This document shows positions 1 through 50,727 of a DNA stretch of 50,727 nucleotides, piece by piece. Every line of letters begins with the position of its first letter. Within the stretch, counting starts at the first letter, position 1. The notes under the pieces are model-generated. The model was given only the letters and a program-made list of their open reading frames with translations. It did not search any database and was not told the origin of the DNA. The stretch comes from Peptococcaceae bacterium (lineage in GTDB: Bacteria > Bacillota > Peptococcia > Peptococcales > Peptococcaceae): the NCBI GenBank assembly GCA_017399005.1, contig JAFQEO010000038.1, forward strand, positions 1 to 50,727. The letters run 5' to 3'. The translations under genes were made by a program, and so were the position numbers.

Positions 1-196
1 GTTCTACTTCAGAACAACAGACGTAACAGGCGTAATCAAATTACCAGAAGGCACAGAAATGGTAATGCCAGGCGATAACGTAAAAATGGAAATCGACCTG
101 ATTACCACAATCGCAATGGAAGAAGGCTTACGTTTCGCTATCCGTGAAGGTGGCCGTACAGTAGGTTCTGGCGTAGTATCCAGCATCATTGAATAA
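1..196 (+). CDS. tuf: Elongation factor Tu, C-terminal fragment
   Basis: The reading frame from base 2 to the TAA at 194-196 encodes the last 64 residues of EF-Tu, the GTPase that delivers aminoacyl-tRNA to the ribosome. The seen peptide carries the domain III signatures [14 protein letters not shown] and the C-terminal EGGRTVGSG, which are near-invariant in bacterial EF-Tu. The 5' part lies outside the window, so the gene is partial. It is followed by a small hairpin (204-221) and a strong terminator, which indicates that it is the last gene of its transcript. Confidence 0.97.
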
Positions 197-232
197 TTAA
201 GTGCTCACATGGAAATGTGAGATTCTAAAAAG

Positions 233-264
233 AAAACGGGCAGAGAAATCTGCTCGTTTTTTTT
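233..264 (+). terminator. Rho-independent terminator of tuf
   Basis: A 12-bp stem (233-244 with 249-260, one G-U pair) closes a GAAA tetraloop and runs into an uninterrupted T tract. It lies 37 nt after the tuf stop codon. A second, smaller hairpin (CTCACAT at 204-210 with ATGTGAG at 215-221) sits between the stop codon and the terminator. Confidence 0.93.
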
Positions 265-270
265 GTTTGT

Positions 271-349
271 GATAACAAAAAAAATTTGTAAGATGATAAT
301 GTTGTGAGGAGAGGTTTTGTTATCGTGCTAATTTTGTATCCCCTATAAT
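271..349 (+). promoter_or_regulatory. Promoter region of the GH3 pair with inverted repeat
   Basis: A perfect 10-bp inverted repeat (GATAACAAAA at 271-280, TTTTGTTATC at 315-324) lies ahead of a perfect TATAAT at 344-349. No good -35 box sits 17 bp upstream of that -10, which fits an activator-dependent promoter. The repeat could bind a regulator, for example the nearby LysR protein, but that is inference. Confidence 0.45.
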
Positions 350-385
350 TTTTATAGAAGATAATGTAAAACGGGGGGAACACAG

Positions 386-1993
386 ATGGAAAAAAAATAT
401 GTTCCGGAACAGGTTGCAGAAAAACTTGGATATTATTATCAGAATGGCTGGAATCTTTTGTTTGAAGCCGGGCAGCAGATGCAGGATGATGTGCTGATGG
501 ATATTATTTCGCTGGGCAATAACAGTGCCTATGCGCAAGAACATGGCTTTGCAGGGATTCAGACAAAAGAGGAATTCCGTGCAAAGGTTCCGATTTCTGA
601 ATATATAGATTATCGAAAATTAATTGAAGAAAATATGCATGAGGACTGTGGACAGTTAACTTCTCTAGAAACCGAATATTATCTGCTTTCTACAGGGATG
701 AGTAATAGCGGAAAAATATATGTGGAAAATCGCCTGGGGGCTCAGGCGCGACAGATGAGTATCAATATCTGGAATATGATGCTGACTCAGCTGGTGCCGA
801 TTATGACTGCGCCGGATGTAAAAATGCTGGCAGTGACTAACTGCTCGCCGTTAGAAGAAGCGCCAAACGGAAAGGCTGTACGTCGTACTTCTTCGCAGGC
901 AGCGAAAGCGTTATGGGAACAGCATCCGCAGGTGTATGTATTTCCGTATGAGTTTCTGGAAGTATCGATGTCCAATGATGATCGTGATTATTTGACAGCG
1001 TTATATACATTAAAAGAAAAGAACTTTAATATGCTGTTCTGTAACAATCTGGCTTATTTTGGCGTTCTGCTTGACTGGATTGCTCTGCGTCCGCAGCAGA
1101 TGATTGATGATATTCGAAATGGTTACATGACTGCTGATTTACAGGAACAGGATCGTGCGATTCTGGCTCTGTCTTTTCAGGCGGATGCAGAACGGGCGGA
1201 CGAACTGCAGGCTCTGCTGGATACATACGGCACTCTGCCGGTAGAGAAAATCTGGCCGGAGTTTGAGTTCGTAGGTGCGTGGCTGGCTGGCAGCGTGGGC
1301 CGTCTGGCGAGAGACGTTATGCGACGTCTGCCGGAGAATGTGCGCTATATTTCGGAAAGCTACGGGGCAAGTGAGGGCATGTTTAATCTGCCGATGGATG
1401 ATAACTGTGCATATGCACCGCTGGCTCCATACTCCTGTTATTTTGAATTTCTGCCGCTTGAAGGCGGTGAACCGGTTGATATGGCAGGGGTGAAAGACGG
1501 ACATTATTATGAATTGCTGATTACCACTTATTCCGGGCTGTATCGATATAATCTGCATGACATTGTACGTGTTCACGGTTTTACCGGTACGACAGCTAAT
1601 ATTGAATTCTGTTGCCGCACAGCTGACAGATGGGAATTGGCACAGGGCGGTCTGTATGGCTATGAGCTGGAACAGATGGTAGTGTCAGTCGAGCACGAAA
1701 CAGGGCAGTTTGTAACTTTTTATCAGGGTATGGTGGAAAACGGAAAACTGTCACTTGTGATTCAGCCATTCCAGCCTGAATTTGATGCTGCTGCATTTTA
1801 TCAGGCAATGCAGAGCCAGCTGCAGCAGAACGGGATGGAACTGGGAAGTATCTATATCACAAAACAGAATTACTGTATTGAATTATTTAATTCGCTGATG
1901 CAGTTTGGCAGAACCATTCAGACTATTAAGCTGCCACTTCGGGCTCAGAACGCGCCGGAGAAAGAACTGCTTCAACAGATTTACAACGGATAG
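386..1993 (+). CDS. GH3-family acyl-adenylating enzyme (first copy)
   Basis: This 535-residue protein belongs to the GH3 family, ATP-dependent enzymes of the acyl-adenylate-forming superfamily. Plant members conjugate acyl acids such as auxin to amino acids; the bacterial substrates are mostly unknown. Visible motifs are a phosphate-loop-like STGMSNSGK (about 102-110), YGASEG near 326 (the GH3 YxxSE element) and SGLYRYNLHDIVRV near 383-396, matching the family LYRYxxGD/VRV signature although G-D is replaced by H-D. The length is normal for the family. A GGGGGG Shine-Dalgarno 8-10 nt upstream supports the start. It is followed after 35 nt by a paralogue, so the two are probably one operon. The product is predicted cytoplasmic. 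The substrate cannot be read from the sequence. Confidence 0.85.
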   Translation: MEKKYVPEQVAEKLGYYYQNGWNLLFEAGQQMQDDVLMDIISLGNNSAYAQEHGFAGIQTKEEFRAKVPISEYIDYRKLIEENMHEDCGQLTSLETEYYLLSTGMSNSGKIYVENRLGAQARQMSINIWNMMLTQLVPIMTAPDVKMLAVTNCSPLEEAPNGKAVRRTSSQAAKALWEQHPQVYVFPYEFLEVSMSNDDRDYLTALYTLKEKNFNMLFCNNLAYFGVLLDWIALRPQQMIDDIRNGYMTADLQEQDRAILALSFQADAERADELQALLDTYGTLPVEKIWPEFEFVGAWLAGSVGRLARDVMRRLPENVRYISESYGASEGMFNLPMDDNCAYAPLAPYSCYFEFLPLEGGEPVDMAGVKDGHYYELLITTYSGLYRYNLHDIVRVHGFTGTTANIEFCCRTADRWELAQGGLYGYELEQMVVSVEHETGQFVTFYQGMVENGKLSLVIQPFQPEFDAAAFYQAMQSQLQQNGMELGSIYITKQNYCIELFNSLMQFGRTIQTIKLPLRAQNAPEKELLQQIYNG

Positions 1994-2028
1994 AAACATC
2001 ACATCGCCGCAATGAAGGGGATTGCTCT

Positions 2029-3702
2029 ATGAAAGAATATCAAAAAGCGATTTCTGCTGTAATGCAACAATCGCCGGTGGAACACAATAAAACAATTCCA
2101 GAGGCATTGCAGGAAGTTCATCCTAAGCAACTGTTTGATGAAATGCCCGCTATGCTGGAAGACTGTCGTGCTATTCAGGAGCAGGTGCTGGAAGAAATTC
2201 TTCTTCTTGCGCAGGGCAGTGCCTATGCACGAGAGCATCAGCTGGAAGGTGTACGCACACTGGAACAATGGCGCAACGCAGCACAGATTTCCACATACGA
2301 TGATTATAGACCGTATATCGAAGCGGAAATGGATGGGCGGGAAAAACAGCTTTATGCGGGTAAAACTGCGCTGTTTATCGCAACCACTGGTAGCACAGGC
2401 CGTGTAAAATATTTTCTGGAAAGCAATGCCGGAAATGCTGCCAAGCAGAATATCATGACCGTGCGAGGGCTCTATATGAGTGAGTTGCTGCCGGTAACGC
2501 TGGATATGAATGCAAAAAATCTGACGATTTCTAATTATGCTCCGGTAGCCAGCCGGGATGATGGGAAACTTGTGGTAAGAGCCTCTGGTCAGACGGCTCG
2601 TAACATGCGCAAAAAAACCGGCACCATGAATTTACTTCCGGTGGAATTCTGGGAATCACCAGGGATTTCCGCGCGGGACCGGGACTACATGATGGGCGTC
2701 TATACATTGGCAGAAGTGCGATTCAGCAAAGTGTTCTGTAATAACGTGATTCATTTTGGACGTATTTTAGACCGCATCGTGTTAGAAGGCGGGCAGATGA
2801 TAGAAGATATTCGCACCGGTCGGTTTTCTGTGAGCCTGACTCCGGAAGTGCGTGAGCGATTAGCATTCACGCTGCCGCCAAATCCGGCGCGTGCTGATGC
2901 ATTGCAGGCAGTATATGACAGAAAAAACTGTCTGATTACCTGCCCGGATGATATTGCCGAAATCTGGCCGCAGTTCAGCATGATCAGCTGCTGGCTGTCG
3001 TCAACAGTGGGCAGAGATGCCCGGGAAGTTCTGCGCCGTCTGCCATCGTATATCAAATGTTTTGATATGGGCTATGGGGCAAGCGAAAGCAAGCTGAATA
3101 TTCCTACAAAACTGGCAAGTGCCACAGGCGTTGCAGCACCGTTTTCCTGCTTTTATGAATTCCTGCCGCTGGATGGCGGCAAACCGCTGTGCATGTGGGA
3201 AGTGGAAGCCGGTAAACATTACGAGCTGCTGATTACCACCTATTCGGGGCTGTACCGGTATAATATGCAGGATATTGTCCGGGTGGACGGATTTATCGGT
3301 AATACACCGAATATGATATTCTGCGGAAAGAGCGGAGAATATCTGCTGAAGGATAACCAGAAAATCTATGGCTATCAGTTTGCTGACCTGATTTATCAAG
3401 CTGAACGCAAATATCATGTTGAGTTTGATATTATGCAGGTTGCAGTCGAAAATGGTGAATACAGCTATGTTCTGGAAAGCAAACAGAGCGTGGATTATGC
3501 GGCTGTGAAAAAAGATCTGGATACGTGGAGCCGTCAGCTGTACGGAATTGAAAGCGGACAGATTTATGTAATGAAGCACACTTATAAGAACAGCCTGTTT
3601 GATGGCCTCACCCGGGAAGACCGCGGTGCATGCGGCATTAAACTGCCGGTTGTGCTGCAGCGGATTCCGGCTCAGGAACAGATTGCTCAAATTATAAAAT
3701 GA
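2029..3702 (+). CDS. GH3-family acyl-adenylating enzyme (second copy)
   Basis: A 557-residue paralogue of the preceding protein with the same layout: an N-terminal helical part, TTGSTGRVKYF near residues 122-132 as the nucleotide-binding loop, GYGASES near 347, and SGLYRYNMQDIVRVDGF near 405-421. The glycine/threonine-rich loop is closer to the canonical SSGT(S/T) form than in copy one, which has STGMSNSG, so the two may differ in activity or substrate. The start follows GGGG 10 nt upstream. The tandem pair suggests successive or alternative conjugation steps on related acids, which is inference. A bidirectional terminator separates it from the convergent LysR gene. Confidence 0.85.
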   Translation: MKEYQKAISAVMQQSPVEHNKTIPEALQEVHPKQLFDEMPAMLEDCRAIQEQVLEEILLLAQGSAYAREHQLEGVRTLEQWRNAAQISTYDDYRPYIEAEMDGREKQLYAGKTALFIATTGSTGRVKYFLESNAGNAAKQNIMTVRGLYMSELLPVTLDMNAKNLTISNYAPVASRDDGKLVVRASGQTARNMRKKTGTMNLLPVEFWESPGISARDRDYMMGVYTLAEVRFSKVFCNNVIHFGRILDRIVLEGGQMIEDIRTGRFSVSLTPEVRERLAFTLPPNPARADALQAVYDRKNCLITCPDDIAEIWPQFSMISCWLSSTVGRDAREVLRRLPSYIKCFDMGYGASESKLNIPTKLASATGVAAPFSCFYEFLPLDGGKPLCMWEVEAGKHYELLITTYSGLYRYNMQDIVRVDGFIGNTPNMIFCGKSGEYLLKDNQKIYGYQFADLIYQAERKYHVEFDIMQVAVENGEYSYVLESKQSVDYAAVKKDLDTWSRQLYGIESGQIYVMKHTYKNSLFDGLTREDRGACGIKLPVVLQRIPAQEQIAQIIK

Positions 3703-3713
3703 ACGATGGAATA

Positions 3714-3757
3714 AAAAATCCCTCTGTTATCATGTGTATGATAGCAGAGGGATTTTT
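3714..3757. terminator. Bidirectional terminator between GH3 pair and LysR gene
   Basis: An about 20-bp stem (3714-3733 with 3738-3757, a single G-U) with a GTGT loop is flanked by A-tract and T-tract, so it can end transcription from both sides. It sits 11 nt after the second GH3 stop and 19 nt from the stop of the convergent LysR gene. Confidence 0.93.
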
Positions 3758-3776
3758 AGCGTTTGGCAGTTTTTTA

Positions 3777-4679
3777 TCAGAGCAGAGATGCAACGATATT
3801 GGTCAGTTCTTTTACGATAGGATCAGGTGTTGCATCTGGATAAAGCGTTGCATGATAGATAATCTGCTGAGCACCTTCCAGCGGTTTAGCTACAGCGTGT
3901 TTACTTTCAAACAGATTTACATATACATAACGCGGCATCAGCGAAACCACATCCATTTCCTGAAGAATCCGGCGATGGAACTCAATATTATTGGATGTAT
4001 ACAGTGCCAGATTAGAGTATCGGGCACTGTTTTTCACCAGAGGCACAATATTCAGATAGGTGAATGGTCTTGTCATAATGTCAGACTGTTCTACCATTTC
4101 TTTTTCTGCCAGAGGCGAATGTGCCGGTACACAGGCTACCAGACGGTCGGTCAGCATAATATTGTGATGAATGGATTCCGGATCTTCCAGCTGGTTCAGC
4201 TGATCGAGAAAATATTCTTCATTGATACTCAGAAAGGCCACATTACAGTTATGCTCTATAACAGAAGAAAAAACGTCACGGTAAGGAACTTCTTTGATTG
4301 AGATACGAACGCGCGGATGACGTTTTGAAAAAATAGCGATGGCTTTTGGCAGAACGATACTGGTTAATGCAGAAGAATTTAAAATCCGGATATGTTTCAG
4401 GCTGTCTTCCGCGTCGGCCTGCTGCTGCAGCGCAAACTGATTCTGCAGTTCATCATATTGACGCAGAAACGGGTCACTTAATTCCAGCAGGGCACGGGCA
4501 TCTTTTGTCAGTATCACGCCGAATGGGGAACGCTCCAGCAGAACAACCCCAAGCTCTTTTTCCAGCTGTCGGATATTGTTGGATAAGGACTGCTGGGACA
4601 AAAAGAAACGGTTAGCCGTTTTGGAGATGGAGTTGGTGTATTGAATATCACTCAGATAACGTAATTGTTCAAGACGCAT
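3777..4679 (-). CDS. LysR-family transcriptional regulator
   Basis: A 300-residue LysR-type regulator. The N-terminal winged helix-turn-helix is clear (MRLEQLRYLSDIQ, then KTANRFFLSQQSLSNNI and the linker helix), followed by a two-lobed effector-binding domain. The start was placed at the internal Met because GGGAGG lies 8 nt before it; a longer frame begins at 4742 but lacks a ribosome binding site. The gene converges on the GH3 pair and is divergent from the pst operon 200 bp away. Its target could be the GH3 genes, but nothing in the sequence proves this. Effector unknown. Confidence 0.9.
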   Translation of the reverse strand: MRLEQLRYLSDIQYTNSISKTANRFFLSQQSLSNNIRQLEKELGVVLLERSPFGVILTKDARALLELSDPFLRQYDELQNQFALQQQADAEDSLKHIRILNSSALTSIVLPKAIAIFSKRHPRVRISIKEVPYRDVFSSVIEHNCNVAFLSINEEYFLDQLNQLEDPESIHHNIMLTDRLVACVPAHSPLAEKEMVEQSDIMTRPFTYLNIVPLVKNSARYSNLALYTSNNIEFHRRILQEMDVVSLMPRYVYVNLFESKHAVAKPLEGAQQIIYHATLYPDATPDPIVKELTNIVASLL

Positions 4680-4771
4680 AAAAAACCTCCCTGTAAATCG
4701 AAATGATAACGACATATTACGTTTATTATAGTGTTGAAACACATTTTTGTAAAGAGACGGCGAAGGAGTGT

Positions 4772-4826
4772 TTTACATAAACTTTACGCTGGCATGCATA
4801 TGTATTTAACAATTGAGTTGTAAGAT
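4772..4826 (+). promoter_or_regulatory. Putative Pho box and promoter of pstS
   Basis: TTTACA (4772-4777) and TTTACG (4783-4788) are spaced exactly 11 bp start to start, and TTTAAC follows at 4805-4810, two further 11-bp steps on. PhoB/PhoP-type response regulators bind direct repeats of about 11-bp period, and Gram-positive Pho boxes resemble TT(A/T)ACA. A weak -10 (TAAGAT, 4821-4826) lies downstream without a proper -35, as expected for an activated promoter. The regulator would be the PhoB encoded in the same cluster. Confidence 0.5.
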
Positions 4827-4878
4827 TAATCATGTAGTAAGGGAAGCAATTCAATTTTAATAAAAGGAGATTACAAAC

Positions 4879-5787
4879 ATGAACAAAAAACTGAAAAAAG
4901 TAGTAAGTATGGTAGTATTATCTGCACTTGCGGTAACTGGTCTGGCTGGTTGCGGCGGCAGCGATGCAGATACAGCACAGCAGGCGGAAGCATCCAGCGT
5001 GATTTCTGTTATTTCTCGTGAAGATGGTTCTGGTACACGCGGGGCGTTTGTGGAACTGTTTGGCGTAGAACAGAAAAATGAAGCCGGTGAAAAAGAAGAT
5101 ATGACAACGGAAGAAGCAAGTATTACAAACAGCACTTCTGTTATGATGACAACAGTAGCAGGCAATGTAAATGCAATCGGTTATATTTCGTTAGGTTCTC
5201 TGAATGATACCGTAAAAGCTGTAAATATTGACGGTGTGGCTCCAAGCGTAGATGCGATTAAAGATGGCAGCTACAAAATTTCCCGTCCGTTCAATGTTGT
5301 TCCGAAGGTTGCAGGTTTAACTCCGGAAGCACAGGATTTCATGAATTTTATCATGAGTGCAGAGGGGCAGGCGGTTGTTGAAGAAAGTGGCTATATTGCA
5401 TCTGTGGATAGTGCAGACGCTTATACAGGCGGTAGTGTGAGCGGCAAGGTAGTGGTAGCAGGGTCTTCTTCTGTAACCCCGGTTATGGAAAAACTGAAAG
5501 AGGCATATGTAGCACTGAATCCTGATGTGACTGTGGAAGTGCAGATGAGTGATTCCAGTACCGGCGTAACATCTGCTATTGATGGCACATGCGATTTGGG
5601 TATGGCTTCCCGCGAACTGAAAGACAGTGAAACAGAAAAAGGGGCTGTATCTGCAGCCATTGCTCTGGACGGGATTGCGGTTATCGTAAATAACGATGCA
5701 GTGATTACTGACTTGACAGCAGAACAGGTGAAAGATATCTATACTGGTGCGGTAACGGACTGGAGCCAGCTGAACGAATCCAGATAA
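4879..5787 (+). CDS. pstS: Phosphate-binding lipoprotein PstS, circularly permuted
   Basis: A 302-residue extracytoplasmic phosphate-binding lipoprotein of the Pst ABC importer. The signal peptide ends in the lipobox LAGC (Cys26). After a short linker the protein runs through what is normally the C-terminal half of PstS (SREDGSGTRGAF at about 45-56, NAIGYISLGSL, then FIMSAEGQAVVEESGYI), then GGSVSGKVVVAGSSSVTPVMEKL from about 185, which is normally the N-terminal half, ending at DWSQL. Both phosphate-binding loops (SGTR and the GSSS loop) are present, so it is a permuted full-length protein rather than a truncated one. AAGGAG lies 9 nt before the ATG. It heads the pst-pho cluster. Confidence 0.92.
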   Translation: MNKKLKKVVSMVVLSALAVTGLAGCGGSDADTAQQAEASSVISVISREDGSGTRGAFVELFGVEQKNEAGEKEDMTTEEASITNSTSVMMTTVAGNVNAIGYISLGSLNDTVKAVNIDGVAPSVDAIKDGSYKISRPFNVVPKVAGLTPEAQDFMNFIMSAEGQAVVEESGYIASVDSADAYTGGSVSGKVVVAGSSSVTPVMEKLKEAYVALNPDVTVEVQMSDSSTGVTSAIDGTCDLGMASRELKDSETEKGAVSAAIALDGIAVIVNNDAVITDLTAEQVKDIYTGAVTDWSQLNESR

Positions 5788-5847
5788 AACAATCCAGATA
5801 AAAAAACAGACTGCCCGTGGTTTGCGCATTGCGAAAATCATGGGCGG
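5777..5847 (+). repeat. pstS-pstC intergenic repeat and hairpin
   Basis: AATCCAGATAAAA occurs twice in tandem (5777-5789 and 5791-5803); the first copy contains the pstS stop codon. A hairpin then forms between CTGCCCGTG (5811-5819) and CATGGGCGG (5839-5847), fully paired with G-U pairs, with an inner CGC/GCG stem. No T tract follows, so it is more likely an mRNA-stabilising or attenuating hairpin that favours pstS over the downstream genes than a full terminator. Confidence 0.6.
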
Positions 5848-5920
5848 CGCTGTTCGAGGAAATGATGTGATGCATTGGGTTGCGGATGCTTTTTAAATAG
5901 TCGATAAATGAGGGAAGTAT

Positions 5921-6790
5921 ATGGAAACATCCAGATATAAAGTGCTTCAGATGCGGGAGAATGCGATGCATGTTCTATTTCTGACAGCGGCCTGTGCTTC
6001 GGTACTGGCGGTGGGGTTAATCTGCATATTCCTGTTTGCCAACGGGATTCCTGCTATGGCGGAGATAGGTCTGTTTGATTTTCTGCTGGGCGAAAAATGG
6101 AAACCGGGTAATGATATCTACGGTATTATGCCGATGATTCTGGGAAGTATTTATACTACAGCAGGAGCAATTCTGCTGGGAGTACCAGTGGGAGTGCTTA
6201 TGGCAATTTTTATGGCCAGATTCTGCCCGGGGAAGTTATATAAAATTCTGAAACCGGCAGTGGATTTACTGGCAGGGATTCCATCTATCGTATATGGTTT
6301 CTTTGGTCTGATTGTTCTGGTGCCGTTTGTGCGAAATCATTTTGGCGGTGACGGGCAGAGTATGCTGACAGCATCCATTCTGCTGGCCATTATGATTTTG
6401 CCCAGCATTATCAGTGTCAGTGAATCATCACTGCGGGCGGTGCCGGAAAGTTATTATGAAGGCGGGCTGGCATTGGGTGCCAGTCACGAACGCAGTGTGT
6501 TTTTTGCGGTGGTTCCTGCGGCATCATCGGGGATTCTGGCGGGAATTATCCTGGGTGTTGGTCGTGCCATCGGGGAAACCATGGCGGTGATGATGGTTGT
6601 TGGCAATCAGCCGAGGGTTCCGGACAGCCTGCTTGACGGGATTCGGACTCTGACAACCAATATTGTAATGGAAATGGGCTACGCAACCGATTTGCACCGT
6701 GAGGCACTGGTGGCAACAGCGGTTGTACTCTTTGTTTTTGTTCTGATGATTAATCTGGCATTTTCTCTGCTGAAACGGAAGGAGCGATAA
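5921..6790 (+). CDS. pstC: Phosphate ABC transporter permease PstC
   Basis: A 289-residue inner-membrane permease with six hydrophobic segments, the first at about residues 18-41. The conserved PstC elements LLAGIPSIVYGFFGL and the ABC-contacting loop EGGLALGASHERSVFF followed by PAASSGI and GRAIGETMAV are clear. It pairs with PstA to form the phosphate channel. AGGGAAG precedes the ATG. It is 133 nt downstream of pstS, with a hairpin in between, and 1 nt ahead of pstA. Confidence 0.95.
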   Translation: METSRYKVLQMRENAMHVLFLTAACASVLAVGLICIFLFANGIPAMAEIGLFDFLLGEKWKPGNDIYGIMPMILGSIYTTAGAILLGVPVGVLMAIFMARFCPGKLYKILKPAVDLLAGIPSIVYGFFGLIVLVPFVRNHFGGDGQSMLTASILLAIMILPSIISVSESSLRAVPESYYEGGLALGASHERSVFFAVVPAASSGILAGIILGVGRAIGETMAVMMVVGNQPRVPDSLLDGIRTLTTNIVMEMGYATDLHREALVATAVVLFVFVLMINLAFSLLKRKER

Positions 6791-6791
6791 T

Positions 6792-7670
6792 ATGACAGCT
6801 GCACAGGAAGCGATTAACCGGCAGACATGGAAACAGCGTCTGAAAACCTATAAACGCACACCGTTGTCTTTTGTGCTGCTTTTGCTGGTCTGCTTATCTG
6901 CTGTAATTACAGTCGGGGTTCTGGTAATGCTGATTGGTTATATTCTGATTCGAGGGATTCCGCATCTGACACCGTCCCTCTTTGCATGGACATACAGCAC
7001 GGAAAATGTGTCGATGATGCCGGCATTGATTAACACCGTACTGATGGTGCTGTTTTCTTTGCTGATAGCAGCTCCGGTGGGGATAGCCTCTGCTATTTAC
7101 CTGGTAGAGTATGCAAAACGCGGCAATCAGTTTGTAGGGGTAATCCGTGTGACTACGGAAACGCTGCAGGGGATTCCGTCGATTGTATATGGTCTCTTTG
7201 GGGCACTGTTTTTTGTAAAAGCTCTAGACTGGGGGCTTTCGCTGATGGCCGGTGCGTTTACACTGGCGATTATGATTCTGCCGCTGATTATGCGCACTAC
7301 CGAGGAAGCACTGAAATCCGTACCGGACAGTTATCGGGAAGGGGCTTTTGGTCTGGGTGCCGGAAGGGTGCGGACGGTATTTCGCATTATTCTGCCGACA
7401 GCTGTACCCGGAATTTTAGCCGGTGTAATTCTGGCTATCGGCCGTATTGTAGGGGAATCGGCAGCTCTGATCTTTTCAGCGGGCACAATTGCAGCCGTGC
7501 CGGGCAGTGTGTTTGATTCTGCTCGTACGTTATCGGTGCATATGTACTGTCTGTATTCAGAAGGCCTTTACACCGACCAGGCGGCAGCAACAGCTGTTAT
7601 TTTACTGTTAATTGTAATTGCAATCAACTGGGTATCAAACTTTGTGGCAAAGAGAATTTCGAGAGGATAA
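6792..7670 (+). CDS. pstA: Phosphate ABC transporter permease PstA
   Basis: A 292-residue permease with six predicted membrane segments. Diagnostic stretches are ETLQGIPSIVYGLFG and the cytoplasmic EAA-type loop REGAFGLGAGRVRTVFRI followed by LPTAVPGILAG and GRIVGESAAL. The gene starts 1 nt after the pstC stop, with its ribosome binding site (AAGGAG) inside the end of pstC, indicating translational coupling. PstA and PstC form the heterodimeric channel energised by PstB. Confidence 0.95.
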   Translation: MTAAQEAINRQTWKQRLKTYKRTPLSFVLLLLVCLSAVITVGVLVMLIGYILIRGIPHLTPSLFAWTYSTENVSMMPALINTVLMVLFSLLIAAPVGIASAIYLVEYAKRGNQFVGVIRVTTETLQGIPSIVYGLFGALFFVKALDWGLSLMAGAFTLAIMILPLIMRTTEEALKSVPDSYREGAFGLGAGRVRTVFRIILPTAVPGILAGVILAIGRIVGESAALIFSAGTIAAVPGSVFDSARTLSVHMYCLYSEGLYTDQAAATAVILLLIVIAINWVSNFVAKRISRG

Positions 7671-7676
7671 GAATTT

Positions 7677-8477
7677 ATGAAAATAACAATAGGAGCTAAC
7701 GAATCATCTAAAAAGCCGGAGCATACACAGGAAGCATTTCGTATTCGCAATCTGAATTTGTATTACGGTGATTTTCATGCACTGAAAGATATTAATCTGT
7801 CGCTGGATGCAAAAGAGATTACCGCCTTTATCGGCCCTTCCGGATGTGGCAAATCTACACTGCTGAAAACGCTGAACCGTATGAATGATTTAGTGGAAGG
7901 CTGCCGTATTACTGGTGAAGTTGCGCTAAATGGCGAGAATATTTATGGCGATATGGATATCAATCTGCTGCGTAAACGGGTAGGGATGGTGTTTCAGAAA
8001 CCAAATCCGTTTCCAATGAGTATTTACGATAATATTGCATTTGGTCCGCGCACACATGGCATTCGCAGTAAAGTACAGCTGGATGAGATTGTAGAGCAAT
8101 CACTTCGCAGTGCAGCCATCTGGGATGAAGTGAAGGATCGTCTGAAAAAAAGTGCGCTGGGTTTATCCGGCGGCCAGCAGCAGAGGCTGTGTATTGCACG
8201 GGCTCTGGCAGTAGAACCGGAAATTTTACTGATGGATGAACCAACTTCTGCCCTGGACCCGATTTCTACATCAAAAATTGAGGACCTTGCAGTGGAATTA
8301 AAGAAAGATTATACTATTATTATGGTGACACATAATATGCAGCAGGCAGCTCGCATTTCAGACAAAACAGCATTTTTCCTGCTGGGTGAAGTGATTGAGT
8401 ATAATCAGACAGAAAAACTGTTTTCGCTTCCGCAGGATAAGCGGACGGAGGATTATATTACCGGGAGGTTTGGCTGA
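7677..8477 (+). CDS. pstB: Phosphate import ATP-binding protein PstB
   Basis: A 266-residue ABC ATPase. Walker A is GPSGCGKST (residues 53-61), the Q-loop is in [12 protein letters not shown], the signature is LSGGQQQRL, and Walker B is [13 protein letters not shown], followed by the switch His in MVTHNMQQA. The [10 protein letters not shown] stretch is typical of PstB rather than of other ABC ATPases. The start is 6 nt after the pstA stop with AGGA just upstream. It has a slightly long N-terminus (about 22 residues) before the ABC fold. It drives phosphate import with PstCA. Confidence 0.97.
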
Positions 8478-8478
8478 T

Positions 8479-9126
8479 ATGCGGAATAAATTTGACGAGC
8501 AGCTGGAATTGCTCAACAGAGAGCTGATTGAAATGGGTGCATTATGTGAACGCTCTTTGAAAATTATTGTGGAGGAACTGCTGAATGGTGATATGACACA
8601 CAATGAGGAAGTCATTCAGGCCGAATCTGCGATTGACCAGAAGGAGCGTGACATTGAACAGCTCTGTTTAAAACTTCTTTTGCAGCAGCAGCCGGTGGCT
8701 AGAGATTTGCGTCAGATTTCTGCGGCGCTGAAAATGATTACCGATATGGAACGGATTGGTGACCAGACGCAGGATATTGCAGAAATCCTGAATTATGGAA
8801 CACTGGGCGCGTTGTATCATGATCATGTGCTGGTTCAGATGGCAAAGGCCACAATGCAGATGGTAACCAGCAGTGTAGATGCCTATGTTCGCAAAGATGT
8901 GGCACTGGTGGAGGAAGTCATGCGGCAGGATGATGAAGTGGACAGCTTGTTTTTACGGGAACGGGAAGAACTGACCGCTGTTATTGCTGCTGACCCGCAA
9001 AGCGGTGAAATGGCACTGGATCAGCTGATGATTGCAAAATATTTTGAACGTATTGGCGACCATGCAGTGAATATTGCAAACTGGGTTTATTTCTCGATTA
9101 CAGGAAATCATGGGAGAGATGCATAG
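8479..9126 (+). CDS. phoU: Phosphate signalling regulator PhoU
   Basis: A 215-residue all-helical protein with two PhoU repeats. The metal-binding motifs appear as DMERIGDQTQDIAE (about 92-105) and YFERIGDHAVNIANW near the C-terminus. PhoU links the Pst transporter to the PhoR kinase and dampens Pho signalling when phosphate is abundant. The start at 8479 was chosen because GGGAGG lies 10 nt before it and the homologous sequence begins MRNKFDEQL; a longer frame overlapping pstB has no support. The stop codon directly abuts the phoB ATG. Confidence 0.96.
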   Translation: MRNKFDEQLELLNRELIEMGALCERSLKIIVEELLNGDMTHNEEVIQAESAIDQKERDIEQLCLKLLLQQQPVARDLRQISAALKMITDMERIGDQTQDIAEILNYGTLGALYHDHVLVQMAKATMQMVTSSVDAYVRKDVALVEEVMRQDDEVDSLFLREREELTAVIAADPQSGEMALDQLMIAKYFERIGDHAVNIANWVYFSITGNHGRDA

Positions 9127-9804
9127 ATGATTTATTGTGTAGAAGACGAAACCAGCATTCGTGAGCTGGTGGTTTACACATTACAGGCAACTGGATATGA
9201 AGCGCAGGGCTTTGCTGACGGCAAAGCTTTTTCTGCTGCTATGGAACAGCAGCTGCCGGAACTGGTTCTGCTGGATATTATGCTGCCGGGCGAAGATGGC
9301 CTGCAGATTTTAAAAAGGCTTCGTGCAAATCCGCATACAGCGGATCTGCCGGTGATTATGGTAACTGCAAAAGGTACTGAATTTGACAAAGTCATCGGGC
9401 TGGACAGTGGTGCCGACGATTATATCGCCAAGCCGTTCGGTATGATGGAACTGGTAAGTCGTGTGAAAGCGCTGCTGCGTCGCACAAGAAAAGAGAAAGA
9501 GCCGGTTCGTGCGCTGGAATGCGGAAAACTGATGCTGAATCACGATACCCATCGGGTTCTGGTGGACGGGCAGGAGGTTGTGCTGACCTATAAAGAGTTT
9601 GAGCTTCTGGAGTATCTGCTGGAGAACCGGGGGATTGTGCTGACAAGAGATAAGATTCTGGATAGAATCTGGGGGTTTGCTGCCGGTGTGGAAACTCGTA
9701 CACTGGATGTGCATATCCGCAGTTTGCGGCAGAAACTTGGCGATAGTGGCGACCTGATTGAAACTGTCCGCGGTGTCGGATATCGGATTGGTGATGGAAA
9801 ATGA
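9127..9804 (+). CDS. phoB: OmpR/PhoB-family response regulator
   Basis: A 225-residue response regulator with an N-terminal receiver domain (acidic pocket E6-D7, phosphoacceptor Asp50 in LLDIMLPGEDG, the MVTAKG switch and Lys in DYIAKPFG) and a C-terminal winged-helix DNA-binding domain (LTYKEFELLEYLL, VETRTLDVHIRSLRQKLG, TVRGVGYRIG). Its place between phoU and a PhoR-type kinase identifies it as the phosphate regulator (PhoB/PhoP). The ATG follows the phoU stop immediately and its end overlaps phoR by 4 bp, so the three genes are translationally coupled. It probably binds the repeats upstream of pstS. Confidence 0.94.
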   Translation: MIYCVEDETSIRELVVYTLQATGYEAQGFADGKAFSAAMEQQLPELVLLDIMLPGEDGLQILKRLRANPHTADLPVIMVTAKGTEFDKVIGLDSGADDYIAKPFGMMELVSRVKALLRRTRKEKEPVRALECGKLMLNHDTHRVLVDGQEVVLTYKEFELLEYLLENRGIVLTRDKILDRIWGFAAGVETRTLDVHIRSLRQKLGDSGDLIETVRGVGYRIGDGK

Positions 9805-11477
9805 AGAAGCGATTATTTCAAAGCATGAGTTTGCTGTCGATTTTGGCCATTGCGCTGACAACACTGATGCAGGGCGTTTTCTTCAGCGGAGAACTGTACG
9901 ATGCGATGAAGCATCAGCTGATTCATGAGGCGGTCTGTATGGCAGAGGCTATGGACGGCAAGGACAGCTCTTATCTGGAGAAAGTCAGTCAGCAGAATCT
10001 GGAGACAAGAATCACGCTGATTGATGAAGATGGCACAGTGTTGTTTGACAGCCAGGTTGAAAATCAGACACAGATTGAAAATCATAACGAGCGTCCTGAG
10101 GTTGTAGAGGCACGTGAAAATGGAAGCGGCGACGATGTGCGTGATTCTGTAACGGTTGGCAAGAAAACAGTATATTATGCACTGCTGCTGGATGATGGCC
10201 AGGTGCTTCGTGTTGCTCATCCGATGGATAACCTCTGGCAGAATATTCTGAATACCCTGCCGCAGGTATTTCTGTTTGCCGCAGTGCTTCTAGTGCTGGC
10301 ACTGCTTCTGGTTCGATGGCTTGTGCAGAAAATTGTTGTGCCGATTAATATGCTGGACCTGGAACAGCCGCTGGATACTCATATGTACGATGAACTGTCG
10401 CCGCTTCTGCACCGGATTTCCCGGCAGAATACCCAGATTCAGAATCAGCTGAAAGAACTGGAGGAACGGCAGCAGGAATTCGCCACGCTGACCAGAAATA
10501 TGGATGAAGGGCTGGTTATCGTAAATGGCGAGGGCTATATTCTGTCTATAAACAAGCGTGCGGTTGAGATTTTTGGTTTGTCTGATGATGATTATACCGA
10601 CCGGCATATTCTGGTAGTGAACCGAAATATGGAACTGCAGCAGATGATTGAAGAAGGGCTTCAGGGCCATCAGCGTGAAATGGTTATGGAACTGGATGGC
10701 CGCAGCTATCAGATTATGTCAAATCCGATTTATGTTTCCGGCAATGATGTGCAGGGGCTGGTTCTGCTGCTTCTGGATGTTACTGAAAAACAGCAGCAGG
10801 AGCAGTTGCGAAGAGAGTTTACAGCCAATGTGTCCCATGAACTGCGTACACCGCTGACTGCGATTTCCGGCTATGCGGAAATTATGGCGCAGGGTCTGGT
10901 TCCGGCGGAGAATATGAAGCCGTTCGCGGAAAAGATTTATAAAGAGGCCAATCGTATGATTACGCTGATTGCCGATATTATTCAGCTGTCTCAGCTGGAT
11001 GAAAACAGCGGGCAGTTTACCAGAGAACCGGTTATTATGGGGGACTTGCTGGATGAGGTTGTACAGCGCCTTCAGCCTCTGGCACAGCAGAAATCAGTTA
11101 CACTCACAGCTTATGTGGAGCCGGTGACAGTTCCGGGTGTTCGGCAGGTATTGCAGGAGATTCTTTATAATCTGTGTGAGAATGCAATCAAGTATAACAG
11201 AGAGGGCGGCAGTGTCAAAGCTTCGGTTGTGCAAATCGGGCAGCATGCGGTGATAAAAATTGTTGATAACGGAATCGGGATTCCGCTGGAAGAACAGCCG
11301 CGGGTGTTTGAGCGGTTCTACCGGGTGGATAAAAGCCATTCCCGTATTATCGGCGGAACAGGGCTTGGCCTCTCAATCGTGAAGCATGGTGTACAGCTGC
11401 ATCATGGTGAAATTGAGCTGGAAAGCCAGCCGGGCAGAGGTACCACTGTAACCGTGTATCTGCCGGTGGCAGAATAG
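9801..11477 (+). CDS. phoR: PhoR-type sensor histidine kinase
   Basis: A 558-residue membrane kinase. Order of parts: TM1 (about 7-27), an extracytoplasmic sensor region (about 30-148), TM2 (about 150-172), a coiled linker, a PAS domain (about 233-325, MDEGLVIVNGEGYIL), a HisKA domain with His346 in NVSHELRTPL, and an HATPase domain with N box LCENAIKYN, G1 DNGIGIP and G2 GGTGLGLSIVKHGV. It phosphorylates the adjacent PhoB. The gene starts in the ATGA overlap with phoB. It ends the pst-pho cluster and is followed by a bidirectional terminator. Confidence 0.95.
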   Translation: MKKRLFQSMSLLSILAIALTTLMQGVFFSGELYDAMKHQLIHEAVCMAEAMDGKDSSYLEKVSQQNLETRITLIDEDGTVLFDSQVENQTQIENHNERPEVVEARENGSGDDVRDSVTVGKKTVYYALLLDDGQVLRVAHPMDNLWQNILNTLPQVFLFAAVLLVLALLLVRWLVQKIVVPINMLDLEQPLDTHMYDELSPLLHRISRQNTQIQNQLKELEERQQEFATLTRNMDEGLVIVNGEGYILSINKRAVEIFGLSDDDYTDRHILVVNRNMELQQMIEEGLQGHQREMVMELDGRSYQIMSNPIYVSGNDVQGLVLLLLDVTEKQQQEQLRREFTANVSHELRTPLTAISGYAEIMAQGLVPAENMKPFAEKIYKEANRMITLIADIIQLSQLDENSGQFTREPVIMGDLLDEVVQRLQPLAQQKSVTLTAYVEPVTVPGVRQVLQEILYNLCENAIKYNREGGSVKASVVQIGQHAVIKIVDNGIGIPLEEQPRVFERFYRVDKSHSRIIGGTGLGLSIVKHGVQLHHGEIELESQPGRGTTVTVYLPVAE

Positions 11478-11488
11478 AATATAAAAAG

Positions 11489-11529
11489 AAAACCTGTCTG
11501 TGTAGTGTAATCTCGCAGACAGGTTTTTT
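11489..11529. terminator. Bidirectional terminator after phoR
   Basis: A 12-bp perfect stem (AAAACCTGTCTG at 11489-11500 with CAGACAGGTTTT at 11516-11527) has a 15-nt loop and is flanked by A-rich and T-rich tracts. It separates phoR from the convergent LysR gene and could serve both. Confidence 0.92.
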
Positions 11530-11540
11530 GATTTGTGTGT

Positions 11541-12497
11541 TTATTCGATTTTGCTTTTCTGATTAGACCGTTTCCCCTGCCATACTTCGTCCGGGGTGGT
11601 GAGATGCCATGCATTGATATCGTTAGACTGTACATAATCCAGCAGACGTTGAGCCGATGCAGTGCGAGTGCGTCGCTGATCCCAGGAGAGAGTAACAGTG
11701 AAGCGCGCTTCAGGATTGCGCAGACGTGTTACCGTACAATATTCTGTTAAAAGCGCCATATCTTTGTCGTCCTGAATGGTGGATGCCAGAGCTATAATAG
11801 ATGCCGATAGCGGAATCATGACGCGTTCCAGAAGTTCACGTTCCCCTTCAAAAATAATATTTGGTGTAATACCCACTGCGCTGCTTAAAATGTCAATGGA
11901 GCGGGAATGATAATCCAGTGCAGGCAGAGCTACAAATGGAGCGTGTGCAAATTCCGCAAAATCACAAACCGGCTCGGCTGTGATTTGGTTTGGACGTGGT
12001 GTCAGAATAAAATATTCGTCATCCCATAATGCGTGATGCCCGAATGACGGGTTGTCGGATACCACAGATGAAATGCCAAAATCGATGGTACCGTCCAGAA
12101 TGCTGGCCTCGATTTTTTCAATAGTGGAAACCGAATGGCGAATGGTTAAATCCGGATTGGCACGAATAAACGCTGGAAGCCATTCGCGCAGATACATGGA
12201 ATCGGTGGAGGCAATGGTAATTACCTTATCCTGTCGCTGCTGCAGAGCATTTACTTCTGTGCGGATATTATCCAGTTCGCGCAGAATATTGTTGGTGTGT
12301 TCCAGAACGATTTTTCCATAACTGTTTAAAACGATATTGCGTCCCTGCCGGTCAAACAGTTGCACACCAAGTTCTGTTTCGATGCGTGACAGCGTGTTGC
12401 TGAGAGAGGGCTGCGAAATCATCAGTTTATTTGCGGCTTTCGTAATATGCTGACATTCAGCGATGGTTTTAAAATACTGTAACTGCAATAATTCCAT
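11541..12497 (-). CDS. LysR-family transcriptional regulator
   Basis: A 318-residue LysR-type regulator with N-terminal HTH (MELLQLQYFKTIAECQHITKAA, SQPSLSNTLSRIE) and substrate-binding C-terminal lobes. AAGGAGG lies 8-9 nt before the ATG. The gene diverges from the MFS transporter gene across a 286-bp region that holds a LysR-like palindrome, so it is the likely regulator of the transporter and perhaps of the amidohydrolase behind it. The C-terminal tail (after about residue 285) is polar and somewhat longer than usual. Inducer unknown. Confidence 0.9.
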   Translation of the reverse strand: MELLQLQYFKTIAECQHITKAANKLMISQPSLSNTLSRIETELGVQLFDRQGRNIVLNSYGKIVLEHTNNILRELDNIRTEVNALQQRQDKVITIASTDSMYLREWLPAFIRANPDLTIRHSVSTIEKIEASILDGTIDFGISSVVSDNPSFGHHALWDDEYFILTPRPNQITAEPVCDFAEFAHAPFVALPALDYHSRSIDILSSAVGITPNIIFEGERELLERVMIPLSASIIALASTIQDDKDMALLTEYCTVTRLRNPEARFTVTLSWDQRRTRTASAQRLLDYVQSNDINAWHLTTPDEVWQGKRSNQKSKIE

Positions 12498-12681
12498 GAA
12501 AAAGCCTCCTTGAAAAGGATGAAAGAAAGGATGAAAATAAAGCCTACTTATAAATTTTATCGCATGTGACGATAAATGACAAGTTATTCATAAGAAAAAA
12601 TGGATAAATTGTTGCAAAAAGATAAGTTTAAGATAATTATTATATTTTCTACAAAGTATTAGAAAAAGGATTGAAAGTCTG

Positions 12682-12715
12682 TTATCATTTACATGATAAG
12701 GAAAACTAATATAAT
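12682..12715 (+). promoter_or_regulatory. MFS gene promoter with LysR-type operator
   Basis: A perfect 7-4-7 palindrome, TTATCAT-TTAC-ATGATAA (12682-12699), matches the form of LysR boxes (ATC-N-GAT with T-N11-A). A -35 hexamer TTTACA (12688-12693) lies in its centre and is followed after 16 bp by a perfect TATAAT (12710-12715). Binding here would directly control -35 access. No other clear feature was seen in 12498-12783 apart from AT-rich sequence. Confidence 0.6.
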
Positions 12716-12783
12716 ATATATATCGTGCACAAAGGTCGTCTGGCCTTGCAAATAAAATATATTTTAAAAAGGGAGTGTTCCAC

Positions 12784-14112
12784 ATGTCTACTGTTGCAGC
12801 AAATGAACAGTTAGAAGCAAAAGACGAACCGATTGTCAAATTGCCAAAGGGTAAACGTTTATTCTTCGTAGCAATTCTGTATCTGTTATTCTGTTTTGAC
12901 ATCGCAGTTCGTTACGGTATCAACACAATCCTGCCTTTAATTGAACAGGATTTAATGTTAAGTGGTACCGAATTAGGTTTATTAAGTAGTGCCGTGTTCT
13001 TAGGGATGGCAATTTTCGTAATGCCGTTTTCCTTCCTGGGTGAACAGAAATCCCAGAGAAGAACCATCAGCCTGTTAGCAATTCTGTGGTCTGGTGTAAC
13101 CGTATTATGCGGTTTTGCGCAGAGTGCAATGAGTCTGGCTATCTTACGTTTAGGGACTGGTGCCGGTACATCCGCATACGCACCTCTGTCCACAGCTATG
13201 ATTACAAGCTGGTACAAAAAATCCTCCTGGGGTAAAGTATTAGGTCTGTACAACACCGCTATGTCCATCGGTGGTATCGTTGGTGTTATGCTGTTCGCTA
13301 TGGTTGCAGAATCTCTGGGCTGGAGAATGTCCTTCTACATTGTTGGGGGCGTTAGCTTAGTAGTTTCCCTGTTATCCTTACTGCTGCCAGATAACAAAAA
13401 ACTGATGGCAGAACAGGGCGCAACTCTGGTTGAAGAAGGTAAAGCAGAAGAAGTAGAACAGGTAAAACTGAATGCTATTGACACTGCTAAAATGGTACTG
13501 AGCAACAAAGCTCTGTTACTGATGTGCCTGGCAGCTGGTCTGGCTGTTATGACTCTGAACATCAGTACCACATTCGCATCCATCTACTTCGTAAATGTAA
13601 TGGGTATGTCTGTATCTGGCGCAGCAGCTATCGCAGCTCTGGGTACTCCTATCGGTCTGGTTGCGTTCCCTTTAGGCGGCGCTATCCTGGACAAATGGTA
13701 TAAAAAAGACCGTCGTGCTCGTATGTTCATGCCAATGATCTGCATCGCTGGTGCAGCTCTGGCATTCGGTTTCGGTTACAAACTGATGCTGGTTCCTCTG
13801 TGCCTGCTGGGTACTGGTTTATACAACCTGGGGAACACATCTTTCCACACAGCATGCCATGACCTGGTACCAGTATGGTACAAATCCGTATCCTACGGTG
13901 TATACGTACTGTTCATCCAGCTGTTAGGTGCTGTTGGTCCTACACTGGGCGGTGTTCTGATTGACGTAATGGGTACCCATGCGGCAATGTCTTCCGCTAT
14001 GTTCATCTTCTTCATCCCATCCATTCTGTTAATTTTCGCAGGTCTGCTGTACAACAAATACTGGCAGGCTGCTCGTGACGCAGAAAAAGCTGCTGGTGTA
14101 AATCAGGGCTAA
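12784..14112 (+). CDS. MFS transporter (anion:cation symporter-like)
   Basis: A 442-residue major facilitator with 12 predicted membrane helices and a central cytoplasmic loop rich in Lys/Glu (about 200-225). The N-half motifs RYGINTILPLIEQDL, GLLSSAVFLGMAIF and RLGTGAGTSAYAPLSTAMITSWYKKS resemble the ACS family (hexuronate, tartrate and other organic anions). The start is the ATG at 12784, since GGGAG (12771-12775) is its ribosome binding site; a GTG three codons earlier lies inside that site. Codon use is strongly biased, suggesting high expression. It sits between a divergent LysR gene and an amidohydrolase gene, so it may import that enzyme's substrate. Confidence 0.87.
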   Translation: MSTVAANEQLEAKDEPIVKLPKGKRLFFVAILYLLFCFDIAVRYGINTILPLIEQDLMLSGTELGLLSSAVFLGMAIFVMPFSFLGEQKSQRRTISLLAILWSGVTVLCGFAQSAMSLAILRLGTGAGTSAYAPLSTAMITSWYKKSSWGKVLGLYNTAMSIGGIVGVMLFAMVAESLGWRMSFYIVGGVSLVVSLLSLLLPDNKKLMAEQGATLVEEGKAEEVEQVKLNAIDTAKMVLSNKALLLMCLAAGLAVMTLNISTTFASIYFVNVMGMSVSGAAAIAALGTPIGLVAFPLGGAILDKWYKKDRRARMFMPMICIAGAALAFGFGYKLMLVPLCLLGTGLYNLGNTSFHTACHDLVPVWYKSVSYGVYVLFIQLLGAVGPTLGGVLIDVMGTHAAMSSAMFIFFIPSILLIFAGLLYNKYWQAARDAEKAAGVNQG

Positions 14113-14151
14113 CTGGTCAGGGATAAACTGATGAAGTGATATTGTTTTTTG

Positions 14152-14181
14152 AGAGCTGTCGTATTTGCGGCAGCTCTTTTG
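14152..14181 (+). terminator. Terminator of MFS gene
   Basis: A 10-bp stem (AGAGCTGTCG at 14152-14161 with CGGCAGCTCT at 14168-14177, one G-U) is followed by TTT. It lies 40 nt after the stop codon. Confidence 0.8.
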
Positions 14182-14261
14182 TTATGCCGTATTGTGCCGA
14201 AAAAGGACGTGGCAGCACAAATGTGTTTGGGCTGCAGATGGATGCTTTTTTATACACGGTA

Positions 14262-14270
14262 TGCTATAAT
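14262..14270 (+). promoter_or_regulatory. Extended -10 promoter of amidohydrolase gene
   Basis: TGC-TATAAT at 14262-14270 is a perfect extended -10 element (TGn plus TATAAT). No good -35 is visible, which is usual for extended -10 promoters. The amidohydrolase start lies 91 nt downstream, leaving a leader of about 80 nt. Confidence 0.6.
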
Positions 14271-14360
14271 AAACTGTCAAACTATGACGAGGTAACAGTT
14301 TAATAAATTTTCATAATTGAAGTGACGAATACATATCCTATTTTTTAAGGAGCGAACTTT

Positions 14361-16040
14361 ATGAAACAATTATATTACAACGGTAATATCATCACCATGA
14401 ATGAAGCGCAGCCGAAAGCGGAAGCCATTCTGATGAAGGGCGGTATTATTGTTGCAGTGGGCAGTAACGAGGAACTGCTGAAAGAACGTGAAGATGCAGA
14501 TGTTGTGGATTTAGACGGTGCAACCGTGCTGCCTGGCTTTATTGATTCTCACAGCCACTTTGGCTCCAGCTACATTTTCCCTCGTTTTGACCCGTCGCCA
14601 GTAGGCAAAACCAACAGCGTAAAAGATCTGGTGGAACAGGCGAAAGAATATCTGGAAACGCATCCGGTAGCGGAAGGCGAATGGTTTATCGGTATGGGTT
14701 ACGACCATGCCCTGTTTGAAGGTCAGCTGCATCCGACAAAAGAAGATCTGGATCAGATTTCCACTGAAATTCCAATTGTTATGATTAACACCAGCGGCCT
14801 GTTAGGTGTTGTAAATACAAAAGTTCTGGAGGAACTGGGTATTGATAAAAATACTCCAAATCCGGAAGGCGGTCATATTTACCGTGACCCGGAAACCGGC
14901 GAACCAACCGGTCTGTTCCAGGATTTAGCTATTCGTGATACGGTACTAAATAAAATGCCGATGCCAAGCGCTGAAACCATGATTGAAGCAATCTGCCGTG
15001 CGGAACAGAAATATATCAGTCAGGGCTATACCACTGTAATGGACGGCAATTTTGAAGCGGATATGCGTCCGCTGCTGCAGTTCTGCACCGGTGCCGGACT
15101 GATTTCTGCCGATGTGCTGGGTTATGTGCGTGTTGCAAGTGAAGCAAAAGTTGCTCTGGAGGGGATTAGCTCTCCGGAATCCAAATACCGTACCCATTTT
15201 AAAATTTCCGGTGCGAAAGTGATTCTGGATGGTTCTCCTCAGATTCGCACTGCCTGGATGAGCAAACCATACTATCAGGTACCACCGGGCGAAGCTCCAG
15301 ATTACTGCGGCTATCCAACATTTGAAAATGAAGATGGCATTGTGGAACTGTTTAAAGAATGCATGAAAAATCGCTGGCAGCTGCAGATGCAGTGCAATGG
15401 CGATGCTGCGATTGACCGCTGTCTGGCGATGTATGAAAGAGCTGCCCAGGAAGTCGGCCTGACAGAAGATCTGCGTCCAGTGCTGATTCATGCACAGACC
15501 ATCCGTGAAGATCAGATGGATCGTATTCAGGCTCTGGGCATTATGCCAAGCTTCTTCCACGACCATGTATATTACTGGGGTGACTGGTACCGTTCTGTTG
15601 TATTAGGGCCGGAACGCGCAAGCAGAATCAGCCCTCTGGCGTGGGCTGCAAAACGCGGCATGCGTTTCACTCTGCATCAGGACTGCCCGATTGGCCCTCC
15701 AAACATGATGCTGTTACTGGATACAGCTGTAAACCGTCGTACCAGAAACGGCAATGTACTGGGTGAAGAGTTTGCAATCGATATCATGACTGCATTAAAA
15801 GCGGTTACCATCGATGCGGCATACCAGTGCTTTGATGATGATGTAAAAGGCTCTCTGGAAGTTGGCAAACGCGGTGATATGGTAGTACTGGATCAGGATA
15901 TTCTGAATGTTCCAAAAGATAAAATCCGTGATATCAAAGTGCTGGCAACCATTAAAGAAGGCGAAATCATTTATCAGGCAGACGACATGGAATGTGTGGA
16001 CTGCATTGAAGAAGCCGGCGAATTTGAAACCACACTGTAA
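14361..16040 (+). CDS. Amidohydrolase family 3 (YtcJ-like) metal-dependent hydrolase
   Basis: A 559-residue enzyme of the Amidohydro_3/YtcJ group. The N-terminal beta-sandwich segment (NGNIITMNEAQ) is followed by the metal-binding HxH in PGFIDSHSHF (His64, His66). Further candidate ligands are IHAQTIRED (His near 376) and the Asp of HQDCPIGPP. The C-terminal GSLEVGKRGDMVVLD is the usual return of the sandwich domain. Such enzymes hydrolyse C-N bonds of amides or cyclic ureas; the substrate is unknown here. AAGGAG lies 8 nt before the ATG. It has its own promoter and terminator but follows the MFS gene in the same direction, and biased codon use suggests high expression. Confidence 0.88.
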   Translation: MKQLYYNGNIITMNEAQPKAEAILMKGGIIVAVGSNEELLKEREDADVVDLDGATVLPGFIDSHSHFGSSYIFPRFDPSPVGKTNSVKDLVEQAKEYLETHPVAEGEWFIGMGYDHALFEGQLHPTKEDLDQISTEIPIVMINTSGLLGVVNTKVLEELGIDKNTPNPEGGHIYRDPETGEPTGLFQDLAIRDTVLNKMPMPSAETMIEAICRAEQKYISQGYTTVMDGNFEADMRPLLQFCTGAGLISADVLGYVRVASEAKVALEGISSPESKYRTHFKISGAKVILDGSPQIRTAWMSKPYYQVPPGEAPDYCGYPTFENEDGIVELFKECMKNRWQLQMQCNGDAAIDRCLAMYERAAQEVGLTEDLRPVLIHAQTIREDQMDRIQALGIMPSFFHDHVYYWGDWYRSVVLGPERASRISPLAWAAKRGMRFTLHQDCPIGPPNMMLLLDTAVNRRTRNGNVLGEEFAIDIMTALKAVTIDAAYQCFDDDVKGSLEVGKRGDMVVLDQDILNVPKDKIRDIKVLATIKEGEIIYQADDMECVDCIEEAGEFETTL

Positions 16041-16060
16041 GAAACCGAATACTGAAAATA

Positions 16061-16093
16061 AAAATGCTGTCGCAGAAGCGGCAGCATTTTTTT
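16061..16093. terminator. Terminator between amidohydrolase and HAD genes
   Basis: A 12-bp stem (AAAATGCTGTCG at 16061-16072 with CGGCAGCATTTT at 16079-16090, one G-U) has a 6-nt loop, T tract on the right and A tract on the left, so it can serve both convergent genes. Confidence 0.92.
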
Positions 16094-16121
16094 GTATATG
16101 TGATTCTGTTTTGCGATGGTG

Positions 16122-16778
16122 CTATTCCAGTAAATCCGCATGCTGTACAGCCAGATTGCGAAAATCATGAATATAAACGGTGGCTTCTTCCGTCAGAGCG
16201 TTCTGTTCTGACTGGTTGCTTTCTTCATAAATAGCAACGGTGTAAAAACCAGCCTGCTTTGCACTGCAAACGGCTTTCAGCGAATCCTCAAAAACGATGC
16301 ACTGCTGCGGAGGCATAGACAGTTTGTCGGCAGCCACCAGGAAAATACGCGGGTCATGTTTGCCGATGCCCACTTCGGCAACAGTTGTGATGCTCTGGAA
16401 ATGGTCGGTCAGCTGATGATGTGCCAGCACCTTTTCCACCAGCGGGCGGGAGGTTGCGGTAGCCACAGCCATCGGTACGCCCTGTTTGTGCATTTCATCC
16501 AGAAATTCACGCACTCCCGGTTTCAGCGGGATGGTGCTGCAGTACAGATTTTCCATGTTGGTCTGAAACTGCTGAAACACAACAGCAGGGTCATCCTCAA
16601 GGCCGAATTCCTCCAGAACCATTCCGGTTGCCATTTCCAGCCCCAGTGTTTTGGTGCGGTCCAGCAAATCACCGGGCGGAGTGATTCCTCTGCCGGTCAG
16701 CAGATCATCCAGCTGGCGCCCCCAGGAAGGCATGGAATCCACTAATGTGCCGTCTAAATCAAAAATAAGTCCTTTCAT
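16122..16778 (-). CDS. HAD-superfamily phosphatase (beta-phosphoglucomutase-like)
   Basis: A 218-residue HAD hydrolase. Motif I is FDLDGTLVDSM (residues 5-15), motif II is in VATATSRPL, and motif III/IV is in GIGKHDPRIFLVAADKL and CIVFEDSLKAVCSAKQAG. The helical cap between motifs I and II places it in the beta-phosphoglucomutase/phosphoglycolate phosphatase group. The start at 16778 is set by AAGGAG 9 nt upstream; the longer frame from 16832 has no such site. Its substrate, probably a small phosphorylated metabolite, cannot be told. It stands alone on the minus strand. Confidence 0.9.
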   Translation of the reverse strand: MKGLIFDLDGTLVDSMPSWGRQLDDLLTGRGITPPGDLLDRTKTLGLEMATGMVLEEFGLEDDPAVVFQQFQTNMENLYCSTIPLKPGVREFLDEMHKQGVPMAVATATSRPLVEKVLAHHQLTDHFQSITTVAEVGIGKHDPRIFLVAADKLSMPPQQCIVFEDSLKAVCSAKQAGFYTVAIYEESNQSEQNALTEEATVYIHDFRNLAVQHADLLE

Positions 16779-16944
16779 AGTAAACGCTCCTTTTGTGCCG
16801 TCTGTCCGGTGCAGCGGCCTTGTGTAATTCATTCTCTCTGAACGACTCTATTATAGCAGATTTCCGGAAAAGGAAAAGTGAAATGCATTTAAAGTCTGCA
16901 TAATATTTTTGTTAATCTGCACAGGATGATACAAGTTATTACCG

Positions 16945-16973
16945 TTGCCCGATTGCTCAGAAAAGGGTATAAT
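16945..16973 (+). promoter_or_regulatory. Promoter of the unknown 210-residue gene
   Basis: TTGCCC (16945-16950) and TATAAT (16968-16973) are separated by exactly 17 bp. The ATG follows 37 nt after the -10. Confidence 0.65.
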
Positions 16974-17010
16974 AAATCATAGTATTTCAATAAAAAAGGT
17001 GGCGTTGATT

Positions 17011-17643
17011 ATGGATAGAGTTACAGGCGGCGGAATGCTGTCATTTGATAACGTGAACATGCACGCCGTAGAATCGCTGTTTCACTCGGAAGGCTTTTAC
17101 TGGCTGAGTACAGCGGTGGCCACCGGCGTAGCAGCCGAGGAAATCGGCAGATTCTGTGCAAAAACAGAACAGACTGTCTCGACAGAGCCAATTATTGCAC
17201 TGTTTAATCAGTGCATCCGGAATAACGATATTAGCCGTGAAGAAATGGAGCAGGCCAAAACATGGAGTATGGAAAATCTGAAGCTGATTGATACCTGGAA
17301 CCGTCAGACTCTGGTATTTCAGGAACAGAACAGTCTGGGCATCAGCAAAGGGTTCACCACCTACTGGCTCAATTTTAAATTAATTGAACTGGAATGGCAG
17401 CAGGTTCTGGAACTGGGTGAAATGGAAGAAACCTATCAGTTCCTCAACCAGATTCTATCTGACAGTGCAGAACTGGATGCTATCGAAGAGGCTTGTGTAG
17501 AAGGGGTTATCAGCGAAGACCAGCGGATGTTTTTACGCAGCCACTGGCAGCGCAGCCAGCTGTTCTGGACCAATCTGTATTCCAGTCTGCGGCTGCTGTC
17601 TCTGGGTTTAATAGAACTGCGCCAGCCGGAGCTGACGCAGTGA
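17011..17643 (+). CDS. Conserved hypothetical protein
   Basis: A 210-residue predominantly helical, acidic protein that I do not recognise. The start at 17011 is supported by AAGGTGG 9-10 nt upstream and a good promoter; a longer frame reaching back to 16945 overlaps that promoter. The N-terminus (MDRVTGGGML) is short and glycine-rich. The rest is rich in Glu, Gln, Trp and Leu, with no membrane segment and no cysteine cluster, and looks like a helical bundle resembling ferritin-like or DUF folds only in general character. It is monocistronic and converges on a small membrane-protein gene, with a CTGATT-CGT-AATCAG hairpin between them (17651-17665). Confidence 0.75.
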   Translation: MDRVTGGGMLSFDNVNMHAVESLFHSEGFYWLSTAVATGVAAEEIGRFCAKTEQTVSTEPIIALFNQCIRNNDISREEMEQAKTWSMENLKLIDTWNRQTLVFQEQNSLGISKGFTTYWLNFKLIELEWQQVLELGEMEETYQFLNQILSDSAELDAIEEACVEGVISEDQRMFLRSHWQRSQLFWTNLYSSLRLLSLGLIELRQPELTQ

Positions 17644-17661
17644 GGGCTATCTGATTCGTAA

Positions 17662-17850
17662 TCAGTTGTTCTTTCTCTTTTGCAGATACAGATAGATAAA
17701 ATGGAACAGTGCAAAAATCAGTAAAATCGAGATACCGGAAGAAAACACGGTATACAGAAATGCTGACAGTGCGCCGGTCAAAAACAGACAGGCCAGCAGT
17801 ACAATGCCGAGGCTGAACAGGGCTGCTGCCAGTAATAACAGAATTCTCAT
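17662..17850 (-). CDS. Small two-helix membrane protein
   Basis: A 62-residue protein consisting of two hydrophobic helices (about 2-24 and 28-52) with a basic tail ending QKRKNN. The start at 17850 has AGGAG 8-9 nt upstream; the site falls inside a longer frame starting at 17868. Its function is unknown. It lies head to head with the PspC-like gene, which also encodes a small membrane protein, so both may belong to an envelope-stress setting, though that is only context. Confidence 0.6.
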   Translation of the reverse strand: MRILLLLAAALFSLGIVLLACLFLTGALSAFLYTVFSSGISILLIFALFHFIYLYLQKRKNN

Positions 17851-18017
17851 AACATAAACTCCTAACATATCATAATTGTGAATTTCAAAGCAGGAATTGT
17901 TCCGTGCAGTTTTATTTTACAGGATAACGGGCCGTGGAACAATGCCGGAATTCAGAAATTTAAAAAGATTCTCCAAACAGCCGCAGGGTGTGAGGAAAAG
18001 AAAGAGAGTATTCCGCT

Positions 18018-18239
18018 ATGAAACGAAAAATCGATAAGCTGAGAAGAGCCAAAAAAGGACGGAAACTGGCCGGTGTGTGTGCCGGACTGGGCAATTTTTT
18101 CGGAATTGATGCTCTGTATATCCGTCTGGTGCTGGTGCTGATCTGTTTATTCCCGCCGGTAAGCACACTGACTGCCGTGGCGCTGTATATTGTGCTGGCA
18201 TATGTGATTCCGGAGGAAACAGATTATATTGATGTATAA
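18018..18239 (+). CDS. PspC-domain small membrane protein
   Basis: A 73-residue protein comprising essentially one PspC domain: basic N-terminus, the signature GRKLAGVCAGLGNFFGID (residues 14-31), YIRLVLVLICLF, and a second hydrophobic segment. PspC domains sense or relay membrane stress in the phage-shock response and related systems. The ribosome binding site is weak (GAGAG about 13 nt before the ATG). It is the first gene of a tight four-gene series with the CbiX-like, RsbW-like and sigma genes (15 nt to the next start). Confidence 0.85.
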   Translation: MKRKIDKLRRAKKGRKLAGVCAGLGNFFGIDALYIRLVLVLICLFPPVSTLTAVALYIVLAYVIPEETDYIDV

Positions 18240-18254
18240 TAACTGGAGGATTTC

Positions 18255-18626
18255 ATGAAACAGGCAGTGATTTTATTAGGGCATGGCAGTATTCGGGAAC
18301 ATGCCAATGTGGAAGTGCGCGGCATGTGGCAGATGATGAAGGAACAGCTGCCCGAACTGAATATCAGCGGTGCGTTTGTAGAAGTGGCCGATCCTACCCT
18401 GGAACAGGAGATTGACCGTCTGGCTGCAGAAGGCATGGAGCGCATTATTATCGTGCCGATGTTTTTAACCCGCGGCCAGCATCTCTCCAACGGTATTCCG
18501 CGAATTCTGGATGCTATGCGGGAGAAACACGGTCACATTCAGATTGATATCACCGGACATCTGGGTCTGGACCCGCTTCTGGCGGAAATTATCAAAAACC
18601 GTCTCCGTGAGGCGGGCGTTGAATAA
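18255..18626 (+). CDS. CbiX/sirohydrochlorin chelatase family protein
   Basis: A 123-residue single-domain member of the CbiX family. The family insert metal ions (Co or Fe) into sirohydrochlorin on the way to cobalamin or siroheme. Seen are the N-terminal LLGHGS with the active-site His10 (residues 8-13), FVEVADPTLEQE, and VPMFLTRGQHL with the second His. The length matches the short CbiX form. GGAGG precedes the ATG. Its place between PspC-like and anti-sigma genes is unusual. Siroheme would be needed by a sulfite reductase, but the link is speculative because no other siroheme gene is in view. Confidence 0.85.
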   Translation: MKQAVILLGHGSIREHANVEVRGMWQMMKEQLPELNISGAFVEVADPTLEQEIDRLAAEGMERIIIVPMFLTRGQHLSNGIPRILDAMREKHGHIQIDITGHLGLDPLLAEIIKNRLREAGVE

Positions 18627-18643
18627 ATTACAGGAAAGGAACG

Positions 18644-19081
18644 ATGCGGAAGATGCAGGCAGAAATGAAAATTACAGCCCTGGAACAGCTAAAGAGCGTA
18701 ACAGACCTGTTACAGAGTCATATGAACCAGCTGGCTGTAGACAAAGAACAGCAGATGGATATTCGCCTGTGTCTGATGGAAGCTGTGCAGAACGGAATTC
18801 TGTACGGCGGGTCAGCGGAAGGAGAACCTTCCGAGGTACATGTTTCATGGGACTGTAACGAAGAGGAAATTGTGTTCTCCATAGAGGATAACGGACCGGG
18901 CATCCCTGAGGGGTTGCGTAATCGCAGCTGGGATGTGCTGGATTTTGAAGAGCACGGCAGAGGGATTCTGCTGATGCAGACTATACTGGATGAACTGGTG
19001 TTTAACGAGAAAGGAAACCGGCTCACCGGCCGTATGCGCTGGAAGCAGAGGGGAGGACATCATAGTGAAGAAAGACATTGA
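18644..19081 (+). CDS. RsbW/SpoIIAB-like anti-sigma factor kinase
   Basis: A 145-residue GHKL ATPase of the anti-sigma class (HATPase_c_2). The N box is LMEAVQNGILYG (about 44-55), G1 is EDNGPGIP (about 83-90), and G2 is HGRGILLMQTI (about 105-115). Such proteins bind and inhibit a cognate sigma factor and phosphorylate an anti-anti-sigma partner. AGGAAAGG lies just before the ATG. The gene overlaps the sigma gene by 17 nt, so the pair is coupled and the sigma is its evident target. No STAS-domain anti-anti-sigma (RsbV/SpoIIAA) gene is adjacent. Confidence 0.88.
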   Translation: MRKMQAEMKITALEQLKSVTDLLQSHMNQLAVDKEQQMDIRLCLMEAVQNGILYGGSAEGEPSEVHVSWDCNEEEIVFSIEDNGPGIPEGLRNRSWDVLDFEEHGRGILLMQTILDELVFNEKGNRLTGRMRWKQRGGHHSEERH

Positions 19082-19802
19082 AGAACTGGCACTTGCCTAT
19101 AAAGAAAATCCAACTCCGGAAGCCATGGAGGAACTGTTAAAAGTGATGGATCCGCTGATTAAGTACTGGTGTCAGACCCAGTGCTATCTGCCATGGGAGC
19201 GAGAGGATCTGCAGCAGGTGGCCAGAATTGCCGTAGTAGGTGCTCTGGAGCGTTTTGACCCTACCAAGGAGATTCGCTTTAAAACCTTCGCCTACCGTAC
19301 GGTATCCGGCAAAATTATGAATTATTACCGCGACAGCACCTGGCGTGTGGCCATTCCGCGCAAATACAGAGAACTGAGTACCCGCATCACCCGCGCAGAG
19401 GGCGAATATTATCAGCAGCACGGCAGCAGTCCGACAACCGAACAGCTGGCCAATATTCTGGAAATGGACCAGGATGAACTGAAAGAAGCCATGGAGGCAA
19501 AACAGGCCAGCCAGACCACATCGCTGTCGGAACAGCTCAATGAGGATGAAAGCAATGTGCCGGAACTGTATCTCGGGAAAACGGATAATAATCTGGATAA
19601 TGTAGAGTTGAAGAAAGACCTGAAAGCCGCTATGGAAGTACTGAATGAACAGCAGAAGCAGGTTATCTACTATCGGTATTTTGAAGATCTGACGCAGAGC
19701 AAGATTGCTCAGATGATGGGCGTATCGCAGATGCAGATATCCAGGCTGGAGAAAAGCGCACTGGAAAAAATACGCGGCCTGATGAAAGTGGCAGAAGACT
19801 AG
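19065..19802 (+). CDS. SigB/SigF-type sigma factor
   Basis: A 245-residue group 3 sigma-70 factor. Region 2 spans about 30-100 (QCYLPWEREDLQQVARIAVVGALERFDPTK, then RFKTFAYRTVSGKIMNYYRDS), region 3 about 105-165, and region 4 about 185-240 (LNEQQKQVIYYRYFEDLTQSKIAQMMGVSQMQISRLEK). The start is taken as GTG at 19065, with GGGGAGG 8 nt upstream inside the anti-sigma gene; a longer in-frame extension from 18990 reads out of that gene and lacks support. It would direct a stress or envelope regulon under RsbW-like control. Confidence 0.9.
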   Translation: MKKDIEELALAYKENPTPEAMEELLKVMDPLIKYWCQTQCYLPWEREDLQQVARIAVVGALERFDPTKEIRFKTFAYRTVSGKIMNYYRDSTWRVAIPRKYRELSTRITRAEGEYYQQHGSSPTTEQLANILEMDQDELKEAMEAKQASQTTSLSEQLNEDESNVPELYLGKTDNNLDNVELKKDLKAAMEVLNEQQKQVIYYRYFEDLTQSKIAQMMGVSQMQISRLEKSALEKIRGLMKVAED

Positions 19803-19927
19803 CGTTTATCCAACTATCTATGACAATAAAAAAAATCTATAAGAAACAGTAGTTTTTTATATGAGCATATTCGAGCGAAAATGTCGATTTTTTCACAAAA
19901 TGTGTAGTGTTTTACGGCATTTTCAGC

Positions 19928-19933
19928 TATAAT
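19928..19933 (+). promoter_or_regulatory. -10 element upstream of resB
   Basis: A perfect TATAAT lies 46 nt before the resB start. No convincing -35 is spaced at 16-18 bp, so the promoter may depend on an activator or an alternative sigma factor. The remainder of 19803-19964 is AT-rich without other clear structure. Confidence 0.4.
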
Positions 19934-19979
19934 ATTAAAGTTAATATGTTACAATGCAGATACTATGGAGGAGACTGTC

Positions 19980-21140
19980 ATGCTGAAATTTCTGTCATCA
20001 TTAAAACTGGCCGTAATTCTGATTGCCGGGATCGCCGTAATGTCTGTTCTGGCTACCATTTTTCCGGATGCCAACGCGTTTAGCTCCTGGTCGTTCCGGC
20101 TGTTAGTGATAGCCTTTTTCGTCAATCTGGGGCTGTGTACCGTACAGCTGCTGCCGAAGTTCTGGAAGCAGATTCACCGCACCGCTGCCGATGTACCGGA
20201 AGCCGCTGATTATAAGCTGTATGATGTGGATGAAGCGGCGGTAACGGCCTGGCTGCAGGAGAATCATTATAAAATCAGCCGGCAGGAACAGAACGGAACT
20301 GTAAAAATTATGGCGCAGAAAGGCAAAGCCGGGTTATCGGCGCCCCATCTGCTGCATATCTCTTTATTAATTATCCTGATTGGCGCACTGTTCTCCACCT
20401 TCAACACCGAAGGCTATTCTATGGGACAGGTTGGGCAGAATCGTCCGTTTCCGGATGAACTGCAGAGTGTTTACGGCACAGACAGCACCGTTGAGATTCT
20501 GGATTTCCAGACGCTGTACGATGACCAGAATGCTGTGGACAACTGGGTGACCCGCTTTAACTTATATATACACGGAGAACTGGTTGCTCAAAACGTAGAA
20601 ACCAAAGTAAATGAACCGTATCGTCACGGAAATCTGATGATTTATCAGAATTCCTACGACAGCCGCTATCTGCTGGAGGCACAGGGGCTGGAAGACGAAT
20701 CCGATAATACCACCTACGGTATTCCGGAAAATCAGGCTGCCATGATTGGCGGGCAGACTGTTGTGACTGCCACCATTGAAGGCAAGCCTTATGTACAGAT
20801 TAGTGACCATGTCAATGCGCCGCGCGGACAGTTTGTAGAGCCGGGCGATGTACTTATATTAACCGATACCGGTGCAACACTGACTTATCTGGATACCGCG
20901 GAATACAGCATCTTAGAGCTGAAAATCCGCCGCGGGACATATATCGTATTTGCCGGATTCCTTCTGGCAAGTATTGCGTCGCTGTTATTCCTGAGCGGCC
21001 GCTATCGTGAATTATGGATTGTAACCGGAGCCGGGCAGACACAGAGCCGCATCCGGTGCTACAGTAAAAGCAGTATGGTAGTAGAAGAAGTAGAGGAAGA
21101 ACTGGCCGAACAGTGGCCGCATCAACGGGAGGAACTATAA
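19980..21140 (+). CDS. resB: Cytochrome c biogenesis protein ResB (Ccs1)
   Basis: A 386-residue membrane protein of the system II cytochrome c maturation complex. Two N-terminal membrane segments (SLKLAVILIAGIAVMSVLATIF and RLLVIAFFVNLGLCTVQLL), a third near 125 (LLHISLLIILIGALFS), a large extracytoplasmic domain, and a last helix near 325-345 are visible. With CcsA it handles haem delivery and ligation to CxxCH motifs outside the membrane. The start at 19980 has GGAGGAG 7-12 nt upstream; an ATG five codons earlier overlaps that site. It is 4 nt ahead of ccsA. Confidence 0.92.
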   Translation: MLKFLSSLKLAVILIAGIAVMSVLATIFPDANAFSSWSFRLLVIAFFVNLGLCTVQLLPKFWKQIHRTAADVPEAADYKLYDVDEAAVTAWLQENHYKISRQEQNGTVKIMAQKGKAGLSAPHLLHISLLIILIGALFSTFNTEGYSMGQVGQNRPFPDELQSVYGTDSTVEILDFQTLYDDQNAVDNWVTRFNLYIHGELVAQNVETKVNEPYRHGNLMIYQNSYDSRYLLEAQGLEDESDNTTYGIPENQAAMIGGQTVVTATIEGKPYVQISDHVNAPRGQFVEPGDVLILTDTGATLTYLDTAEYSILELKIRRGTYIVFAGFLLASIASLLFLSGRYRELWIVTGAGQTQSRIRCYSKSSMVVEEVEEELAEQWPHQREEL

Positions 21141-21144
21141 ACCA

Positions 21145-21969
21145 ATGGAACAGTTACAGTTACCTTTATTATGGCTGATGTTAGCCGCTTATACAGGCGC
21201 GCTGGTAGTGTACGGTATGGGCTTCTGGGCCCGCAATGTAAAACTGCAGCATCTGGCTACAAAAATTGTGTACGTGGGGCTGGTATTTACCGCTGCGGCA
21301 CTGATTCTTCGCTCGGTACTGATTGGCGGTCTGCCGCTGAACAATGGCTTTGAGTTTGGTCTGTGCTTTGTATTTGTTGCGGCACTGGCCTATGTGATTA
21401 TGGAAAAACGCTTCTCCATCGGAGCTATCGGCCTGTTTGTAATGCCGATTCTGGTGGTGCTGGGTGTATGGCTGGTAAGTATCGACTTGACCATCGAACC
21501 TGTGATGCCTGCACTGCGCAGCTACTGGCTGGCGGTACATGTATCCTCCGCTGTAATCTCCTACGGGGCGTTTGCCGTATCCTTCGCTGTTTCGATAGCA
21601 TATCTTCTGAAAGACAAAACCGGAGAAAAGGCCGACAGCCGTCTGGCACAGAGCCTGCCTTCTCTGAAAGTTCTGGACGAGATTACCTATAAACTGATTT
21701 TTATCGGCCTGCCGTTTTTAACCATCATGCTGGTTACCGGTGCAGTTTGGGCCGAATATGCCTGGGGCGCCTTCTGGAGCTGGGATCCAAAAGAAACATG
21801 GGCGCTGATTACCTGGCTGGTGTATGCGATTTATCTGCATACCCGTTTCATGAAAGGCTTCAAGGGCAGACGGGCCGCATGGCTGTCCGTTCTGGGCTTT
21901 GCAGCTGTTATTTTCACATTTTTTGGCGTAAGCTATCTCTTGCCAGGTATGCATAGTTATCTGGTATAA
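21145..21969 (+). CDS. ccsA: Cytochrome c biogenesis protein CcsA (ResC)
   Basis: A 274-residue polytopic protein with about eight helices and the tryptophan-rich WWD haem-handling motif WGAFWSWDPKETWALITW near residues 208-225. Conserved histidines flank it (HVSSA near 132, HTR near 234, and HSYLV at the C-terminus). Together with ResB it forms the system II haem lyase. GGGAGG lies upstream inside the end of resB. Its position directly before the Dsr genes fits the need to mature the tri-haem protein DsrJ. Confidence 0.94.
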   Translation: MEQLQLPLLWLMLAAYTGALVVYGMGFWARNVKLQHLATKIVYVGLVFTAAALILRSVLIGGLPLNNGFEFGLCFVFVAALAYVIMEKRFSIGAIGLFVMPILVVLGVWLVSIDLTIEPVMPALRSYWLAVHVSSAVISYGAFAVSFAVSIAYLLKDKTGEKADSRLAQSLPSLKVLDEITYKLIFIGLPFLTIMLVTGAVWAEYAWGAFWSWDPKETWALITWLVYAIYLHTRFMKGFKGRRAAWLSVLGFAAVIFTFFGVSYLLPGMHSYLV

Positions 21970-21970
21970 T
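21962..21970 (+). promoter_or_regulatory. Extended -10 promoter ahead of the RsbRD-N/dsr block
   Basis: TGG-TATAAT (21962-21970) overlaps the ccsA stop codon and forms a TGn-extended -10. A -35-like TTGCCA lies at 21940-21945 (19-bp spacer). It would give the RsbRD-N gene and dsrKJOPM a transcript of their own in addition to read-through from resB-ccsA. Confidence 0.55.
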
Positions 21971-22009
21971 GATAGAGTAAGGCATTTCTTTTGATGGGAG
22001 GTGAAAAGG

Positions 22010-22570
22010 ATGAGCAATCGTTTAAACCAGCTCATGCAGCAGAAACACGAAGAACTGTTAAAAGAATGGTTTGAACAGGCGATTGCCGCCTATCCGGCAG
22101 AGGCTCACAAATACTTTGTACGTGTAGATAAAGAATTTGCCAACCCGGTTGGCAGCAATATTTATCGCAGCATGGACCATCTGCTGGCAGAACTGCACGG
22201 TGACCGCGATGCCGACAAACTGTACGGGCATCTGGAAATGATTATGAAAATTCGTGCTGTTCAGGATATGAAACCATCCAAAGCTCTGGCATTCCTGCCA
22301 AGTTTTAAACATCTGGTGCTGACAACTTTCAAAAACGAAATCAATGCAGGCCAGGTGACACAGGCTGATCTGGACGACTTATATACAGACATTGACACAC
22401 TGATGCTGATCGCTTTTGACCTGTACAGTGAAAGCAAAGAACAGCTTTCCAACCTGCGTATTGCCCAGGTAAAAGAAATGAATGCAATGCTGCAGAAAGC
22501 AAATCTGCTTAATGAATCGGTGGATACTAGCACTTTTATGCGGTGCAGTAACTATATAGAGGAAGAGTAG
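22010..22570 (+). CDS. Stand-alone RsbRD N-terminal domain protein
   Basis: A 186-residue all-helical protein resembling the RsbRD N-terminal domain (sensor part of RsbR-type co-antagonists), seen in the opening RLNQLMQQKHEELLKEWFEQ, AHKYFVRVDKEFANPVG and MIMKIRAVQDMKPSKALAFL. It ends without the STAS domain that RsbR proteins normally carry, so it is a sensor module alone. The ATG at 22010 follows GGGAGGTG. It sits between ccsA and dsrK (24 nt before dsrK), implying a structural or regulatory role with the Dsr complex, possibly redox sensing. A partner-switch role with the upstream RsbW-like protein is conceivable but unproven. Confidence 0.8.
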   Translation: MSNRLNQLMQQKHEELLKEWFEQAIAAYPAEAHKYFVRVDKEFANPVGSNIYRSMDHLLAELHGDRDADKLYGHLEMIMKIRAVQDMKPSKALAFLPSFKHLVLTTFKNEINAGQVTQADLDDLYTDIDTLMLIAFDLYSESKEQLSNLRIAQVKEMNAMLQKANLLNESVDTSTFMRCSNYIEEE

Positions 22571-22594
22571 GAAATATAACAAAGGGGTGTTAAC

Positions 22595-24211
22595 ATGGCA
22601 AAACTTCCAAAACCACAGGAGCTCACCAAGATTGACTTTAAGCCACCTGAAACAAGCTGGATGGATACCCCGGTAGAATTCAGACCGGGTACTTACAGCT
22701 ATGCAAGTAAACCAGAAAGCTTAGAGATGATCGGGTTCCCAAATCCACGTATCTGGTCTCCAGCTGATGAAGACTGGAAGCTGCCTGAAAACTGGCAGAC
22801 AATCATTTTAGACGGCTTAAGAGACCGCCTGCAGAGATTCCGTTCTTTAAAAGTTTACATGGATATCTGCGTAAGATGTGGCGCTTGCGCTGACAAATGT
22901 CACTTCTTCTTAGGGTCCGGTGACCCTAAAAACATGCCGGTTCTGCGTGCAGAACTGCTGCGTTCCGTTTACCGTAAAGAATATACTCTGGCTGGTAAAC
23001 TGATGGCAAAAATGGTAGGGGCGAGAGAACTGACCCTGCCAGTACTGAAAGAATGGTTCTACTACTTCTTCCAGTGTACAGAATGCCGTCGCTGTTCTGT
23101 ATACTGTCCATACGGTATCGATACAGCTGAAATCACTATGATCGGTCGTGAACTGCTGAACCTGGTTGGCTTAAGCATTGACTGGGTAATGGGTCCTGTA
23201 TCCGCATGTTACATGAAAGGGAACCACCTGGGCATCCAGCCTCACGGTGTAGTTGACTCTTTCGACATGGCATTAGACGATATCGAAGACATCACAGGCG
23301 TTCGTCTGGATCTGTCCTACAACCGCAAAGGTGCAGAAATTCTGTACGTTCCACCATCTGGTGACGTGTTCGCAACACCTGGTACCTATTCCCTGATGGG
23401 TCAGCTGATGCTGTTCCATGAAATGGGTCTGGACTACACTCTGAGTACCTACAACTCGGAAGGTGGTAACTTCGGTCTGTTTACTTCCAACGAAATGATG
23501 AAACGTCTGAACGCTAAAATCTATGCAGAAGCACAGCGTCTGGGTGTTAAATACATCATCGGTGGTGAGTGCGGCCACATGTGGCGTGTACTGAACCAGT
23601 ACATGGATACCATGAACGGTCCTGCTCCATCCAACCTGGAAGTACCGAAAAACCCTGTAACCGGCACTGTATTCGAAAACGCGAAATCCACCAAAATGAT
23701 TCACGTAACCGAATTTACTGCTGACTTACTGCGTCACAACAAAGTAAAACTGGATCCTTCCAGAAACAGCAACATCATTGCTACCTACCATGACTCCTGC
23801 AACCCTGCTCGTGCAATGGGTCTGTTCGACGAACCACGTTACATTCTGGATCACTGTGTTGAATGGCACGAAATGCCGGAAGACACCATCCGTGAAAAAA
23901 CCTTCTGCTGTGGTTCCGGTGCCGGCTTAGGTAACGATGAAAACATGGAAATGCGTATGCGCGGCGGCTTCCCAAGAGCGAATGCTGTTAAATTCGTAAA
24001 AGAACGTCACGGCGTAAACATGCTGGCATGTATCTGTGCGATTGACCGTGCAGCTCTGCCACCACTGATGAATTACTGGAACCCAGGCGTTGAAGTTTGT
24101 GGTGTACACGAACTGCTGGGTAACGCATTAGTTATGAAAGGTGAGAAAAAACGTACCGAAAACCTGCGTTTTGAACCGCTGCCAAACGTAGACGATGAGG
24201 AGGAAGCATAA
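22595..24211 (+). CDS. dsrK: Sulfite reduction-associated complex protein DsrK
   Basis: A 538-residue HdrD-like iron-sulfur subunit. Two cubane-cluster motifs are seen: CVRCGACADKC (Cys92, 95, 98, 102) and CTECRRCSVYC (Cys161, 164, 167, 171). The CCG-type catalytic cluster site is HDSCNPARAMG (Cys near 402) with CCGSGAGLG (Cys438-439). GGECGHMWR near 325 is probably the first CCG repeat remnant. In DsrMKJOP, DsrK is the cytoplasmic catalytic subunit thought to reduce the DsrC trisulfide. AGGGGTG precedes the ATG. Codon bias is strong and AT-avoiding, suggesting high expression. Here it leads the block rather than following dsrM. Confidence 0.93.
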   Translation: MAKLPKPQELTKIDFKPPETSWMDTPVEFRPGTYSYASKPESLEMIGFPNPRIWSPADEDWKLPENWQTIILDGLRDRLQRFRSLKVYMDICVRCGACADKCHFFLGSGDPKNMPVLRAELLRSVYRKEYTLAGKLMAKMVGARELTLPVLKEWFYYFFQCTECRRCSVYCPYGIDTAEITMIGRELLNLVGLSIDWVMGPVSACYMKGNHLGIQPHGVVDSFDMALDDIEDITGVRLDLSYNRKGAEILYVPPSGDVFATPGTYSLMGQLMLFHEMGLDYTLSTYNSEGGNFGLFTSNEMMKRLNAKIYAEAQRLGVKYIIGGECGHMWRVLNQYMDTMNGPAPSNLEVPKNPVTGTVFENAKSTKMIHVTEFTADLLRHNKVKLDPSRNSNIIATYHDSCNPARAMGLFDEPRYILDHCVEWHEMPEDTIREKTFCCGSGAGLGNDENMEMRMRGGFPRANAVKFVKERHGVNMLACICAIDRAALPPLMNYWNPGVEVCGVHELLGNALVMKGEKKRTENLRFEPLPNVDDEEEA

Positions 24212-24212
24212 G

Positions 24213-24626
24213 ATGAAAAAAACTAATATGATCATCGGCTTAGTCATCTTCGCCGTATTAGTGACTGTTCCATTCTGGTCTGCTATCCTGTCTCCTGCAA
24301 GTGGTGCTGCTCCTGAAGTAAGCTTCGATACACCTGTTATCAACCAGCTGTCTGGCGATGACTACAAATGTGTAGAAGATGTTGAATGGATGCGTGCACA
24401 TCACATGGATCTGTTAAGCGACTGGAAAGTAGAAGTAGTTCGTGAAGGTACCCGTGTATATGTATCCAACGATGGTACAGAATATCTGGCAAGCCTGCAG
24501 AACACCTGCTTTGAATGTCACTCTAACTATGAAGACTTCTGTCTGAAATGTCACACATATTCCAACGTAACCCCAACCTGCTGGGATTGCCACGTTGAAC
24601 CAACAGTAGTAGGAGGTGCCAACTAA
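24213..24626 (+). CDS. dsrJ: Tri-haem cytochrome c DsrJ
   Basis: A 137-residue membrane-anchored, extracytoplasmic cytochrome. One N-terminal helix (about 6-27) is followed by three CxxCH haem sites: CFECH (99-103), CLKCH (110-114) and CWDCH (123-127). Cys53, in YKCVEDVEWMRAHHMDLL, matches the position of the conserved cysteine that gives one DsrJ haem its unusual His/Cys ligation. This detail supports the assignment over a generic multihaem protein. The start at 24213 has GAGGAGG upstream inside dsrK; an in-frame ATG at 24195 contains that site. It is one base from the dsrO start. Confidence 0.93.
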   Translation: MKKTNMIIGLVIFAVLVTVPFWSAILSPASGAAPEVSFDTPVINQLSGDDYKCVEDVEWMRAHHMDLLSDWKVEVVREGTRVYVSNDGTEYLASLQNTCFECHSNYEDFCLKCHTYSNVTPTCWDCHVEPTVVGGAN

Positions 24627-24627
24627 C

Positions 24628-25401
24628 ATGGAAATGAACAGAAGAAAATTCTTAAAATTAGGTACCGCTGCTGTAGCTGGTCTGGGCGTAGCTGCTGCCA
24701 GCTCTAACCCTGCTGTTGCGGCTGCTGTGAACGGTTCTTACAAAGAATCCGCAGGCAAAAGAAGCGACGTAACATGGGGTATGGTTATCGACATGAAAAA
24801 AATGGACGAAGCTACCCTGAACAAATGTATCGAAGCATGCCACAAATTCCACAACGTTCCAAACATTGATACGAAAAAAGACGAAGTAAAATGGATCTGG
24901 AGCGAACCATTTGAACACCTGTTCCTGGACGAAGTTCACGACAAAATGGGTGACAAATACAAAGATATGAGCTTCATGACCATCTGTAACCATTGCGATG
25001 AACCAGTATGTGTTCGTGTATGTCCGGTAAAAGCAACATTCAAAAATGCACAGGGTGTAGTAGGCATGGATATGCACCGCTGCCTGGGCTGCCGTAACTG
25101 TATGGCTGCATGCCCATACGGCGCTCGTAGCTTTAACTACAAAAACCCACGCAATTATCTGGATGAAATCAATCCATCCTACCCAACCCGTATGAAAGGT
25201 GTAGTTGAAAAATGCAACTTCTGCTCCGAACGCTTAGCAGTTGGCGAAATGCCTCTGTGCGTAGAAGAAGCAGGCGGCGCTATTATCTTCGGCGACATCA
25301 ACGATCCAAACTCTGCAGTAAGCAAAGCAATTGCAGACAATTTCACATTACAGCGTAGAACAAACCTGGGTACCAAACCTAAGGTTTACTACATCGTATA
25401 A
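24628..25401 (+). CDS. dsrO: Periplasmic ferredoxin-like protein DsrO
   Basis: A 257-residue iron-sulfur protein with a twin-arginine signal (NRRKFLKLGTAAVAGLGVAAA), so it is exported folded. Cluster motifs are CNHCDEPVCVRVCPV, CLGCRNCMAACPYG and CNFCSERLAVGEMPLC, plus an N-terminal CIEACHKFHN. This four-cluster layout is that of the DsrO/NrfC/HybA family. In the Dsr complex it passes electrons between DsrJ and the quinone-reactive DsrP. GGAGGTG lies 9 nt before the ATG at 24628. A GTG frame four codons longer overlaps that site and was not used. Confidence 0.93.
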   Translation: MEMNRRKFLKLGTAAVAGLGVAAASSNPAVAAAVNGSYKESAGKRSDVTWGMVIDMKKMDEATLNKCIEACHKFHNVPNIDTKKDEVKWIWSEPFEHLFLDEVHDKMGDKYKDMSFMTICNHCDEPVCVRVCPVKATFKNAQGVVGMDMHRCLGCRNCMAACPYGARSFNYKNPRNYLDEINPSYPTRMKGVVEKCNFCSERLAVGEMPLCVEEAGGAIIFGDINDPNSAVSKAIADNFTLQRRTNLGTKPKVYYIV

Positions 25402-25414
25402 GGAGGGGTAGATA

Positions 25415-26701
25415 ATGATTGAAAAAGCGTTAGTCAAAAGATCCAGTAAAGCATACTGGGCATGGATCGCATTCCTGGCTGCTCTGTTTGCAGTAGGCTT
25501 TGCAGCATATATCTACCAGATGGTAAACGGTTTCCATGTAACTGGTATGAGCCGTGACATCTCCTGGGGTATGTACATCGGTCACTTAACCTTCTTCGTA
25601 GGGGTTGCTGCCGGTGGTGTTATGATTGTATTACCATACTATCTGCACAATGTTAAAGAATTCGGCCGTATCACTGTAGTAGGGGAATTCCTGGCAATTC
25701 CTGCTGTAATTGTGGCACTGTTATTCGTTGTAGTAGACGTTGGGTCTCCAATGAAACTGTTCACTCTGTACATGTACTACACACCACACTCCATGCTGTG
25801 CTGGGATGCTACAGTACTGCCAATCTACCTGATTTTAAACATCATCGTAGGTTACAATGTACTGCAGGCTGAAAACAAAGGCGTAAAATATGGCAAAGTA
25901 ATCAAAGCTCTGGCTATTTTCTCTATTCCTTTCGCTTTCAGTATCCATATCGTTACTGCATGGCTGTATGCAGGTCTGCCAAGCCGTCACTACTTCCTGA
26001 CTGCTATGCTGCCTGCAAAATTCCTGGCTGGTGCGTTTGCTACCGGTCCGGCGCTGATTATCTTAATTTGCTTTATCCTGAACAAACTGACAGGCTTCGA
26101 TGCTGGTAAAACCGCAATCGACAGACTGGCTACTACAGTAGCTTATGCATACACAGCAACTATCTTCATGGTAATCTGTGAATTCTTTACTGCGTTCTAC
26201 AGTAACGTTCCAAGCCATAAAGCTGCTCTGCAGTACCTGTTCTTTGGCTATCATGGTCATGACCAGTTTGTGCCTCTGATGTGGCTGTTTGTTGTTCTGG
26301 TTGTTGTAACCCTGGTTATCATGATTCCACGTCAGACCAGAACCAACTATAAACTGCTGGGCATCGGCTGTGCAACTGCTTTTGCTTCCATGTATATTGA
26401 AAAAGGTTTAACCTTCGTTATCGGCGGTCTGTCCGAAACACCATTCGGTACCATCGCTCCTTACCACATCACAATCACTGAATTCCTGATTATCATCGGG
26501 ATTATTGCACTGGGTGCATTAATTGCAAGCATCCTGTTCAAACTGGTTGTTGTTGTTAAGAAAGACATGGATCTGGGCGCATTCCCTCAGGAAGACAGAG
26601 CGGCTCTGCCTATGAAATACGTTGACGAATACAACAAAGCCAACGGCATCGTAGTAGAACCAAAAGCTCCTGTTGCAGAAGCTGCACCAGAAGAAGCGTA
26701 A
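25415..26701 (+). CDS. dsrP: NrfD-family membrane subunit DsrP
   Basis: A 428-residue integral membrane protein of the NrfD/PsrC type with about ten helices. The N-terminal MSRDISWGMYIGHLTFFVGVAAGG and the central AWLYAGLPSRHYFLTAMLPAKFLAGAFATGPALI match the quinone-binding members found with DsrO-like ferredoxins. It exchanges electrons with menaquinone. AAGGAGGGG precedes the ATG by about 8 nt. The C-terminal about 40 residues are a soluble Ala/Pro/Glu-rich tail (PKAPVAEAAPEEA), longer than needed for the fold. Confidence 0.92.
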   Translation: MIEKALVKRSSKAYWAWIAFLAALFAVGFAAYIYQMVNGFHVTGMSRDISWGMYIGHLTFFVGVAAGGVMIVLPYYLHNVKEFGRITVVGEFLAIPAVIVALLFVVVDVGSPMKLFTLYMYYTPHSMLCWDATVLPIYLILNIIVGYNVLQAENKGVKYGKVIKALAIFSIPFAFSIHIVTAWLYAGLPSRHYFLTAMLPAKFLAGAFATGPALIILICFILNKLTGFDAGKTAIDRLATTVAYAYTATIFMVICEFFTAFYSNVPSHKAALQYLFFGYHGHDQFVPLMWLFVVLVVVTLVIMIPRQTRTNYKLLGIGCATAFASMYIEKGLTFVIGGLSETPFGTIAPYHITITEFLIIIGIIALGALIASILFKLVVVVKKDMDLGAFPQEDRAALPMKYVDEYNKANGIVVEPKAPVAEAAPEEA

Positions 26702-26770
26702 GCTGAATCATTACTGAAATGTTCCAATAATGTTTGTTCCTAAATTAGTATAGAAATGAGGGATAAAGAG

Positions 26771-27820
26771 ATGAAAAATGCAGGCATCGCGGCAGCACTT
26801 GTGCTGGCCATCCTGGCAGTTGTATTTGTAGGGACTGAAGTGCTGAACTTAGATTTCTTCTTCGGCGGCATCCTGCCTTACATTGCAATGGCAGTCTTTA
26901 TCATCGGCTTTATTTACAGAGTTCTGAACTGGGCAAAATCCCCAGTACCTTTCAGAATTCCGACTACAGCCGGTCAGCAGAAATCTTTAGATTTCATTAA
27001 ACAGAACAAAATCGATAACCCATCTACAAAAGCTGGCGTAATCGTTCGTATGTTCCTGGAAGTAGTATTCTTCCGCTCCCTGTTCCGTAACTCTAAAGCA
27101 GAAGTTACCGAAGAAGGCAACATCACTTATCAGTGGGAAAAATGGTTATGGCTGTTTGGTCTGTGCTTCCACTGGGGTTTCTTCTTAACTGTATTCCGTC
27201 ACTTAAGATTATTCACCGATCCAGTTCCTGCTTTCGTAACTGCATGGGAAATGATCGACGGTGCATTCTGGATTAACTTACAGCAGATTTACTTAACCGG
27301 TTTCATTCTGCTGTTAGGTATCACAGGCTTAATCGCACGTCGTCTGTACCTGGACAAAGTTCGTTATGTAAGCTTAGTACAGGACTTCTTCCCAATCTTC
27401 TTAATTTTCGGTATCGCAGTAACCGGTATCTGCATGCGTTACTTAACACATGTTGACATCACAGCTGTTAAAGCAGTAGCAATGGGTCTGGCAAGCTTTA
27501 ATATCGGCGGCATCATGGAAACATGCGCTATGTACGACATCAGCGTAAACTTCTGGTTCCACCTGACACTGGTTTGCACCCTGTTAATTTACTTCCCAAC
27601 CAGTAAATTAATGCACGCGGCTGGTATCTTCATGAGCCCAACCCGTAACATGGCAAACAACAACCGTATGGTTCGCCACATCAACCCATGGAACCCTGAA
27701 GTAGAAGTTCACAGCTATCAGGAATACGAACACGAATTCCATCAGAAAATGAAAGCTGTTGGCCTGCCTCTGGATTGGGATTACGATGAAGAAGGCAACC
27801 AGCTGCCAAAGAAAAACTAA
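26771..27820 (+). CDS. dsrM: Cytochrome b subunit DsrM
   Basis: A 349-residue membrane protein related to the nitrate reductase gamma subunit (NarI). About six helices are seen, with paired histidines for b-type haems in LCFHWGFFLTVFRHLRLF (about 138-155) and HLTLVCTLLIYFPTSKLMHAAG (about 268-290). In DsrMKJOP it is the second quinone-reactive subunit and partners DsrK. The start at 26771 follows AGGGATAAAGAG; an ATG five codons earlier lies in that site. Its place at the end (K-J-O-P-M) differs from the usual M-first order. It is followed by a strong terminator. Confidence 0.88.
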   Translation: MKNAGIAAALVLAILAVVFVGTEVLNLDFFFGGILPYIAMAVFIIGFIYRVLNWAKSPVPFRIPTTAGQQKSLDFIKQNKIDNPSTKAGVIVRMFLEVVFFRSLFRNSKAEVTEEGNITYQWEKWLWLFGLCFHWGFFLTVFRHLRLFTDPVPAFVTAWEMIDGAFWINLQQIYLTGFILLLGITGLIARRLYLDKVRYVSLVQDFFPIFLIFGIAVTGICMRYLTHVDITAVKAVAMGLASFNIGGIMETCAMYDISVNFWFHLTLVCTLLIYFPTSKLMHAAGIFMSPTRNMANNNRMVRHINPWNPEVEVHSYQEYEHEFHQKMKAVGLPLDWDYDEEGNQLPKKN

Positions 27821-27864
27821 ATCCATAACGTATTCGTAAGAATATGTGCTGAATAGACGTTTTT

Positions 27865-27893
27865 AAGACTCTCCGCAAGGGGAGTCTTTTTTT
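27865..27893 (+). terminator. Terminator of the dsr block
   Basis: A 10-bp stem (27865-27874 with 27879-27888, one G-U) with a GCAA tetraloop is followed by a seven-T run. It marks the end of dsrKJOPM. Confidence 0.95.
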
Positions 27894-27944
27894 GCTGCAA
27901 TGCGGCTGAAAATACCGAAAACAGCCGACTCTCCTGTGAATCGA

Positions 27945-27973
27945 TTGCTATATTACGGGTTATCCGTTAGAAT
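27945..27973 (+). promoter_or_regulatory. Promoter of XRE-membrane regulator gene
   Basis: TTGCTA (27945-27950), a 17-bp spacer, and TAGAAT (27968-27973). The ATG lies 27 nt after the -10. Confidence 0.6.
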
Positions 27974-28000
27974 AGAGGCACAGAAAGAGAGGCGAACCCT

Positions 28001-28756
28001 ATGTTTGAAATCGACAAAAAGAAATTTGGAGCCTTTGTGTCAGAACTTCGCAAAGAGAAAGGTTATACACAGAAAGAACTGGCAGAAAAGCTGTTTATAT
28101 CGGATAAGGCTATAAGCAAATGGGAAACAGGCGTCAGCATTCCGGACACATCTATGCTGATTCCGCTGGCAGAGCTGTTTGGCGTGACTGTGACAGAGCT
28201 TTTGATGGGAGAACGGATGGAACAGAATGCGGCGATGGATGCGGAGCAGGTGGAGGATGTGGTAAAAACGGCTCTGACCTATTCCGAGGAAAAACCGGTG
28301 AGGGCGTATCATACAAAGAGCTGGTGGCCTGTCATTTATCTGTGTTGTGCAGGAATTGGCTGTGTGGGCGTGTTCCTCAGCTACCAGCAGCAGATTATGA
28401 CTGAAACCGTAAGTACATTGTTCATTCTTGGATGTGTATTCGGAGGCTATTTCTGTTTTATGACAAAAACAAAGCTGCCGGTGTTTTATGACCAGACCCG
28501 GTTTAATTTGTATTCTGACGGCGTCGTTCGCATGAACATTCCGGGTGTGGCGCTTAATAATTCCAACTGGCCCCATATTGTGCGCATCTGCCGTATCTGG
28601 GCGTGCCTGTCTATCGCCTTGTATCCGGTGCTGCATGTGCTGATGTACAGCCTGAATGCCGCACTGTGGACAAACATCAATCTGTATGTATTCCTTGTGG
28701 TTGTGCTGGGCGGTCTGTTTCTTCCGGTTTATGTGGTCGGCAGAAAGTACCAGTAA
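28001..28756 (+). CDS. XRE-family regulator with membrane domain
   Basis: A 251-residue protein with an N-terminal Cro/CI-type helix-turn-helix (about 8-66: FVSELRKEKGYTQKELAEKL, SDKAISKWETG, PDTSMLIPLAELFGVTVTELL) and a C-terminal part with four hydrophobic helices (about 110-130, 140-152, 205-222, 228-246). It is therefore a membrane-tethered DNA-binding protein, a layout common in Firmicutes and probably used for sensing at the membrane. GAGAGG lies 8 nt before the ATG. It is monocistronic, with its own promoter and a following hairpin. Target and signal unknown. Confidence 0.8.
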   Translation: MFEIDKKKFGAFVSELRKEKGYTQKELAEKLFISDKAISKWETGVSIPDTSMLIPLAELFGVTVTELLMGERMEQNAAMDAEQVEDVVKTALTYSEEKPVRAYHTKSWWPVIYLCCAGIGCVGVFLSYQQQIMTETVSTLFILGCVFGGYFCFMTKTKLPVFYDQTRFNLYSDGVVRMNIPGVALNNSNWPHIVRICRIWACLSIALYPVLHVLMYSLNAALWTNINLYVFLVVVLGGLFLPVYVVGRKYQ

Positions 28757-28787
28757 TAGATTTTAACAACAGCGTGAATATGCAAAA

Positions 28788-28823
28788 AACAAGCCTCCTG
28801 CTGAAATATGCAGGAGGCTTGTT
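28788..28823. terminator. Hairpin terminator after XRE-membrane gene
   Basis: A 13-bp perfect stem (28788-28800 with 28811-28823) with a 10-nt loop is preceded by an A tract. The T tract on the right is only two bases, so on the plus strand it may be a weak terminator; on the minus strand the A tract would give a good U tail. Confidence 0.7.
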
Positions 28824-28854
28824 ACGCTTGGAAATCCAGCCGCAAGAAAAAGCT

Positions 28855-28914
28855 GTAAAGGAAACTTGACAGAAATGGACCTCTATGATAATATGAAATT
28901 GTAAAGGAAACTTG
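28855..28914 (+). promoter_or_regulatory. Promoter with duplicated operator for XRE gene
   Basis: GTAAAGGAAACTTG occurs at 28855-28868 and again at 28901-28914, 46 bp apart. The first copy runs into a perfect TTGACA (28866-28871), which is followed after 17 bp by TAATAT (28889-28894). The second copy covers the transcription start. Each copy contains the small dyad AAG-GAAA-CTT. The layout suggests a repressor, probably the XRE protein encoded next, binding on both sides of the promoter. Confidence 0.65.
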
Positions 28915-28933
28915 TCAAACAGGATGTGATTCT

Positions 28934-29149
28934 ATGAAAAATAAAGTGGAGCAGCTGCGGAAGGAGCGGGGCTTGAGTCAGGATGAATTTGCAAAAATGC
29001 TTCGTGTTTCCAGACAGACCATCAGCTCCATCGAAACCGGAAAATATAATCCTTCACTGGAGCTGGCGTTTGCCATTTCTGATTTTTTCGGCAAACCGAT
29101 AGAGGAAATCTTTATTTATGAGAGAGGTGCTGACAATGAAAAAAAGTAA
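28934..29149 (+). CDS. Small XRE-family repressor
   Basis: A 71-residue Cro/CI-type DNA-binding protein that is almost only helix-turn-helix: LRKERGLSQDEFAKMLRVSRQTISSIETGKYNPSLELAFAI, followed by the typical FFGKPIEEIFIYE tail. Such YgzD-like regulators usually repress their own operon with a co-transcribed membrane protein. Its gene overlaps the next by 14 nt. Duplicated sites surround its promoter, which fits autoregulation. Confidence 0.88.
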   Translation: MKNKVEQLRKERGLSQDEFAKMLRVSRQTISSIETGKYNPSLELAFAISDFFGKPIEEIFIYERGADNEKK

Positions 29150-29579
29150 TCTGATAACCGGAATCTTATATGTGCTGTTTGGCGTGGCCTGTCTGCTGAC
29201 TGCGCTGGTGATTGAGACAAAACTGGAGGGTATTTTATGGGGCTTTGCCGGTGCGGGGATTATGCCCGGGCTTGTGATGATTTACCAGTATTTCTACTGG
29301 AGCTCCCCTGTCAATAAAGAGCGATATGCAGAACTTATGGAGAACAAACGCATTGAAGTGCACGACGAACTGAAAACTATGATTCGGGATAAATCGGGGC
29401 GTTATGCATATCTCCTTGGGCTTCTGGTAATCAGTTTCTCCATACTGGTTTTCGGGATACTCGGTGCTCTGGAGGTTATCGCCAATGCGCGCATGATTGT
29501 ACTTTATCTCAGTGCCTATCTGCTGTTTCAGTTTATCGCAGGTGTTGTTATCTTTAATCAGTTGATGAAAAAATATTAA
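29136..29579 (+). CDS. Membrane protein paired with XRE repressor
   Basis: A 147-residue protein with four predicted helices (about 5-26, 31-55, 84-107, 111-138) and a charged central loop (NKERYAELMENKRIEVHDELK). The start at 29136 follows GAGAGGTG inside the repressor gene; a longer frame from 29118 is not supported. It resembles the small membrane proteins that accompany YgzD-type repressors (DUF2178-like), but the exact family is uncertain. Function unknown. Confidence 0.75.
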   Translation: MKKSNLITGILYVLFGVACLLTALVIETKLEGILWGFAGAGIMPGLVMIYQYFYWSSPVNKERYAELMENKRIEVHDELKTMIRDKSGRYAYLLGLLVISFSILVFGILGALEVIANARMIVLYLSAYLLFQFIAGVVIFNQLMKKY

Positions 29580-29612
29580 AACATTGCAGACAAATGAAAA
29601 CACTGGGTTCAG

Positions 29613-29650
29613 AAACAGGCATTCCTGCTTATACAGGGGAGCTTGTTTTT
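29613..29650 (+). terminator. Terminator of XRE/membrane pair
   Basis: AAACAGGC (29613-29620) pairs with GCTTGTTT (29641-29648, one G-U). An inner TTCCTG/CAGGGGA stem is also present, and the hairpin ends in a T tract. It lies 33 nt after the stop codon. Confidence 0.75.
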
Positions 29651-29781
29651 TTATACCGGTAGAAAACAATCTGGTTTATTTGCATTTTCAGCAACAAGGA
29701 AATCTTGAGAAGAAAATCAAGTATCTTAACAATATTGTAACTCTTTCCCAATAATTCTGTGACATATCCAGATGCTGGATG

Positions 29782-29790
29782 TGGTATACT
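29782..29790 (+). promoter_or_regulatory. Candidate extended -10 promoter of the primase-helicase gene
   Basis: TGG-TATACT (29782-29790) is a TGn-extended -10 element 78 nt before the chosen start. No clear -35 is seen. The stretch 29651-29780 is otherwise AT-rich and without evident structure. Confidence 0.4.
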
Positions 29791-29868
29791 GCTGAACGCA
29801 AAACAGAACCATTCTTTCTAACCTTAAAGTATCTGTTATTTGCAAATAAAGCCAGAAAGGATGATGCG

Positions 29869-31359
29869 ATGAACGAAGAAATGCAGGAGCGGGAGGTAAT
29901 ATACCACTATCTGGAGACTCCGGAGGCTGAGATGGCTGTAGACGGGGAGCTGACTGTGCTGAACACTTTTCTGCCGGTGAGTGAGGAACCCTACACCGCC
30001 AATGATTATGGCAATGCCCGCCGGTTTTTAGACCGCTACGGAGCGGCGGTGCGTTACTGCCCCGAGGAAAAACGCTGGTATCTGTTTAACGGTACAAAGT
30101 GGGCACCGGTGCCGGTGGAGGAAGTGCAGAAGCGGATTCGCAATGCGCTGTTTCAGTCCCACGAGGAGGAACGTGCAAAACTGGAAGCCGAACAGCGGTA
30201 CAAAGAAGCAGCAAAAAGCGAGGATGCCAAAGTCAGCTGCGGCAGAATGAGCAGTATCAAAAGCTGTATGGAAGCTGCCGCTCTGGACTGCTTTATCCAT
30301 CCGCAGGATTTTGACGCCGACATTTACCGGTTTCACGCGGCCAACGGCTCCATACATCTGAAAACCTTTGAGGGGAATTGGTTTCACCAGACAGGGGACT
30401 TTCACACCAAAACAGCCCGTGCCAGCCTGCGAAAAGGCTCTCAGGATGCGCAGGATGACTGCCCGATGTGGGTGCGTTTTGTGAAGCAGTGCTGCATGTA
30501 CGATGAGGACCTCTACAAATATGTGCAGGCTGCTGCCGGATATTCCATTTTAACCGGCGACATCCGGGAGCAGAAGGTGTTCTGCCTGTTAGGCAGCGGG
30601 CGCAACGGCAAATCGCTGTTTATCAATGTGCTGGCCCATGTGGCCGGTGACTATGCCAGAAAACTGGAATCCTCAGTGCTGTGTACCGACCGGTTCGGCA
30701 AAAAAAGTGACGAAACCGAGAAGGAACTGTATCGCATACGGGGCAGCCGGTTTGTGTATTCCAACGAGTTTTCCCAGAGCAGCATCTTAAACGAGAGCTT
30801 TCTCAAAACCATCACCGACGGCGGCCTTATCACCTGCCGCCCGATGTATCGGGAAAGCATCGAGTATATGCCAACTTACACCCTGTGGTTTTCCACCAAC
30901 CATATGCCAGGCCTGCAGGCCATGGACGAGGGCATTCGCCGCAGAATTGTTGTGATTCCGTTTCGCAACCATCTGCGTGAGGACGAGGTAGACCGCAACC
31001 TGGAGGCAAAACTGCTGAGCGAGACCGATGCCATCCTGCGCTGGCTGATTCAGGGTTATCTGCGGTATCATCATCAGGGGCTGGTTCCTCCAAAAGCCGT
31101 TATCGAAGCCACCCGCGGCTATTTTGAGGAACAGGACCCTGTACGCCGTTTTGTAGATGAATACTATGTAGAGAACCCTGCGGGGAGAATCTATGCCCGT
31201 GATATCTATGCGGATTATAAACACTGGTGCGCAGAAAATGGTGAGGAAGTGCGAAGCCAGAAGTATCTGGGTATAGAAATGCAGCGTCTGGCTATCAGAA
31301 AAGAGAAAGACGATAAGGGAAACTTTTACCGCGTGCGGAGAAAGACTGAAGGATTCTGA
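29869..31359 (+). CDS. Phage/plasmid primase P4-type helicase (SF3)
   Basis: A 496-residue protein of the D5/P4 primase-helicase type. The N-terminal part carries WYLFNGTKWAPVPVEEVQKRIR (DUF5906/D5_N-like). The SF3 helicase core has Walker A GSGRNGKSLF (242-251), Walker B region RFVYSNEFSQ, sensor WFSTNHMPGL and an arginine finger in GIRRRIVVIPF. The C-terminal segment is a D5-type winged-helix region. Such proteins initiate replication of satellite phages and integrated plasmids. AGAAAGG lies 9 nt before the chosen ATG. No zinc-finger primase domain, integrase, capsid or excisionase gene is nearby, so it is either a relic or a domesticated gene. The frame is intact and GC is like that of the host. 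Confidence 0.85.
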   Translation: MNEEMQEREVIYHYLETPEAEMAVDGELTVLNTFLPVSEEPYTANDYGNARRFLDRYGAAVRYCPEEKRWYLFNGTKWAPVPVEEVQKRIRNALFQSHEEERAKLEAEQRYKEAAKSEDAKVSCGRMSSIKSCMEAAALDCFIHPQDFDADIYRFHAANGSIHLKTFEGNWFHQTGDFHTKTARASLRKGSQDAQDDCPMWVRFVKQCCMYDEDLYKYVQAAAGYSILTGDIREQKVFCLLGSGRNGKSLFINVLAHVAGDYARKLESSVLCTDRFGKKSDETEKELYRIRGSRFVYSNEFSQSSILNESFLKTITDGGLITCRPMYRESIEYMPTYTLWFSTNHMPGLQAMDEGIRRRIVVIPFRNHLREDEVDRNLEAKLLSETDAILRWLIQGYLRYHHQGLVPPKAVIEATRGYFEEQDPVRRFVDEYYVENPAGRIYARDIYADYKHWCAENGEEVRSQKYLGIEMQRLAIRKEKDDKGNFYRVRRKTEGF

Positions 31360-31548
31360 AGGGTTACTGAATGATTCCTGAATAGACGATTAGCTTAACA
31401 AATAGGGTTCTGGATGATTTGAAGGGTTATTACCGAAAAAACTATGTAAAAAACTAAAAAATATAGATAGTTTATAGAAAATCGTTCAGATGCTTCAGAA
31501 GGTTCAGGAATATACAAAAAGCCGGGACACGAACCGCCTGAAATTCAG
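31346..31548. repeat. CTGAA/TTCAG iteron-like cluster behind the primase-helicase
   Basis: CTGAA occurs at 31346, 31356, 31367 and 31378 (10-11 bp steps). Its complement TTCAG occurs at 31485, 31494 and 31503 (9-bp steps), and both meet in the palindrome CTGAAATTCAG (31538-31548). TGAAGGGTTA is also repeated at 31357 and 31420. An AT-rich stretch (31436-31484) lies between the two sets. This arrangement resembles an initiator-binding origin; the match to any known replicon origin has not been tested. Confidence 0.5.
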
Positions 31549-31730
31549 AAACAGCATAGTATATTTCCAGGAATTCCGACTATAGACGAACACGTTCACA
31601 TCTGTTCATCAGCGTGATGGACAGCGCTTGCGATGTTCCAGCAACGCTGAACAGGTGTGAGGTAGTGTCCGTCACCCGACCAGAAAGGCGTCGGGCGTGG
31701 AGGGAGACGGAAATGATACTATGCTGTTTC
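31548..31730. other. Strongly structured 183-nt element (candidate ncRNA or nested inverted-repeat element)
   Basis: The ends form a 21-bp stem: 31548-31562 pairs perfectly with 31716-31730 and 31563-31568 with 31709-31714, with one bulged G at 31715. Inside, 31596-31606 pairs with 31650-31660 and 31610-31614 with 31645-31649, giving a 16-bp stem. Its loop segment 31614-31623 can pair over 10 bp with 31666-31675 (a pseudoknot), and CCCGAC/GTCGGG forms a hairpin at 31675-31695. A further TGCCG/CGGCA hairpin follows at 31739-31756. There is no plausible coding frame. It may be a structured RNA, a single-strand replication signal, or a MITE with 21-bp ends. I do not recognise a known RNA family. 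Confidence 0.6.
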
Positions 31731-31832
31731 AGTATACATGCCGATTTGTCCCGGCAGTAGTATTCGCAGGCCTGACGGAGAGGGTTGCCTTATAAGTATT
31801 TTTCATGTTTTTTGTATCTTGTATCCGCTTTG

Positions 31833-31861
31833 TTGACAGTTAAAGGAAAATACGATAAAAT
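31833..31861 (+). promoter_or_regulatory. Promoter of ispE
   Basis: A perfect TTGACA (31833-31838), a 17-bp spacer and TAAAAT (31856-31861). It lies downstream of the structured element, so ispE is transcribed independently of it, with a leader of about 140 nt. Confidence 0.8.
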
Positions 31862-31876
31862 ACAAGAAAAATACAA

Positions 31877-31970
31877 TATCGCGTAATTTGCGATAACCGG
31901 TTCCGTGTTTAAAATGTTTAGAATATTTAGAATGTTTTCGATGTTTTGAATGTTTTTATAATCCGGAACC
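31877..31970 (+). repeat. ispE leader: hairpin and five 9-bp repeats inside an inverted repeat
   Basis: TATCGC (31877-31882) pairs with GCGATA (31890-31895). Then GGTTCCG (31899-31905) and CGGAACC (31964-31970) enclose five consecutive 9-bp units of the form ATGTTTtga (31914-31958: ATGTTTAGA, ATATTTAGA, ATGTTTTCG, ATGTTTTGA, ATGTTTTTA). The T-rich repeats lie in the mRNA leader 50-95 nt ahead of the start codon. They could be a protein-binding or spacer element. Confidence 0.55.
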
Positions 31971-32007
31971 GCAGACAATCATGTTCCGTACAAGGCAGGC
32001 GATGAGG

Positions 32008-32901
32008 ATGAAACAGGCAAAAGTTACGGCCTATGCAAAAATCAATCTGGTGCTGGATGTTCTGCGCAAACGGGAGGATGGCTACCACGAAGTGGCGATG
32101 GTGATGCAGGCCATTGATTTAGCCGATACCATCCATCTGCAGGAGGCGCAGCGTAACTGGCTGCATACTGATAATAAGCATATTCCGCCAAACATGAACA
32201 ATCTGGCTATGAAGGCGGTAACATTAATGCAGCAGCATTTTCCGCAGGTGGCGCCGTTACAGGTGACTCTGCAGAAAAAAATCCCGGTGGCAGCAGGGCT
32301 GGCCGGAGGCAGTACCGACTGTGCCGGTGTTATGCTGGGAATTAATAAAATGTATAATCTTGGGCTTGGTCAGGATGAACTGGAACGTCTGGGGGCAGAG
32401 CTGGGCTCCGATATTCCGTTCTGCATGGGCGGGCCGACGGCGCTGGCTACCGGCCGCGGTGAAAAAATCGAGGCGCTGCCGCACTGCCCGGATCTGTTCT
32501 TTGTGCTGGTGAAACCGTCTTTTGGCGTATCCACTCCAAAGGTATACGGCAATCTGCGTGTGGCGGAAATAAAAGAGCATCCCGATGTAAACCGCTGTAT
32601 CCATGCACTAAAGGCGCAGAATGCGGAACAGGTATTGACCAGCATGGGCAATCTGCTGGAACACAGCACCTTTGAGCTGCAGCCGGATGTAAAAAAACTG
32701 AAAGACTCCATGGCGGCAGCAGGCTGTAATCATGTGCTGATGAGTGGCAGCGGGCCTACCGTATTTGCCGCATTTGCCGAAGAGGCACAGGCACAGCAGT
32801 ATTATCAGAAAATCAGAAACGAGTATCCTGGTGCAATGTTTGCACGCACTGTAAATCAGAAAATGTTAGAGGAAAGGGTGGCACTTTATGGCACAGACTG
32901 A
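32008..32901 (+). CDS. ispE: 4-diphosphocytidyl-2-C-methyl-D-erythritol kinase IspE
   Basis: A 297-residue GHMP kinase of the MEP isoprenoid pathway that phosphorylates CDP-methylerythritol. The N-terminal AYAKINLVLDVLRKREDGYHEV, the ATP-binding PVAAGLAGGSTDCAGVM (about 89-105) and the C-terminal LMSGSGPTVFAAF are diagnostic. The ATG at 32008 was chosen because AAGGCAGG lies 8 nt upstream; earlier in-frame ATGs at 31981 and 32002 are too close to it or ahead of it. Its end overlaps the GntR gene by 14 nt, as expected for a coupled pair. Confidence 0.96.
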   Translation: MKQAKVTAYAKINLVLDVLRKREDGYHEVAMVMQAIDLADTIHLQEAQRNWLHTDNKHIPPNMNNLAMKAVTLMQQHFPQVAPLQVTLQKKIPVAAGLAGGSTDCAGVMLGINKMYNLGLGQDELERLGAELGSDIPFCMGGPTALATGRGEKIEALPHCPDLFFVLVKPSFGVSTPKVYGNLRVAEIKEHPDVNRCIHALKAQNAEQVLTSMGNLLEHSTFELQPDVKKLKDSMAAAGCNHVLMSGSGPTVFAAFAEEAQAQQYYQKIRNEYPGAMFARTVNQKMLEERVALYGTD

Positions 32902-33595
32902 AAGAAAATTAGTACCAATTAAATTAGACGGATATAAACCGCTGCGTGACGTGGTATTTGAAACCATGCGCGATGCAATTATCACACAGGTGTTAAAACC
33001 AGGTGAAAGACTGATGGAAATTCAGCTGGCCGATGAAATGGGTGTCAGCCGTACGCCGGTGCGTGAGGCTATCCGCAAACTGGAACTGGAAGGCCTGGTA
33101 GTTATGGTGCCTCGCAAAGGCGCTTATGTGGCAGGCGTATCCATGAAGGACATTCATGAAGTATACGAAGTACGTTCCGCTCTGGAAATGCTGGCTGTAA
33201 CACTGGCGGCAGAGCGCATCACCGATGAGGAACTGGATGCTCTGGAACGCCAGGTACTGCATGAATCGGAAGCAGAAGCCCAGGAAGATACCGATATCGA
33301 CAACATTATCTATATTGACAGCACCTTCCATGATATTATTTATCAGGCAGCGCACAACCAGCGTCTGGTGCAGTTTGTAAACATTCTGCAGGAACAGCTG
33401 CAGCGTTTCCGTGCCGCTTCTCTGGCTCGTCCGGGCAGAAGCAAAACTGCACTGGAAGAACATAAAAAAATCGTGGAAGCACTGGCAGAACGCAATGGCG
33501 AACTGGCAGCAAAACTGGCTCGTGAACATATCGAAAATGCAGAAAATGCTATGATTTCCAGCATGGAAGAACACGGCGAACTGTTTGAAAACTAA
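32888..33595 (+). CDS. GntR-family regulator (FadR subfamily)
   Basis: A 235-residue regulator with an N-terminal winged helix (VVFETMRDAIITQVLKPGERLMEIQLADEMGVSRTPVREAIRKLELEGLV) and a C-terminal all-helical FCD ligand domain with metal-ligand-like Asp/His positions (YIDSTFHDIIYQAAHN). GGAAAGGGTGG lies ahead of the ATG inside ispE. In several Firmicutes a GntR gene follows ispE and precedes spoVG; the same order is seen here. The inverted repeat between this gene and spoVG is a candidate operator. Effector unknown. Confidence 0.92.
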   Translation: MAQTERKLVPIKLDGYKPLRDVVFETMRDAIITQVLKPGERLMEIQLADEMGVSRTPVREAIRKLELEGLVVMVPRKGAYVAGVSMKDIHEVYEVRSALEMLAVTLAAERITDEELDALERQVLHESEAEAQEDTDIDNIIYIDSTFHDIIYQAAHNQRLVQFVNILQEQLQRFRAASLARPGRSKTALEEHKKIVEALAERNGELAAKLAREHIENAENAMISSMEEHGELFEN

Positions 33596-33630
33596 TAGCA
33601 GCGATGTGTCTGATAAAATAAAAAATGCAG

Positions 33631-33664
33631 GAGTGTCTGACGGAGTATGTCGGGCACTCTTTTG
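33631..33664 (+). terminator. Terminator of ispE-GntR
   Basis: An 11-bp stem with G-U pairs (33631-33641 with 33649-33659) is followed by a TTTT run and a GTTTT. It separates the GntR gene from spoVG. Confidence 0.8.
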
Positions 33665-33693
33665 TTTTCCGCCAAAGATACATAAATAGACAC

Positions 33694-33728
33694 AATTGTC
33701 CGCTGCGCACAAACAATTGCGGACAATT
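33694..33728. promoter_or_regulatory. Inverted repeat upstream of spoVG
   Basis: AATTGTCCGC (33694-33703) and GCGGACAATT (33719-33728) form a perfect 10-bp inverted repeat with a 15-bp spacer. It lies 36 bp upstream of the spoVG -35 box. The ATTGTC/GACAAT half-sites recall operators of FadR-subfamily GntR proteins, one of which is encoded next door. No T tract follows, so it is not a terminator. Confidence 0.5.
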
Positions 33729-33763
33729 ATTTGTGTGATATGCACAGATTTACAAAAAATACC

Positions 33764-33792
33764 TTGAAAAAAAGAACAAAGTATTGTATGAT
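33764..33792 (+). promoter_or_regulatory. Promoter of spoVG
   Basis: TTGAAA (33764-33769), a 17-bp spacer and TATGAT (33787-33792). The leader is about 80 nt. Confidence 0.7.
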
Positions 33793-33878
33793 ATGTAGTA
33801 TAGTCATAAAACGGTTTTATTGAATGGATTTCGTTATGACGCAATAAGAACTATGACAAAAAAGGGATGGTGGCCAAT

Positions 33879-34181
33879 ATGGTAATCACAGACGTAAGAA
33901 TCCGGAAACTGCATTCGGAAGGTCGTATGAAAGCAATCGTATCCATCACATTTGACGATGCATTTGCAGTACATGATATCAAAGTCGTAGAAGGCGACAA
34001 AGGGCTGTTTGTTGCAATGCCAAGCAAACGCATGCCGGACGGCGAATACAAAGATATCGCTCATCCAATCTCCAGCGGTGTACGCGAAATGGTACAGAGC
34101 GCAGTTCTGAAAGAATATGAGATTGCTCTGGCAGCTGCAGAAGCAGAAGCTGCTCTGGAAGAAACTCCGGAAGAAGAATAA
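33879..34181 (+). CDS. spoVG: SpoVG regulatory protein
   Basis: A 100-residue SpoVG protein, a small nucleic-acid-binding regulator that influences septation, sporulation or virulence genes depending on species. [43 protein letters not shown] and the helical tail are fully typical. The start at 33879 gives the usual MxITDVR opening, with GGTGG 5-9 nt upstream; the ATG at 33867 overlaps that site. The gene has its own promoter and terminator. Its presence does not show that the organism sporulates, since many non-sporulating Firmicutes keep it. Confidence 0.97.
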
Positions 34182-34186
34182 GATAT

Positions 34187-34230
34187 AAAAACTGTGGACA
34201 CGGAACGAACCTTGTGTTCACAGTTTTTTT
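34187..34230 (+). terminator. Terminator of spoVG
   Basis: AAAACTGTG (34187-34195) pairs with CACAGTTTT, extended by an ACAC/GTGT inner stem, followed by a seven-T run ending at 34230. Confidence 0.9.
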
Positions 34231-34263
34231 GTGCTGGTTGTTTTATCCGGCAGCGGTGCATGA

Positions 34264-34269
34264 TATAAT
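34264..34269 (+). promoter_or_regulatory. -10 element of the DHA2 transporter gene
   Basis: A perfect TATAAT lies 33 nt before the transporter start. The region 17 bp upstream (TTTTAT at 34241-34246) is a weak -35. Confidence 0.45.
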
Positions 34270-34302
34270 AACGGTATGAATTTTGTTTACGGGGGAATGG
34301 AT

Positions 34303-35727
34303 ATGGAATCCATGGAGGAAATCTATAAACGGCGCTGGCTCATTTTTACAGCCATTACGATGTGCACGTTTATCAGCTGTGTGGATGCCAGCAGTGTCAA
34401 TGTGGCGCTGCCGGGGATGGCCGATGAGCTGGGAGTCACCATGGCCGGTATTGAGTGGGTGGTAACCGCCTATACGCTGGTGATTATCTGCCTGATTCTG
34501 ATGTTCGGCAAACTGGGCGACACCATCGGTAAGGATAAGGTGTTTAAAGCGGGTATTCTGGGTTTTCTGGCCGGAGCCATTCTCTGTTTTTCGGCACAGA
34601 ACTACCCGATGCTGATTATTGGCCGCGTGGTGGAAGGCATCGGCTCGGCAGCCACTATGGCCAACAGCCAGGGGCTGATTGTGCAGGTGTTTCCGGTGCA
34701 TGAGCGAGGCAAGGCACTGGGGCTTTCGGGAAGCACGGTGGCACTGGGCACCATGGTGGGGCCGTCGCTGGGCGGGTTTATTGTATCGTTTCTGAACTGG
34801 AATTATATATTTGCAATGGATATTCCGCTTGCGCTGTTATCCTTTATTCTGTGCAGCAAATATCTGCCGAAGTTTGATGAGGCAAAAGCAGATCACCGCA
34901 TCGATATTACCGGAACGCTGCTGTTTATGGTGATGATTTTGTGCGTATACGGCGGAGTCAAACTGTTGCAGTCGGGCAGCAGCTACTATCTGTACTGCCT
35001 GCTGATTCTGGCAGCGGCGGCTGTGTTTGGCGCTGTGTTTGTGCGCTGGGAAAAACGGAGCGACCACCCGATGCTGAATCTGGATATGTTCAAAAACAAG
35101 CTGTTTGTGGTAAGTGTGTTCTGTGCTATGCTGATGTTCTTCTCCATCTCGGGGCACAATTTTATTCAGCCGTTCTATCTGCAGAAGGTGCAGCTGTTAG
35201 ATGCGGCTCATACAGGGCTGTTAATGATGGTATATTCGGTCACCATGTTTGTGGTGGCACCGTTCAGCGGTCAGCTGTCTGATAAAATCGGGTCGGAGTT
35301 TTTATGCTTTGTAGGGCTTTGCATTGCTTCGGCAGCACTGCTGGTGCTGTCTACGCTGGGCGTGGATTCGTCGCTGGGTATTTTCTTAATCGGCTCTATG
35401 ATGCTGTCCATCGGCAATGCCATGTTTCAGTCGCCCAATACTTCGCTGATTATGTCTACGGTAGCCAAAAACCAGACCGGTGTGGCGGGCAGTATCAACG
35501 GCCTGGCACGAAATATGGGGAATGTGTTTGGTATTTCGCTCTCTACCGTACTTTTGTATAACATTATGAGCGGCATGTTAGGCTTTAATGTGATGAGTTT
35601 TGTAGAAGGCGAAGAACTGGCCTTTGTAACTGCCATGCAGTGGGTATATCGGTTTATGGCCTGTATCAGCATCACCGGCGCGGTATTAACCGGCATCCGC
35701 TGGAAGAAGAGTAAAGAGAAGAAGTAA
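34303..35727 (+). CDS. DHA2-family MFS drug/efflux transporter
   Basis: A 474-residue transporter with 14 predicted helices, as in the DHA2 (QacA/EmrB) group. Motifs include FISCVDASSVNVALPGMADELG (helix 1), GKLGDTIGKDKVF (motif A) and GSTVALGTMVGPSLGGFI (motif C of antiporters). The start at 34303 has GGGGG 7 nt upstream; ATGs at 34276 and 34297 lie ahead of or too near that site. The last 13 codons plus the downstream leader are duplicated 1.9 kb further on (37612-37670). The substrate is unknown. Confidence 0.9.
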   Translation: MESMEEIYKRRWLIFTAITMCTFISCVDASSVNVALPGMADELGVTMAGIEWVVTAYTLVIICLILMFGKLGDTIGKDKVFKAGILGFLAGAILCFSAQNYPMLIIGRVVEGIGSAATMANSQGLIVQVFPVHERGKALGLSGSTVALGTMVGPSLGGFIVSFLNWNYIFAMDIPLALLSFILCSKYLPKFDEAKADHRIDITGTLLFMVMILCVYGGVKLLQSGSSYYLYCLLILAAAAVFGAVFVRWEKRSDHPMLNLDMFKNKLFVVSVFCAMLMFFSISGHNFIQPFYLQKVQLLDAAHTGLLMMVYSVTMFVVAPFSGQLSDKIGSEFLCFVGLCIASAALLVLSTLGVDSSLGIFLIGSMMLSIGNAMFQSPNTSLIMSTVAKNQTGVAGSINGLARNMGNVFGISLSTVLLYNIMSGMLGFNVMSFVEGEELAFVTAMQWVYRFMACISITGAVLTGIRWKKSKEKK

Positions 35728-35744
35728 GAGAGTGATTCTATGAA
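35686..35744 (+). repeat. 59-bp direct repeat, copy 1 (end of transporter gene)
   Basis: This copy comprises the last 13 codons of the DHA2 transporter (LTGIRWKKSKEKK and stop), the short spacer and the ribosome binding site and first codons of the following 91-residue gene. It matches 37612-37670 at 58 of 59 positions (the difference is A35729 versus T37655). It bounds the left side of an AT-rich insert. Confidence 0.92.
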
Positions 35745-36015
35745 AAAGAAGAACATGATTATAGCTATAGTCTGTGCAGTTATATTGTGGATTACTGTCG
35801 GCGTTGTTGACTATAGCAGAGTTCATAGTTTTGAAAGACCTATGTTTTGTGTTTGCTCTGAGCCAATGCAGGATGGCGGTTCTGGAAAGTATGTTGGCCT
35901 TGGGTATTCCTTTGATATTAAAGGTAACTTTATGCCGGAGGATGAATATCCTGGAGTAACGAAATGGACTTTTTACTTGTTTGGTGTTGAAATAGAAACT
36001 CAGATAAGAGACTAG
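35740..36015 (+). CDS. Small exported or membrane-anchored hypothetical protein
   Basis: A 91-residue protein with a basic start (MKKKNMII) and one hydrophobic segment (about 5-24), then a soluble part containing CVC (residues 37-39), GLGYSFDIKGNFMPED and WTFYLFGVEIETQIRD. It could be a signal-anchored protein; there is no lipobox. The start lies 12 nt after the transporter stop, with GAGAG upstream, in the 59-bp repeat. Composition is AT-rich compared with the neighbours, so it belongs to the insert. Function unknown. An imperfect hairpin (about 36050-36093) behind it may be a terminator. Confidence 0.65.
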   Translation: MKKKNMIIAIVCAVILWITVGVVDYSRVHSFERPMFCVCSEPMQDGGSGKYVGLGYSFDIKGNFMPEDEYPGVTKWTFYLFGVEIETQIRD

Positions 36016-36110
36016 CCAGTACTGATTTACAGGACTGCTGCGATTTGACAACGACCTCTCTCTGTCGATTTATGATGGAGGGAGGTTTGTTTTGTTCGAG
36101 TTGGCGCATA

Positions 36111-36196
36111 GGTGCAAATAAGTGACTGATAAACCATGCTATTGGTGCAAATAACTCTTAAAAATACTTGGGAATTGGTGCATGTTATGTTATAAT
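36111..36196 (+). promoter_or_regulatory. Promoter of ATPase gene with three 33-bp-spaced repeats
   Basis: GGTGCAAATAAGT (36111-36123), GGTGCAAATAACT (36144-36156) and GGTGCATGTTAT (36177-36188) start exactly 33 bp apart. A promoter TTGGGA-17 bp-TATAAT (36168-36173, 36191-36196) overlaps the third copy. The regular spacing (about three helical turns) suggests cooperative binding by one protein, perhaps the ATPase itself or an unlinked regulator. Confidence 0.6.
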
Positions 36197-36227
36197 ACCT
36201 GTATCAAAAGCCTGGAGGTGCTTCTAC

Positions 36228-37589
36228 ATGGAACGCATTGCTTTGCAGAAACTAATAGATTGGAATAACAGTACACGCAGAAAGCCTTTGATTGTCTGGG
36301 GCGCGAGACAGGTTGGCAAAACCTATCTTGTACAGGAACTTTTTGCTAAAACGTATTACGAAAATAGTTATATTTATATTGACTGCAAAAAAGAAGATGA
36401 AATTCGTGAATTCTGTTCTCAGACCGCTAATGCAGAGAAAATTGTTGAATATATCTCATTGCGCAAAGGAAAACAAATAAACGAAAAAACATTGCTGATT
36501 TTTGATGAAGTGCAGGAATGCCCCAACATTATTTCTTCTCTCAAATATTTTTGTCAGGACTTTCGGCAAATCCCTGTTATTGCAACCGGCTCAATGGTTC
36601 GTATTAAACTTCAAAGAGAAACGCATAAAAGAGGTACAAAAGAAAGCGACAAATTCTTATTCCCTGTTGGGAAAATTAATCAAATAACAATTTATCCGAT
36701 GACCTTTGACGAATTCCTGATGAATAGCAATGAAATGCTCTATGAAACTATTAAAAAAGCATACAAAAGCGGGCAACCACTAGATAATCAGATTCATGAG
36801 CTGGCCATGGAACAGGTGTATAAGTATCTTTTGGTAGGTGGTATGCCGGAAGCTGTGGAAGCCTATATTGATGAGGGCAACCTTTTTGAAGCAAGAGAAA
36901 TACTCAAAGTTTTGTACGATAATTATCTTGCAGATATGGAGTTGTATCAGGCAAGTCAGGAGGCAGTATTGCGTTCGCGTGTTTTGTTCCAGAATATTTA
37001 TAGAGAGCTGAACAAAGAATCGAAAAATTTTTCGCCTGGGCTTATCGAGGAAAAAAGTAAAACAAGAGACTTTGCAACTTCTATCCAGTGGCTTACGATG
37101 GCGCATATTGTTAATCAGTCTTTTCAGTTGAAAGAACATGTTACCATGCCACTTATGCCAGATAACGAAAGTAGTTTCCGATTATTCCTTGGTGATATTG
37201 GTATGTTTTCCTATCAGAGTGGGATCAATGCAGCTTCGTTTGTCTCAAGTGAAAGAGAAAATACTCTGTCGGGCATCTTCTTTGAAAATTTTGTTGCAAA
37301 TGAATTGATTGCGAAAGAACATAAATTGTTTTACTGGCGGGGAAAAGCATCTGCTGAACTTGAGTTTATTATTGAGTCAGATAACAAACTGTACCCGATT
37401 GATGTCAAGAAAGGTAGAGGCACACTCAACTCCCTTGAGAAGTTTTCAAGCCATAATAAGTTTGAATGTGCTATAAAGGTTTCGAAAAATAATTACGGTT
37501 ATAATTCTGAACAAAAATTACTTACTATACCGTTTTACTTTATCCCGTTTGTAGCAAAAGATTTAGCAGATGGAACTATGACGATATAA
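36228..37589 (+). CDS. AAA_14/DUF4143 ATPase
   Basis: A 453-residue protein of the widespread AAA_14-DUF4143 family of unknown role. Walker A is GARQVGKT (25-32), Walker B is LLIFDEVQECP (about 88-98), and the sensor stretch is VIATGSMVRIKL. The DUF4143 part follows, ending in a PD-(D/E)xK nuclease-like segment (GKASAELEFII ... YPIDVKKG, about 380-405). GGAGGTG lies 8 nt before the ATG at 36228; a longer frame from 36168 starts inside the promoter. The gene is distinctly more AT-rich than its neighbours and lies in the segment bracketed by the 59-bp repeat, so it was probably acquired. Confidence 0.88.
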   Translation: MERIALQKLIDWNNSTRRKPLIVWGARQVGKTYLVQELFAKTYYENSYIYIDCKKEDEIREFCSQTANAEKIVEYISLRKGKQINEKTLLIFDEVQECPNIISSLKYFCQDFRQIPVIATGSMVRIKLQRETHKRGTKESDKFLFPVGKINQITIYPMTFDEFLMNSNEMLYETIKKAYKSGQPLDNQIHELAMEQVYKYLLVGGMPEAVEAYIDEGNLFEAREILKVLYDNYLADMELYQASQEAVLRSRVLFQNIYRELNKESKNFSPGLIEEKSKTRDFATSIQWLTMAHIVNQSFQLKEHVTMPLMPDNESSFRLFLGDIGMFSYQSGINAASFVSSERENTLSGIFFENFVANELIAKEHKLFYWRGKASAELEFIIESDNKLYPIDVKKGRGTLNSLEKFSSHNKFECAIKVSKNNYGYNSEQKLLTIPFYFIPFVAKDLADGTMTI

Positions 37590-37611
37590 TATCATAAACA
37601 GAGGCTTTATT

Positions 37612-37670
37612 TTAACCGGCATCCGCTGGAAGAAGAGTAAAGAGAAGAAGTAAGTGAGTGATTCTATGAA
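37612..37670 (+). repeat. 59-bp direct repeat, copy 2 (orphan transporter 3' end)
   Basis: This copy repeats the last 13 codons and stop of the DHA2 transporter gene without the rest of that gene, then the leader and first codons of the next gene. It closes the right side of the 1.9-kb insert. It reads as a scar of recombination or of site-specific insertion at the 3' end of the transporter gene. Confidence 0.92.
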
Positions 37671-38085
37671 GAAATATAGCTTTGGATGCTATCAACTTGA
37701 AATGGATATGGATGCCACGATGAAATGGTATGGCCAGTCGAAAGGCTGGGGATGTGAATGTGGTCATTGTCGTAACTTTTCAGAACTGGCCGGAAAGAAA
37801 GCGCTGCCTGCACACATTGTTGAGATTCTGGATGAACTTGGCATCTCTCCGGAAAAAGCGACCTATGTATGCGAATTATATACGGATGATGCAGGTGTTC
37901 ACTATCAGTTCAGTTATCGCATTGCCGGCACATTCATTGAGGTTCCCGGTAAAGCTGAAACAGAGCATCAGACGGAATGGCGCTGCTGCCATGAACCATA
38001 TCCTTATGGGGCGCCTGATTTTCCAGAGCCGCACTTCGATTTAGAATTTTATGCAACGCTGCCCTGGGTTTTAGGTGAAGTATAA
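37666..38085 (+). CDS. Cysteine-containing hypothetical protein
   Basis: A 139-residue soluble protein that I cannot name. It has a metal-site-like cluster WGCECGHCRNF (Cys near 29, 31, 34), a later YVCELY and WRCCHEPYPYG, and an acidic, aromatic C-terminus. The first motif and the LPAHIVEILDELGISPEKATYVCEL segment resemble conserved small proteins of gut Firmicutes. The ATG is within the second copy of the 59-bp repeat, so the leader is shared with the 91-residue gene. Base composition returns to that of the host, so it probably originally followed the transporter gene directly. Confidence 0.7.
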   Translation: MKKYSFGCYQLEMDMDATMKWYGQSKGWGCECGHCRNFSELAGKKALPAHIVEILDELGISPEKATYVCELYTDDAGVHYQFSYRIAGTFIEVPGKAETEHQTEWRCCHEPYPYGAPDFPEPHFDLEFYATLPWVLGEV

Positions 38086-38112
38086 GGTCAGAAAGGAACA
38101 GGGGGGATTATC

Positions 38113-38409
38113 ATGTCAGACACAATGATTCAGGTAATCGCGATCATGCAATTAATCGTTCAGTATCTGCTGCTGCCCGCAAGTTTTCTGTTAACATTCA
38201 TTCTGCCTGTTGCATTTTATATTATCAAGCGCAGATATCTCTGGTTTAGTATTCCTCTGACGGTGATAATGGAACTGATTATCAACTGGGACAATTTTAT
38301 GTATTACGAATCCCGGGGGCTTATGATTTTATTTACACTGGCGCAGGCGGCTGTGATGGCTGTTTTCATACTGGTATTAAAATACATTGGTGTGAAAACA
38401 AAAAGATAA
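38113..38409 (+). CDS. Small membrane protein
   Basis: A 98-residue protein with three hydrophobic helices (about 7-34, 41-57, 67-92) and a basic end (GVKTKR). GGGGGG lies 8 nt before the ATG, and it starts 27 nt after the previous stop, so the two are likely co-transcribed. Family and function unknown. Confidence 0.7.
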   Translation: MSDTMIQVIAIMQLIVQYLLLPASFLLTFILPVAFYIIKRRYLWFSIPLTVIMELIINWDNFMYYESRGLMILFTLAQAAVMAVFILVLKYIGVKTKR

Positions 38410-38425
38410 ATTACAGGTTGGATAC

Positions 38426-38455
38426 TCCGCATAGTTTCGGCTGTGCGGATTTTTT
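38426..38455 (+). terminator. Terminator before zinc-ribbon gene
   Basis: TCCGCA (38426-38431) pairs with TGCGGA (38444-38449), followed by TTTTTT. A near-identical sequence lies behind the next gene at 39510-39539. Confidence 0.85.
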
Positions 38456-38476
38456 GTATGGAGAAACGGGGCCGTA

Positions 38477-38505
38477 TTGTATTTTGGTATTGAGCAAGAT
38501 ATAAT
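38477..38505 (+). promoter_or_regulatory. Promoter of zinc-ribbon gene
   Basis: TTGTAT (38477-38482), a 17-bp spacer and TATAAT (38500-38505). The start codon lies 35 nt after the -10. Confidence 0.65.
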
Positions 38506-38540
38506 AATTGTAAGCAATAAAATGGAAAGATGGTGATATT

Positions 38541-39464
38541 ATGTATTGTAATCAATGCGGAACACAGCTTCCAGATGGTGCGAAATTCTGTCAGAACTGC
38601 GGGAGTGCGGTGACAGAAACCTTGGAACAGGAGAAAAAGAAGCCAGCCAAAATGCCTGCTGAGAGTCCAAAAGCAGGAGGTGGCATGAATATCAAAAAAC
38701 TGCTGATACCGGCTGCGGTGATTGTTTTGATTCTGATTGCGGTTATGGGCATGGGCGGACAGAAACAGGAAGTTGTGGATGTAATTCCAGATCCGCTGTA
38801 TTATTATGGTATGGACGGGGAGACGACCGACATCACAAAAACAGAACAGCATATCACAATTCGTTCGAATGAGGAGAATTTATGGAATCAGACGGCCAGC
38901 TATATTAATCTGCTGAAATCTGGATTATATCCGTATGAAACGCATGACGAAGCCCTGGATGGCGGCACCTATACCTGGTATTTTGCTTATAACGGCAGTG
39001 CAGAGCTGCAGGAGGATACGGGGACTTTATTCAAGGTGGTGTATCAGGCGGATGACCGCGTAGGCAAGGCGGCAACGGTGAAGTTTGAATTTTATAACTT
39101 AAAGGATTTTGAACTATCCGGCAGTCAGCAGTACAGCAATACAGCGGAAGATTTTGGTACACCTCCGTTTTTAGAACAGTACTACAATCCTGCTCCTGCG
39201 GTTACAGTTCCATCCAGTTCTACAACTACTGTGGTGCAAGACCGTGATGATGAGGATGATACCAGAAGCAGCACGCCATCGTATAATCGGGATTTATATG
39301 ATGCGAAACCGATATGCGGCGTTTGTGACGGGGATGGAGATTGCAATACCTGCAGTGGTGATGGATATCTGCAAAGTTCGGCTTCCGGCAAAGAGGATAG
39401 AAACTGCTATAGCTGTAATGGACGAGGGACTTGTCGAAGCTGTGGCGGCGATGGGCGGCTGTAA
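38541..39464 (+). CDS. Zinc-ribbon membrane protein with DnaJ-type cysteine repeats
   Basis: A 307-residue protein built from three parts. An N-terminal zinc ribbon (CNQCGTQLPDGAKFCQNCG, residues 3-21) is followed by one membrane helix (about 54-74, LLIPAAVIVLILIAVMGMGG) and a long extracytoplasmic domain. A C-terminal cysteine-rich tail carries CGVCDGDGDCNTCSGDG, CYSCNGRGTCRSCGGDG, the CxxCxGxG repeats known from DnaJ zinc centres. The middle domain (TYTWYFAYNGSAELQEDTG, VVYQADDRVGKAATVKFEFY) is not recognised. The topology would put the zinc ribbon inside and the DnaJ-like tail outside the membrane. GAAAGATGGTG precedes the ATG. It is monocistronic, between two matching terminators. Confidence 0.8.
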   Translation: MYCNQCGTQLPDGAKFCQNCGSAVTETLEQEKKKPAKMPAESPKAGGGMNIKKLLIPAAVIVLILIAVMGMGGQKQEVVDVIPDPLYYYGMDGETTDITKTEQHITIRSNEENLWNQTASYINLLKSGLYPYETHDEALDGGTYTWYFAYNGSAELQEDTGTLFKVVYQADDRVGKAATVKFEFYNLKDFELSGSQQYSNTAEDFGTPPFLEQYYNPAPAVTVPSSSTTTVVQDRDDEDDTRSSTPSYNRDLYDAKPICGVCDGDGDCNTCSGDGYLQSSASGKEDRNCYSCNGRGTCRSCGGDGRL

Positions 39465-39509
39465 TGCAAAGCCTGTCTGTTATACGCTGAAAAGAATTAT
39501 GAATAGCAA

Positions 39510-39539
39510 TCCGCATGGTTCTGGCTGTGCGGATTTTTT
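39510..39539 (+). terminator. Terminator after zinc-ribbon gene
   Basis: TCCGCA (39510-39515) pairs with TGCGGA (39528-39533), then a T run. The stem, most of the loop and the tail repeat the terminator at 38426-38455. Confidence 0.88.
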
Positions 39540-39565
39540 GTACGCTGGATTGTGTTTACATGTCA

Positions 39566-39594
39566 TTGTACATATACCGATGTTCTGCTATAAT
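39566..39594 (+). promoter_or_regulatory. Promoter of prmA operon
   Basis: TTGTAC (39566-39571), a 17-bp spacer and TATAAT (39589-39594) preceded by TGC, an extended -10. Confidence 0.7.
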
Positions 39595-39652
39595 AAATAA
39601 GATATGAGCAATTTCTGGAAACACGATTTTTTAAGATAAAGGAGCCGTTGTT

Positions 39653-40591
39653 ATGAACTACATGGAAATAAAAATGGAAGTGAAAGATAGAGACGGTGTG
39701 GAAGCGCTGTCTAATATGCTGGCGGAAATGGGTACCGGCGGGGTTATGATTGAAGACCCGCAGGCAATTGCTGATTATGCAAACAGCGGGTTATGGGATG
39801 CCCATGAATTCAGCGAGGAACTGATGAGCCGCAAGGATATCATCATCAAATCCTATCTGCCGCAGGATGATAATCTGCTGAACAAGGTAGAACAGATTAT
39901 TATCGAGTTAAACGAGATTGAAACCCGTCTGGATATGCCGCCTACTCGTGTAACCTACAAACCGGTACAGGAGGAAGACTGGGCCAATGCATGGAAAGTG
40001 TATTTCAAACCGGAACGCATTGGTAAAATCACTGTAATCAAACCAACCTGGGAAACCTACGAAAAACAGGAAGGCGATCTGGTAATCGAGATTGACCCTG
40101 GCATGGCATTCGGCACCGGCAACCACGCAACCACTGCGCTGTGTCTGCAGATGCTGGAGGATTATGTGAAACCGGGCATGGATGTAATTGACGTTGGTAC
40201 CGGCAGCGGAATTCTGGCCATTCAGGCAGGGCTGTTAGGTGCAAACTCGGTACAGGCTATGGATTATGACACGGTTGCAGTATCGGCGGCAAAAGAAAAT
40301 ATTGAACTGAACAACCTGCAGGAGAGAGTATCCATCTGCCAGAGTGATTTACTGGCAGAAGCGCACGGCCAGGCAGATATTATCGTGGCAAATATTATTG
40401 CTGATATTATTATTCGTCTGACACCATCTACTGTGGAATATCTGAAAAACGGCAAAGTGTTTATCTCCTCCGGCATTATCGACACCCGCAAGGACGATGT
40501 GCTGGCTGCTCTGAAAGAACACAACTTCAGCATTATAGAAGTGCGTGAAAATGCAGGCTGGGTTGCAATCGCTGCCCGCTATGAAGGGTAA
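39653..40591 (+). CDS. prmA: Ribosomal protein L11 methyltransferase PrmA
   Basis: A 312-residue AdoMet-dependent enzyme that methylates ribosomal protein L11. The N-terminal substrate-recognition domain (MEIKMEVKDRDGVEAL ... GGVMIEDP) and the catalytic domain with IDPGMAFGTGNHATT, AdoMet motif I DVIDVGTGSGILAIQ (about 180-194) and IIVANIIADII are typical. AAGGAG lies 8 nt before the ATG. It is coupled to rsmE (5 nt gap), an association common in Firmicutes. Confidence 0.95.
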   Translation: MNYMEIKMEVKDRDGVEALSNMLAEMGTGGVMIEDPQAIADYANSGLWDAHEFSEELMSRKDIIIKSYLPQDDNLLNKVEQIIIELNEIETRLDMPPTRVTYKPVQEEDWANAWKVYFKPERIGKITVIKPTWETYEKQEGDLVIEIDPGMAFGTGNHATTALCLQMLEDYVKPGMDVIDVGTGSGILAIQAGLLGANSVQAMDYDTVAVSAAKENIELNNLQERVSICQSDLLAEAHGQADIIVANIIADIIIRLTPSTVEYLKNGKVFISSGIIDTRKDDVLAALKEHNFSIIEVRENAGWVAIAARYEG

Positions 40592-40596
40592 GCGGT

Positions 40597-41343
40597 ATGA
40601 GACGTTTTTTTACAGCACCGGAAGCGGTGCAGGGCGATTTGGTTGTGTTTGATGCCGAGCTGGCACATCATATGGGCAAGGTGCTGCGGCTGACTCCCGG
40701 CGAGCAGGTAACCGTATGTACCGGTGACGGCATGGTGTATGTGGCGGAGCTGGAAGCGTTCAGCAAAGATTCGGTGACCGCGCGGATTGTGGAAACGCTG
40801 GAAAACCAGAAAGAAACCGATGTGCAGATTGTTCTGTATCAGGGGATGCCGAAGGGCGACAAGCTGGAGCTGATTATACAGAAATGTACCGAACTGGGTG
40901 TCAGTGCGGTCATTCCTGTGGAGACAGGGCGCTCCATTGTCCATCTGGACAGCAAAAAAGCGGAGAAGAAAATCGAGCGCTGGCAGAAAATCGCCCATGA
41001 GGCAAGTCAGCAGTCTAAACGGGTGCAGGTACCGGAAGTGGGGCCGTATCTCAGCTGGAAGCAGTGTCTGGCACAGCTGAAAGACGATGACGGTTTAACT
41101 ATTATTTTCTGGGAGGACGAACAGACGCAGAGCCTGAAAGCATTGCTGAAAAGCCAGGAGCAGAAACCGGCAAAAATCAATTTAATTGTAGGACCGGAAG
41201 GCGGATTATCGGAAGATGAAGTGGGGCAGCTTCGGGAAATCGGTGCTGTGAGCGCAAGCCTGGGCAAGCGTATTCTGCGCACCGAGACAGCCGGGTTAAC
41301 TGGTGTGGCACTGGTTTTATATGAGTATGATGAAATGAATTAA
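40597..41343 (+). CDS. rsmE: 16S rRNA m3U1498 methyltransferase RsmE
   Basis: A 248-residue SPOUT-class methyltransferase for U1498 of 16S rRNA. The N-terminal PUA-like part (LAHHMGKVLRLTPGEQVTV) is followed by QGMPKGDKLELIIQKCTELGV, and the knot motifs LIVGPEGGLSEDEV (about 191-204) and LGKRILRTETAGL (about 222-234). It starts 5 nt after prmA, with GGGTAAGCGG as ribosome binding region. Confidence 0.95.
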   Translation: MRRFFTAPEAVQGDLVVFDAELAHHMGKVLRLTPGEQVTVCTGDGMVYVAELEAFSKDSVTARIVETLENQKETDVQIVLYQGMPKGDKLELIIQKCTELGVSAVIPVETGRSIVHLDSKKAEKKIERWQKIAHEASQQSKRVQVPEVGPYLSWKQCLAQLKDDDGLTIIFWEDEQTQSLKALLKSQEQKPAKINLIVGPEGGLSEDEVGQLREIGAVSASLGKRILRTETAGLTGVALVLYEYDEMN

Positions 41344-41358
41344 GGACGAGTTCCTCAA

Positions 41359-42240
41359 ATGAAGTATATTGAAAAACATCCGATGATTATGATTGTGATA
41401 GGGGTTTTAGGGATTTCCCTGTCGGCAATCTTTGTAAAATATTCTACAGCGCCTTCTGCGGTAACCGCTGCGTTTCGCCTTGGCTGGACAGTGCTTCTGA
41501 TGAGCCCGGTTGTATGGGCAAAACGAGAGGTTCGTGAGGAACTGCTTCATGTTAATAAAAGAGAGCTGGGATTAAGTGTACTCAGCGGTCTGTTTCTGGC
41601 CATTCATTTTGTTTTGTGGTTTGAGTCGCTGCAGCATACATCGGTTGCCAGTTCTACATCTATTGTCTGTACGGAGGTTATCTGGGTGGCACTGGGATTC
41701 TGCCTGTTCTTAAAGGGAACGCTGTCAAAACAGGCAGTGCTGGCAATTATCATAGCTTTTGCCGGGAGCGTGGTTATCGCATATTCCGATTCGTCTGCGG
41801 GCGGTGCCCATTTATACGGCGATATTCTGGCTCTGGTTTCGGCAGTGGCGGTGGCTGTTTACACCCTGCTTGGCCGTATTGTGCGAAACAATGTTTCTAC
41901 CAGTGTATATACCTATGTTGCGTATGTATCCTGTGGAGCGGTGCTTCTGGGTACCTGTATGGTTCAAAGCTATCCGCTTTTTGGCTATGGTATGAGTGCG
42001 GTGATTGTGGGGCTGCTTCTGAGTGTATTTTCAACCATTCTGGGGCACAGCATTTTCAGCTGGTGCCTGAAATACTTCTCACCGGCCTTTGTATCGGCAT
42101 CTAAGCTGTGTGAACCGGTGGCGGCATCCATTATGGCAGTATTTCTGTTCCGTGAACTGCCTTCCGTTCTGCAGATTTTTGGCGGCGCCATGATTATCGG
42201 CGGTGTTTACTATTATTCAAAAATTGAAAAAGCGGAGTAA
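41359..42240 (+). CDS. EamA-family (DMT) transporter
   Basis: A 293-residue membrane protein with ten predicted helices arranged as two EamA repeats (about 8-137 and 150-288). GILGISLSAIFVKYS-like and LCEPVAASIMAVFLFRELPS are characteristic of the drug/metabolite transporter superfamily. AAGGACGAG lies before the ATG, 15 nt after rsmE, so it probably is the third gene of this operon. The transported compound is unknown. Confidence 0.88.
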   Translation: MKYIEKHPMIMIVIGVLGISLSAIFVKYSTAPSAVTAAFRLGWTVLLMSPVVWAKREVREELLHVNKRELGLSVLSGLFLAIHFVLWFESLQHTSVASSTSIVCTEVIWVALGFCLFLKGTLSKQAVLAIIIAFAGSVVIAYSDSSAGGAHLYGDILALVSAVAVAVYTLLGRIVRNNVSTSVYTYVAYVSCGAVLLGTCMVQSYPLFGYGMSAVIVGLLLSVFSTILGHSIFSWCLKYFSPAFVSASKLCEPVAASIMAVFLFRELPSVLQIFGGAMIIGGVYYYSKIEKAE

Positions 42241-42257
42241 TAATCCGTTGCACTACC

Positions 42258-42288
42258 AGGACACTTCTTTATCAGAGGTGTCCTTTTT
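42258..42288 (+). terminator. Terminator of prmA-rsmE-EamA operon
   Basis: An 11-bp stem with one G-U (42258-42268 with 42274-42284) and a 5-nt loop, followed by a T tract. Confidence 0.92.
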
Positions 42289-42294
42289 CTTTGC

Positions 42295-42323
42295 TTTGCA
42301 TGCATCTGGTAACCTGTTATAAT
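42295..42323 (+). promoter_or_regulatory. Promoter of hemW
   Basis: TTTGCA (42295-42300), a 17-bp spacer and a perfect TATAAT (42318-42323); the start codon lies 34 nt downstream. Confidence 0.6.
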
Positions 42324-42356
42324 AAAAGGCAAATGAATTGTTGCGGGTGATGTATT

Positions 42357-43499
42357 ATGACAATCAGTAAGCCTGTTGAGGCGGTGTATATTCATATTCC
42401 TTTCTGCTTGCGGAAGTGCAACTACTGTGATTTTCTGAGTTTTTACCGGCCGCAGGAAATGGCTGGCTATGTGGAGGCACTGGTAAAAGAAATGGAGATT
42501 GCGGTGAAGCAGTATCCGGTACAGGCGAAGACTATTTTTATCGGCGGAGGGACACCGAGCTGTCTGCCGGCGGAACTGCTGAAACGGGTTCTGGAGGCGG
42601 TGCAGAAGTTTTTTGTGAGCGATGCGCTGGTGGAATATACCATGGAGGCCAATCCGGGAACGCTGAATGCGGAAAAGCTGCAGATTATGAAGCAGTATGG
42701 TGTGAACCGGCTGTCGTTTGGCGTGCAGAGCGACCGGGAAGATCATCTGAAAATGCTGGGGCGTATTCACACTTTTGAGGAAGCGAAGCAGGCAGTGGCA
42801 ATGGCCCGAAATGCCGGTTTTGAAAATATCAATCTGGACTTTATGTACGGTCTGCCGGGGCAGACGGTAGAGCAGTGGCAGGAAACGCTGAAAAATGCCA
42901 TGGCGCTGAAACCGCAGCATTTATCCCTGTATCAGCTGAAGATTGAAGAAGGCACCGTTATGTATCAATGGCTGGAAGATGAAAAAATCAGCGAATTTGA
43001 TGATGAAACGGCACTGGCCATGTATCGCATCGCACAGACTATGCTGGCGGAAAATGGATACGGTCAGTATGAAATATCCAATTATGCGATGCCCGGGCGG
43101 GAGAGCCTGCATAATCAGGTGTACTGGAAAACCGACAATTATCTGGGAATCGGGCTTGGTGCGTGCAGCTGGGTACGGCCGGAGCGGTGGAACAACCGTT
43201 TTGAAATGGTGGATTATATCGGGCAGATTGCAAAAGGGGCACTGCCTGCACAGGAACCGGAAGTTCTAAACGAAACAGAGCAGATGGAAGAAACCGTATT
43301 TATGGCGCTGCGCATGAACAGCGGGCTGTCGAAAGCACTGTTTGCGGAGCGTTTTGGCAAAACGGTAGAGGCGGTGTTCTGTGACGCACTGGAGAACTGT
43401 GCAGCGCAGGGATGGATTCAGCAGACAGAGGCTGGATATGCGTTAACCGAAGAGGGGCGCGTGCTGGGGAATCTGGTGTTTTTAGAATTTATGAAATAA
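42357..43499 (+). CDS. hemW: Radical SAM haem chaperone HemW
   Basis: A 380-residue radical SAM protein. The cluster motif is IHIPFCLRKCNYCDF (Cys17, Cys21, Cys24), followed by FIGGGTPSCLP, the TMEANPGTL segment and SFGVQSDREDHLKMLGR. The length and missing fourth cysteine spacing fit HemW, a haem-binding chaperone, rather than coproporphyrinogen oxidase HemN. The C-terminal winged-helix part (about 300-375) is complete. GGGTGATG precedes the ATG. It stands alone between prmA operon and the hemolysin III-like gene. Confidence 0.93.
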   Translation: MTISKPVEAVYIHIPFCLRKCNYCDFLSFYRPQEMAGYVEALVKEMEIAVKQYPVQAKTIFIGGGTPSCLPAELLKRVLEAVQKFFVSDALVEYTMEANPGTLNAEKLQIMKQYGVNRLSFGVQSDREDHLKMLGRIHTFEEAKQAVAMARNAGFENINLDFMYGLPGQTVEQWQETLKNAMALKPQHLSLYQLKIEEGTVMYQWLEDEKISEFDDETALAMYRIAQTMLAENGYGQYEISNYAMPGRESLHNQVYWKTDNYLGIGLGACSWVRPERWNNRFEMVDYIGQIAKGALPAQEPEVLNETEQMEETVFMALRMNSGLSKALFAERFGKTVEAVFCDALENCAAQGWIQQTEAGYALTEEGRVLGNLVFLEFMK

Positions 43500-43584
43500 A
43501 CGGCTGTAATACTTTAAAAGAATAGTTTTGAAAACGAGATATATAATAAAAAGATGGATTGCATTTTGTTTCTGAAAGTGATAG

Positions 43585-43622
43585 TATAATCATATCATCT
43601 AGTTTTAAAAACTAGATGATAT
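43585..43622 (+). promoter_or_regulatory. 31-bp perfect palindrome at the hemolysin III-like gene
   Basis: A TATAAT (43585-43590) is followed by a perfect inverted repeat with 15-bp arms around one central base (43592-43606 and 43608-43622, containing ATCATCTAG/CTAGATGAT). It covers the likely transcription start and leader. It can act as an operator in DNA or as a long hairpin at the mRNA 5' end. The ribosome binding site follows 12-17 nt later. Confidence 0.7.
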
Positions 43623-43648
43623 ATATGAAACACACAGGAGGAATCGCT

Positions 43649-44302
43649 ATGTCTCGTTATATGATGAAAGCAAGGGAGCCAATCAGCAGTCTGAGCCATT
43701 TAATCGGCGCGGTCTTTTTTGCAGCGGCAACCGTGCTGCTGATATTGAAAACTGTTATCTGGTCGGAATGGTCGGTAAAAGTGCTGGTGGGTGTAATTTT
43801 GTTTGGCTGTTCACTGGTGGCGCTGTACGCGGCAAGTTCCGTGTATCATTTTTTTAACGGCTCGCAGAAAATCCTGCTCTATCTGCGCAAGCTGGACCAT
43901 GCTATGATTTATGTGCTGATTGCAGGAACCTATACACCAATCCTGTTAAAATATATGGCTGGCCTGGAAGGCTGGATTTTCACCTTCGCCATGTGGGCCT
44001 GTGCAGGAATCGGGATTATCATTAAACTGTGCTGGTTTTCGGCTCCGCGCTGGCTGCAGACGGTGCTGTACATTGCAATGGGATGGGCTATCCTGTTTGA
44101 TTTATCGATTTTCCAGTCAATGAGCGGTGTAGCATTTTTCCTTCTGGCGGCGGGCGGCATCAGCTACACAATCGGCGGGCTGATTTATATGCTGAAGAAG
44201 CCGAACATCTCTGCGACATTCGGCTTCCATGAACTGTTTCATATTTTTGTACTGCTGGGCAGTCTGTTTCATTTCCTGATGATTTTCTTTTTTGTGGCGT
44301 AA
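43649..44302 (+). CDS. Hemolysin III (PAQR/YqfA) family membrane protein
   Basis: A 217-residue protein with seven predicted helices. The family metal-site residues are visible: EPISSLSHLIGAVFF at the N-terminus, SSVYHFFNG, LRKLDHAMIYVLIAGTYTPILL and the C-terminal GFHELFHIFVLLGSLFHF with HxxxH. PAQR-type proteins are thought to be zinc-dependent membrane hydrolases acting on lipids; the haemolysin name is historical. The ATG at 43649 follows AGGAGG; the longer frame from 43616 starts inside the palindrome. Confidence 0.92.
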   Translation: MSRYMMKAREPISSLSHLIGAVFFAAATVLLILKTVIWSEWSVKVLVGVILFGCSLVALYAASSVYHFFNGSQKILLYLRKLDHAMIYVLIAGTYTPILLKYMAGLEGWIFTFAMWACAGIGIIIKLCWFSAPRWLQTVLYIAMGWAILFDLSIFQSMSGVAFFLLAAGGISYTIGGLIYMLKKPNISATFGFHELFHIFVLLGSLFHFLMIFFFVA

Positions 44303-44314
44303 CAGCGTTCCCGG

Positions 44315-44794
44315 TCAGGCTTCATCCTGCCAGCCTTTGCACACATCCACCCATTCTTTTGCCCGTGCATACTGGAATAAAGTGTCGCAATCCAGTTCAA
44401 TTGCACTGTTGCTGCTTCCGCATGCCGGGAATACCGTTCCAAAGCGCTGCATGGATTTGTCCAGATAAACCGGAACCGAGTCCGGCACACCAAATGGACA
44501 TACCCCGCCGATGGCATGATTGGTCATGGCGGTAACATCTTCGGCGCTCAGCATTTTGGCTTTGCGTCCGAAAAACTGCTTAAATTTACTGTTATCGATT
44601 TTGGCATCACCTGCGGTTACGATTAACAGGCAGCCATCTTCGGTATAAAACGATAATGTTTTTGCAATCCGTGCAGGGATACAGCCAACGGCTTCTGCAG
44701 CCAGTTCTACTGTGGCACTGGATGTTTCAAACTCCATGATGCGTTCATCGGCCTGGAACTGTTTCAGATATTCTCGTACGATTTCAATAGACAT
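44315..44794 (-). CDS. YbaK/EbsC (ProX-like) aminoacyl-tRNA deacylase family protein
   Basis: A 159-residue single-domain member of the YbaK/ProXp family that hydrolyses mischarged tRNAs. The sequence shows ARIAKTLSFYTEDGCLLIVTAGDAKIDNSKFKQFF with the catalytic lysine region, GVCPFGVPDSVPVYLDKSM and the GSSNSAIEL end. AGAGG lies ahead of the ATG. It converges on the hemolysin III-like gene with only 12 nt between stops. Which mischarged tRNA it clears cannot be told. Confidence 0.9.
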   Translation of the reverse strand: MSIEIVREYLKQFQADERIMEFETSSATVELAAEAVGCIPARIAKTLSFYTEDGCLLIVTAGDAKIDNSKFKQFFGRKAKMLSAEDVTAMTNHAIGGVCPFGVPDSVPVYLDKSMQRFGTVFPACGSSNSAIELDCDTLFQYARAKEWVDVCKGWQDEA

Positions 44795-44859
44795 AGGAAA
44801 ACCTCTTTTCTGTTACATTTACAGAAGAGTATATCATGAAAAGAATTTACTGTCTATTA

Positions 44860-44888
44860 TTGCTATTTACGTGCGTAATTGATATAAT
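44860..44888 (+). promoter_or_regulatory. Promoter of Lys-rich membrane protein gene
   Basis: TTGCTA (44860-44865), a 17-bp spacer and a perfect TATAAT (44883-44888); the start lies 45 nt downstream. Confidence 0.65.
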
Positions 44889-44932
44889 ACCGTTATTGCT
44901 TTAATAAGTTGAGAGTATCTGGAGGCACTTTT

Positions 44933-45400
44933 ATGAAATTTATAGAAACATGGAAAAACTATGACGATAAACTGCGAGATCGTGCCATTGAGGAACTGCT
45001 GCGCTTTATGACACTGTTCAGCACATCGGCTGCACTGATTTGTTTCTTTGGCACACTGCTGCAGCAGGGGGATATGAGAGTATCTCTGATTCTGCTGACC
45101 CTTATGGCAATTATTTCTGTTTCCTGGTTTATCAAAAAACGCAAAAACGAAGAAAAATGGGGCGTTGCCAGACGTACCGGCGCTGAAATTTTCCGTATCG
45201 GGAAAACCCAGCCAACAAAAGAGGAACGTATGGGTATTCGTCCAGAGGAAAAACCGAAAAAAGAGAAAAAGAAAAATCCTCCTCAGAATCCATCTAAGAA
45301 AAAGCAAAGAGAGATGGAAAAGAAAAACGCAAAGAAAAATGCGAAAAATTTTGTAAAGAAAGCCGAGACAACGGAAGTAACAGAAACAACCGAAAACTAA
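44933..45400 (+). CDS. Membrane protein with lysine-rich tail
   Basis: A 155-residue protein. A short amphipathic start (MKFIETWKNYDDKLRDRAIEELLRF) is followed by two hydrophobic helices (about 26-43 and 49-67), then a very basic, low-complexity tail (about 70-145, many Lys and Asn with EKPKKEKKK) ending in Thr/Glu. The tail is predicted disordered and cytoplasmic and could bind nucleic acid or phospholipid headgroups. GGAGG precedes the ATG at 44933. Not recognised. Confidence 0.75.
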   Translation: MKFIETWKNYDDKLRDRAIEELLRFMTLFSTSAALICFFGTLLQQGDMRVSLILLTLMAIISVSWFIKKRKNEEKWGVARRTGAEIFRIGKTQPTKEERMGIRPEEKPKKEKKKNPPQNPSKKKQREMEKKNAKKNAKNFVKKAETTEVTETTEN

Positions 45401-45406
45401 TCACAC

Positions 45407-45440
45407 ACTGCTGTATGGTGAAAACCTGCAGCAGTTTTTG
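45407..45440 (+). terminator. Terminator of Lys-rich membrane protein gene
   Basis: ACTGCTG (45407-45413) pairs with CAGCAGT (45429-45435), with a 15-nt loop and a T tract. Confidence 0.75.
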
Positions 45441-45476
45441 TTTTGTAGAAAATTGGCAATAAAACGTGTGTGTTTA

Positions 45477-45506
45477 TTGAAAACCTTATAATATCTATGA
45501 TACAAT
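45477..45506 (+). promoter_or_regulatory. Promoter of DUF5693-csaB operon
   Basis: TTGAAA (45477-45482), an 18-bp spacer and TACAAT (45501-45506). The start codon lies 35 nt after the -10. Confidence 0.6.
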
Positions 45507-45541
45507 AAAAATAACTGTGAATAAAACAAGGGAGTGCTGAT

Positions 45542-47503
45542 ATGAATCTGAAACGAATGAAACAGCTGGGCTGGCTGTTGGTAGCCATTGCCGTTGTCTG
45601 CAGTCTGACCCTGTGGGGGCAGCGTATGCAGTCGGAGGCAGATTACCGGAATGTACAGATGGTAGTAAACTATAATGACATTGTTGCGCTGGCAAACGGG
45701 AACGATATGAGTGAGGAAGAACTGGCAGGCGAACTGCAGAAACGCGGTGTGTCTGCGGTGCTGTATAAGGAATGGAGTCTGGGGGATCTGGCAAACAACG
45801 GGCAGGTAGCTCTGCAACTGGGCCAGAGTATCCAGAATACGAATTTCTATCATCGGGTTTCTTCGGAACTGCCGATTAATGAAGCAACGGTATATGTGGC
45901 AATTTTAGATGAATCGATTGCTGAACAGGTAAGGGAACATACCTTGCTGAAAGTGGCAGGGTCTAAATATTATCCGGGCAGTGTGCCGGTAATTACTGTG
46001 CCGGTTATGGTACCGACCGGTGATACGGAACTGACCACTGTTATGACAAAAGTAAAAGAAATCGGTGTCGGTTTTGACCAGGAAGCCATTGCACAAATGG
46101 CAGATCTTGGTATGGGCACGGTGCCTCAGCTGCGCAGCTGGAGCAGTCCAAGCGGCGAATCGCTGCGCCTGGCTTTTGGTGAAGTGAAAGCGCTGCCGAA
46201 CCTGAATTATCTGCTCTTTAATGATAAGGAGCTGCCTGGTTATCCGGATACCACCCGCTCTATTGCCGACCTGCTGAAAGACAGCGAAGGCAATCCGGAA
46301 GTGACAGTAGGGACAATCGAGTTCTCTGACCAGAAAGGGTTAAATCAGCTGGGTGTACTATTAAATAAAGATGTGATTCGTCTGCACACCATTTCCAATA
46401 ACGAGATGGGCAAATTTACACAGGATTCTGCGCTGGACCGCTGGATGCTGGCGGCACGGGAACGCAATATGCGCAGTTTACTGGTTCGGTTCTTTGATAT
46501 TACTTCTCCTGGAACTGCTTTGCAGACAAATCTGGATTATCTGGAGTCAATTCAGAATGGTCTGTTGGAGTCTGGCTTCCACCTGGATCAGCCGTATGAA
46601 AAACCGGACAGTATTGCGGCAAGCATGATAGTGCTGGCACTGATTGGTGTAGGGGTAGCGGCCGGTGTGATGCTGATTCTTCTGGAAATGCGTCTGCCGA
46701 AACTGGGTGCACTGGCACTGATTCTGGGAAGTATTGCCTGGGTAGGGCTGCTGGTTTTGAGCCCTGTGATGGCGAAAAAATTAATGGCGCTTCTGAGTGT
46801 GGTTACCTTCCCGACTCTGTCGTGTATTTTAGTAATGAAGCCGGAACGCCGCTCGCTGGGGAAATCGATTCTGGCACTGCTGGTTATGTGTGCACTGAGT
46901 TATATTGGTGCTATTCTGATGGTAGGGCTTCTGGCGGATATTCTGTTTATGCTGAAACTGGATCAGTTTATCGGGGTAAAAATTGCTCATGTGATTCCAA
47001 TTGCGGCGGTACCGTTTATCCTGTATCTCTGGAATGTGGAAAAACCGATTGAACATGCAAAACAGCTGCTGGATAAAGCGCTGGATTATAAATGGGCAGC
47101 CTTGTTTGCCCTGGTGGCTGTGGCCGGTGTGATTTATATCAGCCGTACCGGTAACACAACAGCAGAGCTGAGTGTGGCCGAATCCACCATGCGTAATTTC
47201 CTGAACGATGCCATGGGTGTTCGTCCGCGCAGTAAAGAGTTCTTAATCGGGTATCCGTTTACTCTGCTGCTGTTCTGGCTGGGTGCAAGCCGCAAAAACT
47301 GGATTCTGACCATTCCGGCCATTATTGGGCAGGTGTCTCTGGTAAATACCTATGCCCATATTCATACAGCTCTGCTGATGTCGCTGCAGCGCAGCTTTAA
47401 CGGTCTGGTACTGGGGATTGTGCTGGGTGTTTTACTGGTACTGGGTGTTCAGCTTCTGCTGAAAGTGTATCAGCATCTGGAAAAGAAAGAGGGATTGCGA
47501 TGA
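45542..47503 (+). CDS. DUF5693-family membrane protein
   Basis: A 653-residue protein with one N-terminal helix (about 9-28), an extracytoplasmic domain of some 330 residues and about eight C-terminal helices (about 359-645). Genes of this family regularly precede csaB in Firmicutes, as here, where the stop overlaps the csaB start (ATGA). The extracytoplasmic part (ELAGELQKRGVSAVLYKEWSLGDL, FSDQKGLNQLGVLLNKDVIRLHTISNNEM) has a TIM-barrel-like alternation. The likely role is in making or exporting the cell-wall polymer that CsaB modifies, but this is context only. GGGAG lies ahead of the ATG. Confidence 0.85.
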   Translation: MNLKRMKQLGWLLVAIAVVCSLTLWGQRMQSEADYRNVQMVVNYNDIVALANGNDMSEEELAGELQKRGVSAVLYKEWSLGDLANNGQVALQLGQSIQNTNFYHRVSSELPINEATVYVAILDESIAEQVREHTLLKVAGSKYYPGSVPVITVPVMVPTGDTELTTVMTKVKEIGVGFDQEAIAQMADLGMGTVPQLRSWSSPSGESLRLAFGEVKALPNLNYLLFNDKELPGYPDTTRSIADLLKDSEGNPEVTVGTIEFSDQKGLNQLGVLLNKDVIRLHTISNNEMGKFTQDSALDRWMLAARERNMRSLLVRFFDITSPGTALQTNLDYLESIQNGLLESGFHLDQPYEKPDSIAASMIVLALIGVGVAAGVMLILLEMRLPKLGALALILGSIAWVGLLVLSPVMAKKLMALLSVVTFPTLSCILVMKPERRSLGKSILALLVMCALSYIGAILMVGLLADILFMLKLDQFIGVKIAHVIPIAAVPFILYLWNVEKPIEHAKQLLDKALDYKWAALFALVAVAGVIYISRTGNTTAELSVAESTMRNFLNDAMGVRPRSKEFLIGYPFTLLLFWLGASRKNWILTIPAIIGQVSLVNTYAHIHTALLMSLQRSFNGLVLGIVLGVLLVLGVQLLLKVYQHLEKKEGLR

Positions 47504-48591
47504 AAATTTTGCTTTCTGGATATTATGGATTTGACAATGCCGGTGATGATGCGGTGCTGTTTGCCATTGTGCAGGCGCTGCGTGAAATCATCCCGGATGT
47601 GGATATTACCGTGCTGTCTAATCAGCCGGAGAAAACAGCACAGCAGTTTGGTGTGAAAGCGGTGGACCGCTGGGGCAAAACCAGTCTGCCGAAAGCTATA
47701 AAAGACTGCGATGTGTTAATCAGCGGCGGCGGAAGCCTGCTGCAGGATGTAACCAGCAAAAATGGCATTCTGTATTATCTGGGTGTTATCAAACTTGCAC
47801 AGATGATGCGTAAAAAAGTAATTGTATATGCCCAGGGCATCGGGCCGGTGAATGAGCCGCGCAACCGTGCACTGGTGGCAAAAATTCTAAATAAAGTGCA
47901 GGCGATTACCGTTCGCGATTTTGATTCCCGCCGGGAATTGATGGAAATGGGTGTATATCGCGAGATTATGGTAGCGGTGGATCCTGTGCTGGGTATATCG
48001 GCTGATTCCATTGACGAAGCGCAGGGCTTACAGCTGTTGCGCGGGGCAGAGGCTGGTTATATCGATGGAAAGAAAACGCTGATGGTGGCTGCCCGCAACT
48101 GGAAACACTCGGATCGTTTCTTTAAAGAGATTGCCGAAAGCTGTGATGCTATGGCGGAACAGGGCTGGCAGGTGGTATTTGTGCCGTTCCACTATCCGGA
48201 AGATGTGGAGGCCGGTCGCAATATTGCATCTTTGATGAAACGGGATGCGGTTGTTTTAAGTGGCAATTACAGTCCGCAGGAAACGATGGCCGTACTGAAA
48301 AATGCAGATTTAATTATGGGGATGCGTCTGCACAGCCTGATTATGGGCGCTGCATTGCTGAAACCAATGGTGGGGCTGTCTTATGATCCGAAAGTAACCA
48401 GTTTTATGCAGTTGCTTCGGCAGCCGGACTGCTATCCGGTTGACAGTGTAGAAGCGGCACAACTGATTCGCTCGATGAATCGTCTCAGTCAGCAGACTGA
48501 CCATGAAAAGCTGATGCTGGCCCGTAACATGGAGATTATTGCACGGCAGGCAAAAGCGCCGGCAGAAATGATTCTGACACTGCGAAAATAA
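47500..48591 (+). CDS. csaB: Polysaccharide pyruvyl transferase CsaB
   Basis: A 363-residue enzyme that adds a ketal pyruvyl group to the secondary cell-wall polymer. This modification is the anchor for SLH-domain proteins. The N-terminal LLSGYYGFDNAGDDAVL (about 4-20), VLISGGGSLLQDVTSKNGILYYLG, VYAQGIGPV, and the C-terminal GMRLHSLIMGAALLKPMVGLSYDPKV are typical. It overlaps the DUF5693 gene by 4 bp. In Negativicutes the SLH anchor holds outer-membrane proteins to the wall, consistent with the proposed placement. Confidence 0.95.
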   Translation: MKILLSGYYGFDNAGDDAVLFAIVQALREIIPDVDITVLSNQPEKTAQQFGVKAVDRWGKTSLPKAIKDCDVLISGGGSLLQDVTSKNGILYYLGVIKLAQMMRKKVIVYAQGIGPVNEPRNRALVAKILNKVQAITVRDFDSRRELMEMGVYREIMVAVDPVLGISADSIDEAQGLQLLRGAEAGYIDGKKTLMVAARNWKHSDRFFKEIAESCDAMAEQGWQVVFVPFHYPEDVEAGRNIASLMKRDAVVLSGNYSPQETMAVLKNADLIMGMRLHSLIMGAALLKPMVGLSYDPKVTSFMQLLRQPDCYPVDSVEAAQLIRSMNRLSQQTDHEKLMLARNMEIIARQAKAPAEMILTLRK

Positions 48592-48602
48592 TATTTTAAC
48601 AG

Positions 48603-48631
48603 TTGCAAATTTATCGGGAATCGTGTAAAGT
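48603..48631 (+). promoter_or_regulatory. Promoter of wecA/tagO-like gene
   Basis: TTGCAA (48603-48608), a 17-bp spacer and TAAAGT (48626-48631), starting 12 nt after the csaB stop. The leader is about 43 nt. Confidence 0.55.
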
Positions 48632-48680
48632 AGTTGCGGATATTGTTAATTACGTTTCAACAGTTCGGAGGCAGAACATT

Positions 48681-49700
48681 ATGTTAAAAGATTTTATTAT
48701 GGCGTTTCTTGCGCTGATTTTAAGTCTGCTGCTGGTGCCGATGGTGGCAAAGCTGGCAATTAAAATCGGTGCAGTTGACAAACCAAATGCGCGTAAAGTG
48801 CACACAAAAATTATGCCGCGTATGGGTGGTCTGGCCATTTATATCAGTTTTTTTGCAATACTGTTTTTAAGTCAGGGGATGACAAAGCAGCTGATTGGTT
48901 TGTTTATCGGCAGCACCGTGCTGGTAATGGTCGGGATTGTAGACGATATGAAAGATATTCCAGCGAAAGTGAAACTGTGCGGTCAGATTCTGGCGGCATG
49001 CATTGTGGTAGGTTTTGGTGTGCGTGTTGATTTTATGACCGATATTTTCTTCGGCGGCATGTTTCAGCTGTCGATTTTCAGTGCACCGTTTACCGTTATC
49101 TGGATTGTTGCCATCACGAATGCAGTGAATCTGATTGACGGGCTGGACGGGCTGGCGGCAGGGATATCTACTATTGCTGCAATAACTATGGCGATTGTTG
49201 GATATGCCAGCGGTCAGTATCTGATGGCATCTATGGCTATGATTCTGATTGGGGCAACCCTTGGTTTCTTAAAGTACAATTTCCATCCGGCGAGCATTTT
49301 CATGGGAGATACCGGGTCTATGTTTCTGGGATACAATCTTTCGGTTCTGGCAGTAATGGGCTTTGCCAAAAGTTTTACCGTGCTGTCGCTGGTTCCGCCG
49401 CTGCTGGTTCTGGCAATTCCGATTTTAGACACCATGTTTGCCATTATTCGTCGCAAAATGAATCACAAACCAATTTTTAAACCGGACAAAAACCATTTGC
49501 ATCACTGTCTGTTAAAGTATGGATTCAGCCATCGGGATACCGTTCTGATAATCTATGCAGTCAGTGCTGTGCTGGCTTTGTGCGGGTTGAGTATGACATA
49601 TCTGAATTCTACACAGGGGCTTATGCTGCTGGCAATTATTACGGTGTTTATAATTTATGGTGCTACCAGTCTGGGTGTTATCGGCAAGAAGGATGAATAA
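48681..49700 (+). CDS. WecA/TagO-type undecaprenyl-phosphate sugar-1-phosphate transferase
   Basis: A 339-residue polytopic enzyme of the MraY/WecA family that starts polymer synthesis by transferring GlcNAc-1-P or a similar unit to undecaprenyl phosphate. Eleven helices are predicted. Motifs are DKPNARKVHTKIMPRMGG (about 33-50), VGIVDDMKDIPAKVKL, TNAVNLIDGLDGLAAGIS, FNFHPASIFMGDTGSMFLG and the HHCLLKYGFSHRDTV loop. The start at 48681 has GGAGG 10-12 nt upstream. It follows csaB and probably feeds the same cell-wall polymer pathway. Confidence 0.93.
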   Translation: MLKDFIMAFLALILSLLLVPMVAKLAIKIGAVDKPNARKVHTKIMPRMGGLAIYISFFAILFLSQGMTKQLIGLFIGSTVLVMVGIVDDMKDIPAKVKLCGQILAACIVVGFGVRVDFMTDIFFGGMFQLSIFSAPFTVIWIVAITNAVNLIDGLDGLAAGISTIAAITMAIVGYASGQYLMASMAMILIGATLGFLKYNFHPASIFMGDTGSMFLGYNLSVLAVMGFAKSFTVLSLVPPLLVLAIPILDTMFAIIRRKMNHKPIFKPDKNHLHHCLLKYGFSHRDTVLIIYAVSAVLALCGLSMTYLNSTQGLMLLAIITVFIIYGATSLGVIGKKDE

Positions 49701-49712
49701 AGGAGAACGGCA

Positions 49713-50321
49713 ATGAATGTAAAGCGTGTAGCAGTGGTATGCCTGCTTACATTTCTGATTGGCGCTGCTGGCGGTGGTGTGTTTGCATATGCCAATCACC
49801 CGGCAAATGGCGGGAGTGGGAGTGCATCGCTGACTGAAGATTTGAAACAGGCACAGGCAAACCGGGAAGTGCAGCAGTTTATTAGTAAGCAGGAAAAACT
49901 GCGTCCGGATGGTATGGAGGAATCCAGAATTGAAACCGGCAGCAAATATACCGGAATTACTTACAACGGGGAGAATAACAGTGTTGTAATTGCAACCCCG
50001 CAGAAAGAACAGGGTGATATGCCGGTTGAAACAGAACCGAATCAGGAAGAATCTTCAAACGGATTATTGGGGAATCTGACAGGCGGTAAAGAGGAATCGC
50101 AGGAGAATAGTAGTCCGACAACCAGTACAGGGCGTGTAGCTATCCAGGAAGGCAGCTTAAATGTGCGAAGTCAGGCAAGTACAGACGGTGCGGTAATTGG
50201 TCAGGTATATAAAGGTGATACTGTACAGATTCTTGGCCAGAATGGTGCCTGGTATCAGGTGACAACTTCTAATGGTGTGCAGGGATATGTGTCGGCAACG
50301 TATATTGAAGTAATTAATTGA
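49713..50321 (+). CDS. Exported SH3b-domain protein
   Basis: A 202-residue protein with an N-terminal signal or anchor (about 5-26), a low-complexity Glu/Gln/Ser/Asn-rich middle (about 40-140) and a C-terminal bacterial SH3 domain (about 142-200: GSLNVRSQASTDGAVIGQVYKGDTVQILGQNGAWYQV). Bacterial SH3 domains commonly bind peptidoglycan. There is no enzymatic domain, so it may act as a wall-binding or scaffold protein. AAGGAG lies 9 nt before the ATG, 12 nt after the preceding gene, so the two are co-transcribed. Confidence 0.88.
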   Translation: MNVKRVAVVCLLTFLIGAAGGGVFAYANHPANGGSGSASLTEDLKQAQANREVQQFISKQEKLRPDGMEESRIETGSKYTGITYNGENNSVVIATPQKEQGDMPVETEPNQEESSNGLLGNLTGGKEESQENSSPTTSTGRVAIQEGSLNVRSQASTDGAVIGQVYKGDTVQILGQNGAWYQVTTSNGVQGYVSATYIEVIN

Positions 50322-50381
50322 GAAGGTAATCAGTTGATTATTTAGCTGATTATAATACTGAAAACATCATAAAAGTGCAGA

Positions 50382-50424
50382 AAAAGAGAGACCTCCTTCC
50401 TATATGGAAAGAAGTCTCTCTTTT
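50382..50424. terminator. Terminator ahead of the rRNA operon
   Basis: An 11-bp perfect stem (50382-50392 with 50414-50424) with an inner TTCC/GGAA pairing ends in TTTT with a short G/T tail. It separates the SH3b gene from the rRNA promoters. Confidence 0.88.
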
Positions 50425-50477
50425 GTGTACAATTTACAAAAATGACAGAAAAGTTAAGAAAAAAGTGAAAAAAGGAG

Positions 50478-50507
50478 TTGACAGAAGGGAGGAGGAAGTG
50501 ATAAGAT
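50478..50507 (+). promoter_or_regulatory. rRNA operon promoter P1
   Basis: A perfect TTGACA (50478-50483), an 18-bp spacer and TAAGAT (50502-50507). The surrounding sequence resembles the P2 region 94 bp further on, suggesting duplication. Confidence 0.8.
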
Positions 50508-50571
50508 ATCAAAGTCGTCAGCGAGATGCTAACACCGAATAACAAATCTGAAAAATATTTGAAAAAAGGTG

Positions 50572-50600
50572 TTGACAAGAAGCAGGAGACATGGTAATAT
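50572..50600 (+). promoter_or_regulatory. rRNA operon promoter P2
   Basis: A perfect TTGACA (50572-50577), a 17-bp spacer and TAATAT (50595-50600). It is stronger by consensus than P1. Confidence 0.88.
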
Positions 50601-50606
50601 GATAAA

Positions 50607-50727
50607 GCTGTCGCGAGGCGCTGCTTCGAGATAGCGAAGCTCTTTGAAAATTAAACAGTTGAATAAGCGAACAAAACCAGATGATAGAAACACACTATCG
50701 GATGAAAATCGTGATAGTGCGGACTAA
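50607..50727 (+). ncRNA. 16S rRNA leader with boxA-like site (rRNA gene beyond the window)
   Basis: Downstream of P2 lie a GCTTCG/CGAAGC hairpin (50623-50640), a boxA-like GCTCTTTGAAAATT (50639-50652), which is the standard antitermination region in Firmicute rRNA leaders, and a CACTATC/GATAGTG hairpin (50693-50719). No 16S sequence is seen before the window ends, so the rRNA gene itself should start just outside. Confidence 0.8.

Follow-up and report, generated by a model that had tools for sequence, protein, structure and literature searches.

A dispersed repeat family in one genus of Peptococcaceae keeps an elaborate hairpin fold and may be a mobile element

Introduction

What is the long palindrome that lies between a primase-helicase gene and ispE in the genome of a gut Peptococcaceae bacterium? 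We analyzed a contig of 50,727 nucleotides (the window; JAFQEO010000038.1), in which the original prediction had picked out a compact non-coding element at this place. Three guesses were offered there: an undescribed structured RNA, a replication or packaging signal of a satellite element, or a nested-repeat MITE. The element lies about 190 bp behind the D5-type primase-helicase gene. The best PHROG match of that gene (29779 to 31359) spans profile positions 355 to 809 of 855, without the N-terminal part, so the gene may be truncated.

Results

Structure of the window copy

The copy in the window (31548 to 31730) forms one long imperfect hairpin of 183 bp, or about 235 bp when an outer stem is counted. 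No open reading frame of at least 80 amino acids overlaps it. Folded as RNA, the span 31548 to 31760 reaches −96.3 kcal/mol, against −59.9 ± 4.8 kcal/mol for 200 shuffles, none of which was as stable (z about −7.6); the wider span 31510 to 31765 gives a z of −7.95. The nested complementarity thus exceeds chance, as had been supposed.

All features are given on the plus strand. The hairpin is closed by P1, whose 5′ arm (31548 to 31568) and 3′ arm (31709 to 31730) pair over 21 bp around a single bulged G, just as first described. Both fold and covariation support this stem; in an alignment of 20 copies, 17 of its 21 pairs change on both sides. Further in, a near-invariant TTCCGACTATAGA (31574 to 31586) is imperfectly matched to the GGAGGGA side, the pairing being interrupted by a GA/A internal loop, and a conserved GTGGAGGGAG (31697 to 31706; TATGGAGGGA in most copies) is the partner of TTCCGACTATA. 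P2 joins GACGAACAC (31585 to 31593) to GTGTCCGTC (31665 to 31673), and P3 joins 31595 to 31608 to 31648 to 31661. P4 and its apical hairpin (31611 to 31648) hold a conserved internal loop with the consensus GUGRCRGAC..GUCYGRCAA. The inner stem of the original prediction is present as 31596 to 31607 paired with 31649 to 31660, plus 31611 to 31615 paired with 31644 to 31648. The CCCGAC/GTCGGG hairpin is likewise there, as the side hairpin CCCGACCAGAAAGGCGTCGGG (31675 to 31695), a separate small repeat that a minority of element copies carry.

Two other parts need revision. A 10-bp pseudoknot had been proposed, and the complementarity (31614 to 31623 with 31666 to 31675) does exist, but its covariation across 20 copies is 0.091 against 0.084 when shuffled, and both strands belong to other helices: 31665 to 31673 is the 3′ strand of P2, which coincides in part with the pseudoknot's 3′ half, and 31614 to 31623 lies in P4. 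The hairpin is also larger than reported, with a 9-bp outer stem enclosing it (GCCGGGACA, 31521 to 31529, with TGTCCCGGC, 31747 to 31755). The TGCCG/CGGCA letters once taken for a hairpin of their own are present, but they are better read as part of this stem. An A-run stands just before GCCGGGACA, so a minus-strand reading gives a stem and then a T-run, resembling an intrinsic terminator.

Many outer stems in the same genome have an A-run on the left and a T-run on the right; the window copy has its T-run on the minus-strand reading only. Judged by their letters, the outer stems of many copies would pass as intrinsic terminators (GC-rich hairpins with a T-run behind them). A loop as large as that of the element is unusual in a terminator.

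Copy number and distribution

An initial DNA search of the own genome (G000) returned 26 places, some of them the side hairpin alone. We built covariance model R1 from 20 copies (alignment A1; 18 own-genome copies plus two from relatives) and model R2 from a broader alignment of 33 sequences (A3). At E values up to 0.01, R2 matches the own genome at 54 places. About eight of these repeat, on the reverse strand, a copy that is in the count anyway, leaving about 45 copies. The family search gave 53 matches in G000, 59 in G001, 32 in G002, 10 in G003, 8 in G004, 127 in G005, 10 in G006 and 13 in G007, counts that include some reverse-strand duplicates and that, for the relatives, come from drafts with one genome per species; several of the genomes are incomplete. 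The element is therefore multi-copy in its own genome and in seven other members of the genus, which had been suggested as a check. Covariance-model search of five genomes from other genera of the family gave no match, nor did an order-level search of eight further genomes. A phylum sample of 396 genomes outside the genus, searched with stricter filters and seven candidates scored per genome, also gave none. Scanning named genomes for the pattern turned up two, both of them MAGs of Peptococcaceae from the ruminant gut (RGIG7294 and RGIG420).

Rfam 15, searched with the window and 18 loci at gathering and relaxed thresholds, returned just weak, unconvincing matches, and no family at the gathering threshold. 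A tRNA/tmRNA search found none, and phage, plasmid and viral collections contained no match to the element. The family is a dispersed repeat without a matching Rfam family. The guess of an undescribed structured RNA was thus right in part, as to the structure and the lack of an Rfam match, but the element is a dispersed repeat and not a single RNA gene.

Members of the family are about 150 to 240 bp long. Inverted arms are always present and their letters vary; the outer stem AGAGGCTGRGACA or P1 is common to subgroups of copies, and several non-orthologous copies have nearly identical P1 arms. Arm-only and internally deleted copies that are still well paired occur in the own genome (L031, 1010 to 1045; L021). 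Copies also occur in close groups. Divergent double hairpins of about 330 bp, a minus and then a plus copy about 8 to 25 bp apart, are seen at L197, L198, L203, L208, L209 and L211 in G005 and at L222 in G002, and a tandem triple with a period near 195 bp is seen in G005 (L218, 642 to 1181, on C46). In G005, similar divergent double hairpins stand on many contigs, and many copies lie in pairs.

Covariation and conserved letters

The 56-pair structure is the RNAalifold consensus of A1 itself with eight P1 pairs added by hand, and so leans towards the A1 sequences; the shuffles do not preserve relatedness, so the comparisons are not probabilities. Read with these limits, the structure has a covariation score of 0.448 in A1 (0.157 shuffled), with 92.2% of cells pairing (76.1% shuffled) and 36 of the 56 pairs changing on both sides across the 20 copies (22.9 shuffled). 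The compensated changes that had been suggested as a check are thus present. Sliding the partners by one to three columns abolishes the covariation. The letters of P3 are highly variable while its pairing is kept, with 98.7% of cells paired and 8 of 12 pairs changing on both sides. The genus-wide set A3, which is model-fitted and leans further towards its own sequences than A1, scores 0.598 (0.181 shuffled).

Letters are conserved on the 5′ side as TTCCGACTATAGA, on the 3′ side as (TAT)GGAGGGA and in the apical internal loop as GUGRCRGAC/GUCYGRCAA. In nearly every copy, both the GA/A and the apical internal loops stay open and keep their sequence.

Orthologous sites in relatives

Sites of G000 copies were compared with G001, where flanks are 76 to 90% identical, and occupancy was read by eye from the sequences. 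G001 has a plain terminator-like hairpin at the L065 and L077 sites, a short arm-only hairpin at the L062 site, an internally deleted copy in the opposite orientation at the L064 site, and no recognizable element at the L060 site. A diverged element stands at the L069 site, so both species are occupied there. Before ispE, G001 has an arm-only hairpin remnant behind a different upstream gene; no primase gene is present, and thus the suspicion that the element travels with that gene was not borne out. At the ispE site, the model detects a full copy in none of G001, G002, G004, G005, G006 and G007, the G006 and G002 contigs starting close upstream.

Genomic context

Among the 44 G000 copies with both neighbors called by a crude heuristic ORF caller, the neighbors are convergent for 22, codirectional for 21 and divergent for one. 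Background gaps (n = 54, from the window and the same loci) comprise 30 codirectional, 16 divergent and 8 convergent cases. Convergent settings are enriched (22 of 44 versus 8 of 54; Fisher test, P = 0.0003), and divergent ones are depleted (1 of 44 versus 16 of 54; P = 0.0003). The codirectional copies have no consistent orientation relative to the genes (10 ++ and 11 −−). No convergent excess is seen in 38 G005 loci (15 −−, 9 convergent, 8 divergent and 6 ++). Many G000 copies lie 20 to 60 nt past stop codons, often within terminator-like stems, and several copies directly follow another terminator.

parS-like sites and a small side repeat

The fetched G005 loci contain 21 distinct exact GTTTCACGTGAAAC sites, of which many immediately adjoin a copy of the element (L187, L197, L203, L209, L211, L183, L248, L249 and others), where base composition predicts about 0.01 per 3 Mb. 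This palindromic 14-mer is listed as parS for Mycobacterium smegmatis (PMC7022226). At G005 C27, one double hairpin is flanked by two such sites; no ParB gene is beside them, the neighbor being DUF4003. On C31 of G000, five exact TGTTTCACGTGAAACA sites fall in 650 bp around an element copy (L028, 480 to 1180), and of the ORFs scanned there one is a histidine kinase, one a DUF2007 protein and another matches nothing, with no ParB among them. A new kind of mobile element, defined by its folded shape and not by the sequence of its ends, might target terminator loops and, in at least one species, move with parS, with ParB-bound DNA aiding its spread or persistence; we regard this as an improbable elaboration.

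The small repeat CCCGACCAGAAANGCGTCGGG has 29 exact copies in G005, six in G000, three in G001 and two in G009, which belongs to another genus; a reversed control has none. It occupies the same site of the element in opposite orientations in the window (31675 to 31695) and in G005 copies. Further loci of this type are L025, L032, L028 to L030 and L228 to L257. It also stands in the apparent 16S rRNA leader of the own genome, exactly at L025 and with one base off at L032.

Discussion

We find it probable that the element belongs to a genus-restricted, non-autonomous, MITE-like family of mobile repeats that is recognized as a folded single strand. The occupancy differences, the inversion, the near-identical arms at unrelated sites, the random orientation and the genus-limited high copy number together point to a mobile repeat, and the conserved loops hint at a factor that recognizes the fold, which may be a recombinase acting on single-stranded DNA or a protein that binds RNA. 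On the mobile reading, a recombinase or transposase would recognize the folded single strand through its shape and loop letters. Only copies that keep the fold would go on spreading, which could produce covariation without any host function. Copies may persist at terminators because a hairpin there would be harmless and can itself terminate transcription. Against mobility, the diverged element at L069 in both species also fits a maintained function, and the differences between G000 and G001 could be losses only. We saw no full-length element with its own transposase, and no cognate transposase among the few neighboring genes scanned. An autonomous copy, in which two hairpins would bracket its genes, was considered at G005 C1 and G001 C38 and rejected, as only ordinary genes lie there (they include a tRNA m1G methyltransferase, lon, arginase and a VWA protein).

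The main rival is a cis-acting structured RNA at terminators, which in mRNA 3′ ends would bind a protein or block 3′-to-5′ decay, with selection on the RNA giving rise to the covariation. We consider it possible, though rather unlikely. The conserved internal-loop letters and heavy covariation agree with it, as do the many G000 copies shortly past stop codons inside terminator-like stems. On the motif strand, G-U pairs exceed A-C mismatches (82 versus 34), but the excess comes mostly from predominantly U-G columns and is small outside them (42 versus 32), so that RNA and DNA action cannot be told apart in this way. Furthermore, the random orientation of codirectional copies means that about half of them would not be sense-transcribed by neighboring genes, orthologous G001 genes have plain terminators, and the convergent excess does not recur in G005.

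An independently transcribed, trans-acting small RNA with many gene copies would account for the complex conserved structure and for the strand preference of the window copy, which the model scores at 134 bits on the motif strand and 20 bits on the reverse. It is nonetheless a highly unlikely reading. We see no strong promoter dedicated to the copy within the window, and the good promoter at 31833 to 31861 is downstream of it and points to ispE; several copies sit directly behind another terminator, and copy number varies widely between species. Alternatively, the covariation could be an artefact of DNA, with template switching between arms continually perfecting palindromes. The joint changes of the arms fit this, as do the common internal deletions that leave arm-only hairpins; however, such correction would erase the GA/A and apical loops, which stay unpaired and conserved, and we give this very little credence. 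Finally, a replication or packaging signal of a phage satellite carrying the primase gene, for which the proximity of that gene to the window copy speaks, can practically be dismissed and was rejected, since most copies lie elsewhere among ordinary chromosomal genes, satellite genes are systematically absent next to copies at the sites examined in related genomes, the phage, plasmid and viral collections have none, and the G001 remnant before ispE has no primase.

The preferred reading, a mobile repeat, comes closest to the MITE guess, the best fit of the three, although terminal repeats vary from copy to copy. The size lies within 70 to 300 bp, there is no coding capacity, and dispersed copies are many. 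With the hairpin MITEs bcr1, ERIC, YPAL, NEMIS and RUP, the element shares this size range, non-coding and dispersed character, group specificity, a robust fold and positions adjacent to genes (PMC3733652, PMC6542083). For comparison, bcr1 of the B. cereus group averages 39 and reaches 130 copies (PMC3733652, PMC6542083). MITEs as a class have constant terminal inverted repeats of 15 to 30 bp, target-site duplications and a related autonomous transposon or cognate transposase. In contrast, the terminal repeats of our element do not appear constant across the family, its differing arms stay paired, it is lodged in terminator-like stems, and no target-site duplication was recognizable by eye at the copies inspected.

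Like the MRSC-65-2 motif, the element has a single long stem, strong covariation and dozens of copies per genome (PMC11109978). That motif, proposed to be a selfish element possibly acting as DNA, occurs in diverse phyla and has a UYCCGG repeat (PMC11109978). Going by the published description, ours is set apart by its occurrence in one genus and by its letters (TTCCGACTATAGA/TATGGAGGGA and GUGRCRGAC/GUCYGRCAA). REP elements are also intergenic palindromes, mostly downstream of genes and often in close opposite pairs, but they are 20 to 40 bp long with a GTAG or CGTC end tag and are mobilized by RAYTs (PMC3733652). The element differs from them in size and ends, and a RAYT/IS200-like transposase was rejected as its driver because genome-wide searches for the Y1/RAYT transposase (PF01797) found none in G005 or G001, two high-copy species.

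Integron attC sites are recognized as folded single strands, with sequence fairly free and shape conserved. The likeness to our element is a comparison of how they work only, in that a folded shape is kept while letters vary. The attC boxes RYYYAAC/GTTRRRY are absent from the invariant columns of A1, and no cassette arrays accompany the element.

Even strong covariation together with conserved loops does not suffice to establish an RNA gene. The covariance models from this analysis can be used to annotate genomes of the group, and related species, in which a given terminator can be plain, occupied, internally deleted or inverted, provide material for comparison. Bacterial repeats are usually defined by sequence. 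The copies of this element share one elaborate shape with arms that are nearly free in sequence, which raises the question of whether structure alone can define the recognition of a mobile element.
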